Positions 1 through 64,000 of a DNA stretch of 64,000 bases are shown piece after piece. A program made the translations under genes and the position numbers. The stretch's first letter is position 1. Every line of letters begins with the position of its first letter. This stretch comes from Loxodes magnus (Eukaryota > Ciliophora > Karyorelictea > Loxodida > Loxodidae). Below the pieces are notes generated by a model. The model was not told the DNA's origin. It did not search any database and was given only the letters and a program-made list of their open reading frames with translations. Location: positions 124,001 to 188,000 of the forward strand of contig CAMPDV010000529.1 in assembly GCA_946699065.1 (NCBI GenBank), given 5' to 3'.

Positions 1-3000
1 AAAATTGAAAACTAAAAATGTTCTGTTGCTAAAAAATCAAACCCTCTTAAAAGAAAATAGGAAAAAGATTATATTTAAATTCCAGTAGCTAAACGTAGTA
101 TTAAATATAGAGATCAAAAAAAAAAGCGAAAAAATAATACAATCATTAAATTTTAATCGCCTTTACTCAAGGAATTTATATTATAGGGTTCTTGAAGAAA
201 AACACAGTATGAAATGAGTAATATTTAAGGTAGGTATGTGACAATTAATTAAGAATTAACCTTTGGAACTATTGATAGTATTAAAAAAACCAAAATATTT
301 GTGGATCAAAAGCTGTTATAAAAATATAATAAATAAGTAATTTTTATAATTATCTAATTCTTTCATCAGCATCCAGAATATGGTAAAAAATTTGTAAATG
401 TTGATTATGATTAACAAGGGAATAAAAATATTTGTATTTACGAAAATGGACTTCCAGCTGGATCAAAAGAAAATTATAAAGATAATAATTAATATTAATA
501 TTAATATTAATATAGAACTCGAATCAAGATTGGACACGTTAACATTAATGGAATAGCAGGAAAACAGTTAATGATTGAAGAATTTATTAAAATAATGACA
601 TAGACATCTTCTCAATTAATGAAACATGACAAAAGTAAGATTTTCCTCCTATACTAATAAAAGGATATAGGACATACTTTAGAAATCCAGATAAAGGAGG
701 AGGTGTAAGCTTGATTATTAGAGATGAAATCAATAATACGGAATCTAGAATAAATATAGAAACCTAAAATCGATTTGTTTCAATCAAAATGGAAAATATA
801 TTAATCACATCTTGCTATATGCCTAACAATAATAAAAGTAGTCTTATTAAAGATTAAGCTTATGATTATATTAATACATATATTGGATAATTTCCAAATA
901 ATCCTCATAAATTGATAGGAGACTTCAATGCATATTATAAAATTACGGAAATAATATTTAAAACTATTATGACATCTAGATTTTAAGAATTCTTGCAATA
1001 AAACGATCTTCAAATAGTTAATAATACAATTAGTAATACATGCATACACAAAGGAACGGGAAAATTGTACTGTAATGACTATATTTTAATTAGTAGTCAT
1101 TTAAATACTAATTAATTTGCAAATTTTTAGGTTCACAATGGATGCTTAAAAACTGATCATATTCCAATTACAGTTAACTTTTGTTTAATACAAAATATTA
1201 TGATAACGAAAAAATAATTTAGAGAAAATATAAAATTAATCGTTTGCAAGATCCAATTGATAGATAAAGATATTAACAATCATTTATACAAACTTGTAAT
1301 TATTACTTTCAAATAGATAGAAATAATTTAGAGGAATAGTACATGTACATTAGAAGAAATATTTAAGAAAACGCAGATTCAGTGCTAGGATCATTTATTC
1401 CTGATTTAAATACAACAAACTTCCTCAAGATCTTGCAAGAAAGTATATAGATGCGAAAAGAGCTAACTAAGAGTATAAAGAAACTCAAATTTATTTTGGA
1501 AGAATTAATTAAAGAGTACTTAATCTTCAGAAATCAGCTAATAAACTTTGAAATAAATATAAATATCATCTATGAAAATGGTTAAAAGATAAAGCAAAGA
1601 AGAAATTTCTAAATCTTAATGAAGAACCAAAAAGTATGTTTTAACAAGCGAAAAAGATTCTGAACTCAAAAATAAGAAACAAAATGAACTTTAATTAAGA
1701 GCTTAAAAACCAATTCGTTGATTCATGAGAGAACTTTGCTTTTAATAATTATTAAAATCTTACTTAATAGTAGCTTGACAATAGTAAGAAAAATTTTAAT
1801 CTAGTTTATTGAAATATTAAAGAAATTTAAGAGTAAATACCTTCTTATTTACAAGAATTCCAACTCTTTACGATTTAAAAAATTTAGGAAATTATTCAAT
1901 AAATCCCTAATGGAAAAGCAGCTGGTCCAGATGGCATAAAGGAAGAATTATTGAAGTATGGAGGTTATTATCTTATTTTGATTCTTCATTCTTCTTGAAT
2001 AATATGCTGAGGTTAGGTAGAATACCTGAAGAACTTAATACGTCAATCATTATTCCTATATTTAAAAAAGGAACCAAAGATGATTGGAAAAATAGGAGAC
2101 CTTTTTCTTTTATGAACTCTATACTAAAAATATATGATAAAGCTTTAACTAATAAGTTATATGACTAAATATATAAAAGAAACTTAATTCATGAAAGCTA
2201 GATGGGATTCATGAAAAGGAAACAAACTACTATGCAAATTTAGACAATATAGTAAATAATAGAATCCTATCGCAAATAAGCAAAAGGGAAGAAAAAACTC
2301 CTTGCCACACTAATAGATGTAGAGAAAATGCTTGATACTATAGAAAGAAGATTGCTTTTCGATTAACTCAGGAGAGTCAAGCTTCCTTTAGGACTTATAA
2401 ATGCCCTTGAATTTTTCTATAAAAACATAAATTCTTCCTTTCTTATAGATGGAACCTTATCTAGGAAGATAAAATACAATAATGGATTTATATAAGGTAG
2501 CTCACATGGTCCAGTGCTTGCTTTGCTGTACTATGATATTGTAATCAGATATTTAGAAAGTAAAAGTAACATAATAGGATTCAAATGTAATACTATTGGC
2601 AGAAGCTTCACATGCAGAGGATGGGCAGATGGTTTAATTCTCCTATCCAAATCTGGAAAGTTCATGCAGATTTTAATAAATGAAACATAAAAAGTATTCG
2701 AATGTACTTAATTGAATATTAATACTTCAAAATGCGAAGCTATTTAATTCTTAAAAAAGAATCAAAAAGAAGTTAAGTTAAACTTAAAAATAAAAGGCAA
2801 TCCAATTATTTAAAAGTAATAAGTAACGTATTTAGGAGTAATTCTTCATCAAAAAAAGGATCTAAGTAATCACTGCAAATCGGTTTCATCTAATTATTTG
2901 TCTGTTATGAAGAAAGTAGTATATACATTATCAAGATATAAAAATGTGACACCTTGACATTTTAAGATTTTGTGCCGGATGTTCACGTTCCCTAAAGTTG

Positions 3001-4031
3001 AATATGGAGGAGAATTAATACCTTGAGTAGTCTAAAATGGAACTACTGGAACACTAAATAAAATTGAAAAAAGCATGAGATTAATAGCAAGGAAAGCCTT
3101 ATAAGCACCTGAAAACACTTTTAATGAGTCCTTTTATATAGATCTTAACTGAATGCCATTTAAAGATATTATGGCTTTGAGGTTTTTTAGATTTTTTTAT
3201 AAAATACGATAAGAAAGTATTAACCTTCCATAATCAACATTAGGGACTCTCTTTATGAATAATTGATAGGAAGGATATTAATATAGAGACTAATTAACAA
3301 GATTATCTGAATACTACGAAATTTACTTTAATAATTAGGAACATAATAGTAGCTTAATTACCTTTACGAAATATGTAAAGAACTAGATTCAACAAAAATT
3401 CTATAAATAACTTAGTAAAGACTTAAATGTATGCCAACTGCAAAGATTTTTATAGAATAATTTTGTAACTAACGATAATTCCCAGAAAACCTATCCGAAA
3501 CTAAATAAATAATATAGAAAAGAAATAATCAGTATATACAAACTCAGAACTTAAAGCTACAACTTTCGGAAAGATCTTCAAGACAGACATTATCCTATCG
3601 AGAATCCTCATTACATCTGTGGAGAATTGGACAAGTTCCAACATATTATGGATTGCAATTGTTACATAGATATAAGAGAATGGCTAATAAAAAAGATTGA
3701 ATAAGGCGATATAGGAAGATTAATAACCTATGATTAAAATTATATCAATTAATTCCCAAAAAACAAGATAGAATAAATTGATTTACAAATAAAAATTTTC
3801 CACAGGATGCTGCTCAAAAGGAGATTGGAATTATTCGAAATGGAAGAAGAATGATTGGAAAGTCCTGAATCTAAGGAATAGGAAGTAAAAAATCAAGAAA
3901 ATAGTGAAGAGAATGAGGAAGAAAAGGAATAATAAGAAGAGCTAAAAGAATAAGTGGAAGAGTAGAAGGAAAAAATTGATAACTAAGATGATCAAGCTGA
4001 AGTATAAGATGAAGATGAAAGTGGGAGATGA
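1..4031 (+). pseudogene. LINE A ORF2: endonuclease/reverse transcriptase, frameshifted
   Basis: Read with TAA/TAG as Gln and TGA as Trp. Bases 1-600 are in frame 1 and lead into the endonuclease start (IGHVNINGIAG). The frame then shifts near 600 to DIFSINETW, GGGVSLIIRD, LIGDFNAYY and TDHIPITVNF, the APE-family N-E, GDFN and DH motifs. Further shifts occur near 1195-1400 and 1975-1990. RT motifs follow: NGKAAGPDGIKEELLK, IIPIFKKG, ESQMGFMKRKQTT, LIDVEKMLDT, FIQGSSHGPVLALL and TSKCEAIQ. The YADD box reads WADG (about 2620), so a catalytic aspartate is missing. The C-terminus has an ICG..HIMDC Cys/His motif (about 3615-3660) and an acidic Glu/Gln-rich tail ending at TGA 4029-4031. Internal TGA falls where Trp is expected (e.g. 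KLWNKY, HLWKWL, DSWEN). Dead copy. Confidence 0.88.
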
Positions 4032-4122
4032 AAAACTTATTAATAATTCTAAAGCGTCTTTAATTGAAGGAAGTAATTCTAACAATTAAAGATGTCACCA
4101 GACTATTTTAGTTTAGTTTAAG
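1..4122 (+). mobile_element. LINE A: APE-type non-LTR retrotransposon, 5' end cut by window
   Basis: The element runs from the window edge to a 3' end near 4122. It carries an apurinic-type endonuclease, a reverse transcriptase and a C-terminal Cys/His segment in the order usual for L1/jockey-like LINEs. Its last 1.1 kb (about 3013-4122) recurs inverted at 54391-55510 with very few differences, which fixes the 3' end. A diverged relative of the C-terminus is at 32140-32665. The 3' UTR after the putative TGA (4029) is about 90 bases and ends in a TTTAG-rich tail. There is no long poly(A). Any ORF1 would lie outside the window. Confidence 0.9.
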
Positions 4123-4259
4123 TTTAAATTTATTATTTATCACACGCTTATAACTGATATTTACCAACTCAAATATTACTTCTCTCTATCAATATTTCTT
4201 ATACTATATTACATAATAAATTAAAGTGGGTTCACCTTTTTTAGACCTACCACTGTTTA

Positions 4260-4660
4260 AACGTTCAATAATGCTAAATAAATAATTCTGAAAATGGAGT
4301 TTTGGCAGGTTGCATCTCTTGAAACTACCAAGGCAGTACTCACATGTCACCCCAAGTTAGATTTCAGGTCGCCACAGCCGAAGATCATTCCGTTCTAAGG
4401 TTTCGAGGATAAGCCAAAGCAGTGAAAGGCAAAGTTGATCATGGGTACTTTATTTCCCCAACCTCTGATGAAGCTATCCTTTTCTCCATCCTTCGATTAT
4501 GGCTTTAGTTCCTTCGGAGGTTCCACCCACTAAAGCAAGCTAAAGTTTGGGAACCTTCATCTTAAAATTGATTTAATAAAATATTTAAATATAAACATAT
4601 ACTCATAAACATATAAATATATAAATATAATTAATATTATTATTATTATTATTTTACTAT
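4260..4660. other. GC-rich island ending in an (ATT)n tail, probable retroposon 3' end
   Basis: About 300 bases are much more GC-rich than the surroundings. A 6-bp inverted repeat (GGTTCC ... GGAACC, about 4520-4553) is followed by AT-rich sequence and an (ATT)n run at about 4632-4655. Hairpin then ATT/TAA tail is the ending seen on the other ORF1 elements in this window (27.0, 50.5, 53.8 kb). In the + strand the island also gives a protein-like reading (for example MEFWQVASLETTKAVLTCHP), so it may be the C-terminus of a retroelement ORF. I could not match it to a known RNA. Confidence 0.4.
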
Positions 4661-5035
4661 TTTAATTAATAAGAGTTATAATTTAGTATATAAGTAGTCC
4701 ACTCTCATAATCTGTTCCAAGACTCATCCATCACTACAGAAATTAAATTGATTCTTGCAACCTTGATTTCAAATAGCATTCAAACTTACCCCCTTATTAT
4801 TTTTACATTCTAACTCACATTCTATCATAATTACAATTTATAGTACCAACTAAAAATAGACATAAAACAATTACCATCTATTAAATAAAATAATTATCCT
4901 ATAAAGACCACTTACATACTAAAATTAATTCTAATTACATTCTTTAAAAAATATTTAATGCTAAAATACTTTTATCATCTATGTAAATAAATAACTAGTC
5001 GAAACTTTAAAACATATGTCAAATTTTATATTACT

Positions 5036-5745
5036 AGCTAAAATGATTAGTAAATGCTTACGCTCTATAGTTTTAAAAAATATTAAATGCTTACAATCTA
5101 TAGTTTTAAAAATATTAAATGCTTACAATCTATAGTTTTAAAAATATTATATGTTTAACTTACCAACTATAAGTTTTAAAGAATATTAAATGCTTAACTT
5201 ACTTTCTATAGTTTTAAAAAATATTAAATGTTTACAGACTATAGTTTTAAAGAATATTAAATGCTTAACTTACTATCTATAAGTTTTAAAGAATATTAAA
5301 TGTTTAACTTACTTTCTATAGTTTTAAAAATATTAAATTTTTAACTTACATCCTAGTTTTAAAAAGTATTAAGTGCTTAACTTACATTCTATAGTTTTAA
5401 AAAATTAAATGTTTAACTTACCAACTATAAGTTTTAAAGAATATTAAAGGCTTAACTTACTATCTATGATTTTTAAAAATATTAAATGTTTACAGACTAT
5501 AGTTTTAAAGAATATTAAATGCTTAACTTACCTTCTATAAGTTTTAAAGAATATTAAATGCTTAACTTACCATCTATAAGTTTTAAAGAATATTAAATGC
5601 TTAGCTTACATTCTATAAGTTTTAAAGAATATTAAATGTTTAACTTACTTTCTAAATGTTTTAAAGAATATTAAATGCTTAAATTACATTCTATAAGTTT
5701 TAAAAAATATTAAATGTTTAACTTACCTATATTAAAAGCTTAGAA
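5036..5745. repeat. Tandem minisatellite, 33-39 bp unit
   Basis: Roughly 19 imperfect head-to-tail copies. The later units are about 39 bp with a core GTTTTAAAGAATATTAAATG followed by CTTAACTTAC and a variable ATTCTATAA. The first few units are shorter (about 33 bp) and lack part of the spacer. Variation includes TTTT(A/T)AA-run lengths, TGCTTA/TGTTTA alternation and occasional deletions. It lies downstream of the RING/B-box gene that ends at 5962. No reading frame is preserved, because the unit length varies. Confidence 0.92.
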
Positions 5746-5961
5746 ATATGACTTACTTCCTATAATAAGATTATTATAATTTACCATCTACATATATTTA
5801 TTTTAAAAATTTAACTCACTCCATCTTATTTAGAGTTATTCTCCATCCATAATATTTAAAGATTGTATTGTATCGTTATATCCCAACTCTTTGTTATTTT
5901 TATAAATATCCAACGACCATTAGTATAACATAGTTTATTTTTCTATCATATTCCTTATTTA

Positions 5962-7596
5962 TCAGATTCTAGTATCTTATTTAACTGTAAGAATCACAGA
6001 TTTATTATTTGGTGATACTATCGATATTTAAACTTCATATTTCATGATCCTTGTCTATAACTCACTCAACTAATACGTTAATTATTTCCTTTCCTCCAAT
6101 AAACTTTAAATCTATTTTTCAAAATTAGATCTCTCCTATTTTAAATTCTCTATTTATTAACTTAACTCTTGATTCTAAATCTTATATTTTTTGCTTGTCT
6201 TAGTAAGTACATTCAAATCAATCTCTTTCTACATATTTTACTCATTCATCTTATTTATTTAGTCTCTTAAAAGATCATTATCCTTTCTTTAACCGTCAAG
6301 CTAACTCTCTAACTCTCTTATCTTTTACTCTTTTAATAAACCTTATTTTTCATACTACTCCTATAAAGATAAATTCCACTTATCCTTCTCTTTAACAGTC
6401 TAAAGCAACTCACTTATTTGCAATTTATATTAAACATCCTGACTCGATAAACCTTTTATTTACTCATTTAAACTCTTAGACTATTCCTCTAACTTACTTT
6501 TATAGCCTTATAACGCAAAGCTATTTTAATACAAGATAGTATTCTAATACTAGAACATGCTCTCTCTCTATTTCTCTAACTCCTCTATTACTTTCTAGTA
6601 ATGAAATATTTATTCCCTTATTTCATTTAATACCAAATCCTACTCTCTAATATCTTAATGTAACTTTTAGATTTATTCTTTACTTTCTTTATTTACACTC
6701 TCATATTATTTAGCCTACAACTAAAACTCCTATCATTAAAGCTATATAGTTCTCTAAAAGGATTATTTCTATACTCTAACATGCAACTCTTTTTCTTATT
6801 TTGGCTGATTCTTCTTCATCATTCTCTCAATTACTTAAGCTTCTATATTCTTTAAGTTAAGAATAGCTTAATATTAAGAATATTTTTATTCATCCTTTAT
6901 TTACTTTTCTTAAAGCTATACTTCCAATCTCTCTAACTCAACCTTCTTTATCTCACACAACTATATAGTAGCCTATTACATTAACCCAATACTCTCTACT
7001 TACTTACTCATTTCAAATGGATTATTTTAACTTATTTCCTACCTACATTATTCACCTTTCTCCTATACTCTTATCGCCACCTCCTCACATGCTTTCGCTA
7101 AACTTCTCTTGATTTTATCATAGATCTATATTATCTTATCCCTATTTATCGTATTATCTTCAGCCAACTACTTTTATCATTGACCTAAAACAGAAGAATA
7201 TTGCTTTAACCTCTTCTTTATAGCACTGAAAGTCATTTATATTCGAGCTTACATAATAGGAACGATCTCCTCTTGTTTACCACATTGATGATTCTTATGA
7301 GAACCCTATTGACATTTTTGACATATTAATGTACTGTCACTCAGACAATACAAAGCTAGAATTTCATTATGCTCTTAACATGTACTCAATAAGTATTATT
7401 TTGAATTTAGTATTTCCAATTCTTCAATTTGTCTATCAGTGATGATATCATGATTGTTGCATATGAACTTCTTTTAGATTTTGTAGAAACCTTTCAAACA
7501 TTTCTCACAGATGATACATCCACAATCACATCTTCTAGGCTTTTTAAACTCTTAGTTGAAGGGTTTTTCGCAAACCTCACACTTAAGTGCTTACAT
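5962..7596 (-). CDS. RING-like / B-box / coiled-coil (TRIM-like) protein, 544 aa
   Basis: Intact ORF of 545 codons from ATG 7596 to TGA 5964-5962, with TAA/TAG read as Gln throughout. The N-terminus has a Cys-rich RING-like cluster (C6, C9, C23, C25, C27, C30, C33, C46, H49). A clean type-2 B-box follows: C73-x2-H76-x7-C84-x2-D87-x4-C92-x2-C95-x4-H100-x2-H103. The remaining 400 or so residues are a Glu/Gln/Lys-rich coiled coil with strong heptads (for example KLEEQSKSLNEQIKGLSS, QELSQQIENLKQERSNFEKQ). RING, B-box then coiled coil is the TRIM architecture, usually E3 ubiquitin ligases or scaffolds. The RING lacks the classical C3HC4 spacing, so ligase activity is only possible. Paralogues start at 16625 (intact) and 36611 (broken), with a shared upstream element. 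Confidence 0.88.
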
Positions 7597-7619
7597 TTTA
7601 TTTATGAAATAAACTAAAA

Positions 7620-8249
7620 ATTAAAAGAAACTAATTTTATTGTTTTAAGAGATATTTATATATTAAAAAAGGATTCTTTTATTAGCTTTGCGAAATAAAT
7701 AGAAGAATAATTACTATTAAAATTAAAATATAAAATTAAAACATTTCCCTCTAAAATATTAGATATGTTTATAATAAATATTTAGTCACATAGTAACAAA
7801 AACTATGAATATAATCTTAGGAATTTACTTGAAGATACGACATATTAATATATTAATATATTATAAATAGGTTTAACTACTTAATATATTATATAGTTAT
7901 TTCAATAACTCAAATATTATATGCTTAATGAATGTAATAAGCAAGCGTGTTATAAAAAACATATAAAAAGATTCAAAAGTTCTTAATAAGCTAAAAGTAC
8001 TCCTAAATGTAATTTTGAATAACCTTTAGTTCTATTAGAAATCAAATTATAATAAATAATTTTTTATATAAGCACAAAATGATAAAAAAGAAGTTACTAC
8101 ACATTTACAGTGACTTCTATAAAAGCAAATAAAAAAGAAAAGATGTAAATAAACCTAGAAATTGATATTAAGAAATTAGTAAACATAAAATAAATTTAGT
8201 AAAATAGCAAGATGATAACTAAACTAGCCACTAGTATATAAATTAATTA
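7620..8249. other. AT-rich intergenic region between divergent genes
   Basis: About 630 bases separate the divergent RING/B-box gene (-) and LRR gene (+), so both promoters should lie here. Apart from the AGAGGGAAATGT element (7741-7752) I see only AT-rich sequence with short palindromes (for example TTAATATATTAATATATT near 7845). Confidence 0.5.
7741..7752 (-). promoter_or_regulatory. Conserved upstream element AGAGGGAAATGT
   Basis: This motif on the - strand lies about 145 bases upstream of the ATG at 7596. The same sequence sits 145-160 bases upstream of the paralogous starts at 16625 and 36611. Function (promoter or initiation element) is inferred from position only. Confidence 0.5.
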
Positions 8250-11200
8250 ATGAACATGACAGAATATCAGGTAAAAATACCAAATATTTCTAATTCTCGT
8301 CATTTTAAAATCTTAACTTTAAGTTATAATCAAATCCAAGACTTCTCTTTTATCAGCTGCAAGTAACTGAGAAAGCTGGTAGTTAATCATAACTAAATTT
8401 AGCAAGTTTCTTGAAGTGCTGATCTTATAGAGTTGACAGAAATTGATATTTCCTGAAATTAGTTGAAAAACCTAGAAGGACTGGATAACTAAATTTAGTG
8501 CTTGATACTTCATATATTGAAATAGAATCGTAAAAGGAAACGCAAGATAGCATATAAACTTTGGCTTATCTTTAAAAAAATAGATCAGCAAAAGAACTTC
8601 TTTAATTGTAAGTATTACCTATAATTAGAATAGAGATTAAAATTTTAAGAGTAGATTAAGAGTCACTAACATTAGAAAAATTAGAGTAATAGAAATAAAA
8701 AACAAAAATTTAAACAGTTAGCTAAAGGAATAAATTATTTTATAGTAGCATGGAAAAATAGAAATCTTTGATTGCATTTATGTAGTTAAACAATACAAAA
8801 ATTACAGTTAAGCTCGCAGGTTGGATAGGTTGCTGTTCTTTTAGGTGAAGAAAGTAAAATAACAAGTTATTAAGCCCGTATGAAGAAATTCAAGCGCCCT
8901 TAAAAATTAATATAGGTAGCCATTAAAAATGCTATTATTGCTTTAGGTAGAATATCGCAGTTAATTTCCAGAGATTTGCGAAATCTTCATAATTTCTTAC
9001 GTATTAGCTAAGATCTCTTTAAATTATGAAAATCTGCATCTCACCTCGTATTTATTAAGATAATAAAAGGATTATAATCTTTATAGCTCTGTATGTAAAA
9101 ATCTTTATCATTATCTTAACTGAGAAACAAAAATTAAGAAAATTTAAGAATAGCAAGAAATAGCAGTTCTAAAGTAGGAAGAAGTGCTAAATGCAGTAAA
9201 GATAATCCATTCGACATTTCTGAAATATTTAAAAGAATTAAAGATATTCAGATAATTCTAAATCTTAATCTCAGGAAGTAATTTAAAGAACTAATAACCA
9301 ATAAAGTAGAAGCAGCTTTATTAATCAAGGAATCTAAACTGAATAATTTTTTTCATAACTACTTAAGATGAAAAATAGCATTTAAGAAGCAAGAATTTTA
9401 AATAGAAGATCATTAAAAAAACTTAAAATAGATCTGCTGGTTCTTTTATCTTCAGATGGATATTTAAATATTTGGAAAGATATGCTTCTGATAAATTTAT
9501 AGAGCAGAGAAATTTAAATATACTCAAAAGTTTTTCCAATAATGAAAATAAACTAAGATACAGTAAATGAGTAAAAATAACTGAACATTTGTAAGGCAAA
9601 ACAGCTAGAAGTAAGACAATTAAGCATTGGTATCCTTGGAGAAATAAAAAACTGAATGCCTTTAAAGTTTGCTTGAAATTAACGAGTCATAAAAGGAAGT
9701 GATTTTATAAGGGTAATATAGAGAGGTAACCAAACTGCTTTAAGCAAGTAGAAACATCTTGAAGATAAATTTTTATCTCGCTTCAATTTATCCACACTTT
9801 CTATCTTTAGACCTGATTAAAGATACTAGATAAAGTAAAGTGATAAATTTAGTCAATAAGGTAAGAATGATCAAGATATGAGCGACATGTAGAACAGTAA
9901 TCGGAGTAAAAGCGAAAATAGTAAAGTAAATTAGACTAAAGGATAAAAAACTTGGTTACTCAAAAAATTTCTAATTAAAAAAACTCACAAATCCAGCCCA
10001 ATTTAGAAAACTATTTAAGTTCTAATTTGAAAACTTATAAATAGCAGAAAAACCTAAGTTTTAAAAGTCTGTTATGATACTTGAATAAAAAAGAATTAAA
10101 GTAACGTCAATTGATTATAAGAACTTAGAGAATAAATCAGTTTCTCTATTATCTTGAGAGAAGCATCCTAGAAATCAGGATTATATAGAAAGAAGATAAG
10201 TGTCTTAGGTTAAAAAAATGATAACAGAAAAGAAGTAAATAGTAGGATTTGGCTCAAGAATACAAAATCAAATAAGAAAAACCTAAATACAAAGCTTCTC
10301 GTTTATCTATATAAGATAATACCCCAAAAAATAAAGTTATAAGGAATTGACAAAGCCCTTTGAAAGAAATTTCAGTATCTAGAAAAATATTGAAACCATA
10401 TTTACTAATATGCAAAAGTAAGTACTTGTTTAGAAAGATTAAGAAAAGTTAAAAAAATTGAAGAAAAAGATTAAAAATTAACGTATTAAGGAAATTAAAT
10501 TGAGATAATTTGCCAAAGAAAAAAGAAAATAAAAATAAAAAGAGTTGTCAAGGTCGAAGAGTAATATGTAGGAGAGTTTAAATTAATCTATTAGTAACTC
10601 TAAAATTAGTATTTAAAGGTTTTTAGAATTTTTTAAGATAGAAATAAAGTGACGATTATTAAATCATTTTTGAAAGTTCGAAAAAGGAGAATAAACAAGT
10701 TCGCTCTGCAAAAAAAAGAGCCAAAGAAGCCTTTAAACTCAGAGATGGTTTTGAATAAAAGTTTTAACAGTTGGATTGAAATGTGAAATGGTTTCAATAA
10801 GCATGATCAATTAATAGATAAATTCATAAAATTTATAGAACATAATAAGACCTATTTAATGAACTGAAACGTGTTTAGACTAGAAGATAATTTTCTCATT
10901 TTTAAAAGCTTAGAAATGAGTTAACCTAATCTTAATAGCTGTTTTCTTGCCAGCTAAGACTTCAGACATGTTCTCCTTTAATTACTTCTTCAATCGAGCT
11001 GTTAACGCCTTTCGAGAATCTACCATTTTTTTATATAAAAAGTGAAATTCTTCCCTCTTTTATGTTGGGTAAAGAAATAATAAAATCGCTGATCCCTTTA
11101 GCAGCAATTCTGCTAGGACCAATTTTTAAGTAAAAGCAAGATAAAACTATTTTTTAGTCTGAGATAACAAAGTTTTGGATAAAACACTATATGCTAAGTA

Positions 11201-11880
11201 TTTAACCATAAAATTAAGCTTAGTAGGATTATAAAAACTTACATCTATAAACTAAATAGACTGATTAATAATAATTTCAGCTTAATTTGCTTTTTTCTAG
11301 TGAAAATTCCTGTACATTTGGATAAATAATAAACTCCTGCTAAAATTTAAAGCTGAAAGAAGCCTTTTGTCTTATCGCAAGTATAAGCAAATAATAGAAG
11401 CAGGATATAGATTGACGTTAATAGATATAACTAACATTTCTTAGTGCATTGACATAGAAAATTCTACAATTTGAGAGCTTTAACCAAATAATCACACCTA
11501 GAAATATGAAAAAATGAACTAACATGCTACGTATCTTATTAGGCCTAGCATAAGTTAATCTTTAATAAAAAATTTATTTCTGTTCTTCTAAATCTACTTC
11601 CTTTGATAGTATAGAGAATAAACTCAGCTTTCTTCTCTTATGACTGCAAATCTTGACAAATTCTAAATAAAATAAGCATTCTTCTTATATGTAGGTTTAA
11701 TAGCCCTTTCTAAAATATTTATTTTAACTATAGGTTTGAGGTAACTTATCATCTTCTATTTCTTTAATTTACTTGGCAATATAGGATCTACCTTTTCTTA
11801 GTTCCTATCTTGATATTTCTTATTTAAAAAGAAATATATTTTTATTTTTTGTAGTTAATATGATGATAAAGGAATGACTA
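8250..11880 (+). CDS. Large LRR protein with coiled-coil and hydrophobic C-terminal part; frame changes
   Basis: The ATG at 8250 opens a frame with SDS22-like leucine-rich repeats near residues 20-95 (FKILTLSYNQIQDFSFIS, LRKLVVNHNQIQQV, LTEIDISWNQLKNLEGLD). The ISWN Trp is a TGA. A long Lys/Gln-rich region follows with helical and coiled-coil stretches (about 9100-10650, e.g. KLKKLKKKIKNQRIKEIK), all in frame 0. Near 10650 the best frame moves by one base (EMWNGFNKHDQLIDKFIKF, YLMNWNVFRLEDNFLIFKS). It moves again near 10985 (FENLPFFYIKSEILPSFMLG, IKSLIPLAAILLGPIF). Both moves are in the same direction. The C-terminal part has hydrophobic segments that could be membrane helices. The end near 11880 is a guess. 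It could be one long gene with tiny introns, a decaying gene, or two genes. Role unknown; LRRs suggest protein binding. Confidence 0.6.
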
Positions 11881-11889
11881 ATAAAGAGC

Positions 11890-13085
11890 AGTAATCTTAA
11901 GGGTAGAAAAAAGTGTTTAAAGTGATATATAAGATGGCTTTATTATAGGTAAGCATAATATTAGTGGCAGCAGTATTGGAAGTATCTAGAATGTTGTTAG
12001 GTTCTGCTGATTAGTTAGTATTAGTAAAGGTTTGATATAGTTAAAAGTAGGTATTAGTTTGGTTTAAGTGTAGATAGTTTGGATTAATTTTAGATAGTAT
12101 TGAATTATAGGAAGTAATGAAGGTAATATTGGTATCCCACTTATAATAACTATAATAGCTTTATAAGATTAACTAAATCATGGTTTAGACCTATTTGATA
12201 TGGTATTAAATGTTATAACTAATATAGTAATAAAACTCCTAAATGATTGGTATTATATACTCTGTATTATAATATTAGAATACTTAGAACATTATTTAGA
12301 TAAATAGTAGCAGTAATTAATAAAAATAGCTTATTAACTACTTAATTATAACTAAACTAGTTAACTACTTTATATACTAAGTATACCTATTACAAGATAT
12401 CAATCATATTTAATAATACTTACCTATTATTATTTCTATACTTATCTAATAGATATCATATCTATGTCATACTTAATTCATCATTATTAATCTCTCTATA
12501 TTCATTTTATTAATATTTTAACTCTAACTCCTAGAACTAATTCATTGCTATTACTTTAAATACTTACTGCATACTTTGCACCATAATTGGAAGAAATGTG
12601 CAACTACAATGATAGCTATGTATTCATTTTGCAAGTAAAGAGTAGATTTTTTAATGCAACTAAAAATAGTTGATAAGCAAAGAAAAAATTGATAAAAGCA
12701 CCATTAGGATTAATTTTCTATAAAACGCTTAATAAGCTTGCTCCTAAGATTTAGACTACATAAAGCAATCAAAACTTAAAAACGATGAACTCGCATTTCT
12801 TGTTTGTTTCTGTATACTAAACATCAATATAACTGAATTAGGCCAATTAAACTTAAACGAAGCTGTTAACAATGATAATTGCAAGTAATTAATTTAAATT
12901 TTGAAATATACTGAATGTAATTATTCAGCTCTCTTAGCAGTACTTATAGTGCTTCTTATTATAACAACAAGAGTCATAATAATGACTACAATCATGAATA
13001 TTCTTATTATATTAGTTTAAGGCAGGACAAGGTCCATATTTATTATCTCCTATAAGATAATTTTTTTAATTTAATTAATTTTGCA
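11890..13085. other. Intergenic, no gene assigned
   Basis: Mostly AT-rich, with GTAGT/TAGTA-rich low-complexity sequence at 11930-12130. A short + strand stretch around 12700-12900 reads protein-like in one frame (AQQACSQDLDYIKQSKLKND, NLNEAVNNDNCKQLIQILK), but the neighbouring frame is equally open. I therefore do not call a gene. Confidence 0.4.
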
Positions 13086-13660
13086 AGAAGGTTTTTACTA
13101 CATAATAGTATAAATAAATAAGCGTGGTATCAACCACATTTATTTGGATCATCATGATTAATAAAGAAACCTTAATTTATTATCAGAATTAGTCTTGAAA
13201 AATTTTCTTGTTTCGCCTGGTCTCTTTGATCTTCTTCTTCTTCATTCCGTCTTTAAAATCAAATTTAATTGGCTTCAATCTCTAATTCTTACAATTATTT
13301 CCCGAAGGTAGGAGTTGGAAGGGATAAGAGGATATTCCAAAATGGCATTAAATAATGTAGTGGAATAAATTCTCTTATATAAAAGTTATAATTGTCTCAA
13401 CCATGCATTTATGAGTTCAAATTCCTGATCAGATTAATGACATGTGGATCAAGATAACTCTAAGATCTGGACATCAGGACTACTAGTCAGATTCTCTACT
13501 GATAGAGAGAATCCTCAAACAAGTAAGGTTTATCACACAATGGACATGCCCTTTCTTGATGTGATGGCACCTATTGCAAGAGTACTTGCTATACAGACAT
13601 GACTGCACCGGATTATCTACTCAGCTGACTAGAGCCGAGAATCTATTAAAAAAAATATTT
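13085..13660 (-). mobile_element. 3' part of a Cys/His-motif retroelement, copy 1
   Basis: On the - strand the sequence from 13660 to 13085 is homologous to the + strand insert at 17746-18283. Shared segments include a Cys/His cluster (KYSCNRCHHIKKGH here, KYSCNKCHYKKVRTGPLC there), LRILSI, SDQEFELINAWLRQL and a basic segment LILKTEWRRRRSKRPGE. The 3' end has a small hairpin (GTGGTTGATACCAC, 13122-13139 region) followed by AT-rich sequence. It lies about 300 bases downstream (same strand) of the ORF1-M copy starting at 14794. The two may belong to one element, but the AT-rich gap shows no clear coding. Confidence 0.6.
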
Positions 13661-13969
13661 TATAACAACAAGATAGATGAAGTTTAGGTATTTAAATATA
13701 ATTTATTTATTTTTTAACGGTAATTTTCAAATAATTAAATCTCTAAATCAATTTTAGGTCTATTATTTTTATAATATTCTTAATTTTTTATAGATCGCTT
13801 TCTAAAATGTAAATGAATCTTTTAGAATATTTATAAATCTATTTATTCTTACTTAACAATACTAAAATAAATAAAAGACGTTACATAAGCTTAATTTAAA
13901 ATAAATATATTAAGTTTACCTAGGGATCATAGATTTTTTAAGATAGAAAAAAAGAATAAAAAATAAAGA

Positions 13970-14794
13970 ATAAAATTAAGTTTATAGTCTTAGAGAAGAA
14001 TTTCATAGTTAACTTTTATTTATTCCTGCTCTCTCCTAAACTACTGGATGTCGTAAGACTGCATTAATCCACCATTCTTGTCTTTCCACAAAATTATATG
14101 TCCTTCTGGTTTCTTCTCCTTTTGTTATTCTATTCGTTGATTCTTGAGTTATAAAACTTCTTTAAGTATATTTATCCTGTCTTTATTGGTCAAAAGTAAA
14201 AAAATTCTTCTAAGATTTATTTCTTATTATTTCTTTCAATTTCTAATTTCTTACAACATTTTTTTCAGTAGTGATTCTTCTAATATATGCAGCAACTGAT
14301 TTTTCTACGATAGAAATTTAACTTATTTATGTCTTATTATTAATATTCAATTTCCATTAGAATACTTAATTACTAATCTAATGCTTTTAAATTACTGCTT
14401 ATTATTATTCTTACTTTTCTTACAATTATTTTATTGCTATTATAATTTATAAAATTGGAATTAAAACATTTGAGAAACTTTATAAAATTATTTGTCAATT
14501 GCTTCCATTTTGATTACTATTTATGATTCAATTTTATTAAAGATTTTTCTATGGATGGAAATTATAAGTATAGTTATTCAATCAGATTTTCTAGCATGCT
14601 TTCTAGTTTTTATATCCTTTATCTTTGTTATTTTAATTCCTATTATATGTTAGTTATTCTTTATTGCACCGATTATGTATATGCTTCCTTAATTTATATT
14701 TATTAAGCTTTCTGAGGCTCTTATTCCGATTGATTATATTATTATTCTTGCTTTTTAAGAATGAGTCAAGAGGAAGCTATTTCTTTGGTGCCAT
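13970..14794 (-). pseudogene. Retroelement ORF1-M copy (coiled coil), diverged
   Basis: Starts MAPKKQLPLDSFLKSKNNN at ATG 14794 and matches the copies starting at 26429 and 46736. The middle is Gln/Asn/Lys-rich with coiled-coil character. The C-terminal conserved segment reads PEGHIILWKDKNGGL then QSYDIQQFRREQE (about 14020-14100), equivalent to KSYDILQFKREQE in the 25.6 kb copy. Frame changes exist between the N-terminal and C-terminal parts. It is the most diverged of the three long copies. Function within the element is probably RNA-binding ORF1p-like, by inference from the coiled coil and its retroelement setting. Confidence 0.6.
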
Positions 14795-14806
14795 TTTTTA
14801 ATACAG

Positions 14807-14829
14807 TAATAATAATAATAATAATAATT
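14807..14829. repeat. (TAA)n microsatellite
   Basis: Seven TAA units lie directly upstream of the ORF1-M start at 14794 (that gene is on the - strand). The other ORF1 elements end in such runs, so this may be the tail of a neighbouring insertion. Confidence 0.8.
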
Positions 14830-15084
14830 AATTATAGTGATTCCACTTTTTAATCAGGTTTATCACTTTAAAGTTTATTAATTTTGCTAAACATTCTATT
14901 TCCAGTCTTCTTTAAAATAATCTTCTTTTAATACATATCTGGCAGTACTGTGTTAACCCTTTTTTATTGAAAGTATCTTATTTCGGTCAAGTTCAATTCC
15001 AATCATATTTAAATTTCTTCTTTGTTGAGCAAAATTAATGTTCATCAAGATTTCCCTCCCTTAGTATATTTTTTCTCTGTATAA

Positions 15085-15560
15085 TGGTCTTCAAGAAGAG
15101 GTTAAAAAATTGAAGAAAGTAATAAGAGAATGATGGAAAAACTTTAAATAGTAGAGGAAATAGAGTCTAGATTCTTGAGCTAAGAAAAATACATTAATAC
15201 CTTCTGAAATATTTAACAAGACCAGAATACTCAATCATAAAGCTAGCAAAAGAAGCAGAACAACTGAGTATTAGGATAGAAAAATAGAAGAGAATCAACA
15301 AAAACTTCAGACGCTAAAAGGAACTTTCAGTATAAGGAAATTACCCAATTATTATAGAAAGAGAAAAAATTAAAGATTTAAATCAAGCGAGAAATAAAAA
15401 GATGCTATTACTTTAACTCTCGAAAGCATCTGTGTAAAAGATGGTAGAAATTCTTATTTTAAAAAAAGAATATTTATACTACTAAAATACTTTTGAGAGC
15501 AAAAAGAGAAACAACATTAAATATAACTATAAAGAAAAAGAGATAAAAAATTTAATAAAT
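15085..15560 (+). pseudogene. Fragment of coiled-coil ORF1 (family of 52935)
   Basis: The + strand reads LQEEVKKLKK at about 15095, then MMEKL, VEEIESRFLSQEKYINTFWN and IQQDQNTQSQ with frame changes. It aligns with LQEEVRKLRKDNEKLMEKL, EGIESRLMSQERELSAFWN and ISQDQSSQSQ of the copy at 52935. The Trp in TFWN/AFWN is TGA in both copies, which supports TGA = Trp. The N-terminus and the zinc knuckle are not recognisable. Decayed. Confidence 0.65.
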
Positions 15561-15860
15561 AGTTAGGAAGCGACAAAAAATGTGATTTTAAAAAGAATAA
15601 GATAAAAAGAAATGATAGAATGAAAATTATTTAAACAAAAATTGAATATAAGCAAAAGAAAATTCTTTTATAAAACGAAAAATTTGCTACGTAATAGAAA
15701 ATAATTAAAATTTTTATTTAATTTCACTCTTTAATGTGTTGATTAATGATAAAATGAATTTTAAATTAATTAATATTTTAGATTAATTTAAAATAAAGAT
15801 AAGTTATATAGAAAATAACTCTTAAAGTAAATGCTTATTTTCTATCTTATAAACTTTTTT

Positions 15861-16625
15861 TCAAGATTTAGGACTAATTTTTAATAAGAAGATTCCCCAT
15901 TTGGGAAGCTGAAGTGACTCTATGTTCTAGAACTTATTCTAGATTTCTAATTAAAAATGATCCAACTAATTCCTCTTATTCTCGCACTGATTGATACTGT
16001 CTTAAAAGATGGTTGAGATAGAATTTATCTAGCTATCTGTTTCTTAAAGTAACTACATTTATTTCTTTATTTAGCTTGATTAGTAATTTTCCATCTCTTA
16101 ACAAGCTTACTAGATATTCTATTTTACCTATAGTTATATTTAAACTATATTGTCTATTCTCGATATCTACTACTAACTTAACTACCTATATCATTGATTC
16201 ATTATATAGTAGTCTAGTCTCTACTTAATGTCTCTTAAAGTAGATTCTATGTAACTCTTTAATTGCTATATTGCCTCTTATACAGTAATACATCTATGCT
16301 TTTGATGAGATTCTTACTAGCATTGTTCACAGATTCTTATGTTATCCTATATACATTATAGAGTTAAATAATACTACTAATGTATCTAGCAAATGTCCTA
16401 AATATTGGAGATCTATTTCTATTGACTAACTAGATTCATAATTGCTAATTTTTCGATTGATCTTTCAGTAATTAGATTGTGCTTGCTACAAGTAAATTTC
16501 AAATAGAGCTTGTAGACAGTTTCTATGCATTTCTCACAAAGAATACACTCGCAGTCTAACTTCCTTGATCATCTTAGTTCTTAGATGAAGTCTTCTTCAC
16601 AATCTTCACACTTAGCTGCTGACAT
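15861..16625 (-). CDS. RING-like / B-box protein, 254 aa (paralogue of 7596)
   Basis: Intact ORF of 255 codons from ATG 16625 to TGA 15863-15861; the TGA is followed by an A-run. Residues 6-49 form the same Cys/His cluster as in the 7596 gene (C6, C9, C25, C27, C30, C33, C46, H49). The B-box is C79-x2-H82-x8-C91-x2-D94-x4-C99-x2-C102-x4-H107-x2-H110. The rest is helical and Gln-rich but much shorter than the paralogue's coiled coil. Two internal TGA codons fall at LRWSRK and NQWYRQ and are read as Trp. Probably a TRIM-like scaffold or ligase. The start is supported by alignment with the paralogue (MSAAKCEDCEEDF against MQALKCEVCEKPF). Confidence 0.87.
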
Positions 16626-16770
16626 TTTATTTTTTGAATGAGTCAAAAAAAAGTAACTTAATATTTTATTATATAGATATTACTTAAGAAAGTAACTGAA
16701 ATTAAATTTGCATTAATTGTATCAAATTACTAAAATAGTACCTACTTTTAAAATTATTACATCAAATCAA

Positions 16771-16784
16771 ACATTTTTCCCTCT
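16771..16784 (-). promoter_or_regulatory. Conserved upstream element AGAGGGAAAAATGT
   Basis: About 150 bases upstream of the ATG at 16625. It matches the element at 7741-7752 and 36769-36780. The flanking ACTTTTAAAATTAT (about 16745) is also shared with the 36.7 kb copy (about 36741), so upstream DNA was copied along with the gene. Regulatory role inferred. Confidence 0.45.
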
Positions 16785-16984
16785 CAATCTAAGTCATTAT
16801 ACAACATTTAACACCAGCTACACAAAACCACTTCTATGCTATACTGCTTACTTAAATCATCCAAAATTCATTTATTAACTCATTTTCCAAACTTAGGAGA
16901 AATATCTAGGAAGATAAACAAAACTAAGAAAATAATACCACTTTCAAAGGAAGTAGTTCAACTATAGGTAAATTCATTATTCTT

Positions 16985-19620
16985 TTCATGGGCTTTTTCG
17001 ATATTCTTCCCTAATTTTTATCTTTATTTTACCTGGCTAATGATCTCCTATTTGTCTCTACTGATATAATTTTGTGCTGATAATGTTAGTCGTGATATAT
17101 TGATCCGTTAACAAATATTATATTTTTATTTTTTCTTTCCCTTATGTTGTGATGAAGGTTGTATCTTGAATTGGATCTTTGCACACTAAAAAATAATCTT
17201 TCATCAAGTTAAATAAGTATTAGCCTGTATTATACTGTTTATACGGTAAAAATTGCGGAATATGCTCATTAAATTCCCCTAATATTAAAATTTATAATCC
17301 TTTGCTGCTTGCTGCATGCTGCTATTACGTATTATTAAAGACTTTCGCAAAAGGTTATGAGTTAATAAGAGTTGGATGTTGTAGTGCTATATACGTTTAT
17401 CAATGCCAGTTAATCATCAAGTGTTAAATCTATTAATCTTCCTCTAAAATAATTCTGCTTGATTAAGATCCGCTATATTTAATACTTTGGTTCTGCTGGT
17501 AATTCCATCTTTTATATAAAATGATACTCCTTTGTAGTGTTTTTTGCTCAATTTTATTTTAGCAATATATCTGTATATGTAAGGCATTTCAGCAGTTTGA
17601 CCCACAAATATTTCTTAAATTGCCATAATTTCTATCTTCTTTTACACATAAACTTGTTTAATTCTTCCTTGCTTAATTTTTTTCATCTGACATTTGCTGT
17701 GTCTTTGCTTAATTCTTTTAAATTTTATTATATATTCATTTTTTAATAGATTCTGGCTTCTAGTCTACCAAGTAGGCAATCCGGCGCAACCATGTCTGCA
17801 CTGCAAGTACTCTTGTAATAAATGCCACTACAAAAAAGTAAGAACGGGCCCATTGTGTGGCAAGCCTTACTTTTTGAGGATTCTCTCTATCGGTACGAGA
17901 AGTCGACTAAAGGAGCCGAAATCCAGATCTAAGAGTTGTCCTGATTTTACATCTCGCTATTCTAATCAGGAATTTAAAAATAACGAAGAAATGACTGAGA
18001 TTGCAATAACTATTTTTAGAAGAATTTATCCTAATTGAGTCATTTGACACAAATAGTGGAATGTTCTCTAACTCCAGCTTTTGCAAGAATTACAATAATT
18101 TAAAGAGTGAAGACAATCAATTTTGATTATAAAAACGGAGAGAAGAAGATAAGAATCAAAGAGACTAGATGAAGCTATAAACATTTCTAAACTATTATTA
18201 ATGATTAAATTTGGTTTCTTTATTTTTTCGTGATTAACCAAACAATGGTGGTACCAAACTAACTTAATTTATTTATTTATATTAGTCTTTTTTGTACTTC
18301 CTATTTTTCTTGATCCTCCAAGCCTGCATTTTAGCTTCCTCTTCTTTAATAGCGTGAAAATAAATTGTTCTAATGTTAATTATTTTTCCTGTACTTATGT
18401 CTTCAATTTTATTACTCGATATTATCTTCCTTGCCATTATATTTTTTTTTTTTTTTTGAGACAGCGCTGTGTTTATGCATACTTCCTTCCTGTCATTGTA
18501 TTCTAGTTGTTTCAGTTATTTTGCCATATTTCCTATTTTACTTCTGTTTTTTGTGAAATTGATAGTTTCGTCTTAGTTTTATTTATTTAATTTTGTAGTT
18601 AAGTATATATTAAAGTCGATCGCTTTTAAAATAACTTTAGTATGGCTTAAACTTGTTGTCTTTAATAGAAATGAAAGCGGTATTTTATTTGAAGGTTAAT
18701 CCTCTTCAGTTTTCTTAGCTTTCTTTTCCTTCACTTTCTGTTTCTCTTTATAGTAAGGTATTTTATTCCTGATTTCCAAATGCATTTTTAATTGCTAACT
18801 TTATAACTTTTTTCTTAAGAATTAATTTGTAGTATGCCCTTTTTGTTACAGTTCATACATTTTCAAAATTTATGGATGATTCAAGTAAGTGCTTATACCT
18901 TCTTCGTTTAATTATCTGGTATATTTTCTGCATCTTTGATCTTCTTCAATTCTAAATAAGCTTTCATTTTCCCATTAACTCACGTGTACATTTTAAGGTT
19001 TTGATCTCTATACATACTATTTTTCCGTACTGCTATAGTCTGGTTTCTATCGGGTTCAAAATTGAATGCATGTTAAGTGTTCAATAAATCGGAAAGCTCT
19101 TAATGCTAGAATTCCTCTATGTTCCTTTGCTCTTTTGGCATTAAAAAATTCTAAACTTCCATGCTTAATTATTTCCGAAATGTGTGAGTGTTTACTTATT
19201 TTCAAATCATATAATATCTATTCCTGTCTGAAGTAATTTCACACTCTCAATATTTTTACCATATTCTTTATTCAGATATCTGAGAAATGCTTGATCGATT
19301 TCATTTCTTGCATTTGTGCGAGGCTGGGTCTTTGGTTGTAATATTTTTCTTCTAAAGATTTATTGAAATAGTTAACTCCTACTCTTTTAGCTGCTTATTA
19401 TCTTCCTTATTTTATGGCATTTGCTTGTTCTTTTCTTCTTCCATTATAAGGATTTGCACAGAGATTTTGTCTTGTATGATGTTCTAAATTATCTATTTTT
19501 TTGATAGATTACTTAGTTTTAACATTTCTGTCCCTTATTTTAGTGGATTCCTCCTAGTAGTTAAAATATTTTGCGATAGAGACTTTTTTCTTAAAAAGAA
19601 ATATCAAAGATCTTATTAAG
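16985..19620 (-). mobile_element. LINE B copy 1: ORF1-like region plus endonuclease fragment, no RT
   Basis: The - strand reads from about 19620 down. It starts with a basic, helical, ORF1-like stretch (about 19620-19100; KEAIKNAKEVK equivalents near 18750). An APE endonuclease region follows at about 17550-16985, recognised by comparison with copy 2 (TANVRGIK, DFNAHI, PNQDPTF equivalents). The insert at 17746-18283 interrupts it. No RT motifs follow: the element breaks off at 16985, next to unrelated sequence. Several frame changes. Inactive. Confidence 0.7.
17746..18283 (+). mobile_element. Cys/His-motif retroelement insert, copy 2 (5'-truncated)
   Basis: This block is absent from the equivalent place in segmental copy 2 (about 38519). 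The + strand reads CLHCKYSCNKCHYKKVRTG then ILSIGTRSRLKEPKSRSKS, SNQEFKNNEEMTEI and IKTERRRQESKRLDEA, matching the - strand block at 13660-13085. It ends in a small GGTGGTACCA inverted repeat and TTTAT-rich sequence. Target-site duplication is unclear. Only the 3' part of an element is present. Function of the Cys cluster (zinc binding) is inferred. Confidence 0.65.
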
Positions 19621-19838
19621 TTGTAAAACTCTTTAATGTCTTTATTAATTTACCTTGTAGTCTCGATCTGAGATTGGCAGCATGTAGAATATATGATTGC
19701 TACTTTATATAATATGCTAGCATAATTTAATGTATATAAATAAAGTAATAATGTAGTTTTAGATATAATTGACAGTATTTTTGATGGTAACTGTTATAAA
19801 TTGCCTTTATAGCTTTTGTAGTCTAAATAATAATAAAA

Positions 19839-21233
19839 ATGTAAGCGTTACCAAAATGCTTAATCTGCTTAGAAGATTACAACTTAACTAATGCTCTTCC
19901 AACTGTCTTACCTTGTGGACATATTTACTGTGGTTTGTGTTTGAATACTCAGTACTGATTATAAGGCATAATGTAATGTCCTATTTGTTAAAAAGGATTC
20001 CATTTTAGATTTGATGATTTACCTTAAGAAAGTGATTTAATAAGAGTGATATTTTAAAACTAATAATACATATAAAAGATTTAAGATGCTAGATAGAAAT
20101 TAAAAGAGATAAGGAGGTAAATTATGGAAAAATCTAAAACCATTACAACCAAATAATCAAACATTAGTAATACTCTCATAATACCACTAACTAATATCAT
20201 CATCAATCATTAACCAACATTTATCTACCAAAAATAACACTCAAATATTATCTAATTCTACTAATCACTAAAACCAACTATACTCTAATATAACGAATAA
20301 CCACCTACAATACTAAAGTCTAAATTAACTTACAATCTAATAAGATAAAAACTATAATACAATAATAAGTAACCAAATAAGATTTAGACTAATTAACATA
20401 AACTAAGCTAGCACTTTATTTAATCTAACTATATTCACTTTTTTGATTGAACTATTTAAAAATTAAGTTTATTTAATATTTAAACAGAGTAAATACGATA
20501 AATCTAAGTTTAAATTATAATTCCTTTTGGCAATAAAAGTATAGAATATTAAAATAAGTTATATTTAATAGGAGGATATAACTAAAATTAAAAGAAATGA
20601 ATAAAAGAAACTTGATAATTTGATTATGAAGGCAATAGAATAAAACTTAGTGATCTAAATGAGGGAAGAGGTGACTTTGGAATAACAGCTGCTTAAAAAT
20701 AACTTTATGTAGTCGGAGGAATTACTAATAATTATCAAGGTTTATAATCAGTAGTAAAGTTACAGATAGAAGACTAAAGTAAATGATAAAACTGTTCCTA
20801 GTTTCCATTCAAAATAACAAGTTAAACTTTAGTAGTAGATAGAGATGAATAAAATATTTATTCTTTTGGAGGGTTAAATTAGAAAACATAATCTTTAAAA
20901 GATATATGAAAGTATAACATATAGAATGATAGATGGAATAAGTCAAATTTGAGCCTTCCTGAAGCTCTTGTTTATCCTATAGTTTGTTTAGAGCCTTTTG
21001 TCATATTTGGAGGTGTGAAAAATGCATTTAAGAAAGAATATTCAAGAAGAATATATAAAAGAAATAAAGAATAATGAGAATAAAGCCAAATTTTTAAAGA
21101 TGTTTTAGCTTTAACGGAGATGAAAATAAGAAATAACTATGGATATGTTTTTGCTTAAGAATAGCAAAGATTTTCAATAATGAGGATTGATTTAGAAAAG
21201 TTGAGTTATAGAAGTATTAAAAGTAATAACTGA
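19839..21233 (+). CDS. RING finger + kelch-repeat protein, 464 aa (copy 1)
   Basis: Intact ORF of 465 codons from ATG 19839 to TGA 21231-21233. Residues 7-50 are a canonical C3HC4 RING: C7-x2-C10-x15-C26-x-H28-x2-C31-x2-C34-x12-C47-x2-C50 (PCGHIYCGLC, CPICQKGF). A Gln/Asn/Thr/Ile-rich linker follows (about residues 95-230). Kelch blades come next: LYLIGGYNQN, LYVVGGITNN, IYSFGGLNQK and VIFGGVKN, with the expected GG pairs. In-frame TGA gives Trp at QYWLQG, FFDWTI, KKWIKETW, SKWQN, DIWKYN and RWNKSN-type blade positions. RING plus kelch suggests an E3 ligase with a beta-propeller substrate receptor; this is inferred from the domains. A near-identical second copy is at 40157-41551. Confidence 0.92.
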
Positions 21234-21939
21234 TAAACATAATAATAATATTTATATTATTAATAGTATTTATAATAAATATAATTTTATATGTAATGAA
21301 GTAGTTTAAAGATCTATAATTAGGTAAATTTACTACTTATTAAATGGTCAATCTACTAAATACTTTAATAAAGGATATAAATAAAGTATCTAAATTTATC
21401 TAAACATCTTTAAAAATCTATTATTCAAATACTATCATTATATAGATACAAACATTAAGCTTATAACATGCCAAAAACTATTTAACACAGTCAAAAAAAC
21501 TATTTTTAAATACATTTTTATATTCAAATTATACAAGTACTACTTAGATTACTCTATTATTTATCTAATCAAATCATAACTATAATCTAATTATCATTAA
21601 GCTATACCTATATCTAAATACTAATTAAGTCAACACTATCATCATCAATTCAACATCTTCAAATCTAAAATACATTATTTCCTTAATATTATTTAAACTA
21701 ACTACTATATATACTTAAAAAATGTATCTTCTATACCCAATAATTTAATCAAGCCATTTTAACACATATACTCTCGATAAAAACTCAAATATAATAACTT
21801 TTCGAGATTAATATGATAGATCATTAAACTATACTCAGTTACATCCAAATAAAGTTTTTAGAAGGGATGTCTATTGGTGAGAAAAAGCAAGAAAAATAAG
21901 ATGAAATAATAAAATTAACAGAAAATAAAATATTTTAAT
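21234..21939. other. AT-rich intergenic region, nothing recognised
   Basis: About 700 bases, Thr/Asn/Ile-codon-like composition in every frame, no domain visible. It is almost unchanged in the second segmental copy (41552-42257), which reflects recent duplication rather than proven constraint. Confidence 0.5.
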
Positions 21940-22392
21940 ATGCAATTTTTTGAAGAAAATAAAGAGAATAAAATAGAAAACTTCTTCTAAGAAATAGGAA
22001 TAATCTATCGATTATAGAGAGACATTTTAACCGTTACAACTCAAGCATAGCAAAAATAAAATAACGTTTGCATTAATGGAACTCTTGAGTACTGTTAGAG
22101 AGAATTTGGATAATATATAGATTAAGTACGAATATCAGCAACTGGACTTATTCTAACTGTTTTATTTGATTAAGAATAAATTAATAAATTCTATAACATA
22201 AAAAATAATAATATTAAACTTTTTATATTTTAACAAAAAGAAAAACAAATTAATATTACAATAATAATAACTACCTAATTCACTTTTATATAAAAAAAAG
22301 CTTAGTTCCAACTGAAAAATAATTAAAAGCCTTCACAAAAATAAAGCAAAGATTTTTACTTATGTGTAAAGTTAAGTCATTTGGCAATATGA
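21940..22392 (+). CDS. Hypothetical protein, 150 aa (copy 1)
   Basis: ATG 21940 to TGA 22390-22392 gives 151 codons in a single frame. It starts MQFFEENKENKIENFFQEIG and contains NNVCINGTLEYCQREFGQY and VRISATGLILTVLFDQE, which look like folded-protein sequence. The last third is Gln/Lys/Thr-rich. I do not recognise a family. An adjacent frame (AIFWRKQREQNRKLLL) is also plausible, so frame choice is uncertain. Duplicated at 42258-42710. Confidence 0.45.
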
Positions 22393-23760
22393 TGATGTGT
22401 AAACTATCAAAAAATTAGACACGATACTATGAAGAAGATAAAAAAGCAAATAAAATTAATAATCAATTGGGTTTAAAAATCAAAAAAAGTAGTAAAATAT
22501 GTAACAAGAAATATAAATTGAAATAAAAGATAAATAAATATAAATAAGATACCTAAAGAAATGCTAAATAAAGGATAAGAAATTATAAAGATTAGTAGCA
22601 AAATATTTAATTCTAAAGAATAAAAATTGCTTAAATAATTATTTAATTTGCACCAGAGATAGATAGTAACTGATAGAATAATGAAAGATCATTTAAATGA
22701 ATAAACGCTGAGATAAAATCACTTAAATAACCTAGATTTATGGAAAAAACCAAAGTTTAGCATTATAGGAAAAAAAACGATTGTCAAAAACCCATTGAAC
22801 AAAATAAGTTCCAAAAAGTAACTGTTATATTTTTTATCACTCCAATCTTTTTAAATAATTGTTTAAATCTTCAATTCGAAAAGATAATCCTTTTAATGCA
22901 TTATACAATTAATTTAGTTTTTTGCAAGAGATATAGCTTTACTTTTTGATTGTGAATGATTAAATTCTTTATAAAAATTCCTTTATTTTTATTTTTATCT
23001 TTATGATCCTATTTATATTTCATTTTTCATTTAGTTTGCTAAAACTTTCTAATCTAATTTTTACTTAATTTCATCTTACAATTTATTACTTATTTACAAC
23101 TCTTTTCTTATCAAATTATTAGCTCATCAAACTGAGATATCACTAAACTTTTAAGATCTACAACCCTTCAAATCATAGATAACCTAACTATAAGACCTTA
23201 ATAACTTACCTTTATCTCAATAATTATACCACATTTTTTAATATTTTTCTTTAAATAATGAGAGAAATACATTAATCTAAAAAGTAAAAATAATAATATT
23301 CATTTTTTCTAATGTTTGTTTAATGTTTAGCAATAATTAAGCAAATAAACAGCATTTACTTTAAAATTAAGTAACTCTAAATTATAATAAATCTTTAATG
23401 CAGAATTTAGCTTAAAAGCTTCTGCACTTCTATTTAATTAAGAAGAAAAACAGAAAATAAAATATAACAAATTAGAAATCTTAATTAAATAAACCATTAA
23501 TAACTTATGATTAAAGCTATACACAATCCAATAGAGATTGTGTAATCAAACTTAAATACTAATAAAATCTAAAAAATTAGATAATTAATCAAGTAATAAA
23601 AGTAAGATAAATTATATGCTGACTGTGTAAAAGGTTAGGAAACATAAAATAAAGATGTTTGAGATACAAAAAAATAGAAAAGAGGTAAAAATAAATAATT
23701 TCTTAAAAAAACCTAACTTAGATTTATTTTGCGTTTAAAAGGACACATAAATAATAATAG
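22393..23760. other. AT-rich region without assigned gene
   Basis: No domain or family recognised on either strand. It contains ACACAATCCAATAGAGATTGTGT (about 23521-23543), an 8-bp inverted repeat ACACAATC ... GATTGTGT with a short loop, also present in copy 2 (about 43840-43860). Confidence 0.45.
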
Positions 23761-23764
23761 TTAA

Positions 23765-24532
23765 AGTTAAAGTTAAAAAGCTTTGTTAAAGCTCTAGTAG
23801 TCAGCCATCTGACCTATTCTATCAGTTTGTCTCCATTAGTTTGTCTTGAATTCTTGCTAGGCTTAGTTAGGTGGTGTAGCACTTAATTAGTGCATCATCC
23901 TTTAATATTCTGAATAGTTTTGATCTTGCATGTAGCTTTTCTAATTATTTCTCCAATGATTAAGATTTGATTAAAGCATTTTTTCTATAAATTTTTCTGC
24001 TTTATGTTGGATATATCTTAAATAGTTTTCTAAAAATATCTTATTTATTCTTTCTTTAAATTCGCTTAGTTAGTAGTAGTATTTTCATTGGTATTATTAT
24101 TGCACACGTAGCATTTTATTCTTCTTTTAAAATATTATTCCTGTAACACTTACTTAATTTAAGTTTACTAGTTATTTAAATAAACGTTTACTGTTTATTT
24201 TAATTTGAGGCTTCATTTTCTATTTCCATAGGATCTGATTAATTCTGTTAAAAAGAAAATGGCATTACCTGAATTTATTATTAAATTTAAAGAATTCTTT
24301 GTTCCAATTTGTTTTCTATTTCTTATGATGATTAACATTGTTTCTCAAGTAAAGACGTTATTAGTTTTTCTAATTTTTCTACTTTATCAGTGAGGTATCT
24401 ATTTTTAAACGTAAACTCTTTTAATGACTTAGATAATATTTCTATTTGAGTTTGTGTCGGAAGTTTTTTTAATTCTGGATTTCCAAGTGGTTAATGTTCG
24501 TCATATCAATCATATTTCTCACTTTCACTCAT
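23765..24532 (-). CDS. Retroelement ORF1-C, coiled-coil protein (copy 1)
   Basis: ATG 24532 on the - strand starts MSESEKYDWYDEHQPLGNPE; the DWYD Trp is TGA. A coiled coil follows (FTFKNRYLTDKVEKLEKLI, LLEKQ), then a Gln-rich middle. The C-terminus reads RYIQHKAEKFIEK, RMMHQLSATPPNQ and FKTNQWRQTDRIGQMADYQ. The 3' end has TTAACTTTAACTTTAAC repeats and an ATTATTATT tail (about 23745-23775), the sort of end seen on retroposons. Copies are at 44838 and 56293. The family is inferred to be ORF1p-like from the coiled coil, dispersal and tail. Small frame differences between copies make the exact C-terminus uncertain. Confidence 0.62.
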
Positions 24533-25309
24533 TGTAATTATTTCGCTTTTTTATTTTTAGAGAATTTTCCTGTTTAAATATTTTGTTCAAAGTTCTGTTA
24601 TTTCTTATAAGACATTTTATATATATTTTTTATTTTAAATAACTACATTTAAGTATCTTTAGAATTTTTTAAGAATCAAATTATTTTTTGCGATTTTTCC
24701 AACTTTTTAATCCATTTATTAAACTAAAATTAGACTAATAGATTTTTATTATTTATAGTATTGATTAAAATAAAAAAGATTTAGTTAAATGAAATAAAAG
24801 TAAAATAAAATAATAGAATTGTTGAAATAGATATTAGTTCAATGCTTAGAATTAAGCTGTTTATTAAGCTCTTATTTATTTTTAATAAATTTTATATTAA
24901 TTTATTTAAAGGAAAGTATTTTAATTTATTCTTATAAACTAATTAAAATTTAATATTTTTTAATTATTATATTTTATTAATACTTCTATATAATAATAAT
25001 AGAAATAACGAATTATACTGATACCATCTTCAATTAGGTTCATCACTGGGTAATTACTTAAAGTTATTTAAAATAATTTCCTTTACATAAAAACTTCGAA
25101 GTCTCCCTTAGTTTTATATTATTCTATAACAATTCTACTTGTTTTCTTTTTGCCTATCTTGATTTTAGGAATTTAACTGAAATGCGGATTATTTTCGAAT
25201 ATTTATTAATACTGTCGCATTTAGATTTCTCCAAGCATAGTAACAAATTTTTTCAATTCAGCATTTTAAATCTTTGAAAAATATCCTAAAAAACAAAAAT
25301 AGTTTACAA

Positions 25310-26429
25310 TTAATTAATTGTAAGCTTTAAAAATTTCTCTTTCGAGATAATGGAAACTTCTTTCCAGCTAGACAACTCAGAACACTCTCTTAATGCACTC
25401 AGCGCCGATATCCTGCTGCTTAATTAAATAAACTTCGGTCCTGGATTCCATAACATTGAGATGACTGACTTCAAGTTGTTAGCAAGAGTAGATAATCGGA
25501 AAGATTTTGTTCACTCGATGAGGTTGACTCTAACATGGGACTTCTCCACGAATAGGAACTTGCCCTTATCATAAGACTAGAAGGTTTGATCAAATAAAAA
25601 AAATAAAAGTTTATAGTTCTTAGGGAGAGCTTTACAAATATCTTCCATTTTCTCCTGCTCTCTCTTAAACTAAAGGATGTCGTAGGATTTCACTATTCCG
25701 CCATCCTTATCTCCTTCCTGAAATCTAATTGTCCTTCAGGTTTCTTCTCCCGTTATTATAGTCGTTAGCTTTTGATTTGTAAAATTTCTTTCTGTAAATT
25801 TATCCTGTCCTTGTTGATCAAAATCGAAATAATTCATCAAGGATTTTATTCCTATTATTTCTTTCTATTTCTGGTTTCTTTCAGCAATTTCTCCAGCAGT
25901 GGTTTCTTTTAACATATGTAGCACCGTATTTTTCTCAGATAGAATTTAATCTATTTTGTTTCTTATTATTAGAATTACGATTCGATTGCCATTGGGATAC
26001 TTGGTTACTAATCAAATTATTTTAGATTATTACTTGTTATTATTCTTATTTTTCTTAAAGTTACTTTATTTGATATTCAAATTTAGAAAAATAAAATTAG
26101 AATATTTGAGAGACTTCGTTAAATTATTTATCAATTTATTCCAATTTAATTACTATTTACGATTAGATTTTACTTAGTGATTCTTCTATAGAGGCGAATT
26201 ATAGATCTAATTATTCAATCAATTTTTCTAGCTTGTCTTCTAGTTTTTTTATCCTTTGTTTTTGTAATTTTAATTCGTATTAGATATTTAATACTCTTTA
26301 CTGTACCAATTATATGTAAGTTTCCTTCGATTATATTTTCTTAGATTTATTGCGGCTCTTATTCAGTTAGGTTAGATTATTATTCTTGTTTTTAAATGAG
26401 CCGAAAGAGGTCTATTTATTAGGTGCCAT
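25310..26429 (-). CDS. Retroelement ORF1-M, coiled-coil protein (copy 1)
   Basis: ATG 26429 starts MAPNKQTSFGSFKNKNNN. A coiled coil follows (LQKQRIKKLEDKLEKLIEQL, EYQIKQLQEKQEQQQVIIQ). A middle region contains SYDILQFKREQEKMEDICK (about 25620-25680). The C-terminal block reads QSYDKGKFLFVEKSHVRVN, IEWTKSFRLSTLANNLKSV, MLWNPGPKFIQLSSRISALS and SWKEVSIISKEKF (25590-25320), with TGA for the IEW Trp. The C-terminal block is markedly GC-richer than the flanks. The N-terminal and C-terminal parts are not all in one frame by my reading (shift near 25880). Copies: 46736 (near-identical), 14794 (diverged), and a 200-bp scrap at 48638. Likely an element RNA-binding protein; this is inferred. Confidence 0.6.
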
Positions 26430-26955
26430 TTTTCAATATAATATATTAAGCATCAGCTTGAGCCATCTTTTCAATTATCCTTTTTTTAATTACTAGTGCA
26501 TATTTTAATAAAATTATACATATCATATTAAAATTTTAATATTAATATTTTTAATTTTTCTATTATTTAATAAGACAAAAAAGATATGAAACTCGAAATA
26601 AATGAAATCCCTTCAATAAATCTATTAAAAATAATGCTATACTTCTTATTTCTAGATTAATTTGCTAAATAATAAATCTCCTTGTAGTTTAATTTGTGAA
26701 ACTATTTTTTTGCATCTATGTCTTTTGGAATTACTATATTTAGATATTTACTGTAATATTTTTGCCCTCAATTCTTGTACAACTTAAATTAATTTCTTAT
26801 AAAATTTAGTTTTTGCTTTATAAATCTGTTTGAAAGAAAGATTTTCTTTTTAAACTATATCTTCACCTTATCATTGTTTATCTTATAAAATAGTTGCTTT
26901 TGAGAATTAAGTTTTATGTTCAAATAATCTAGCAATTTTTTGGTTTATATATGAC

Positions 26956-26970
26956 ATAACGAATACTTAA
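26956..26970. repeat. Left target-site duplication ATAACGAATACTTAA
   Basis: A 15-bp sequence repeated exactly at 27799-27813, flanking the inserted element 26971-27798. It is present once at the empty site in segmental copy 2 (about 47266-47280). Confidence 0.93.
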
Positions 26971-27798
26971 TAATAATAATAGTAAACTAAAAGTAATTAA
27001 AGTTTAGCATTCCCTGGATTTTCAACTAGGTTTTTGCTACCATTTTTTTAGCGTGGATGGATACCACGCCATTTTTTTATGTGGATGGAACCACAGAGGA
27101 TCTTCTGTCTTTTATGTGAATAGTTTTCTCTTGTAAATCCCTGTTTAGGTTATTCAGAGTCTGCTGAGTATGCTTAACGTTTTTTATTGTTCTTTTATCT
27201 AAATTTATCTTCACTAATCGCAATTTTGTAATAAATGTCACTTTGATTTGCAATAATAGCATTGTTTGCCTTGTTTTTTCTTGAATCTCTTCAGAAATAC
27301 TTTTTTTTCAAGTTAATCGATTCTTTTGATTAAATCTATATTAATCTTTTAGTCATTCTATTTTTCTTAAACGTTTGCTTATGTAGAAACATTTTCGATA
27401 ATCATATTTTGTTCTTGCTTAAAATTTGATTGAGATTATTCATATAGTTACTATTCCGTGACTAGATTATTCTAAATCAATTATCGTCTAATTATTAGAA
27501 GCTCGTTATTTTAATCTTCGATAGTATTCATTAGTTCTTTTATTTTTTCCCCTTGGTTGTAAATTGTTTCCTAATAATTTTGTATTATTGTTTTCATTTG
27601 GTCAAGCTATATTTATATTTCGGATTATTTTTATACCTTTACTGGATTCGATTCTATTGTTCCGATTATGATTTTTCCTTCAGAGGAGGAACTTGATTTA
27701 TCTTCTTCTTGTTGTTGTCTCTGCATTTGTTTCGCAGCTTTCCTTTTTGCGTTCTTAATTTGGCTTTTGGAAAGGCGAATAGATTATTCCATTTTTTT
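26971..27798 (-). mobile_element. 828-bp ORF1-only non-LTR element with perfect 15-bp TSD
   Basis: The element starts (5' end, - strand) at AAAAAAATGG next to the right TSD and ends in a (TTA)n tail next to the left TSD. It contains one gag-like ORF (ATG 27792). Its 3' UTR carries two successive hairpins: TGTGG/CCACA (27080-27095) and GCGTGG/CCACGC (27051-27069), each followed on the - strand by a TAAAAAAATGG-like sequence. It has no endonuclease or RT, so mobilisation in trans by a LINE is inferred. The empty site in copy 2 proves insertion after the segmental duplication, or precise loss from copy 2, which is much less likely. Confidence 0.92.
27154..27792 (-). CDS. gag-like ORF1 protein with CCHC zinc knuckle, about 212 aa
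   Basis: ATG 27792 starts MEQSIRLSKSQIKNAKRKAA, a basic N-terminus followed by a QQQEEDKSSSSE patch. A coiled coil follows (about residues 45-150; QGEKIKELMNTIEDQNNELL). A canonical knuckle comes next, CYYCKSKWHLLQNC (C-x2-C-x4-H-x4-C, about 27261-27220). The knuckle Trp is encoded by TGA. The whole reading is one frame. I place the stop at TGA 27156-27154, but an earlier TGA after the knuckle is possible. This is the usual layout of LINE ORF1/gag-type nucleic-acid chaperones: coiled-coil trimerisation plus knuckle RNA binding (known of the families, inferred here). Confidence 0.82.
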
Positions 27799-27813
27799 AT
27801 AACGAATACTTAA
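27799..27813. repeat. Right target-site duplication ATAACGAATACTTAA
   Basis: Exact 15-bp match to 26956-26970 on the 5' side of the inserted ORF1 element. Confidence 0.93.
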
Positions 27814-28013
27814 ATAACAATCTTTATAATATGAATAAAATAGATTAATGAGTAATAAATAATGACTATTTCTAATTAGAAAATGAATATGAAAGTATTT
27901 TAATTTAATTTCTTGATAAGATCTTTTAGACATAAATAAAGGCTTATTATTTTTAAAATCTATATTAAACAAAATATTTTAAATATTATTAAGTTTATGA
28001 ATTTTAGTATCTT

Positions 28014-29636
28014 AAATTAATAAATACTATATTACTGTGTAGTTATTAAAGGAATCCTTAAATTAAAAATTATAATTTAAGTGCCTAATAATTTCAATAG
28101 AATAAAAATAGCTCATTATTAAGATTATTTATGAAGTTGCGTATTATTCGATTTATGGTCTTAGAAAAAACATTGTATTTTATAATGTTATATATTATTT
28201 ATTTTTATATTAAAATATTTTAAATTTTGTATAGATATAATAGTAATAGTTTTTAACTTACACTTAGTATATTTAATAAATAAAAAAGCTTTTGTTTTAA
28301 TGTCTTAGACATAATGAATATTATATTAATTTGCTAATTAATTTCATTTTGCTAATATGCATTATTATTAAAATAAAATCATTTTTATTATTATTTAATA
28401 TAAAGATACTTAAGTTAAAATTTGTATTGCTTATATTCCAAATATTTAAATATTATGTACCAAATGTTTGTTATATGATAAACAATAATTTTTTATTCTT
28501 AAAACTTTATATTTTAAGAATATTTTAGTAAAAATTAAATAATTAAGCAATTTAATCTTATATTCACTTATTATTTATGCCTATAAATAAATTATTTATT
28601 CTTTTATCAAAAGCATGCTCTTTTAATTGGCTTAATCACTAATATTTTTAATATTTATCAATCGTTTTATTAAATTTAATTTTTACTAAAGAAATAAAAT
28701 GACTCGAAAAATTAAATTAATAATTTTTAAGTTAAATATGTTTAAAAAATTTATTTTAGTTATTTGATAAATAAGGATTATATTATAAACAATTAGTTGC
28801 TCTTTCTGTTTGTGATTCTTTTATTTGATATTTATCATCAATTTCTTATTTTATTTTTCTACCAACTATTTTTAATTTATTACTTAATTAAAATTTAATA
28901 ATCAAATTATTTTATACTTGTTCACTAAAGGAGGATAACTGAATATACTAAAAAATCAAATTTTACTTTTAAGTATAAGGGAGAACTATATAAATGATTT
29001 TTACTAAATTCCCATATTATGATTATATTTGGCTTATTAACTTATTATAATTCTATATTATACCTACATTCTTTTAGATTTATACTTGCTTTATTTACAT
29101 TTATTTACATTTATAGTTTATTTTTTGAAAGATTCGAATATATTCAAACTTTTATTTTTTTCCTTTTATAGATATTAAAAAAATTAAATTTATTTTATCT
29201 AAAAATCTTTGGTAGTATAAATCGCTGAGCAAAAGATGGCCTAAGTAACTTTTTAAATTTTATTAATAATGATTATAATGTTATCTGAATTAAAAAAAAA
29301 TAAAAAATTGGTTCGAAATAAAATTTATTCCATTTATACTTATATTTAAAAAATAAATAAAAAAGTAAAAAATTCCATCATTATTCACTAAATACTACAA
29401 AGACATAATCTAAATTAATTAACATTAAAATCTTAATATCCTTTTATAAATAATACCGAACAATGATAAGACTTTTAAAATAACTAAGAAATATAAGCAT
29501 GTAATATATATACCTTAAATAAAAAATAAAAAGAACTTTTAAACTATATAAAAATATAATATAATATAAAATATATTGATTTATCTATTTTTAATAATTA
29601 AAAATTAATTCGTCAAATTTAATTAGTCTTAAATAA
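28014..29636. other. Very AT-rich intergenic region
   Basis: No gene, RNA or repeat recognised. Long A/T runs and short inverted repeats only. TATA-like and poly(T) tracts are everywhere, so no regulatory site can be singled out. Confidence 0.6.
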
Positions 29637-30280
29637 ATTTATTCCTCAACTCTTAACTCGCAATCCTCCACTTCTTCACAATATTGTCATCAGCTCCAGA
29701 TATTAACCATTTATTATCACTACTCAATGCTATAGATTCAATTGATTATGTATGCCCTTAAAGAGTCTATATAAACACACCCGCATTAAAATTCCATATC
29801 TTGATTAAGTGGTCATAAGAGCCAGAAAATATAGCACTTGGATCAGAATTTAGCTGAACACTTGATACATTCTTCGTGTGACCTTGAAGATTACGAACTA
29901 GCTAACCAGTAGAGAAGTCTCATATCTTAATTGATTTATCAGAAGAACTCGATATTATATACTTATTGTCCAAAGTGAAAATTACCGATAAAACATAACT
30001 TGAATGACCAGCCAAATTTTTATGGAGTATACCAGTCTGAAAATTTCAGATATTGATCGTTGTATCTTCAGATGCTGATATGATTCATTTCTAGTCAGAG
30101 GAGATACTACCGATCAAATGATAGAAGTGTGTACCTTCAAAGTTCTTAGGAGGGTATCAGTCTGGAAATTCCAGATCTTTATAGAATTTTCAGGGTATCC
30201 TGAACTAGATGCAATTCAATTCAGGTCATTTGATATGGCTACCGAGTATACATATGAGGAGTGAACAGTGATGACTTAGT
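29637..30280 (-). pseudogene. WD40-repeat gene fragment, one frame break
   Basis: On the - strand at least four WD40 repeats are clear: VYSVAISNDLNWIASSSG with NSIKIWNFQTD, KWIISASEDTTINIWNFQTG, YIISSSSDKSIKIWDFSTG, IFSGSYDHLIKIWNFNAG, and a last blade WLISGADDNIVKKWRI. Several of the blade-ending Trp residues are TGA. The first repeat is one base out of frame with the rest (break near 30105). Upstream of 30280 no further blades are seen, so the propeller is incomplete (a full one has seven). A GT...AG tract of 20 bases (about 30285-30304) directly precedes the first blade and could be a tiny intron. Likely a truncated gene copy; partner unknown. Confidence 0.8.
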
Positions 30281-30619
30281 CTAAAAATATTAAAAAATAC
30301 CTTAACTTTTATCGTAGTTGATCTTATTAACAAGTCTTTAGAAGCATAAATTTGGTAAGATTTCAATTTAAATAGAAGAAATTATATTCTTCCAAGGGAA
30401 CTGTTTCGTTATCTTAAGAATTTTCGCAAAAAAAATGCATTTAGCAAATTGTATTTTTTCCCCATTTTCATATTTATAGCTTACAATAAAATTGCTTAAT
30501 TAAATTAACTAATCTAAATAATTTTTTTGGCTTAATTCAAGCAAAATTAAATAATTAAATAATTGATTTATTAAGTATACTTCAAATTACTCTATTTTAT
30601 TACTAATATCTCATTAACA

Positions 30620-31724
30620 TTTTTTATTTATAAAGGTCCCTCTTAAAATAATTAGCTAAAATCATTTATTACTTATATTTTATGCTTATTTAAGAGAAAT
30701 TGGTTATAGAATTTTAATATAATAAATTGTAGAAAGTAAATATTTAAACTAACTAGAAATGAAATGTTTACATTATCACTAATTTTAGTTTAAGATTTTT
30801 AAATTGTAACCTTTTATTTTATTTTTCAAATAAGTTTAATATGTTTAATTATGTCTATTAAAGTATTTCAAATAAGAATTTATAAATTTATAGTGGAATT
30901 GTTAATTTTTATCTAAATAGAGATGAAAATAAATATTGTGTAATTATAAAAGTAAACAATTAAGCAAACTAAATAATTTATTCATATTATATCGTCATAA
31001 CTAGGGTTTTATTTATTTAAAAGTAAGAAAAAATTACCTTATTATATTTCAACCTAGTATTAATTAAGTAAAAAACATATGCTCTTTCTGAAAAAATTTG
31101 AATTAAACTCGCTACGAAGCTAATTTTAATTGAATTAGAAAAGTTTCCTTTAAAATCGTAGAAACCTGCTTTCTTCAACCAGTAATAAACTCATAAGCCT
31201 TTTATTATAATATTTCTAATACTTAAATCAGATTAATAAACTGTCAAGATGTTTAAACTATATTTCCATAAACTTAAATTTAAGAATTAAATTTAATACA
31301 TTTAGCATGAAATTTTAGTCATAAAAACTTCAACTGCATCAAAAAATGAATGAATATCTTTAATTTCACATTAATTAAATATATACTTGATTCCTTACTT
31401 TCACAATATTATTGTAGATCATTTTCGAAATCAGAGTTAGAAAAAAGTAAATATATATTATGTTTCTTCCTGTATAGGAAGCTACTCATAAATCCTAGAA
31501 GATTTAAACATTTTTTATAGTTCCAATATTATATTGCATCTTTTTCCTTTACTTATAAAATCTCCTGATTCTTCGAAAACAGATATTTTAGGTTTAGTTT
31601 TTTGAAGATAAGCTATATAATAATAACATTTAAAAAAAGAACAAGCTGGATTTATAGGATTATTATGCATTTAAACAGCAGCTTCTCCAGACTCAGGTTT
31701 TGAAAGTTAAACATCTTTACATAA
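30620..31724 (-). CDS. Hypothetical protein region, weak
   Basis: One - strand frame reads protein-like from about 31724 (CKDVQLSKPESGEAAVQMHN, NPACSFFKCYYYIAYLQK, FEESGDFISKGKRCNIILEL) and stays plausible with TGA as Trp (SLWKYSL, GLWVYYWLKKAGFYDFKG). No family recognised and no clear start. The first 300 bases are more convincing than the rest. Because every frame is open in this code, I rate it low. Confidence 0.3.
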
Positions 31725-32139
31725 TTAAATTTATCTACTTTTATTTAGAATTAAAGTATTAAATTTTTACTCTTTTCTGCTTTTTAACTTTTAGAGTTAT
31801 TAATTTAAATTTATTTCTCTTAATTTTAAATTTATAAAGATATTAGATTAGTTATAATTAATAATTAATACATTTTATTAAATCAATTTTCTGTATTTAT
31901 TATCCACAATCAACTATGGGTACGCTTTTCTAAAATAATTGAAAAGAAGGATATCAGTACTTTAACGACTTAAAAACATGACTACATATTATAATATTCA
32001 ATTGGATAACTCAGAACATAATTGCAATTTAAAATCATTTGTTATTCATATAAAAATGTAAATTTAGCATAAATTTTATACAACTGCAACCTAAAGATTT
32101 AATAGAATGCCTACTGCTAAAATATATACTCAATAATTT

Positions 32140-32665
32140 CAAAATCTATATAAATTTCTAGAAATTAACTAAATTAATCTGAACAAATCATATATAATAG
32201 AAATTATAAGTATATACAAGCTCAGAACCCAATCATTCAATTTCCTAAAATATTTTTAAAACCGTCGATACTCAATTGATAACCCTTTCTATATCTGTGG
32301 AGATTACGACACCTTTAAGCATATAATGGAATGTAACTACTATTCAGACATAAGGGAATGATTATAGTAAAAGATTGGGAATTTCGAAGTAAAACGTTTT
32401 ATTTCTAATGATTAAGTTTATGTAAATATATTTCCTAACCATCAAGCAGTAGAGTTAGATTTACAAATCAAAAATTTTCACCGATTGTTATTTGATCGAA
32501 GAATGGAGCTATTAAATAGAAAAGAAGGAATCATCAGAAAAGTATAGATAAGAAATGCTGATGAAGAGGAAGTGATGTGATAAAACTTTTAAATTTAAAA
32601 GTTTTTAATTGGAAGAAGAAATTTTTACAATTAATGATGTCCAAAATTCTTTTTAGTTTGAATAT
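32140..32665 (+). mobile_element. 5'-truncated LINE A-related 3' fragment
   Basis: The + strand matches the last part of LINE A ORF2 at protein level: IISIYKLRTQSFNF-type segment, NPFYICGDYDTFKHIMEC (the C-terminal Cys/His motif), REWL, and a QIKNFHRLLF-type block. It then runs into the LINE tail (CAATTAATGATGTCCAAAAT, about 32625-32645). It is more diverged than the 54.4 kb copy, so it represents an older or different subfamily. 5' truncation at the RT is typical of incomplete target-primed reverse transcription. Confidence 0.8.
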
Positions 32666-32846
32666 TAGTATAATTCACACTTTGTCTTATATGTAAAATT
32701 TGATTTGTTAGTATATTCATTTCTTCTCCTATCTTCTTCCTGTCTTGCATTTAATATAAACATAATTTGGTAATAAACATATCTTTAAACTAAAATTAAG
32801 CAGATAATATAAAATAGTCGGAGAATCTTGTAGGTAATCTGGAACA

Positions 32847-33317
32847 ATGAATAACTGTATTGAGAGTAATCTTGTATTTTATGCCATCACGAATAAGAAT
32901 GGACAAGCTCAAAAGAGATATGCCTAACTTGCCCGAGAGCTCTCGCTAAAATTCGAAGGTTTGACTGACATGTTTGAATTTAAATTTGGAGTTTATTTTT
33001 AAAAGAATGTGTATTTGCAACAAAATATTAAAATAATATTTGAATAAGAAGATTCCCAATATAGAGAAGCTTATGCATTTCATTTGATAATGTACTAAGA
33101 CAAAAAGAATAATGAGAACATTTAAATTAAAATAAGTGGTTAACTTGTGACAAAGCTATTAACATTAAAATGCAAGAAGTTGCAGTCCAAAAACTCTTTT
33201 AGTTTAAAATTAAATTAATTAATAATGTTATAGTTAGTCTAATACACATTTGATTAATTATTTAGATCTTATATGGGAAAATTATAACTTTATATAAGAT
33301 TATTAATTTACAAATGA
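32847..33317 (+). CDS. Hypothetical protein, 156 aa
   Basis: ATG 32847 to TGA 33315-33317 is a single frame of 157 codons. It starts MNNCIESNLVFYAITNKNGQ, continues with KRYAQLARELSLKFEGLTD, FEFKFGVYFQKNVYLQQN and EAYAFHLIMYQDKKNNEN, and ends basic. The alternating hydrophobic pattern suggests a small mixed alpha/beta domain. I do not recognise the family. Bases 33185-33204 are identical to the conserved tail of the retroposon modules at 36230 and 62170, so the 3' third of this ORF may be retroelement-derived and the native C-terminus lost. Confidence 0.55.
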
Positions 33318-33756
33318 TATTGAGCTTAAATATATATTGAATAATAATAGGCTTTATTTTAGTTTAATTAAAGTTATAATCAGAATAACTTAATAACTAA
33401 TTAATAAAACTAAATAGTGGAAACTAAAGATTGCAAATATGCTAAAAATTTATTAGTGTTTCGATAATTTCGATGAATTGTGAATATTACTAATAAATTA
33501 AGTAAATCTTTTTTAATAAAATTTGATGTCTTAAAAATAAAGTTATTAATAGCAAAAAATAAGACAATATTACAAAAATAAAATTTTAATTTATTTTTAT
33601 ATTTAAAATAGCTGTTGTTGTTAAACTTAAGAATTAAGATTTAAGATTCTTAAGTATCTCTTATTTTATTAATAAACCAAAAAACATTTTAGTTTATATT
33701 AAACTAGTGAGATAATTTTTATACTTATATGTAAAGGATTTATTATATAATTAAAA

Positions 33757-34680
33757 AAAGGAAAATATAATCAAGAAAGGCCTTTGATCCATCTTCTAAT
33801 AGTAGAGAGAAAGCTAGAAACATCAATTCTATAGCACAAATCTTCTTAAAGCAACCTATGAAATATTAACAAGCAAAAATCTCGACTGAATATCTTCCAA
33901 AGAAGCAGAAAATTGGTTAATTCATGACCTAAATCATCAAATTTTGTCTCTATTAGACCTTGGTGACTTAAACAAGAGTAAAATCCTTGGAGTATCTTAG
34001 GAAGAAATGGCTAAAATAATTTAGCCTTTATCGAAAAAATTTAGGATCTGGAAAAATAAATAAATGCTCTTGCTGGGACCATGAAAAATAAACGTAATAA
34101 AAAAGGATCTCATACTGCACGAGGACGATAATAAAATCCACAAAATGGACAGATAAGCGGAAACAGGAATAATACTATAGATAGACAGATTTTCCACAAA
34201 TTTAATGATAATTGAAGAACAGTAAGACGAGAATTTTGCCTATACGAAAATTAAATTATCCATTTAGAAAATTAAGAAAAAAAGTCTAAAAAATCGAATA
34301 GAAAAGCATAATAAGTTAGACTATTCAAAGCGATGATATATTAATAGAAATCAAACAGTCAACAATCAAAATCTAAACAAATTTAAACCATAAAAAGATT
34401 AAGAATGTAAAATTTGCAATACGATAGGAATCTATTGAGAAAATTGAAGGAAAGAGAAAAAAATAGAGAAAAAACTAAAAGATAAGTATTGAAATATAAT
34501 GATCTCCATTTATTAAATATCGTTCGGGAACATATATAAGAAGAAGTAAAGAAATTCTAATTTGTTCAATCAATCCTTAAAATATGAAGCCTAGAGTAGA
34601 TAGAGCAACAAAGGAACAAATATTGAGCTAGGAACGAAGTGAAAAATATTTATATTATAAAGGATTTATTTTAAAAATAT
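33757..34680 (+). CDS. Hypothetical protein, possibly ORF1-related
   Basis: From about 33757 one + strand frame reads KKENIIKKGLWSIFQQQRES, LLKATYEILTSKNLDWISSK, EAENWLIHDLNHQILSLLD, SKILGVSQEEMAKIIQPLSK, GPWKINVIKKDLILHEDDN and ETGIILQIDRFSTNLMIIEE, with TGA as Trp. Near 34410-34440 the best frame changes (KLKEREKNREKTKRQVLKY, VREHIQEEVKKFQFVQSI, KYWARNEVKNIYII). The length (about 300 aa), helical basic end and weak resemblance of its start to the G-x-K-x-G-F start of the ORF1 genes suggest a retroelement ORF1, but I cannot confirm it. No neighbour gives context. Confidence 0.5.
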
Positions 34681-35307
34681 TGATTTAAATTTCCTTTTCA
34701 TTAAATACAGCCATTTTTATAAAAGCAAGGCCGAATATTTACAAAATTATGATAATTAAATTTCCCAGTTGTAAAATAATTAAAATTAATATAGGTAAAA
34801 TTTGTATTTAAGCTTAATAATTTTAGCAAGTATATGGATCTTTACTATATACATTAAAAGTATTAATAATAAGAAATGTAGAATAAATTTATAATTGTAA
34901 AGCTATATTTTATTTAATAAATTATTGTATATAAATATTTTTTATTTAAATATAAAAAGCAATAATTTAAGTTGCTAATACTAATCAAATATTCAAATAT
35001 TATCCTTAGTTTAATATCTTATTTTCAATATACAATCCTACCTGTCTCTAGTTTATTCAATCATAGTTTTTAATTTTAGTCTATCATTTTTATGCATATT
35101 ATTATTTTATACATTTCTAGATAAAACAATCAAATAGATAATTTTTAGCTATAATTTTCTTATAACTAATTTATTCCCCAGCAGAAGCTGCTGATACAAG
35201 TATATGAACTAAAGGTGCTAGAGTAACTAAAATAACTAAAGTATCTTACTAAAAGTAAGTAAAGCAAATAAGGCGAGTAAAAGCCCTGTAGAGAGATAAA
35301 GAAGAGA

Positions 35308-36085
35308 TAGATCGGGTGACCATGGAAAAGTCTTAGCAGATCATAAGGCAAGCTTACTCTTATGTGTACAACACCAGGTCAATATTTATTAATCTACAAA
35401 GGATCTATCCTTTCTGCTTATATGTGATTACTCGTTCTGTTCTGTTAACAGAAATGAGGAGAGCTCTGGGATATAAAAAATATTGTTTTCATAAGTAGAT
35501 AGAAGGCGTAGCTCCTAGATTAGACTCTGACTTAGAGACGTTCAGTTGTAATCTATGCAGATGGTAGTGTAACCAAACGGACTGTTCAACCAATGGCGAC
35601 ACCAAAGATCTGGACCAACAGTTTCTCTCGTACTGAGTTGGATTACTATGGCGATGCAGTGATCAATACAGTAAAATTAAACTGGCTCACTACGGTCTAA
35701 ACCCAACTCACGTTCTCTTTTCACGGATGAACAATACGACACTTGGTGAATTCAGCTTCACAATGATAGGAAGAACCGACATCGAAGAATCAAAAAGGCA
35801 ACGTTGCTATGAAAGCTTGGCTGCCACAAGCCAGTTATCCCTGTGGTAATTTTTCTGACACCTCTGGCTTAAAACTCGTAAAAGGCAAAGGATCGATAGG
35901 CACTGAGAGGTTGAATGAAGCCAGCTTTTCCCCTTTTGGTCTGTGAGCGGTTTCTGTCCGCTCTGAGCTGGTCGTAGGACACCTGTGTTATCTTTTAACA
36001 GATGTGCCGCCCCAGTCAAACTCCCTACCTGGCAGTTTCTCCCATCCAGTTACATTGCTATAAAGTTTCTGTATCCGCTCTTGGT
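35308..36085 (-). rRNA. 28S rRNA 3' fragment (domains V-VI), 5'-truncated
   Basis: The reverse complement carries hallmark nuclear large-subunit rRNA segments in the correct order: GGGAGTTTGACTGGGGCGGC, CACAGGGATAACTGGCTTGT, TTTGATTCTTCGATGTCGG, GTGAATTCACCAAGTG-type, GAGTTGGGTTTAGACCGT, the sarcin-ricin loop AGTACGAGAGAAAC (one base off the usual GAGAGGAAC), and CTGAACGTCTCTAAGTCAGA. It ends in ATGATCTGCTAAGA like the normal 28S 3' end. Everything 5' of the GGGGCGG region is missing. No 18S, 5.8S or ITS is seen. This is an isolated fragment, not an rDNA unit, and some substitutions suggest it is not under rRNA constraint. Confidence 0.93.
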
Positions 36086-36230
36086 AGGAGCTTGAAGCCT
36101 GGCTGCTCATAGCGATGGAGCTCCCTAGCAAATATGCCTGGAGCACAATAGGATATCCCCGTTTTTTCATAAAAAGAGAGCGTCGGGTGAGCAATCGGAA
36201 AGAGTTTCCGGTCCAAAAACTCTTTTAGTT
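36075..36230. repeat. Dispersed GC-rich module, copy 1, with retroposon-like tail
   Basis: About 155 bases matching 62015-62170: CTCTTGGTAGG(A/G)GCTTGAA, TGGCTGCTCATAGCGATGGA, then GGATATCCCCGTT, and a tail GTCCAAAAACTCTTTTAGTT. On its left it passes directly into the antisense 28S fragment. On its right it abuts the broken RING/B-box copy. It may be a SINE-like element borrowing a LINE tail; I could not match its body to a known RNA. Confidence 0.75.
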
Positions 36231-36611
36231 GAAATTAATTTAATAGTTCTGCACTTACATGATAGTAACTATCTCATTCTATCACTTTAATTATTTTTAT
36301 GATAATCTTATTGAGATATTTCACATATCACTTATCCTAAATACATTATAAAGTTAGAGGAAAATAATTATCTTTACTTATATTTAATATTTTTTAATAT
36401 TCTCCTCTCTATTTTATGAAGCAACGCTTTCCAATTATTAAATGGGCTTTTGCGTAATGATGATATATTTTCTACATTTTAACTTTTATTAAAGCTTATA
36501 AATGTCTTTTAAACATCTTTTACAGAGAATTTATTCCCATTCTAACTTCTTAGGCCTTTGAGCTTTTCATGAAACTCTTGTTGACATAATTAAGACTTAG
36601 CAGATTGACAT
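36231..36611 (-). pseudogene. Broken third copy of the RING/B-box gene
   Basis: ATG 36611 on the - strand starts MSICQVLIMSTRVSWKAQR and aligns with the genes at 7596 and 16625 (LCKRCLKDIYKLQQKLKC, IITQKPIQQLES). Several RING cysteines are lost. The B-box is out of frame (LQCIQD in a second frame), and homology stops at 36231 where the GC-rich module begins. The upstream 160 bases, including the AGAGGGAAATTT element, are preserved. A dead copy cut by an insertion. Confidence 0.78.
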
Positions 36612-36768
36612 TTTATTTGAATCTACTAAAAATAAGTTTAATATTATTCACATAGATAACTACTATTTAAACTGAAGGAAATAAAAGTAGCTTAATTAAC
36701 TATAATAGGCTATTTATTAGTTAAGATATAATTAATAGTTACTTTTAAAATTATACCATTAATGTAAG

Positions 36769-36780
36769 AAATTTCCCTCT
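36769..36780 (-). promoter_or_regulatory. Conserved upstream element AGAGGGAAATTT
   Basis: Third occurrence, about 160 bases upstream of the start of the broken RING/B-box copy at 36611. See 7741-7752 and 16771-16784. Confidence 0.42.
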
Positions 36781-37249
36781 AATTTGTTATTTACTTATAC
36801 AAATTTAGTTTGCAAATATGTACATAGAAACTGATAAAGAGAAGAGCAAGATTATTTAAAAATAGTATGATATGCTTAGAATTATAATAAATCCTTAAAT
36901 GCTTTAACTATATCTTAGAGATTTTAGAAGCTAAGTATTTAATAAGCTCAACATTAGAAATATCCAATTAGACTAACTTATCAAATAAATTACCAAGTAA
37001 TTTCTAAGTTAGAATAAATGCTTAATTTTATAATGTATACTCTTTGATATATCAAGAGGATAAGTTAGAAGAGATATTTAATTATTGTATCTTCTTAATT
37101 GAGATAGAGTAGTAAGAAAGATATTTGAGAGCTTTTAGTAATTTAAAATTAAAAAAATAGATAAGAGGATACAAGGAATTGAAATAGTCTTAGAGCTCAG
37201 CCTTTAAATCCTAATCTCTATCTTTCTTTATTAGTAGCATTCTATTTGA

Positions 37250-40100
37250 GATAATAAGAGGTTTTAATGCTTTTAAATAGCAGATAAACTTTCCTCTCTA
37301 TTTTCCTTAAAATTCTGCATATCCTTTTCGTTTATTAATATCCATGGTGCATATTTTCTCTACTTTAATCGTCTTTATATCCTTTTCAAGTGTTGTTTAA
37401 GTTTCTTTAATTGATTTCATCTAGGAAAATATTTAATTGATTTTTTCTATCTTTTTTTTTGATGCAATCTAAATTTTCTCCTTGCTTCTTATCTCATTTT
37501 AATATAATTATCAATTTATTAACATCCTTATCTAATTAGATATTTACTTATTTCGCCTTCTATTGGAAATTTTTTCTTAGTTTTATTATTTCTGCTGTAT
37601 ATTAGTATTTTCTCATTTAATTTGTTAAAAAAGCCACATATCGCTTTGGTCACTTCTTGGATGCAATTTTATCATTTTCAAAATATGTTACGTTATCTAA
37701 ATTTTCGAAATAGTAAATTCTAATTATCGAATCATTCTTTGAATCACTCTCGAACCTTTTATTGTTTTAACTTTTGAAAATTTATCCTTTTAATTTATGG
37801 GCTTTTTCGATATTCTTCCGCAATTTTTAACTTTATTTTACCTGGCTAATGATTTTCTATTGGTCTCTATTGATAGAATTTTCTGCTGATAATGTTAGTC
37901 ATTATATATTGATCCGTTAAGAAGTATTCTATTTTGAATTTTCCTTTCCCTTATGTTGATGAAAGTTGGATCTTGATTTGGATCTTTGCTTTCTAAAAGA
38001 TAATCTTTCATCAAGTTAAATAAGTATTAGCCTGCATTATTATGCTCATACGGTAAAAATTGGGAAATATGCGCATTAAAATCTTCTATTATTAAAATTT
38101 ATAATCCTCTGCTGTTATTATGTATTATTATAGACTTTCATAAAAGGGTATTAATTAGTCAGAGTCGAATGTTATAGTGCTATATACCTTTATCAATGCA
38201 TGCCGACCATCAAATGTTAAACCTATTAGTCTTCCTCTAAAATAATTCTGCTTGATTAAGATCCGCTATATCCAACACTTTGATTTTGCGGGTAATTCCA
38301 TTTTTTATATAAAATGCTACTCCTTTGCAATGTTTTGTGCTCAATTTTATTATTGCTCTGAATCCGTATATATAAGGAACTTCATCAGTTTAATCCGCAA
38401 ATATTTCTTAAATTGCCATAATTTCTATCTTCTTTTCACACATAAAATTGTTTAATTCTTATTTTATTTTATTCCTCTGACATTTGCTGTGCCAATGTTT
38501 AATTCTTTCTATTTAATTATATTAGTATTTCCTTTTATTTCCTTTTTTTCTTGATCTTCTATCCTGCTTTTTTAGTTCCTCTTCTTTAATAGCGCAAAAA
38601 TCAAATCATTCTAATATTTATTATTTTTTTGTACTTATGTCTTCAAGTATTTTACTCGATACTATCTTCCTTGCCATTATATTTTTTCTATCTTTTTTGA
38701 GACAGTGTTGTGTTTATGCATATTTCCTTTCTGTCGATGTTTTCTAGTTGTTTCCGTTTTTTTCATATTTCCTATTTTATTTTCTGCTTTTTTGGGACAT
38801 TGATAGTTTCGTCTCAGTTTTATTTATTTAATTTTGTAGTTAAGTATCTATTAAAATCGATCGCTTTTAAAGTAGCCTTAGTATTGCTTAAACTTGTTGC
38901 TTTTGCTAGAAATAAAATGTGGTAATCTATTTGAAGGTTAATCTTCTTCAGTTTTCTTCATTTTCTTTTCCTTCGCTATCTGTTTCTCTTTATAATAAGG
39001 CATTTTATTCCTGATTTCTGAACGCATCGACCTGATTTTTACTTCCTTAGCATTTTTAATTGCTTCCTTTATAGCTTTTTTTCTTAAGCATTAATTTGAG
39101 CTGAACCCTTTTTGGTTATAGTTCATACATTTTCAAATTTATGGTTGGCGATACAACGGTACGTGTATAGGATTTCCAGATTGACTCAAGTAAGTACTTA
39201 TACCTCCTTCGTCTAACTTATCTGGTATATTTTCTGCATCTTTGATCTACTTCAATTCTAAATAAGTTTTCATTTTCCCATTGGCTCACGTTGTATCTTT
39301 TACGGTTCCGATCTCTATACATACTATTTTCTGTACTGCTCCAAATTGGTTTCTACCTGGCTAAAACTTGAATACATGCTAAAAGTTCAATGAATCAGAT
39401 AGTTCTTAAAGTTGTAGAATTCCTCTATTTTTCTTTGCTCTATTGGTATTACAACATTCCTAATCTTCTATGTTTAATTATTTCCGAATTGTGCGAGTGC
39501 TTCCTTATTTTTTAATTCTATAATAATTATTAGTGTCTGAAAGATTTTCACACTCTCAATATTTTTACCATTTTCTTAATTCAGATATCTGAGAAATGCT
39601 TGAACGATTTCATTTTCTTGTATTTGTGCGAGGCTGGGTCTTTGGTTGTAATATTTTTCTTCTAAAGATTTATTGAAATAGGTAACTCCTACACTTTAGC
39701 AACTTTGAGTTGCATATTCTCGTCCTCATTTTATGGAATTTGCTCATTCTTTTCTTCTTCCATTATAAGGATTTGCACAGAGATTTTGTCTTGTATGATG
39801 TTCTAAATTATCTATTTTTTTGATAGGTTACTTAGTTTTACCATTTCTGTCCCTTATTTTAGTGGATTCCTCCTAGTAGATTAAAGATTTTGTAACAGAG
39901 ACGTTTTTCTTAAAAATAATATCGTAGATCTGATTAAGTTGTAAAACTCTTTAATGTCTTTATTAATTTACCTTGTAGTCTCGATCTGAGATTGGCAGCA
40001 TGTAGAATATATGATTGCTACTTTATATAATATGCTAGCATAATTTAATGTATGTAAATAAAGTAATAATGTATTTTTAGATATAATTGACAGTATTTTT
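37250..40100 (-). mobile_element. LINE B copy 2: ORF1-like region, APE endonuclease and linker, no RT
   Basis: The - strand reads, from about 40000 down, an ORF1-like region (NIIQDKISVQILIMEEEKNE; later basic KEAIKNAKEVKIRSMRSEIR near 39050). An APE endonuclease follows (LNIGTANVRGIK about 38500; EIFADQTDEVPYIYGFRA; GVAFYIKNGITRKIK; EDFNAHIS about 38080; DPNQDPTFINIRERKIQNR about 37970). Then comes a helical linker (KKDRKNQLNIFLDEINQR, about 37420). RT motifs should follow but the element ends near 37250. Frame changes at several points. Longer at its 3' side than copy 1. Inactive. Confidence 0.75.
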
Positions 40101-40156
40101 GATGGTAACTGTTATAAATTGCCTTTATAGCTTTTGTAGTCTAAATAATAATAAAA

Positions 40157-41551
40157 ATGTAAGCGTTACCAAAATGCTTAATCTGCTTAGAAGATTACAA
40201 CTTAACTAATGCTCTTCCAACTGTCTTACCTTGTGGACATATTTACTGTGGTTTGTGTTTGAATACTCAGTACTGATTATAAGGCATAATGTAATGTCCT
40301 ATTTGTTAAAAAGGATTCCATTTTAGATTTGATGATTTACCTTAAGAAAGTGATTTAATAAGAGTGATATTTTAAAACTAATAATACATATAAAAGATTT
40401 AAGATGCTAGATAGAAATTAAAAGAGATAAGGAGGTAAATTATGGAAAAATCTAAAACCATTACAACCAAATAATCAAACATTAGTAATACTCTCATAAT
40501 ACCACTAACTAATATCATCATCAATCATTAACCAACATTTATCTACCAAAAATAACACTCAAATATTATCTAATTCTACTAATCACTAAAACCAACTATA
40601 CTCTAATATAACGAATAACCACCTACAATACTAAAGTCTAAATTAACTTACAATCTAATAAGATAAAAACTATAATACAATACTAAGTAACCAGATAAGA
40701 TTTAGACTAATTAACATAAACTAAGCTAGCACTTTATATAATCTAACTATATTCACTTTTTTGATTGAACTATTTAAAAATTAAGTTTATTTAATATTTA
40801 AACAGAGTAAATACGATAAATCTAAGTTTAAATTATAATTCCTTTTGGCAATAAAAGTATAGAATATTAAAATAAGTTATATTTAATAGGAGGATATAAC
40901 TAAAATTAAAAGAAATGAATAAAAGAAACTTGATAATTTGATTATGAAGGCAATAGAATAAAACTTAGTGATCTAAATGAGGGAAGAGGTGACTTTGGAA
41001 TAACAGCTGCTTAAAAATAACTTTATGTAGTTGGAGGAATTACTAATAATTATCAAGGTTTATAATCAGTAGTAAAGTTACAGATAGAAGACTAAAGTAA
41101 ATGATAAAACTGTTCCTAGTTTCCATTCAAAATAACAAGTTAAACTTTAGTAGTAGATAGAGATGAATAAAATATTTATTCTTTTGGAGGGTTAAATTAG
41201 AAAACATAATCTTTAAAAGATATATGAAAGTATAACATATAGAATGATAGATGGAATAAGTCAAATTTGAGCCTTCCTGAAGCTCTTGTTTATCCTATAG
41301 TTTGTTTAGAGCCTTTTGTCATATTTGGAGGTGTGAAAAATGCATTTAAGAAAGAATATTCAAGAAGAATATATAAAAGAAATAAAGAATAATGAGAATA
41401 AAGCCAAATTTTTAAAGATGTTTTAGCTTTAACGGAGATGAAAATAAGAAATAACTATGGATATGTTTTTGCTTAAGAATAGCAAAGATTTTCAATAATG
41501 AGGATTGATTTAGAAAAGTTGAGTTATAGAAGTATTAAAAGTAATAACTGA
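40157..41551 (+). CDS. RING finger + kelch-repeat protein, 464 aa (copy 2)
   Basis: ATG 40157 to TGA 41549-41551, exactly the same length as the copy at 19839 and differing by only a handful of bases. Examples are AATAAT/AATACT and CAAAT/CAGAT in the linker (conservative changes) and GTCGG/GTTGG in a kelch blade (silent). All RING cysteines and all TGA-encoded Trp residues are kept. Both copies therefore look functional, or the duplication is very recent. Domain layout and inferred role are given under the first copy. Confidence 0.92.
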
Positions 41552-42257
41552 TAAACATAATAATAATATTTATATTATTAATAGTATTTATAATAAATAT
41601 AATTTTATATGTAATGAAGTAGTTTAAAGATCTATAATTAGGTAAATTTACTACTTATTAAATGGTCAATCTACTAAATACTTTAATAAAGGATATAAAT
41701 AAAGTATCTAAATTTATCTAAACATCTTTAAAAATCTATTATTCAAATACTATCATTATATAGATACAAACATTAAGCTTATAACATGCCAAAAACTATT
41801 TAACACAGTCAAAAAAACTATTTTTAAATACATTTTTATATTCAAATTATACAAGTACTACTTAGATTACTCTATTATTTATCTAATCAAATCATAACTA
41901 TAATCTAATTATCATTAAGCTATACCTATATCTAAATACTAATTAAGTCAACACTATCATCATCAATTCAACATCTTCAAATCTAAAATACATTATTTCC
42001 TTAATATTATTTAAACTAACTACTATATATACTTAAAAAATGTATCTTCTATACCCAATAATTTAATCAAGCCATTTTAACACATATACTCTCGATAAAA
42101 ACTCAAATATAATAACTTTTCGAGATTAATATGATAGATCATTAAACTATACTCAGTTACATCCAAATAAAGTTTTTAGAAGGGATGTCTATTGGTGAGA
42201 AAAAGCAAGAAAAATAAGATGAAATAATAAAATTAACAGAAAATAAAATATTTTAAT
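41552..42257. other. AT-rich intergenic region (copy 2)
   Basis: Duplicate of 21234-21939. Nothing recognised. Confidence 0.5.
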
Positions 42258-42710
42258 ATGCAATTTTTTGAAGAAAATAAAGAGAATAAAATAGAAAACT
42301 TCTTCTAAGAAATAGGAATAATCTATCGATTATAGAGAGACATTTTAACCGTTACAACTCAAGCATAGCAAAAATAAAATAACGTTTGCATTAATGGAAC
42401 TCTTGAGTACTGTTAGAGAGAATTTGGATAATATATAGATTAAGTACGAATATCAGCAACTGGACTTATTCTAACTGTTTTATTTGATTAAGAATAAATT
42501 AATAAATTCTATAACATAAAAAATAATAATATTAAACTTTTTATATTTTAACAAAAAGAAAAACAAATTAATATTACAATAATAATAACTACCTAATTCA
42601 CTTTTATATAAAAAAAAGCTTAGTTCCAACTGAAAAATAATTAAAAGCCTTCACAAAAATAAAACAAAGATTTTTACTTATGTGTAAAGTTAAGTCATTT
42701 GGCAATATGA
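42258..42710 (+). CDS. Hypothetical protein, 150 aa (copy 2)
   Basis: Same length and frame as 21940-22392 (ATG 42258, TGA 42708-42710), nearly identical. I noticed one base change (AAGCAAAG/AAACAAAG) near the 3' end. No family recognised. Too similar to the first copy to tell whether protein sequence is being preserved. Confidence 0.45.
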
Positions 42711-44069
42711 TGATGTGTAAACTATCAAAAAATTAGACACGATACTATGAAGAAGATAAAAAAGCAAATAAAATTAATAATCAATTGGGTTTAAAAATCA
42801 AAAAAAGTAGTAAAATATGTAACAAGAAATATAAATTGAAATAAAAGATAAATAAATATAAATAAGATACCTAAAGAAATGCTAAATAAAGGATAAGAAA
42901 TTATAAAGATTAGTAGCAAAATATTTAATTCTAAAGAATAAAAATTGCTTAAATAATTATTTAATTTGCACCAGAGATAGATAGTAACTGATAGAATAAT
43001 GAAAGATCATTTAAATGAATAAACGCTGAGATAAAATCACTTAAATAACCTAGATTTATGGAAAAAACCAAAGTTTAGCATTATAGGAAAAAAAACGATT
43101 GTCAAAAACCCATTGAACAAAATAAGTTCCAAAAAGTAACTGTTATATTTTTTATCACTCCAATCTTTTTAAATAATTGTTTAAATCTTCAATTCGAAAA
43201 GATAATCCTTTTAATGCATTATACAATTAATTTAGTTTTTTGCAAGAGATATAGCTTTACTTTTTGATTGTGAATGATTAAATTCTTTATAAAAATTCTA
43301 TTATTTTTATTTTTATCTTTATGATCCTATTTATATTTCATTTTTCATTTAGTTTGCTAAAACTTTCTAATCTAATGTTTACTTAATTTCATCTTACAAT
43401 TTATTACTTATTTACAACTCTTTTCTTATCAAATTATTAGCTCATCAAACTGAGATAACACTAACTTTTAAGATCTACAACCCTTCAAATCATAGATAAC
43501 CTAACTATAAGACCTTAATAACTTACCTTTATCTCAATAATTATACCACATTTTTTAATATTTTCTATAAATAATGAGAGAAATACATTAATCTAAAAAG
43601 TAAAAATAATAATATTCATTTTTTCTAATGTTTCTTTAATGTTTAGCAATAATTAAGCAAATAAACAGCATTTACTTTAAAATTAAGTAATTCTAAATTA
43701 TAATAAAATCTTTAATACAGAATTTAGCTTAAAAGCTTCTGCACTTCTATTTAATTAAGAAGAAAAACAGAAAATAAAATATAAGAAATTAGAAATCTTA
43801 ATTAAATAAGCCATTAATAACTTATGATTAAAGCTATACACAATCCAATGAAGATTGTGTAATCAAACTTAAATACTAATAAAATCTAAAAAATTAGATA
43901 ATTAATCAAGTAATAAAAGTAAGATCAATTATATGCTGACTGTGTAGAAGGTTAGGAAACATAAAAAAAGATGTTGGAGATACAAAAAAATAGAAAAAAA
44001 TAATTTCTTAAAAAATCTAACTTAGATTTATTTTGCGTTTAAAAGGACACATAAATAATAATAGTTAAA
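42711..44069. other. AT-rich region (copy 2)
   Basis: Duplicate of 22393-23760 with a few percent divergence. Nothing recognised beyond the short inverted repeat ACACAATC ... GATTGTGT (about 43840-43860). Confidence 0.45.
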
Positions 44070-44838
44070 GTTAAAGTTAAAAAGCTTTATTAAAGCCTTA
44101 GTAGTCAGTCATCTGACCTATTCTATCAGTTTGTCTCCATTAATTTGTCTTGAATTCCTGCTAGGCTTAGTTAGGCGGTGTAGCACTTCATTAGTGCATC
44201 ATCCTTTAGTATTCTGAATAGTTTTGATCTTGCACGTAGCTTTCCTAATTATTTCTCCAAGGATTAAGATTTGATTAAAGAATTTTTTTCTATAAATTTT
44301 TCCGCTTTATGTTGGATATATCCTAAATAGTTTTCTAAAAACATCTTATTTATTCTTTCTTTAAATTCGCTTAGTTAGTAGTAGTATTTTCATTGGTGTT
44401 ATTTATTGCACACGTAGCATTTTATTCTTCTTTTAAAATATTATTCCTGTAACACTTACTTAATTTAAGTTTACTAGTTATTTAAATAAACGTTTACTGT
44501 TTATTTTAATTTGAGGCTTCATTTTCTATTTCCATAGGATCTGATTAATTCTGTTAAAAAGAAAATGGCATTACCTGAATTTATTATTAAATTTAAAGAA
44601 TTCTTTGTTCCAATTTGTTTTCTATTTCTTATGATGATTAATATTGTTTCTCAAGTAAAGACGTTATTAGTTTTTCTAATTTTTCTACTTTATCAGTGAG
44701 GTATCTATTTTTAAACGTAAACTCTTTTAATGACTTAGATAATATTTCTATTTGAGTTTGTGTCGGAAGTTTTTTTAATTCTGGATTTCCAAGTGGTTAA
44801 TGTTCGTCATATCAATCATATTTCTCACTTTCACTCAT
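44070..44838 (-). CDS. Retroelement ORF1-C, coiled-coil protein (copy 2)
   Basis: ATG 44838 (MSESEKYDWYDEH). Near-identical to 24532-23765 through the coiled coil. The C-terminal third differs slightly (e.g. an added T near 44285 and TTATTA/TATT differences near 44400), so the copies may not share one C-terminal frame. It ends in the same TTAACT repeats and ATTATTATT tail (about 44050-44080). Confidence 0.6.
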
Positions 44839-45619
44839 TGTAATTATTTCGCTTTTTTATTTTTAGAGAATTTTCCTGTTTAAATATTTTGTTCAAAGTT
44901 CTGTTATTTCTTATAAGACATTTTATATATATTTTTTATTTTAAATAACTACATTTAAGTATCTTTAGAATTTTTTAAGAATCAAATTATTTTTTGCGAT
45001 TTTTCCAACTTTTTAATCCATTTATTAAACTAAAATTAGACTAATAGATTTTTATTATTTATAGTATTGATTAAAATAAAAAAGATTTAGTTTAATGAAA
45101 TAAAAGTAAAATAAAATAATAGAATTAGTTGAAATAGATATTAGTTCAATGCTTAGAATTAAGCTGTTTATTAAGCTCTTATTTGTTTTTAATAAATTTT
45201 ATATTAATTTATTTAAAGGAAAGTATTTTAATTTATTCTTATAAACTAATTAAAATTTAATATTTTTTAATTATTATATTTTATTAATACTTCTATATAA
45301 TAATAATAGAAATCACGAATTATACTGATACCATCTTCAATTAGGTTCATCACTGGGTAATTACTTAAAGTTATTTAAAATAATTTCCTTTACATAAAAA
45401 CTTCGAAGTCTCCCTTAGTTTTATATTATTCTATAACAATTCTACTAGTTTTCTTTTTGCCTATCTTGATTTTAGGAATTTAACTGAAATGCGGATTATT
45501 TTCGAATATTTATTAATACTGTCGCATTTAGATTTCTCCAAGCATAGTAGCAAATTTTTTCAATTCAGCATTTTAAATCTTTGAAAAATATCCTAAAAAA
45601 CAAAAATAGTTTACAATTA

Positions 45620-46736
45620 ATTAATTATAAGCTTTAAAAATTTCTCTTTGAGGGACTGGAAACTTCTTTCCAGCTAGACAACTCAAAACACTCTCTTAAT
45701 ACACTCAGCGCCGATATCCTGCTGCTTAATTAAATAAGCTTCGGTCCTGGATTCCATAACATTGAGATGACTGACTTCAAGTTGATAGCAAGAGTAGATA
45801 ATTGGAAGGATTTTGTTCACTTGATGAGGTTGACTCTAACATGGGACTTCTCAGCGAATAGGAACTTGCCCTTATCATAAGACTAGAAGGTTTGATCAGA
45901 TTAAAAAAAATTAAAGTTTATAGTTCTTAGGGAGAGCTTTACAAATATCTTCCATTTTCTCCTGCTCTCTCTTAAACTAAAGGATGTCGTAGGATTTCAC
46001 TATTCCGCCATCCTTATCTCCTTCCTGAAATCTAATTGTCCTTCAGGTTCCTTCTCCCGTTATTAAAGTCGTTGGCTTTTGAGTTGTAGAATTTCTTTCT
46101 GTAAATTTATCCTGTCCTTGTTGATCAAAAGCGAAATAATTCATCTAGGATTTTATTCTTATTATTTCTTTCTATTTCTGGTTTCTTTCAGCAATTTCTC
46201 CAGCAGTGCTTTCTTTTAACATATGTAGCACCGTATTTTTCTCAGATAGAATTTAATCTATTTTGTTTCTTATTATTAGAATTACGATTCGATTGCCATT
46301 GGGATACTTGGTTACTAATCAAATTATTTTAGATTATTACTTGTTAATATTCTTATTTTTCTTAAAGTTACTTTATTTGATATTCAAATTTAGAAAAATA
46401 AAATTAGAATATTTGAGAGACTTCGTTAAATTATTTATCAATTTATTCAAATTTAATTACTATTTACGATTAGATTTTACTTAGTGATTCTTCTATCGAG
46501 GCGAATTATAGATTTAATTATTCAATCAGTTTTTCTAGCTTGTCTTATAGTTTTTCTTTCCTTTATATTTATAATTTTAATTCGTATTAGATATTTGATA
46601 CTCTTTGCTGTACCGATTATATGTAAGTCTCCTTCGATTATATTTCTTAGATTTATTGCGGCTCTTATTCCGTTAGGTTAGATTATTATTCTTGTTTTTT
46701 AAATGAGCCGAAAGAGGTCTATTTATTAGTTGCCAT
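45620..46736 (-). CDS. Retroelement ORF1-M, coiled-coil protein (copy 2)
   Basis: ATG 46736 (MATNKQTSFGSFK; Thr in place of Pro at residue 3). Same coiled coil and GC-rich C-terminal block (about 45650-45900) as the copy starting at 26429, with scattered substitutions. Some are in the C-terminal block (ATCGGAAAG/TTGGAAGGA), so it is drifting. Same caution about frame as copy 1. Confidence 0.58.
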
Positions 46737-47544
46737 TTTTCAATATAATATAATAAGCCTCAGTTCGAGCCATCTTTTCATTTATCTATTTTTAATTATT
46801 AGTGCATACTTTTAATAAAACTATACATATCATATAAAAATTTTAATATTTAATACTTTTAGATTTTCTATTATTTAATAAGACAAAAAAGATATGAAAC
46901 TTGAAGATAAATGAAATTTCTTCAACAAATCTATTAAAAATAATGCTATACTTCTTATTTCTAAATTAATTTACTAAATAATAAATCTCCTTGCATTTTA
47001 ATTTGTGAAACTATTTTTTTGCATCTATGTCTTTTGGAATTACTATATTTAGATATTTACTGTAATATTTTTGCCCTAAATTCTTGTACAACTTAAATTA
47101 ATTTCTTATAAAATTTAGTTTTTGCTTTATAAATCTGTTTGAAAGAAAGATTTTCTTTTTAAACTATATCTTTACCTTATCATTGTTTATCTTATAAAAT
47201 AGTTGCTTTTGAGAATTAAGTTTTATGTTCAAATAATCTAGCAATTTTTTGGTTTATATATGACATAACGAATACTTAAATAAGAATCTTTATAATATGA
47301 ATAAAATAGATTAATGAGTAATAAATAATGACTATTTCTAATTAGAAAATGAATATGAAAATGAATATGAAAGTATTTTAATTTAATTTCTTGATAAGAT
47401 CTTTTAGATATATATAAATGCTTATTATTTTTAAAATTTATATTAAACAAAATATTTTAAATATTATTATGTTTATGAATTTTAGTAATTCAGATACTGT
47501 AATTACACTCCAAAAAGATAGAAAAAATATAGAGGCTGTGCTAA

Positions 47545-48170
47545 AATGTCCTTTTTTTTCTTGTTTTTCGGATATTAAAGATTAACAAATATTATGAAAC
47601 TTTTTAAGTCTATCAAATGTAGGTTTCATAAGAAATCCAAAACAGCCGTTCAACCTAGACTTTTGTTTATTTGAATTTCTTCCAAATTACTTGTACTTCA
47701 ATTCAGAATTGTTTAAAAATATTGGATATTAGGATCATAATTCAGGCTTTTTTGCTCTTGATGAAACCGATCTAAATTTGCTTGTTTTTTAAAAAATTAC
47801 TGTGTCATAAAAGAAATATAAAGCTAATCATAATTATATCAACTACATGGCTTGGACATATCTTCCATCTTCTTTGAGACTTATTTTCTTTTTGCCTCTT
47901 CAGTTAATTGAATTTATCAGAACCATTTCAAATACTTTAAAAAATCTTTGGTAAAGTAGTAAAATTACCAGAGCTTTATTTAAAGTATTACCTAATTTTC
48001 AAATTTGAATATTTAATTTCCAGCTTTATAGAAAGCGCAACAACAATGGTAAAATTTTCGACTGCTATAATTATGTTGCTATTCATCAGAACAGTTTACA
48101 AATAAATAATTCCCATCTAATTTGATTAAATAGTACTCCTACTTAAGCTTTTGCATATGTTATTATTTAT
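47545..48170 (+). CDS. Hypothetical coding region
   Basis: One + strand frame reads convincingly for about 200 codons: LSLSNVGFIRNPKQPFNLDF, LFEFLPNYLYFNSELFKN, HNSGFFALDETDLNLLVFQ, NYMAWTYLPSSLRLIFFL, LQLIEFIRTISNTLKNLWQ, KITRALFKVLPNFQIWIFNF, FDCYNYVAIHQNSLQINN. TAA/TAG are Gln and TGA is Trp (ILWNFL, QIWIF, LIWLN). It is aromatic-rich with no domain I recognise. A start codon in this frame is not obvious, so it may be a gene fragment next to the segmental duplication boundary (47487). Confidence 0.5.
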
Positions 48171-48637
48171 ATTATTTTAAAGATAAATATATAAAAGTCA
48201 TTATGACTTTAAAAATATAATAAAATTAAAAATTTTATTTATATTATTCAAAAATTATTAATAATATACTGCTAGCAATAGAATAGTGTTAATATATCTA
48301 ATTTTATTTTTAAATTAAATGTTTTTAATTATTTATTTTATTTCTTTTAGTTTTATATTTCCTTTATGCTCAATCTCAATTTTTTATCATTTTTTTACAT
48401 TTTATTTCATTCTATTAATTCTAATGCTTTAAAATTCCTTTATATGTTTTACTCTTATTATTTTTCTTTTAATCCAAAATAAAGATTTTTTGCTTTTACA
48501 TATATTTTATAATGGATAGAATTTTATTAAAATATTTTATTTTTTTATTTTTTTTAATTATTTTTGTTCATAATTTTATATATTTAATCAATTTGTTTAT
48601 TTATATTATATTTATTTTAATTATTTAAAATTTTATT
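48171..48637. other. AT-rich region, nothing recognised
   Basis: T-rich low-complexity sequence between the hypothetical region and the ORF1-M scrap. Confidence 0.5.
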
Positions 48638-48855
48638 TATGGCTACTTTCAGCAATTTCTCCAGCAGTGGTTTCTTTTAACATATGTAGCACCGTATTTT
48701 TCTCAGATAGAATTTAATCTATTTTGTTTCTTATTATTAGAATTACGATTCGATTGCCATTGGGATACTTGGTTACTAATCAAATTATTTTAGATTATTA
48801 CTTGTTATTATTCTTATTTTTCTTAAAGTTACTTTATTTGATATTCAAATTTAGA
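48638..48855 (-). repeat. Short internal fragment of ORF1-M
   Basis: About 210 bases are essentially identical to 25884-26093 (and 46175-46383), an internal piece of ORF1-M with neither end of the element. At one position that distinguishes the two copies (GCAGTGG versus GCAGTGC) it matches the 25.9 kb copy. Confidence 0.9.
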
Positions 48856-48889
48856 GTAATTTGGTTTTGAAAAAGGCTAAGCTAAATTG

Positions 48890-49480
48890 ATGATACTAAA
48901 TAGAAAGAATCAAGTAATGAAGATCAAGAAAATTTGAATATTTTAAATTAGTTAAACATAAGAAATGATAATATAAGAGGAATAAAGTCGAAGATTTATA
49001 TAAATGAATGCTTGAAAAAGATATATTATAGTGACTCAAGAAGTGCTTATAGATTCAATTAAAGATATGCTTTAAATAAAGGAATAATGTGCAGGAACTA
49101 AACTTAGTAAAGGAATGGCTTTATATATTAAAGAAGAATTGATATGGAGAGTTAAAGAGTATGAAGTAAATGGAATAAAATGAAATACTTGAAGGCTTCT
49201 AATTTGTATGAATCTTACTTAAAATGATAAATGTATATGCGCCTACAACACTTGAGGAATAATGAATCCGTTTTTATGAAAGCCTAATTGAAATAGAAGC
49301 AATTTAAGTTTATAAATATAGTATGAGATTTAATGCACATATACATAATTTCTACTAAATAAACTAAATCCAGTAGGATAATAGCTATTAGAATTAATTA
49401 AAACTATGATGCAATAATTCAGCATAATATCCAACCTAGATTATTACAAAATAAAGTTTAAAACTATAAGCTGATAACTT
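48890..49480 (+). pseudogene. LINE endonuclease N-terminal fragment (third LINE)
   Basis: The + strand reads RNDNIRGIKSKIYINECLKK (the start of an APE domain like GTANVRGIK of LINE B). It continues LQEVLIDSIKDML, GTKLSKGMALYIKEELIWRV, then MINVYAPTTLEEQ and MRFNAHIHNF (a damaged GDFNAHI box). Frame changes between blocks. No RT follows: AT-rich sequence (49500-49740) comes next. A decayed fragment of a LINE B-like element in the opposite orientation to LINE B. Confidence 0.68.
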
Positions 49481-49741
49481 AGTAAATATATTATAAATTA
49501 TTAATAAAATGCATAATATTTAAATTTTTCCTTTAAATTATCTAAATTAGTCTTTATTAGTAACTAAAAACTATAAAATAATATACTAAATACGCTATTT
49601 ATTACCATTATTCAAACAGAATATAATAGTAAATACTATAATATATTACTATCAATATTTTACTCCAATATAATTCAATTAATATCAAAATATCATTCAC
49701 AATTCATTTACATTTACCTATCTAATCCATTTTTCAAATTA

Positions 49742-50525
49742 ATGACACAAGGTCTCAAGAAGGGTTTTTTTTCAGCTCCATAGAAAAAGGTAAGAAAACC
49801 AGAGACTTCTAATTCTTCTTCTTTAATAACATAATAATTTTCTTAGGCTCTTTAACCCCCAAAATTTGAAAAATAAAGATATTAATTGAATAAGAAATTA
49901 AATCAACAGAAACTGACTAAAGCAAGCGAGACTTTTTACTCCCATAGCCACGATCAAGCAACTACATGAAAAATGGTAACTAAAAAATAATGTAGAAATA
50001 GAAAAATGATGAATAGCTAATAATAGAATAACTTATGAAATATATCCGTAACCTATAAGAAGAAGTTTAAATATTAAAGAAAGAAAACCAAAAATTATTA
50101 TAGAAAAGTTAAAACAATGAAGAAAGATTAATGAAACAGGAAATCGAAGTGAAACTTCTGGGAAAAAAAAGAATTTAGCCTTAAACCTTAGCTGAAAATA
50201 AACTGGAACTAGAATAAACAAAACCCTTAGAGATAACTCCTCCCAGAAGGATCGCCAAGCTGTGCTACCTGTGCAAATCAAGATTTCAGACATACAAGAG
50301 ATATAAGAGACAAGATATATTTGGATAAACAGAGAAGAAACAGTGAAGAGATTTGGAGAGAACTGTCAAGAATTTTTGTAGACAAGGATGGAAGAATATT
50401 TAGAAGAAGCTTTTTTCAAGAGTGCCCTAACCTCAAAAAAACTGGGAGTCCCGAACTTTTATTTTAAACCTCAAGGAACGAACTCTGGAGGTATGTATTG
50501 GAGGGGTTTAATCCCCCGGAGATAC
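49742..50525 (+). pseudogene. ORF1 element copy: coiled coil, damaged zinc knuckle, hairpin and ATT tail
   Basis: ATG 49742 starts MTQGLKKGFFSAPQKKVRKP, sharing the G-x-K-x-G-F start with the copy at 52935 (MEGFKTGFYTTSKKLKRKPE). After a frame change near 49970 the coiled coil is clear (RNLQEEVQILKKENQKLLQ, EERLMKQEIEV). Then come a Pro-rich PLEITPPRRIAK and a half knuckle CYLCKSRFQTYKRYKR with no matching His/Cys pair. The C-terminal region is GC-richer. A hairpin GGGGTTTAATCCCC (about 50503-50516) is followed by ATTATTATTATT (about 50543-50556), the element's 3' end. Inactive copy of the same family as 52935. Confidence 0.7.
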
Positions 50526-50559
50526 GAACACTTTAATTTAGTATATTATTATTATTAAA

Positions 50560-52921
50560 AATAGTAGATATTATGATCTTAATTTAAACTTAATTAGTCT
50601 GCTTTTAAGACTATTCTTAGGAGTTTAAGTTGTAATTAATATCTTAATTTATATTTTAATTCTGTTTTGTTTAGAGATAAAATATTTTCATTTAAAAATT
50701 CAAAAAGATTATTAAAAAAATAATATCCATTTCAAAATAAAACAAAAAAATGCTCAGATACTAAAATATAAAGAAGGAAATAAATCAGTATGTTATAAAA
50801 ATAAATAAAAAATTAACCATTCATATTTAAATAAAAGCAATAACTAAAGTGCCTAAAATATATTTAATTTAATAATTTAAATATTGTTATTCTAAAAATC
50901 TAATTAATAATTGAAAATATTGCTATTTATTTTTAGTTATCTTTATTTATTTTAATATATTTTTCTAATAATTAATCTCATGCTAATATTGTATCATTAA
51001 CATTAAAAAATTAAATAATCTAGAAAAAAGCATTATAATTAAATTTAGTCTAAATTTATGCTTATTGTATTTAAAATAGAACTATAAAAAGAATAGTGAT
51101 TAAAATATATATAATAAAAGTTTTTTATTAATAAATGATACATATTGTAATCAATATGCTATTAATAATTATTTATTTTATTTACATTTTTTATATATTT
51201 TTAGTTGCTATATTTTAATATTTAGTTTTTGTATTAACTCTTTACTGTAAAAGTATTTCTTTATTTTAAAATATAAGTACTTTATCAATGCTATGCATTA
51301 AAATATATAAAAAAACCCTGAAATTTAAGCCTTTAATTATAACCTAATTGATCAATCTTAAGTCTCAGTTAACTAGCAAGAATCAAAAATTCAAAAAGAT
51401 AAATCTACTCCTCTTAAGGATTGAGAAATCCTAATTTCATAGCAAACTAAGAAAGCTTGAGAAACTTTATGAGTAAAACATTATTCAGTTTTATTACTTA
51501 ATTGAGAAAATTAATACAGAAAAATATATCCTGAAGGCGAAAAAATAAAATCTTCAGCATATTTTGTAAGATAAAAAAAGGAAAATCAAGGCTTGGTAAG
51601 CTAAATTTAATTTTAAGAATAAATTTAACCTCCAAATTTGAATTAATAGTAAAAAAATAGCATAAAATACATAGAAAATTAAAGAAGAATTTAAATTATC
51701 AATAAAAAACTACCCTCAAACAGATAATTGTTTAAATTGAAAAAAAATTTAAATAAAATAAAAAATTTACTTCAAGACTACGAATTTATTTAGAGAAGCT
51801 GTAGAAGTATTCATCAATTATTATCATTAAATGTAAAAAAAACTTAAAACTAAATTTATTGATTAAAGAAGAGCTTAGTATGGATTAAAGTAATTCAGCT
51901 ACTAAAAGTTTGCCTATAATAATTCAGTCAAAATATTAATATGTAATTAACATTTGCTATCCATTTATTATATCTAAATTGCTATTTTAAATATTTTTTA
52001 AACATAAAAATACTTAAATATTTAGTCGTTTCTCTTCATAATATTCTTATAGTCTTGTAATTTAAGCTTTCTACATCTATTCTCAACACTAAAATATTTG
52101 ATAAATCTAGAATAAAAGAATAAGCAAATCTATCTTGAGTTATAAATGCTGATAAATTATAATAATATGTTTAAATTCTATTTATTATCATTATTCATTC
52201 TTACTTTTATAAATTTTTCTGCAATATTCTATTTTAATTCAATTTCCCATTTCTCCTACCATAATAATAGATTCTAATAACACTAACGGAAAACAAAGAA
52301 CTTCAAGAAGAATGAAATAATACTAGCTCCATGTATCATTCTTTAAATTATAATTTTATATATCATTTATAACTTATTTTAATTTACTCCTCTATATGAT
52401 TATATATTTTCTTCTCTTTTATCTGCTACTAATTTCTAAAGTATTATTTAAAAAGGAAATTAATTCTTATACTAAATTTTGGAATTTAGACATTTATTTT
52501 AGCTTCTTTAATTTATTCTGTTTCTATATTAAGCAATAAATGTCTTTAATATTGACTATTAGCTAATTATTTATTATTACTAAGTAATTTTATTTTGCTG
52601 TTGTTAAATGAATATAAGCAGCGTTAGCATAGTATCTTCACTTGGATTTTAATTATTATATTAATAAGTTATAGTTTATAAAAGCTTTAGATTATTTTAA
52701 TTTAAGTAATTTAAAGTTTAAGAATATAATTTTAAATTAGTTTAGTTTATCATTTAATATACATAATATTTAAATACTTAATTACCTAATTATTAATATA
52801 TTCAATTCACTTATTTAAAATTACTAGTTCCAGTATTAACATCAATATCATATATTTTCAGCTATTAAACCACTATTTTAATTACAACTTTATTAGATTT
52901 ATTAATTAACTAAAAGTAAAT
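50560..52921. other. Very AT-rich intergenic region
   Basis: About 2.3 kb with no gene or repeat recognised. A faint Lys/Asn/Gln-rich reading at about 51350-51900 on the + strand has no domain and is not called. Confidence 0.55.
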
Positions 52922-53860
52922 TAATCATTAAAAAATGGAAGGATTCAAAACAGGTTTCTACACCACCTCCAAAAAGTTGAAGAGGAAACCTGAATCCAAT
53001 CTTGGGTAGTCTTCTTACCCTTAGCCCTAACCTTTTTCTTAATTCTAACAACCTGAAGAGGAACAGAAACAAACTCAGAAGACAACACAGGAGATAACTC
53101 CAACCTCAGAAGAGAAGCCCAGAAAGCAGATGAAGTCTGCTCTGCACCAGGAGGTCTCAAAGTCAAATCCTTCTGGCCAGATGAGCATGGAACAGCTCAT
53201 CAAAGTGGTACTAAACCTCCAGGAAGAGGTTAGGAAGCTGAGAAAGGACAATGAGAAACTGATGGAAAAACTCAACCTAGCGGAAGGAATAGAATCCAGA
53301 CTTATGTCCTAAGAAAGAGAACTAAGCGCTTTCTGAAACATATCTTAAGACCAGAGTAGCTAATCCTAAAATTAGCTTCAGAAACAATCTGATTTGAGTA
53401 TTAGACTGGAAATACTAGAAAATAAATTAGATGAACAAAGGGGAGATCCAATGATGATTGAAGAGACCAATAGGAAGACTAAGCTTATAAACTCCAAAAA
53501 GTAGTGAAGAAATGTTACTACTGCAATTCGACAGAACACTTATGAAGACGCTGCAAGGAATTCCATAATTTCAAGACGTAGTACTGGAATAAATAAAGAA
53601 CCATACAAGCACAGTAGAGGAAGAAAAAAAAATGTAGTAGAGACAAATAAGAGAAATATTATACTTAAATGATTAAGGATACATTTAAAAGAGAAAATTT
53701 AATTAGAAATAAGGCTAGATCCGGAAATGACAGGAGTAATGGGAGGAGAGAGGAGTAGGGACATCTAAAACTTTATTTTTAACACTGGAGCAATCTGGTG
53801 TCCAGCATGAAGAGGTAAAAATCCTCGAAAATTGCTAAACTTAATTTATCCTATTATTAT
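52922..53860 (+). mobile_element. ORF1-only element with probable 11-bp TSD
   Basis: The element is flanked by TAAAAGTAAAT at 52911-52921 and 53861-53871. It contains the ORF1 gene starting at 52935, a hairpin CTGGA ... TCCAG (53785-53805) and a short ATTATTATT tail at the 3' end. It is distinctly GC-richer than its surroundings. Same plan as 26971-27798: no endonuclease or RT, hairpin, ATT tail, TSD. The TSD is AT-rich and short, so somewhat less secure. Confidence 0.7.
52935..53810 (+). CDS. gag-like ORF1 protein: coiled coil and CCHC knuckle (frames differ)
   Basis: ATG 52935 starts MEGFKTGFYTTSKKLKRKPE. A Gln/Pro/Glu-rich region follows, then a coiled coil (QLIKVVLNLQEEVRKLRKDN, EKLMEKLNLAEGIESRLMSQ) and ELSAFWNISQDQ with TGA as Trp. 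A canonical knuckle CYYCNSTEHLWRRC (C-x2-C-x4-H-x4-C) lies at 53513-53554, with TGA as the Trp. It is in a different frame (frame 2) from the coiled coil (frame 0), so a one-base indel near 53430-53470 or a frameshift is needed. In frame 0 the ORF would reach TGA 53808-53810. Related to the copies at 49742, 15085 and probably 62345. Confidence 0.72.
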
Positions 53861-53871
53861 TAAAAGTAAAT

Positions 53872-54390
53872 ATATTTTTAATTTCTTTCATTATATCATA
53901 GTAAATTTTTTGAAACAATCAAATATTAAAATAATTTTATCTTTTAAAATAAAAAATTTTGATTTATCTACAATGCATCATAAATAATAAAAAATTGGTT
54001 ATTAATACTAATAAATTATTTTATTTTAAATAAGTATAAGAAATATCTCTTCATAGCAAAAAGTAGTTAAAATTAAACTGGAATATGAAATAAAATTTTA
54101 TTTATAGTAAAAAGTTTTTAGATATAAATTAAATTGTATTTATGATTAATTAGTTTGATCAAAATAATTATAAATTTAAATACTTAGGTTTGAAAAATAA
54201 ATTAATATGAAAGTAAAATTTTTATTTTTTATATTAAACAAGGATATTTGTTATTATAGTTTGAAATTAAAAATTATATCTAAGGTAAAATTTGAAGCTA
54301 TTTTAATAATTTTAAAAATATTTATAATTAATAAAATATATATTTTTATTATATTTCATATTCAAATATTAAAAATTTTACTTTGAAAAA
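53872..54390. other. AT-rich spacer
   Basis: About 500 bases of A/T-rich sequence between two retroelements. Nothing recognised. Confidence 0.6.
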
Positions 54391-55510
54391 AATTTAAACT
54401 ACTAAACTAAACTAAAATAGTCTGGTGACATCTTTAATTGTTAGAATTACTTCCTTCAATTAAAGATGCTTTAGAATTATTAATAAGTTTTTCATCTCCC
54501 GCTTTCATCTTCATCTTTTATTTCAGCTTGATCATCTTAGTTATCAATTTTTTACTTCTATTCTTCCACTTATTCTTTTAGCTCTTCTTATTATTCCTTT
54601 TCTTCCTCGTTCTCTTCACTATTTTCTTGATTTTTTACTTCCTATTCCTTAAATTCAGGACTTTCCAATCATTCTTCTTCCATTTCGAATAATTCTAATC
54701 TCCTTTTGAGCAGCATCCTGTGGAAAATTTTTATTTGTAAATCTATGTATTCTATCTTGTTTTTTGGGAATTAGTTGATATAATTTTAATCATAGGTTAT
54801 TAATCTTCCTATATCGCCTTATTCAATCTTTGTTATTAGTCATTCTCTTATATCTATGTAACAATTGCAATCCATAATATGTTGGAACTTGTCCAATTCT
54901 CCACAGATGCAATGAGGATTCTCGATAAGATAATGTCTATCTTGAAGATCTTTCCGAAAGTTGTAGCTTTAAGTTCTGAGTTTGTATATACTGATTATTT
55001 CTTTCTATATTATTTATTTAGTTTCGGATAAGTAATTTCTGGGAATTATCGTTAGTTACAAAATTATTCTATAAAAATCTTTGCAGTTGGCATACATTTA
55101 AGTCTTTACTAAGTTATTTATAGAATTTTTGTTGAATCTAGTTTTTTACATATTTCGTAAAGGTAATTAAGCTACTATTATGTTCCTAATTATTAAAGTA
55201 AATTTTGTAGTATTCAGATAATCTTGTTAATTAGTCTCTATATTAATATCCTTCCTATCAATTATTCATAAAGAGAGTCCCTAATGTTGATTATGGAAGG
55301 TTAATACTTTCTTATCGTATTTTATAAAAAAATCTAAAAAATCTCAAAGCCGTAATATCTTTAAATGGTATTCAGTTAAGATCTATATAAAAGGACTCAT
55401 TAAAAGTGTTTTCAGGTGCTTAGAAGGCTTTCCTTGCTATTAATCTCATACTTTTGTCAATTTTATTTAGTGTTCCAGTAGCTCCATTTTAGACTACTCA
55501 AGGTATTAAT
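54391..55510 (-). mobile_element. LINE A 3' fragment, inverted copy of about 3013-4122
   Basis: The reverse complement matches LINE A from about 3013 to its 3' end at very high identity. That includes the C-terminal Cys/His motif, the acidic tail and the TGA stop (near 54496-54498). 5'-truncated just after the RT core. It joins ORF1-C copy 3 directly at about 55510. The close match to the 1-4.1 kb copy suggests recent activity of this LINE family. Confidence 0.9.
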
Positions 55511-55515
55511 GTGAA

Positions 55516-56390
55516 AAAAATTTAAAGTTAAAAGTTAAAAAGCTTTATTAAAGCCTTAGTAGTCAGCCATCTGATTTATTCTATCAGTTTGTCTCCATTA
55601 GTTTGTCTTGAATTCCTACTAGGCTTAGTAAGGCGGTGTAGCACTTCATTAGTGCACCATCCTTTAATATTCGGAATAGTTTTGATCTTGCACTTAGCGT
55701 TCCTAATTATTTCTCCAAGGATTAAGATTTGAATTAAAGAATTTTTTTCTATAAATTTTTCCACTTTATGTTGGATATATCCTAAATAGTTTTCTAAAAA
55801 TATCTTATTTATTCTTTCTTTAAATTTCGCTTAGTTAGTAACAGTATTTTCATTGGTGTTATTTATTGCACACGTAGCATTTTATTCTTCTTTTAAACTA
55901 TTATTCCTACTTATTTAATTTAAATTTACTACTTATTTTAATTTTAAATAAACGTTTACTATTTATTTTAATTTGAGGCTTCATTTTCTATTTCCATAGG
56001 ATCTGATTAATTTTGTTAAAACGAAAATGGCTTTAACTTAATTTATTATTAAAGGATTCTTAGTTCCAGTTTGTTTTCTATTTTTTATGCTGATTAATAT
56101 TGTTTCTCCAGTTAAGACGTTATTAGTTTTTCTAATTTTTCTACTTTATCAGTGAGGTATCTATTTTTGAACATAAACTCTTTAATGATATAGATAATAT
56201 TTCTATTTGAGTTTGTGACGGAAGTTTTTTTAATTCTGGATTTCCAAGTGGTTAATGTTCATCATATCAATCATATTTCTCACTTTCACTCATTGTAATT
56301 ATTTCGCTTTTTTTATTTTTTAGAGAATTTTCCTGTTTAAATATTTTGTTCGCTGATCTGTTATTTCTTAGAAGCCATTTTATTAATATA
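55516..56390 (-). pseudogene. Retroelement ORF1-C copy 3
   Basis: ATG 56293 on the - strand starts like the copies at 24532 and 44838 (MSESEKYDWYDEH). The C-terminal part has a cleaner frame (KVEKFIEKNSLIQILILGE, NAKCKIKTIPNIKGWCTNE, VLHRLTKPSRNSRQTNGDK). Internal differences include a deletion near 56050 and changes near 55930. At its 3' end the TTAACTTTTAACTTT repeats pass straight into the truncated LINE A piece without an ATT tail. Confidence 0.6.
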
Positions 56391-56733
56391 ATAAAATATA
56401 GTGATAGTGTTAATATTTAAGTTCTAGATTATTAATAAGATACTTTAAACTAGATATCATATAATATACTTTTAAGTAACTTACTTTAGAATACTTATTT
56501 TACTATTTTATTTCTATAATTTATCATTTCCCTGCATATAGTCAAATAAAATATATCTTAACTAACTAAATCATAATAAGTTCCTATGTTTTTCATTACT
56601 AAATTGAAAAAGCTTTTATTAATAATTTAAGTTCTTATTAATCTAAAGAAAGGAGATTTATAAGAACAGTTAACTAATTAAAATCCTAATCAATGTAATC
56701 TTCTTAACATTACAGCACCTTATAGCATTCTTT

Positions 56734-58400
56734 ATGTATGTGGAATTAATTAATCATTTTTCGTCTCATATTTATCTTTTATCTCTCAGCAGAAATAATA
56801 AAGTCGTCTCTAACATCATTGGCTCTACTTCATTCATCTCACTTGAAATATCACATTTAACATTCTTAGTTCTATGTTGGAATTACTCAATTAAGCAGAT
56901 AGATAAATTATATGCTAGCTTAAAATATTTAGGTAAAATAATCTTAAAATTGAAGTTTAGCTAGCATGATTAGTACAAGTAATTGTTTCGCATTTTAAGA
57001 TATTAGTAACAGTAAATTAAAAACCTAAGAATGATACTATTTGGAGCCTTAAATGTATTCTTTTATATAATAATAAGAAAAGAATAAAAAATGTAAGCAG
57101 ATCTGTTCTGAAATTATATAAAAAAGATAGGTAACGAAAATGCTTGTAGAGTGATATTAATATACTTAATTAAGAGAAGTTAGGTGAGAATCACCTGATC
57201 TGTAATTTTTCCACTTAATTGAAGAAAGAATTTACAAAATGACAAGTTAAGTGTATGTATTCTAACATCTGATTAAATAGATAAACTCAGTTTCAAAAAG
57301 CCTTTTACAATACAACTTTTCTAAAACTTAAAATAAATTATAATGATAGTTTCAGTTTAATAATCAATAATACTTACGATATTAAAACAATCTTAATAGC
57401 ATCATTAAAAGTTAAAGAAGTAGAAAATCATAAAATAAACTTAGTGAATTTAAATAGCTGACTATTACAGAATTGATTATCATATAAATACTTAGGTATA
57501 TTTATAATTATTTATATGCTAAAACTTTAGAATATTTCCTAACTTATTCAGAAGTATTATGCTAAATTAATTAGTCAAATAAACATCATTAATATCTATA
57601 AATTATGTAAATAATTAAAAGATATCCTTATAGGGATATAAATAGATGACTAAGCAATACTAGCTGTATAATAATAAAATTATTTAGTTTTAGTTAATTA
57701 TTATAAATATTAGCTATTATAAGCCTTAATTTAGTTATAGTCTATAATTACCATCATTATAATTAATCTATTCCAGTATTAAGTAAAGCTAATTACTTTT
57801 CATTTTTTTAAGCTAAATAAATAAATTAAGATTACCTACTTAGTCTTTTATTTAAAAGGTTTCAATAGGATAGTTACTTAGTAGATTGTAATTTAAAGAT
57901 TAAGGAATTTAAGTTTGGTTTATCAGATGAAATATCTATTTAAATAGTAAGCTACTATATTTATTGTATATTAGCAGGAAAGAGAATAATGAAGCATTAT
58001 TAAAGTACAAGTTTATAAGGAAGGCTACTTTTATAATAAATGAAATTACTAAAGCCTCTTAAAAACAAATAAATAGTAAAAATATTTGATTGATAAGTAA
58101 ACTAAAGATATAACTATACTAAATTATTAATATTAGTCATAAATTAAAGGAATAGCTTAAAAAGTAGGGTAAAGGGTAAAGGGGAATAAAGAAATAATAA
58201 TTAAAGAAACAATAAAATAGTTACATATACTAAATAGCTAATAGTTATAATTGTATAAATAAGCAAATATTTGATTATTAGTAACTATCTACTAGCAACA
58301 GTAAACTCTTTATTACTTCTATTATAAATAATACTAATTATACATTAAAAGCAATAATACATTAATAAAAATTAAAGGTCTATAAGTACAAATAAAGAAG
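56734..58400 (+). pseudogene. Possible decayed coding sequence, weak LINE-like signals
   Basis: The + strand from ATG 56734 reads MYVELINHFSSHIYLLSLSR, TFLVLCWNYSIKQIDKLYAS and later MILFGALNVFFYIIIRKE, LFWNYIKKIG and WRKNLQNDKLSVCILTSDQ. Around 57430-57500 another frame gives LQNWLSYKYLGIFI, reminiscent of the YLGI box just after LINE RT motifs. From 57600 on the sequence is Gln/Ile/Lys-rich noise. It may be an old LINE or a degenerate host gene. I cannot support a family. Confidence 0.25.
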
Positions 58401-58532
58401 CTAAAGAGTAAAGTAAACAAACAAAAAGTAGAATAAAGGTATTAATTACTTAGAATAAAAAACTAATATAAGCATTATATTAGCAACTACTAAACTTAAA
58501 TTAATATTTATTATTAGTTATCATTATATAAA

Positions 58533-60250
58533 ATGTCTCAAGCTACTTAATATAACAGAATAGCATTAAAATTTATGAAGGAAGCTAATTATCATAAGGC
58601 TATCGAGTAATTTAATATAATTATCATGCTAGATCCAAAATATGCTGCTGCTCATACTTATAAAGGAGTTGTCCTGAAGATGCTAGGAAAATATGATGAA
58701 GCAATATAGAGCTACAATGTAGCTCTCAAACTAGATCCTAAAATGGTATCTGCTTATTTGAATAAAGGATTATTACTGAAACAAATAGGAAAATGTAACG
58801 AAGCCATATAGAACTATGATATAGCTCTCTAATTAGATGCTAATTTAGTGGCAGCTCACTATAACACAGGAACTTTGCTGGGATAATTAGGAAAGAACGT
58901 CGAGGCGATATAGAGTTTAAATGTAGCTACGAAGCTAGATCCTAGATTAGTAGATGCTCACTTTAATAAAGGAGCGATTTTTATTAAGCTAGAAAAGCAC
59001 AATGAAGCCATTTAAAGTCTTAATTAAGCCATCAAATTTAATCACACTCTACCAGATCATTTCAAACTCAAAGGTTTTTCTCTTTTTAAATTAGGAAATC
59101 ATCTTGAAGCTATCTAATGCTTCAACTAAATTATCTAACTAGATCCTAAGTACTCAAATGCTTTTTATGATAAAGAACTTTGTCTTTAAGCTTTAAACAA
59201 GAAATAAGAAGCACTAGAATGCTTCAGCAAAGCAAAACAACTAAATCCTGAATTAGAAACTCCCTAAACAAAAATAAAAAATGAAGTAAACTAAGTAAAG
59301 AATAAAATAACAGAAGAAGAAATAAGGAAGTTCCTATAGCAAATAGATAGTAGTTGTGAAGTAAGAATATGGAAATATAGAGATTTGGTTCCTAACAATG
59401 AATTTTTAGGGAAATTGCAAAAATTGGCTTGTGATGATTTCGGAACTACTTATCTGGCTTGTATCTAAGGATTCATGTATGAATTTAAAGTATTTAACTA
59501 ATAGAATGATAAAATAATAGATTAGTTCTGATTTGAATGTAAAGAACTACTGCTAATAAATAGCTTAAGAGTTTAAAAACTTATAGGATTTGCTATCGAT
59601 ACTTAAGAACTCGCTCTTTTAACTGATTTTTAGAATAAAGGAAGTTATTCTAAATTATTGAGACAAAGTAGTTATTCAAAACTGCCATTCTAGATACTAT
59701 AAGAAACTTAAATTACTTAGTTAAATAGCAGAAGGTTTGAAGGCTATTCACGCTAGAAACTTAATTCATAAATAAATAAAATCTCTTAATATTCTGTTAG
59801 ATGATTAAGATTTTCCTAAAATACTAACTCTTGGATTATTTAATAAAGATAACTGATTAAGAGCAATAGAATAGAAAGGTGAACATCAATGAATGGCTCC
59901 TGGATAATTTGAAAAGAAAGTGAGTAAAAAAAGTGATATTTGATCTTTAGGTTGTATAGGAATAGAAATATTCAACGAATAACTTTTTTATCCAATTCTA
60001 GATTCTTAGTTAAAGTAAATAATCTATATCGATAAAATGATACCTAGGTTTTAAAACGAAATATACCAAGAACCTTTATTAGTTGATTTATCTATAGATG
60101 TTTAGCTTTCGACGAGAATATTAGACCAGATATAGATACTTTTATAAGTTAGTTAGAACATATAATATTAAAGTGAAATCCACATGCAGATATAAGTCAT
60201 TAACTTACATCATTTCTATAAGAGAAGTGAAAAAGTAGAGGTAAAAACTA
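58533..60250 (+). CDS. TPR protein with C-terminal pseudokinase domain; two frame changes
   Basis: ATG 58533. Seven 34-residue TPR motifs fill residues 4-240 (e.g. AAHTYKGVVLKMLGKYDEA, LNKGLLLKQIGKCNEAIQN). A kinase domain starts near residue 275: a loop DDFGTTYLA, the ATP-site Lys in EFKVF, a helix-C-like FECKELLLINSLR, a hinge LLTDF, then AEGLKAIHARNLIH, KQIKSLNILLDD, HQWMAPGQFE, SDIWSLGCIGIEIF and ILKWNPHADISH. The catalytic HRD Asp is replaced (HKQIKSLN, Gln from TAA) and DFG reads TLG, so a pseudokinase is likely. The frame moves by one base near 59690 and back near 60120. TGA-encoded Trp occurs at QFWFE, HQWMAP and DIWSLG. Ends near 60250, exact stop unclear. TPR plus kinase suggests a signalling scaffold. 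Confidence 0.82.
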
Positions 60251-60254
60251 AAAA

Positions 60255-60560
60255 ATGTTAGCTTATAATTTTATTATTAAATCTTATATTACTTATTTAT
60301 TTATACTTAACTAATCTTTATTTATTCAAAAGATATTATTGATATAAGCCTACAGAAGATTACTTTAATATCAAAATACTTTAAGTATTAGAAATTTACA
60401 AATCAGTTAATTTGCTCGAAACTAAGAAATAATTTTTGATTATATAATTAAGGGATCAATTTAAGTCTTAAACAAGACTCTATAAGCAAAATTATTCAAT
60501 TTTGTATATTAAAAATATTTGATTAAATGATTTATTAATTACTATTTTTTACTATTATTA
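60255..60560. other. AT-rich spacer
   Basis: Between the kinase gene and the tRNA cluster. Nothing recognised. Confidence 0.5.
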
Positions 60561-60675
60561 TGCATATAAGGATTATAAGGATGTTCATTTAAAATGATAA
60601 TTAACTATATTTTAAATTTACTTATTAATTTTCCCTAAATTTGGTTTAAAAACTTTTGATTTATTGTTTATTAAG

Positions 60676-60747
60676 GCGCTATTAGTCTAGTGGTTAGGAT
60701 AACTGCCTTCCAAGCAGTTGACCCGGGTTCGAGTCCCGGATAGCGCA
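60676..60747 (+). tRNA. tRNA-Gly (anticodon TCC), copy 1
   Basis: Full cloverleaf: acceptor GCGCTAT/ATAGCGC, D-arm GTCTAGTGGTTAGGAT, anticodon stem ACTGC/GCAGT with loop CTTCCAA (anticodon TCC), T-arm with GGTTCGAGTCC, discriminator A. Box A and box B are intact and a short T-run follows. No intron. Confidence 0.97.
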
Positions 60748-61468
60748 CTTTTAATTAAAAAATATTTAATTTATTTGTAAATTATTTTACTACCTTTATG
60801 CTTATAAGATTTTACTTTTCTTTTATCATTTAACAAATCAGATAAAAAATTTATTTCTTATCTTAAAACTTATTTAATTTGCTAAAATTTTAATAAGGAT
60901 TAATTTATTTCCAAACTTTTTTAAACTAAAATTTTATGATATTTATAAGATGTTTCAATAATTTAAAACTAGCTTTAAAAATTTGTAATCAATTATAAAA
61001 TAAATTTGCTTTATCTTAATCATATACTATTATCATTCCTTTAATTTTAACTTTAGATTAGGCTTTAAACTAAAATAATTTTTTGACGTATTTAATTGTA
61101 AGAATTTTCTTTAATTATGGATATTAATAAATGTTTTTTAAATATCTTGTTTATCTCATCATTTAAATTATTATTCTAATCTTAAATTCATTTTCGCTTT
61201 CTTATTACTTTCTACATTTCTAGTAATTATTATTTTCTTTACATTAGCTTCTTTTGAAATGCATTATTTCTCTTCTTATAAATAATTTATATTTTTATAT
61301 ATTTGATAGATAAAAATGTATTTAGGTATTTATAATATAAATAAAAGTTTATAGATGATATATAAATTTATATAACTATATATTTATTTTATTTAACTAT
61401 ATGCTATTTAAAATATTTATTTAGCTTATTAATCATTTATAAATGTATGATGCTATTTATTTTAACCA
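60748..61468. other. AT-rich spacer between tRNA genes
   Basis: About 720 bases, no features seen other than A/T runs. Confidence 0.6.
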
Positions 61469-61540
61469 GGCTGCTTAGCATAGTGGTAGTGCGTTTGATT
61501 TGTAATCAAAAGGTCGAGGGTTCGATCCCCTCAGTAGCCT
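61469..61540 (+). tRNA. tRNA-Thr (anticodon TGT)
   Basis: Acceptor GGCTGCT/AGTAGCC, D-arm AGCATAGTGGTAGTGCG, anticodon stem TTTGA/TCAAA with loop TTTGTAA (anticodon TGT), T-arm GAGGGTTCGATCCCCTC, discriminator T, then a strong TTTTTT terminator. No intron. Confidence 0.96.
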
Positions 61541-61598
61541 TTTTTGTTACTTTGAATGAATTGAATGATTTATAAATTAGTATTTTATAATAATATTA

Positions 61599-61770
61599 TA
61601 CATATAAGCATATTCATTATAATATTATAATTAACTATACTTTAAATTTACTTATTCATTTTCCTTAAATTTGGTTTAAAACCTTTTTATTTATTAAGGC
61701 GCTATTAGTCTAGTGGTTAGGATAACTGCCTTCCAAGCAGTTGACCCGGGTTCGAGTCCCGGATAGCGCA
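61599..61770 (+). repeat. Local duplication of tRNA-Gly with its 5' flank
   Basis: About 100-115 bases upstream of each tRNA-Gly also match (60561-60675 against 61599-61698; e.g. TTTAAATTTACTTATT, CTAAATTTGGTTTAAAA), with several substitutions and a small deletion. The tRNA itself is identical in both copies. Confidence 0.85.
61699..61770 (+). tRNA. tRNA-Gly (anticodon TCC), copy 2
   Basis: Identical over its 72 bases to the gene at 60676-60747, in the same orientation, with the tRNA-Thr gene between them. Followed by CTTTTG, a minimal Pol III terminator. Confidence 0.97.
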
Positions 61771-61869
61771 CTTTTGATTATAAAGGAATAAAAATGAGAA
61801 TATTGATATAATAGTATGGTATTAAGCCATTATAATCTACACCATTAAGATTATTAATTTATAAGATTT

Positions 61870-62175
61870 AATTGAAAAGATGGTGGGAGCTGAGGATGAC
61901 CTTCGTGACAACACTTTCTGGTTTTATGGCTAGAAACAAGTTCCTTTCCTGTTGCTGAGAAAGTCCCTGGTCAGAGTCATTTTCTGAAGGGAACACTGTC
62001 TTTGAGATTATCCGCTCTTGGTAGGGGCTTGAAACCTGGCTGCTCATAGCGATGGAGCTCCCTAGCAGCTGTGCCTGGAGAACAACAGGATATCCCCGTT
62101 ATTCCATAAAAAGAGAGTGTCAGGTCGTGCAATCGGGAAGGAGTTTCCGGTCCAAAAACTTTTTTAGTTGAAATT
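61870..62175. repeat. Dispersed GC-rich module, copy 2 (longer)
   Basis: A sharply bounded 300-base GC-rich island in AT-rich DNA. Bases about 62008-62170 match 36070-36230, including the tail GTCCAAAAACT-TTTTAGTTGAAATT. The first 140 bases (GGTGGGAGCTGAGGATGACC ... GAAGGGAACACTGTCTTTGA) are unique in this window. It could be a SINE-like element or a retrocopied structured RNA. The reverse strand also gives an open, protein-like reading, so coding origin is not excluded. Confidence 0.7.
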
Positions 62176-62344
62176 AAAAATTAAGATGATTAATTGATCA
62201 TACTTACTAAATATTAAATGCTTTTAAAGTATTTACTATTACTATTTTAACTTTATTATTATTTCACTCTAATAAAGCTAATATTAAAAAAGCTAATAAA
62301 TCAATTCTTTATTATACTTTATATTCAAATTAAAAAATATCTAA

Positions 62345-64000
62345 ATATTTGTGATAAAAAATGTAGAAGGATTGAAAAGAGGATTTTCTCTAAGCTCATT
62401 TAAATAGGAGCAAATAATTCTCTAAAAATCTTTATTAATGATAGATTTTATTAGGGAAAACTACTAATTATCTTAGACTCAAACATTTGAGATAAAATTA
62501 CAGAAATAAATAAAAACAGTCTTATATTAAGAATCTTCTAAATTCTATTCAAATAAACAAATAAATATGGATTAATCTTTTTAAATTGTTAAACTTGCAT
62601 AAAAAATAAACTCTTTAAAAAAGGAATGAAAGTAATAGAAAATTTAAATAAGAAAGAAGTTATAAACTCAAGATTTATACCATTAAAATGGGAAATAAAT
62701 ACTTTTTGAAGCATATAAAAAAGTTAAAATAATCATTCTATTAATTAAACTAACCAACTTAAAAATAATACATATTCTATGTCAAGTAATAATATACTTA
62801 AAAATTGGCAGAATGCAAATTTAAGAAGCAAAGACTAAAAAAATTAAAATGAATTTTAGCATATATTATTATAAGGTTAGACCAAGAATCTTTATAAAAC
62901 ATACAAAAGTTAAATAAATTTAAATAAATTAGCTAAAATCAATGATAAATCAAAATAATACAAAAAAACTATTGGAAAATAATAAAAAGAAATCAATAAA
63001 ATATTACGTAATGAACTAAGAATAAATCTATAGGCTCAAAAGGCATTTTCATTAATAAAGCGAATAAATTTACTAAATGCCTTGTTAAGAAATAAAAATA
63101 GCAATCAATTTATTTAACTTCCAGGAAATATTAAAGTTTGATGAGGGCAGAGTTAAATATCCTAAAGTAACTTTAGAGTTAAAGCTACTTAATATAAAAT
63201 TGTTAAGTTAATCCTTAAAAAGTATCTGATACTGATTTTTAAAGAGAAGATATTTAAAGAAGTCTTATTGCTTATTTATCTATATAATGGGCAAATGATT
63301 ATAATCATAAGGCAAGGATGAAATATTCAATTTGCTTAAGATATCATTTTAGGAATGTGGTAAAAATTGAAATGATAAACTATGATTTGTAGGAAAGAAC
63401 AGATTTGTAAAATTACCATGGTTATAATAATATAAAACATAAAAAGAAGGATTGCATGATATTTGGTTCATAATAACCTTTTTATTTAATTAATTGTGTA
63501 GAATTTTAAGACTTTCTACTTTTTAATTTCCATTTGAGGCTATCAAATCACTCTAATATAAAGAATATATTGAATATTTAACTTAAACTAGTGAAATTTA
63601 AAAAGATTCTAAGCTTAAGAAAAATTTTATGTTAAAAGGTTTTAAAAATTTGTGATTATCAGAGTAAATAAGCTATAGACACAGATATAATGTCAATCAT
63701 TTAATAATTTATTTTTCAATCAAGTCCGAAAAAGTATTGTTTCTAATGCGATAGTAGATGACATATCTCTCGAAACTTTTTTGGATTCTCTTTAAATAAA
63801 GAGATTAATGGCGATAATTAGAGGTTGAGAAAGAACGTCACGAAAATCAGAAAAGGAAGGAACAAAACTATAAATTTAAAAAAACTAATACTTCTTTTAC
63901 GATCCTTTTGGAAGGGTTACGGGAAGCCATTAGATTAGAATAAAAAGATAAAATAGCTCTTTAGAGCAAGAAATGAGATTATACTGTCTTAAAAATGAAA
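62345..64000 (+). pseudogene. Degenerate ORF1-like region with a damaged zinc knuckle; runs off window
   Basis: At 62363 the + strand reads VEGLKRGFSLSSFKQEQ, matching the start of the ORF1 at 52935 (EGFKTGF), but two extra bases after the ATG break the start. At 63738-63779 it reads CFQCDSRWHISRNF, a CCHC knuckle with the last Cys replaced and a TGA-encoded Trp, close to CYYCKSKWHLLQNC at 27.2 kb. The distance between these parts is much longer than in the 52935 copy. From 63077 another frame (MPCQEIKIAINLFNFQEIL ... TILLEGLREAIRLEQKDK) is open to the window end and could instead be a separate gene. Confidence in the overall structure is low. Confidence 0.4.

Follow-up and report, generated by a model that had tools for sequence, protein, structure and literature searches.

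Organization of the TPR-kinase locus

Positions 58533..60250 of the 64-kb stretch of Loxodes magnus DNA analysed here (hereafter called the window) harbour a gene that combines TPR repeats with a kinase-like domain (Table 1). The TPR part matches TPR proteins, the best match being at 2.1e-85. The kinase domain shows two frame changes, at ~59,640-59,710 and at ~60,091. The former is common to a close paralog on contig C143 (L212+L208+L213), and it possibly corresponds to a short GT..AG intron, judging from the sequence. In the sections of Seah et al. 2024 (PMC11441545) used here, L. magnus introns have a mode of 17 bp and 93% of them do not exceed 25 bp. The latter frame change is a one-base indel relative to the paralog L208/L213. 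Because this paralog lacks the break, the window copy is probably a pseudogene, pseudogene decay being the likely source of the break. In such a frame-broken copy, the TGA codons taken alone could therefore have been nonsense mutations; this doubt is removed by the paralogs and by conserved genes that show TGA at Trp positions, as described below.

We compared the gene with four paralogs (L208-L211) out of its 149 listed matches other than the window itself. At the three TGA columns of the kinase domain, only TGA or TGG is found across these four genes, including at the Trp of SDIWSLG, which we take to be the conserved kinase Trp. The dN/dS ratios relative to the most distant paralog, L211, range from 0.18 to 0.24 (0.23 for the window copy). 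The window copy yields a ratio of 2.2 with its closest paralog, based on very few changes, and 0.42 and 0.56 with the two others.

The kinase-like family is huge, with 3,259 first-look candidates and at least 149 matches besides the window, at 65-85% identity. In the window copy and in L208-L211, the HRD motif is replaced by HKQ or HKE and the DFG motif by TLG, TFG or ILG. As both motifs are altered, the members of this family may be pseudokinases. Elsewhere, the window carries a direct segmental duplication with a RING- and kelch-containing gene in each copy, an inverted repeat and an isolated 3' portion of a large-subunit rRNA gene (Table 1).

Table 1. Features of the window discussed in the text (positions are those of the window)
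Feature	Position	Strand	Remarks
TPR-repeat coding stretch, 255 codons	58533..59298	+	many in-frame TAA/TAG, 0 TGA
Putative short intron (GT..AG; 25 or 28 nt)	59644..59671	+	would explain the first frame change
Kinase-like domain, single-frame part	59704..60066	+	3 in-frame TGA; PF00069 65.8 bits with TGA read as Trp
TGA in KDN-W-LRAI	59854..59856	+	TGG in paralog L211; TGA in L208-L210
TGA in HQ-W-MAP	59890..59892	+	TGG in paralogs L210 and L211; TGA in L208 and L209
TGA in SDI-W-SLG	59941..59943	+	TGA in 4/4 paralogs; Trp top in substitution
One-base frame break	60088..60094	+	indel relative to paralog L208/L213
WD40 repeats, 3 in-frame TGA	29620..30126	-	TGA at 30085-30087, 30046-30048, 29920-29922
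Kelch repeats, 5 in-frame TGA	20556..21125	+	TGA at 20598, 20613, 20784, 20907, 21075
Direct segmental duplication, ~8.8 kb, 95.6% identity	18270-26977 and 38510-47287		RING + kelch gene in each copy
Inverted repeat, 1.1 kb, 97% identity	3014-4134 and 54387-55510		copies ~50 kb apart
3' fragment of large-subunit rRNA	35309-36168	-	Rfam RF02543, 474.8 bits

In-frame TGA, TAA and TAG codons in the domains of the window

With the standard stop codons, the window contains no complete open frame of at least 150 aa, frames that run off its ends not being listed. The initial annotation had warned that standard-code annotation would fail here, which is indeed the case. When the coding frames were segmented according to codon usage, the procedure converged on a single gene or on noise-like stretches, and therefore we resorted to known domains. 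In these tests, the in-frame codon was set to each of ten residues, and the resulting profile scores were compared.

For the kinase part, the PF00069 model gave 65.8 with Trp, 64.6 with Tyr, 60.9 with Phe and 50.6-54.2 with the seven other residues, and PF07714 gave 56.5 with Trp and 52.4 with Tyr. The fragments generated by translation with table 6 that could be scanned yielded 32.3 bits for one and no match for the other. Two of the TGA codons in the WD40 part are located in IW(N/D) motifs, at a position where another repeat has TGG. The scores for this part were 119.6 (Trp), 115.7 (Tyr), 113.7 (Phe) and 101.5-107.3 (all others) with PF00400, and 134.0 (Trp) and 129.1 (Tyr) with the WDR5 model; the table-6 fragments reached 76.1 and 30.6. 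Several overlapping propeller models nevertheless favour Tyr over Trp, namely WDR3_1st (134.7 versus 126.2), Prp19 (108.3 versus 105.7) and MABP1-WDR62_2nd (90.8 versus 72.0). For the kelch part, the top model gave 55.1 with Trp, 53.9 with Tyr and 53.6 with Phe, and the table-6 fragments scored at most 16.4 bits. Trp is favoured by Kelch_1, Kelch_2, Kelch_3 and Kelch_6, whereas Tyr scores higher than Trp with Kelch_4 (56.4 versus 54.3) and NANM (45.7 versus 43.7).

Thus, the proposal that TGA occupies Trp positions in the kinase, WD40 and kelch domains is borne out by the main models, in which Trp ranks first of the ten residues with Tyr close behind, and all three domains lose score when fragmented according to table 6. 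The LRR case was recognized by eye. In single domains of the window, the signal carried by TGA is aromatic first and Trp second, and the split between Trp and Tyr or Phe is weak.

The TPR part is less informative for TAA and TAG (hereafter TAR). When the TAR codons were substituted, the MamA model scored Gln (99.4), Glu (100.9), Lys (99.9) and Arg (100.5) alike, with Tyr, Leu and Trp clearly lower. The evidence that TAR means Gln comes from genes elsewhere in the genome. The assignment of these codons to Gln in the initial annotation stands for the genome, but Gln is not singled out in the TPR part of the very gene for which it was put forward.

TGA codons at Trp positions of conserved genes

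We searched the L. magnus assembly (705,730,643 bases in 7,843 contigs) for conserved genes. The ubiquitin-conjugating (E2) set comprised 40 distinct genes out of 150 matches listed, many of the others being identical tandem copies. One such tandem array, at C32:80272-102824, has a 716-bp unit and includes at least 31 matches that do not differ in score or in stop content, as well as a partial one.

In the invariant Trp column of the 40 E2 genes, we found TGG in 18 cases, TGA in 21 and TAC in one. A second column harbours 18 TGG, 7 TGA and 15 other codons. Over the whole alignment, 28 of the 43 TGA codons are found in Trp-majority columns for a Trp background of 1.6% (binomial 6e-40, uncorrected for shared ancestry). 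Scatter of TGA over non-Trp columns would have told against the Trp meaning; in this family, the majority of TGA codons do follow Trp columns, and the 15 others are located elsewhere. Similarly, TGA encodes the Trp of LRAW, presumably the NF-YC motif that holds a Trp, in both NF-YC copies.

The cyclophilins are less clear. Among 20 genes, one column harbours five TGA, four TGG and six His codons and is not Trp-majority, and the other two of the seven TGA counted belong to a Tyr column. Owing to these His codons and to that Tyr column, the cyclophilin majority does not vote for Trp. Cyclophilin subfamilies with Trp at both of these places exist. In the H2B tail, one TGA of L089 aligns with an Arg of the paralog L087.

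TAA and TAG codons at Gln positions

In histone H3, we considered nine columns in five genes, located within the N-terminal 27 or the C-terminal 99 residues. The 45 cells contain 27 TAR codons (15 TAA and 12 TAG) and 18 CAR codons (15 CAA and 3 CAG), and nothing else. The two eRF1 copies, L011 and L012, are on contig C196, and L011 matches PDB eRF1 chains at 6e-155. In the aligned part of L011, 9 of 19 TAR codons are found at Gln residues of 1dt9, which we take to be the human eRF1 chain, including Gln185 of the GGQ motif. This catalytic Gln is encoded by TAA in both copies. L011 and L012 are weaker PF03463 matches than L010, which was rejected as eRF1: neither NIKS nor GGQ is apparent in its frame, and it appears Dom34/pelota-like by eye.

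In the cyclophilins, Gln is the commonest majority residue of the TAR columns (25 of 93). In the TAA-weighted columns of the E2 genes, Gln reaches 5.1% for a background of 1.6%, with Lys and Glu on top; the E2 test is weak for TAR because CAR codons are rare in this family.

tRNAs and eRF1

A tRNA-Gln pattern yielded 465 matches, and the anticodons TTA, CTA, TTG and CTG are all represented among the 100 matches listed. Thus, both tRNA-Gln(UUA) and tRNA-Gln(CUA), which the initial annotation had suggested looking for, are present in the assembly. The tRNA-Trp(UCA) that it had also proposed was not found by pattern search: the tRNA-Trp pattern, which allows CCA or UCA, gave 125 matches, and all 100 listed have CCA. 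A pattern dedicated to UCA and describing one tRNA shape gave one match, where ARAGORN detects no tRNA, versus four in the reversed control. The UCA tRNA expected in ciliate mitochondria (an expectation taken from a portion of PMC4967479) was likewise not observed.

In tRNA-Trp(CCA), 27A faces 43C, leaving an anticodon stem of 4 bp with a 7-nt loop, whereas the four tRNA-Gln have 5-bp anticodon stems. From the passages of Fakih et al. 2026 (PMC13092985) relevant here, a tRNA-Trp(CCA) with a 4-bp stem is the published UGA reader in Blastocrithidia and Condylostoma, and the same shortening has previously been described in Loxodes. The Loxodes stem is likewise cited in the corresponding part of DeMontigny and Bachvaroff 2025 (PMC12005148). 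The 100 tRNA-Trp matches listed form long tandem arrays at C67:482323-491201 and C148:155464-169421, with units of ~187 and 241 bp, respectively. We also observed a tRNA-Gln-like gene whose anticodon loop comprises 8 nt (L009:1470-1542, contig C1668), and for which ARAGORN gives the anticodon ttaa.

Changes in eRF1, also anticipated, were detected. The NIKS and GTS motifs are kept, and Ser70 is replaced by Ala, Glu55 by Ala, Ser60 by Gln (encoded by TAA) and Tyr125 by Phe (human numbering). An excerpt of PMC12153298 includes Ser70 and Glu55 in the set of eRF1 residues that recognize stop codons. We draw no mechanism from these substitutions, since Swart et al. 2016 (PMC4967479) saw no simple link between eRF1 changes and codes, as stated in the part of that work considered here.

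Codons that end genes

We read gene ends where the C-terminus is known or supported by paralogs. The genes examined were 29 of the 31 histone-fold genes, 40 E2 genes of the 150 matches listed, 20 of 96 actins, 18 of 21 dynein light chains, 20 of 27 cyclophilins and both eRF1 genes. We could judge 114 ends, namely 25, 35, 17, 18, 17 and 2 in the same order; as many of these genes are close copies, the 114 ends do not represent independent events. Those left out are four histone-fold genes whose ends are unseen or ambiguous (L091, L092, L100 and L101), five E2 (L115, L118, L119, L123 and L138), three actin (L166, L168 and L169) and three cyclophilin genes (L204, L205 and L207). TGA is the stop codon at 106 of the 114 ends (23 histone-fold, 32 E2, 15 actin, 17 dynein light chain, 17 cyclophilin and 2 eRF1 genes), and TAG at none. 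In the eight remaining cases, TAA is present at or near the expected end, ahead of any TGA. The two eRF1 genes end in TGA, with a second TGA three codons later.

The E2 genes indicate that sense TGA is avoided just ahead of the stop. The Trp of their C-terminal AREW motif is encoded by TGG in 26 of the 26 genes with a Trp there and never by TGA; by comparison, the internal Trp is encoded by TGA in 21 of 39 (Fisher 1.3e-6). A TGA is found 7-11 codons past the AREW Trp in 22 of these 26 genes, the exceptions being L115, L129, L136 and L138. Two E2 genes, L118 and L119, continue into a further domain, and the same Trp position is a TGA in both, by eye. This pattern, with TGG near the end and TGA in about half of the internal positions, is what the published position model predicts, in which UGA means Trp except near the mRNA end (PMC11441545 and PMC4967479, each in the part used).

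Weighing the possible codes

Altogether, the E2, eRF1, cyclophilin and H3 genes show that conserved genes in L. magnus use each of TAA, TAG and TGA as a sense codon, as the initial annotation had it, and fitting tRNAs are present. We consider it very probable, from sequence evidence, that the window belongs to the L. magnus MAC genome and that it follows the karyorelict code, table 27, in which TAR encodes Gln, whereas TGA encodes Trp inside genes and is also the codon that usually ends them. The initial annotation is right in substance, and the code that it describes is already published: the 706-Mbp MAC assembly of L. magnus is assigned NCBI table 27, UGA being its sole stop codon, according to the portion of Seah et al. 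2024 (PMC11441545) at hand.

Tables 27 and 28 had both been named as candidates. A Condylostoma-type code (table 28) would make each of the three codons sense inside genes and an ordinary stop at their ends. The eight genes with TAA first (L078, L081, L129, L136, L137, L164, L165 and L178) speak for such a code. From this TAA to the next in-frame TGA, there are 2 codons in L178 and 5 in L078. The distance is 23 and 40 codons in the actin-related L164 and L165, which end in HSKTF-TAA and HYKTC-TAA, respectively. It amounts to 86, 94, 168 and 182 codons of AT-rich DNA in L137, L136, L081 and L129, respectively, although the expected end of L137 is less certain than the others. In the latter four genes, the GC content falls past the TAA, most sharply in L081, which ends in LTDM-TAA-TAA-TAA and where it drops from 0.40 to 0.17. 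However, 106 of 114 ends in TGA and none in TAG do not fit three ordinary stops. Moreover, TAG is found 2-7 codons ahead of the terminal TGA in L094, L107, L108, L112 and L194, and the two eRF1 and two NF-YC genes read through a TAA situated 14-15 codons ahead of their final TGA. The end counts refute table 28 as the main rule, leaving a possible minor role for UAA; we regard this code as very improbable for L. magnus, and of the two candidates only table 27 fits.

A Tetrahymena-type code (table 6), in which TGA is always a stop, would make the in-frame TGA codons nonsense mutations in decaying copies. This reading gains some appeal from the window gene itself, with its one-base frame break where the paralog has none, and from the fact that TGG becomes TGA by a single G-to-A transition. 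It fails on the conserved genes, as 21 of 40 E2 genes and two of two NF-YC genes carry TGA for their invariant Trp. It is also at odds with the kinase family, in which the columns of the window TGA codons hold only TGA or TGG in four paralogs and dN/dS is 0.18-0.24 relative to the most distant of them. Decay from CGA, AGA or GGA would in addition give TGA at Arg or Gly columns, for which we found one Arg case. Conserved genes, with TGA in their Trp columns, rule out pseudogene decay as a genome-wide source of TGA, and we give table 6 practically no credence.

Under table 27, the preferred code, TAA and TAG would be decoded as Gln by tRNA-Gln(UUA) and tRNA-Gln(CUA). As inferred from the literature, the shortened anticodon stem might let tRNA-Trp(CCA) read UGA, and the stop function of UGA would be confined to the vicinity of the mRNA 3' end, where release would outcompete tRNA-Trp.

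The statement that TGA is the only stop may not strictly hold here, as 8 of the 114 ends show TAA ahead of TGA. Seah and colleagues reportedly remarked in 2022 that UAA may end a small share of karyorelict transcripts. We see an even chance that UAA, in spite of its frequent use for Gln within genes, still stops a few L. magnus genes, in which case the code would lie between tables 27 and 28, with UGA and UAA, unlike UAG, terminating genes near the mRNA end. With such a reading, L081, L129, L136, L137, L164 and L165 would be examples of UAA stops. In the section of Seah et al. 2024 (PMC11441545) on this point, UAA and not UAG is depleted ahead of L. magnus stops, a bias that would be the footprint of UAA termination if the latter is genuine.

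Implications and comparison with known systems

Standard gene finders fail on such genomes, in which TGA means Trp or stop according to its position. Our analysis amounts to an independent check of the published code without transcript data. In the E2 genes that were fetched, the internal Trp is encoded by TGA about half of the time and the Trp adjoining the stop never is. The genes that possibly end in UAA suggest a reassignment that is not yet complete.

The code described here has the features of the karyorelict table 27, known from Parduczia and Loxodes: UAR encodes Gln, UGA means Trp or stop and is the usual stop, and sense UGA is absent near the stop. It departs from table 27 by the small minority of ends that resemble UAA stops. 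The initial annotation held that only Condylostoma and karyorelict ciliates combine these reassignments, but this list is incomplete, as all three codons are also sense in Blastocrithidia and in Amoebophrya sp. ex Karlodinium veneficum, according to the parts of the literature cited below. In the excerpts of PMC13092985 and PMC4967479 used, Condylostoma magnum (table 28) similarly has three sense codons, tRNA-Gln for UAR and a tRNA-Trp(CCA) with a 4-bp stem, and a tRNA-Trp(UCA) was not found. C. magnum ends its genes with UAA, UAG and UGA, whereas L. magnus has no TAG among 114 ends. Blastocrithidia resembles L. magnus by its three sense codons, its 4-bp-stem tRNA-Trp(CCA) and a change at Ser70 of eRF1, as reported in portions of PMC13092985 and PMC12153298. 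It differs in that UAR encodes Glu, UAA is the stop and Ser70 is replaced by Gly, rather than Gln, UGA and Ala, respectively, in L. magnus. Lastly, Amoebophrya sp. ex Karlodinium veneficum also reads UAR with cognate tRNAs and UGA probably with a 4-bp-stem tRNA-Trp(CCA), in the passages of PMC12005148 that describe it; this organism is a dinoflagellate in which the NIKS motif of eRF1 has become RIKS, whereas L. magnus has kept NIKS.
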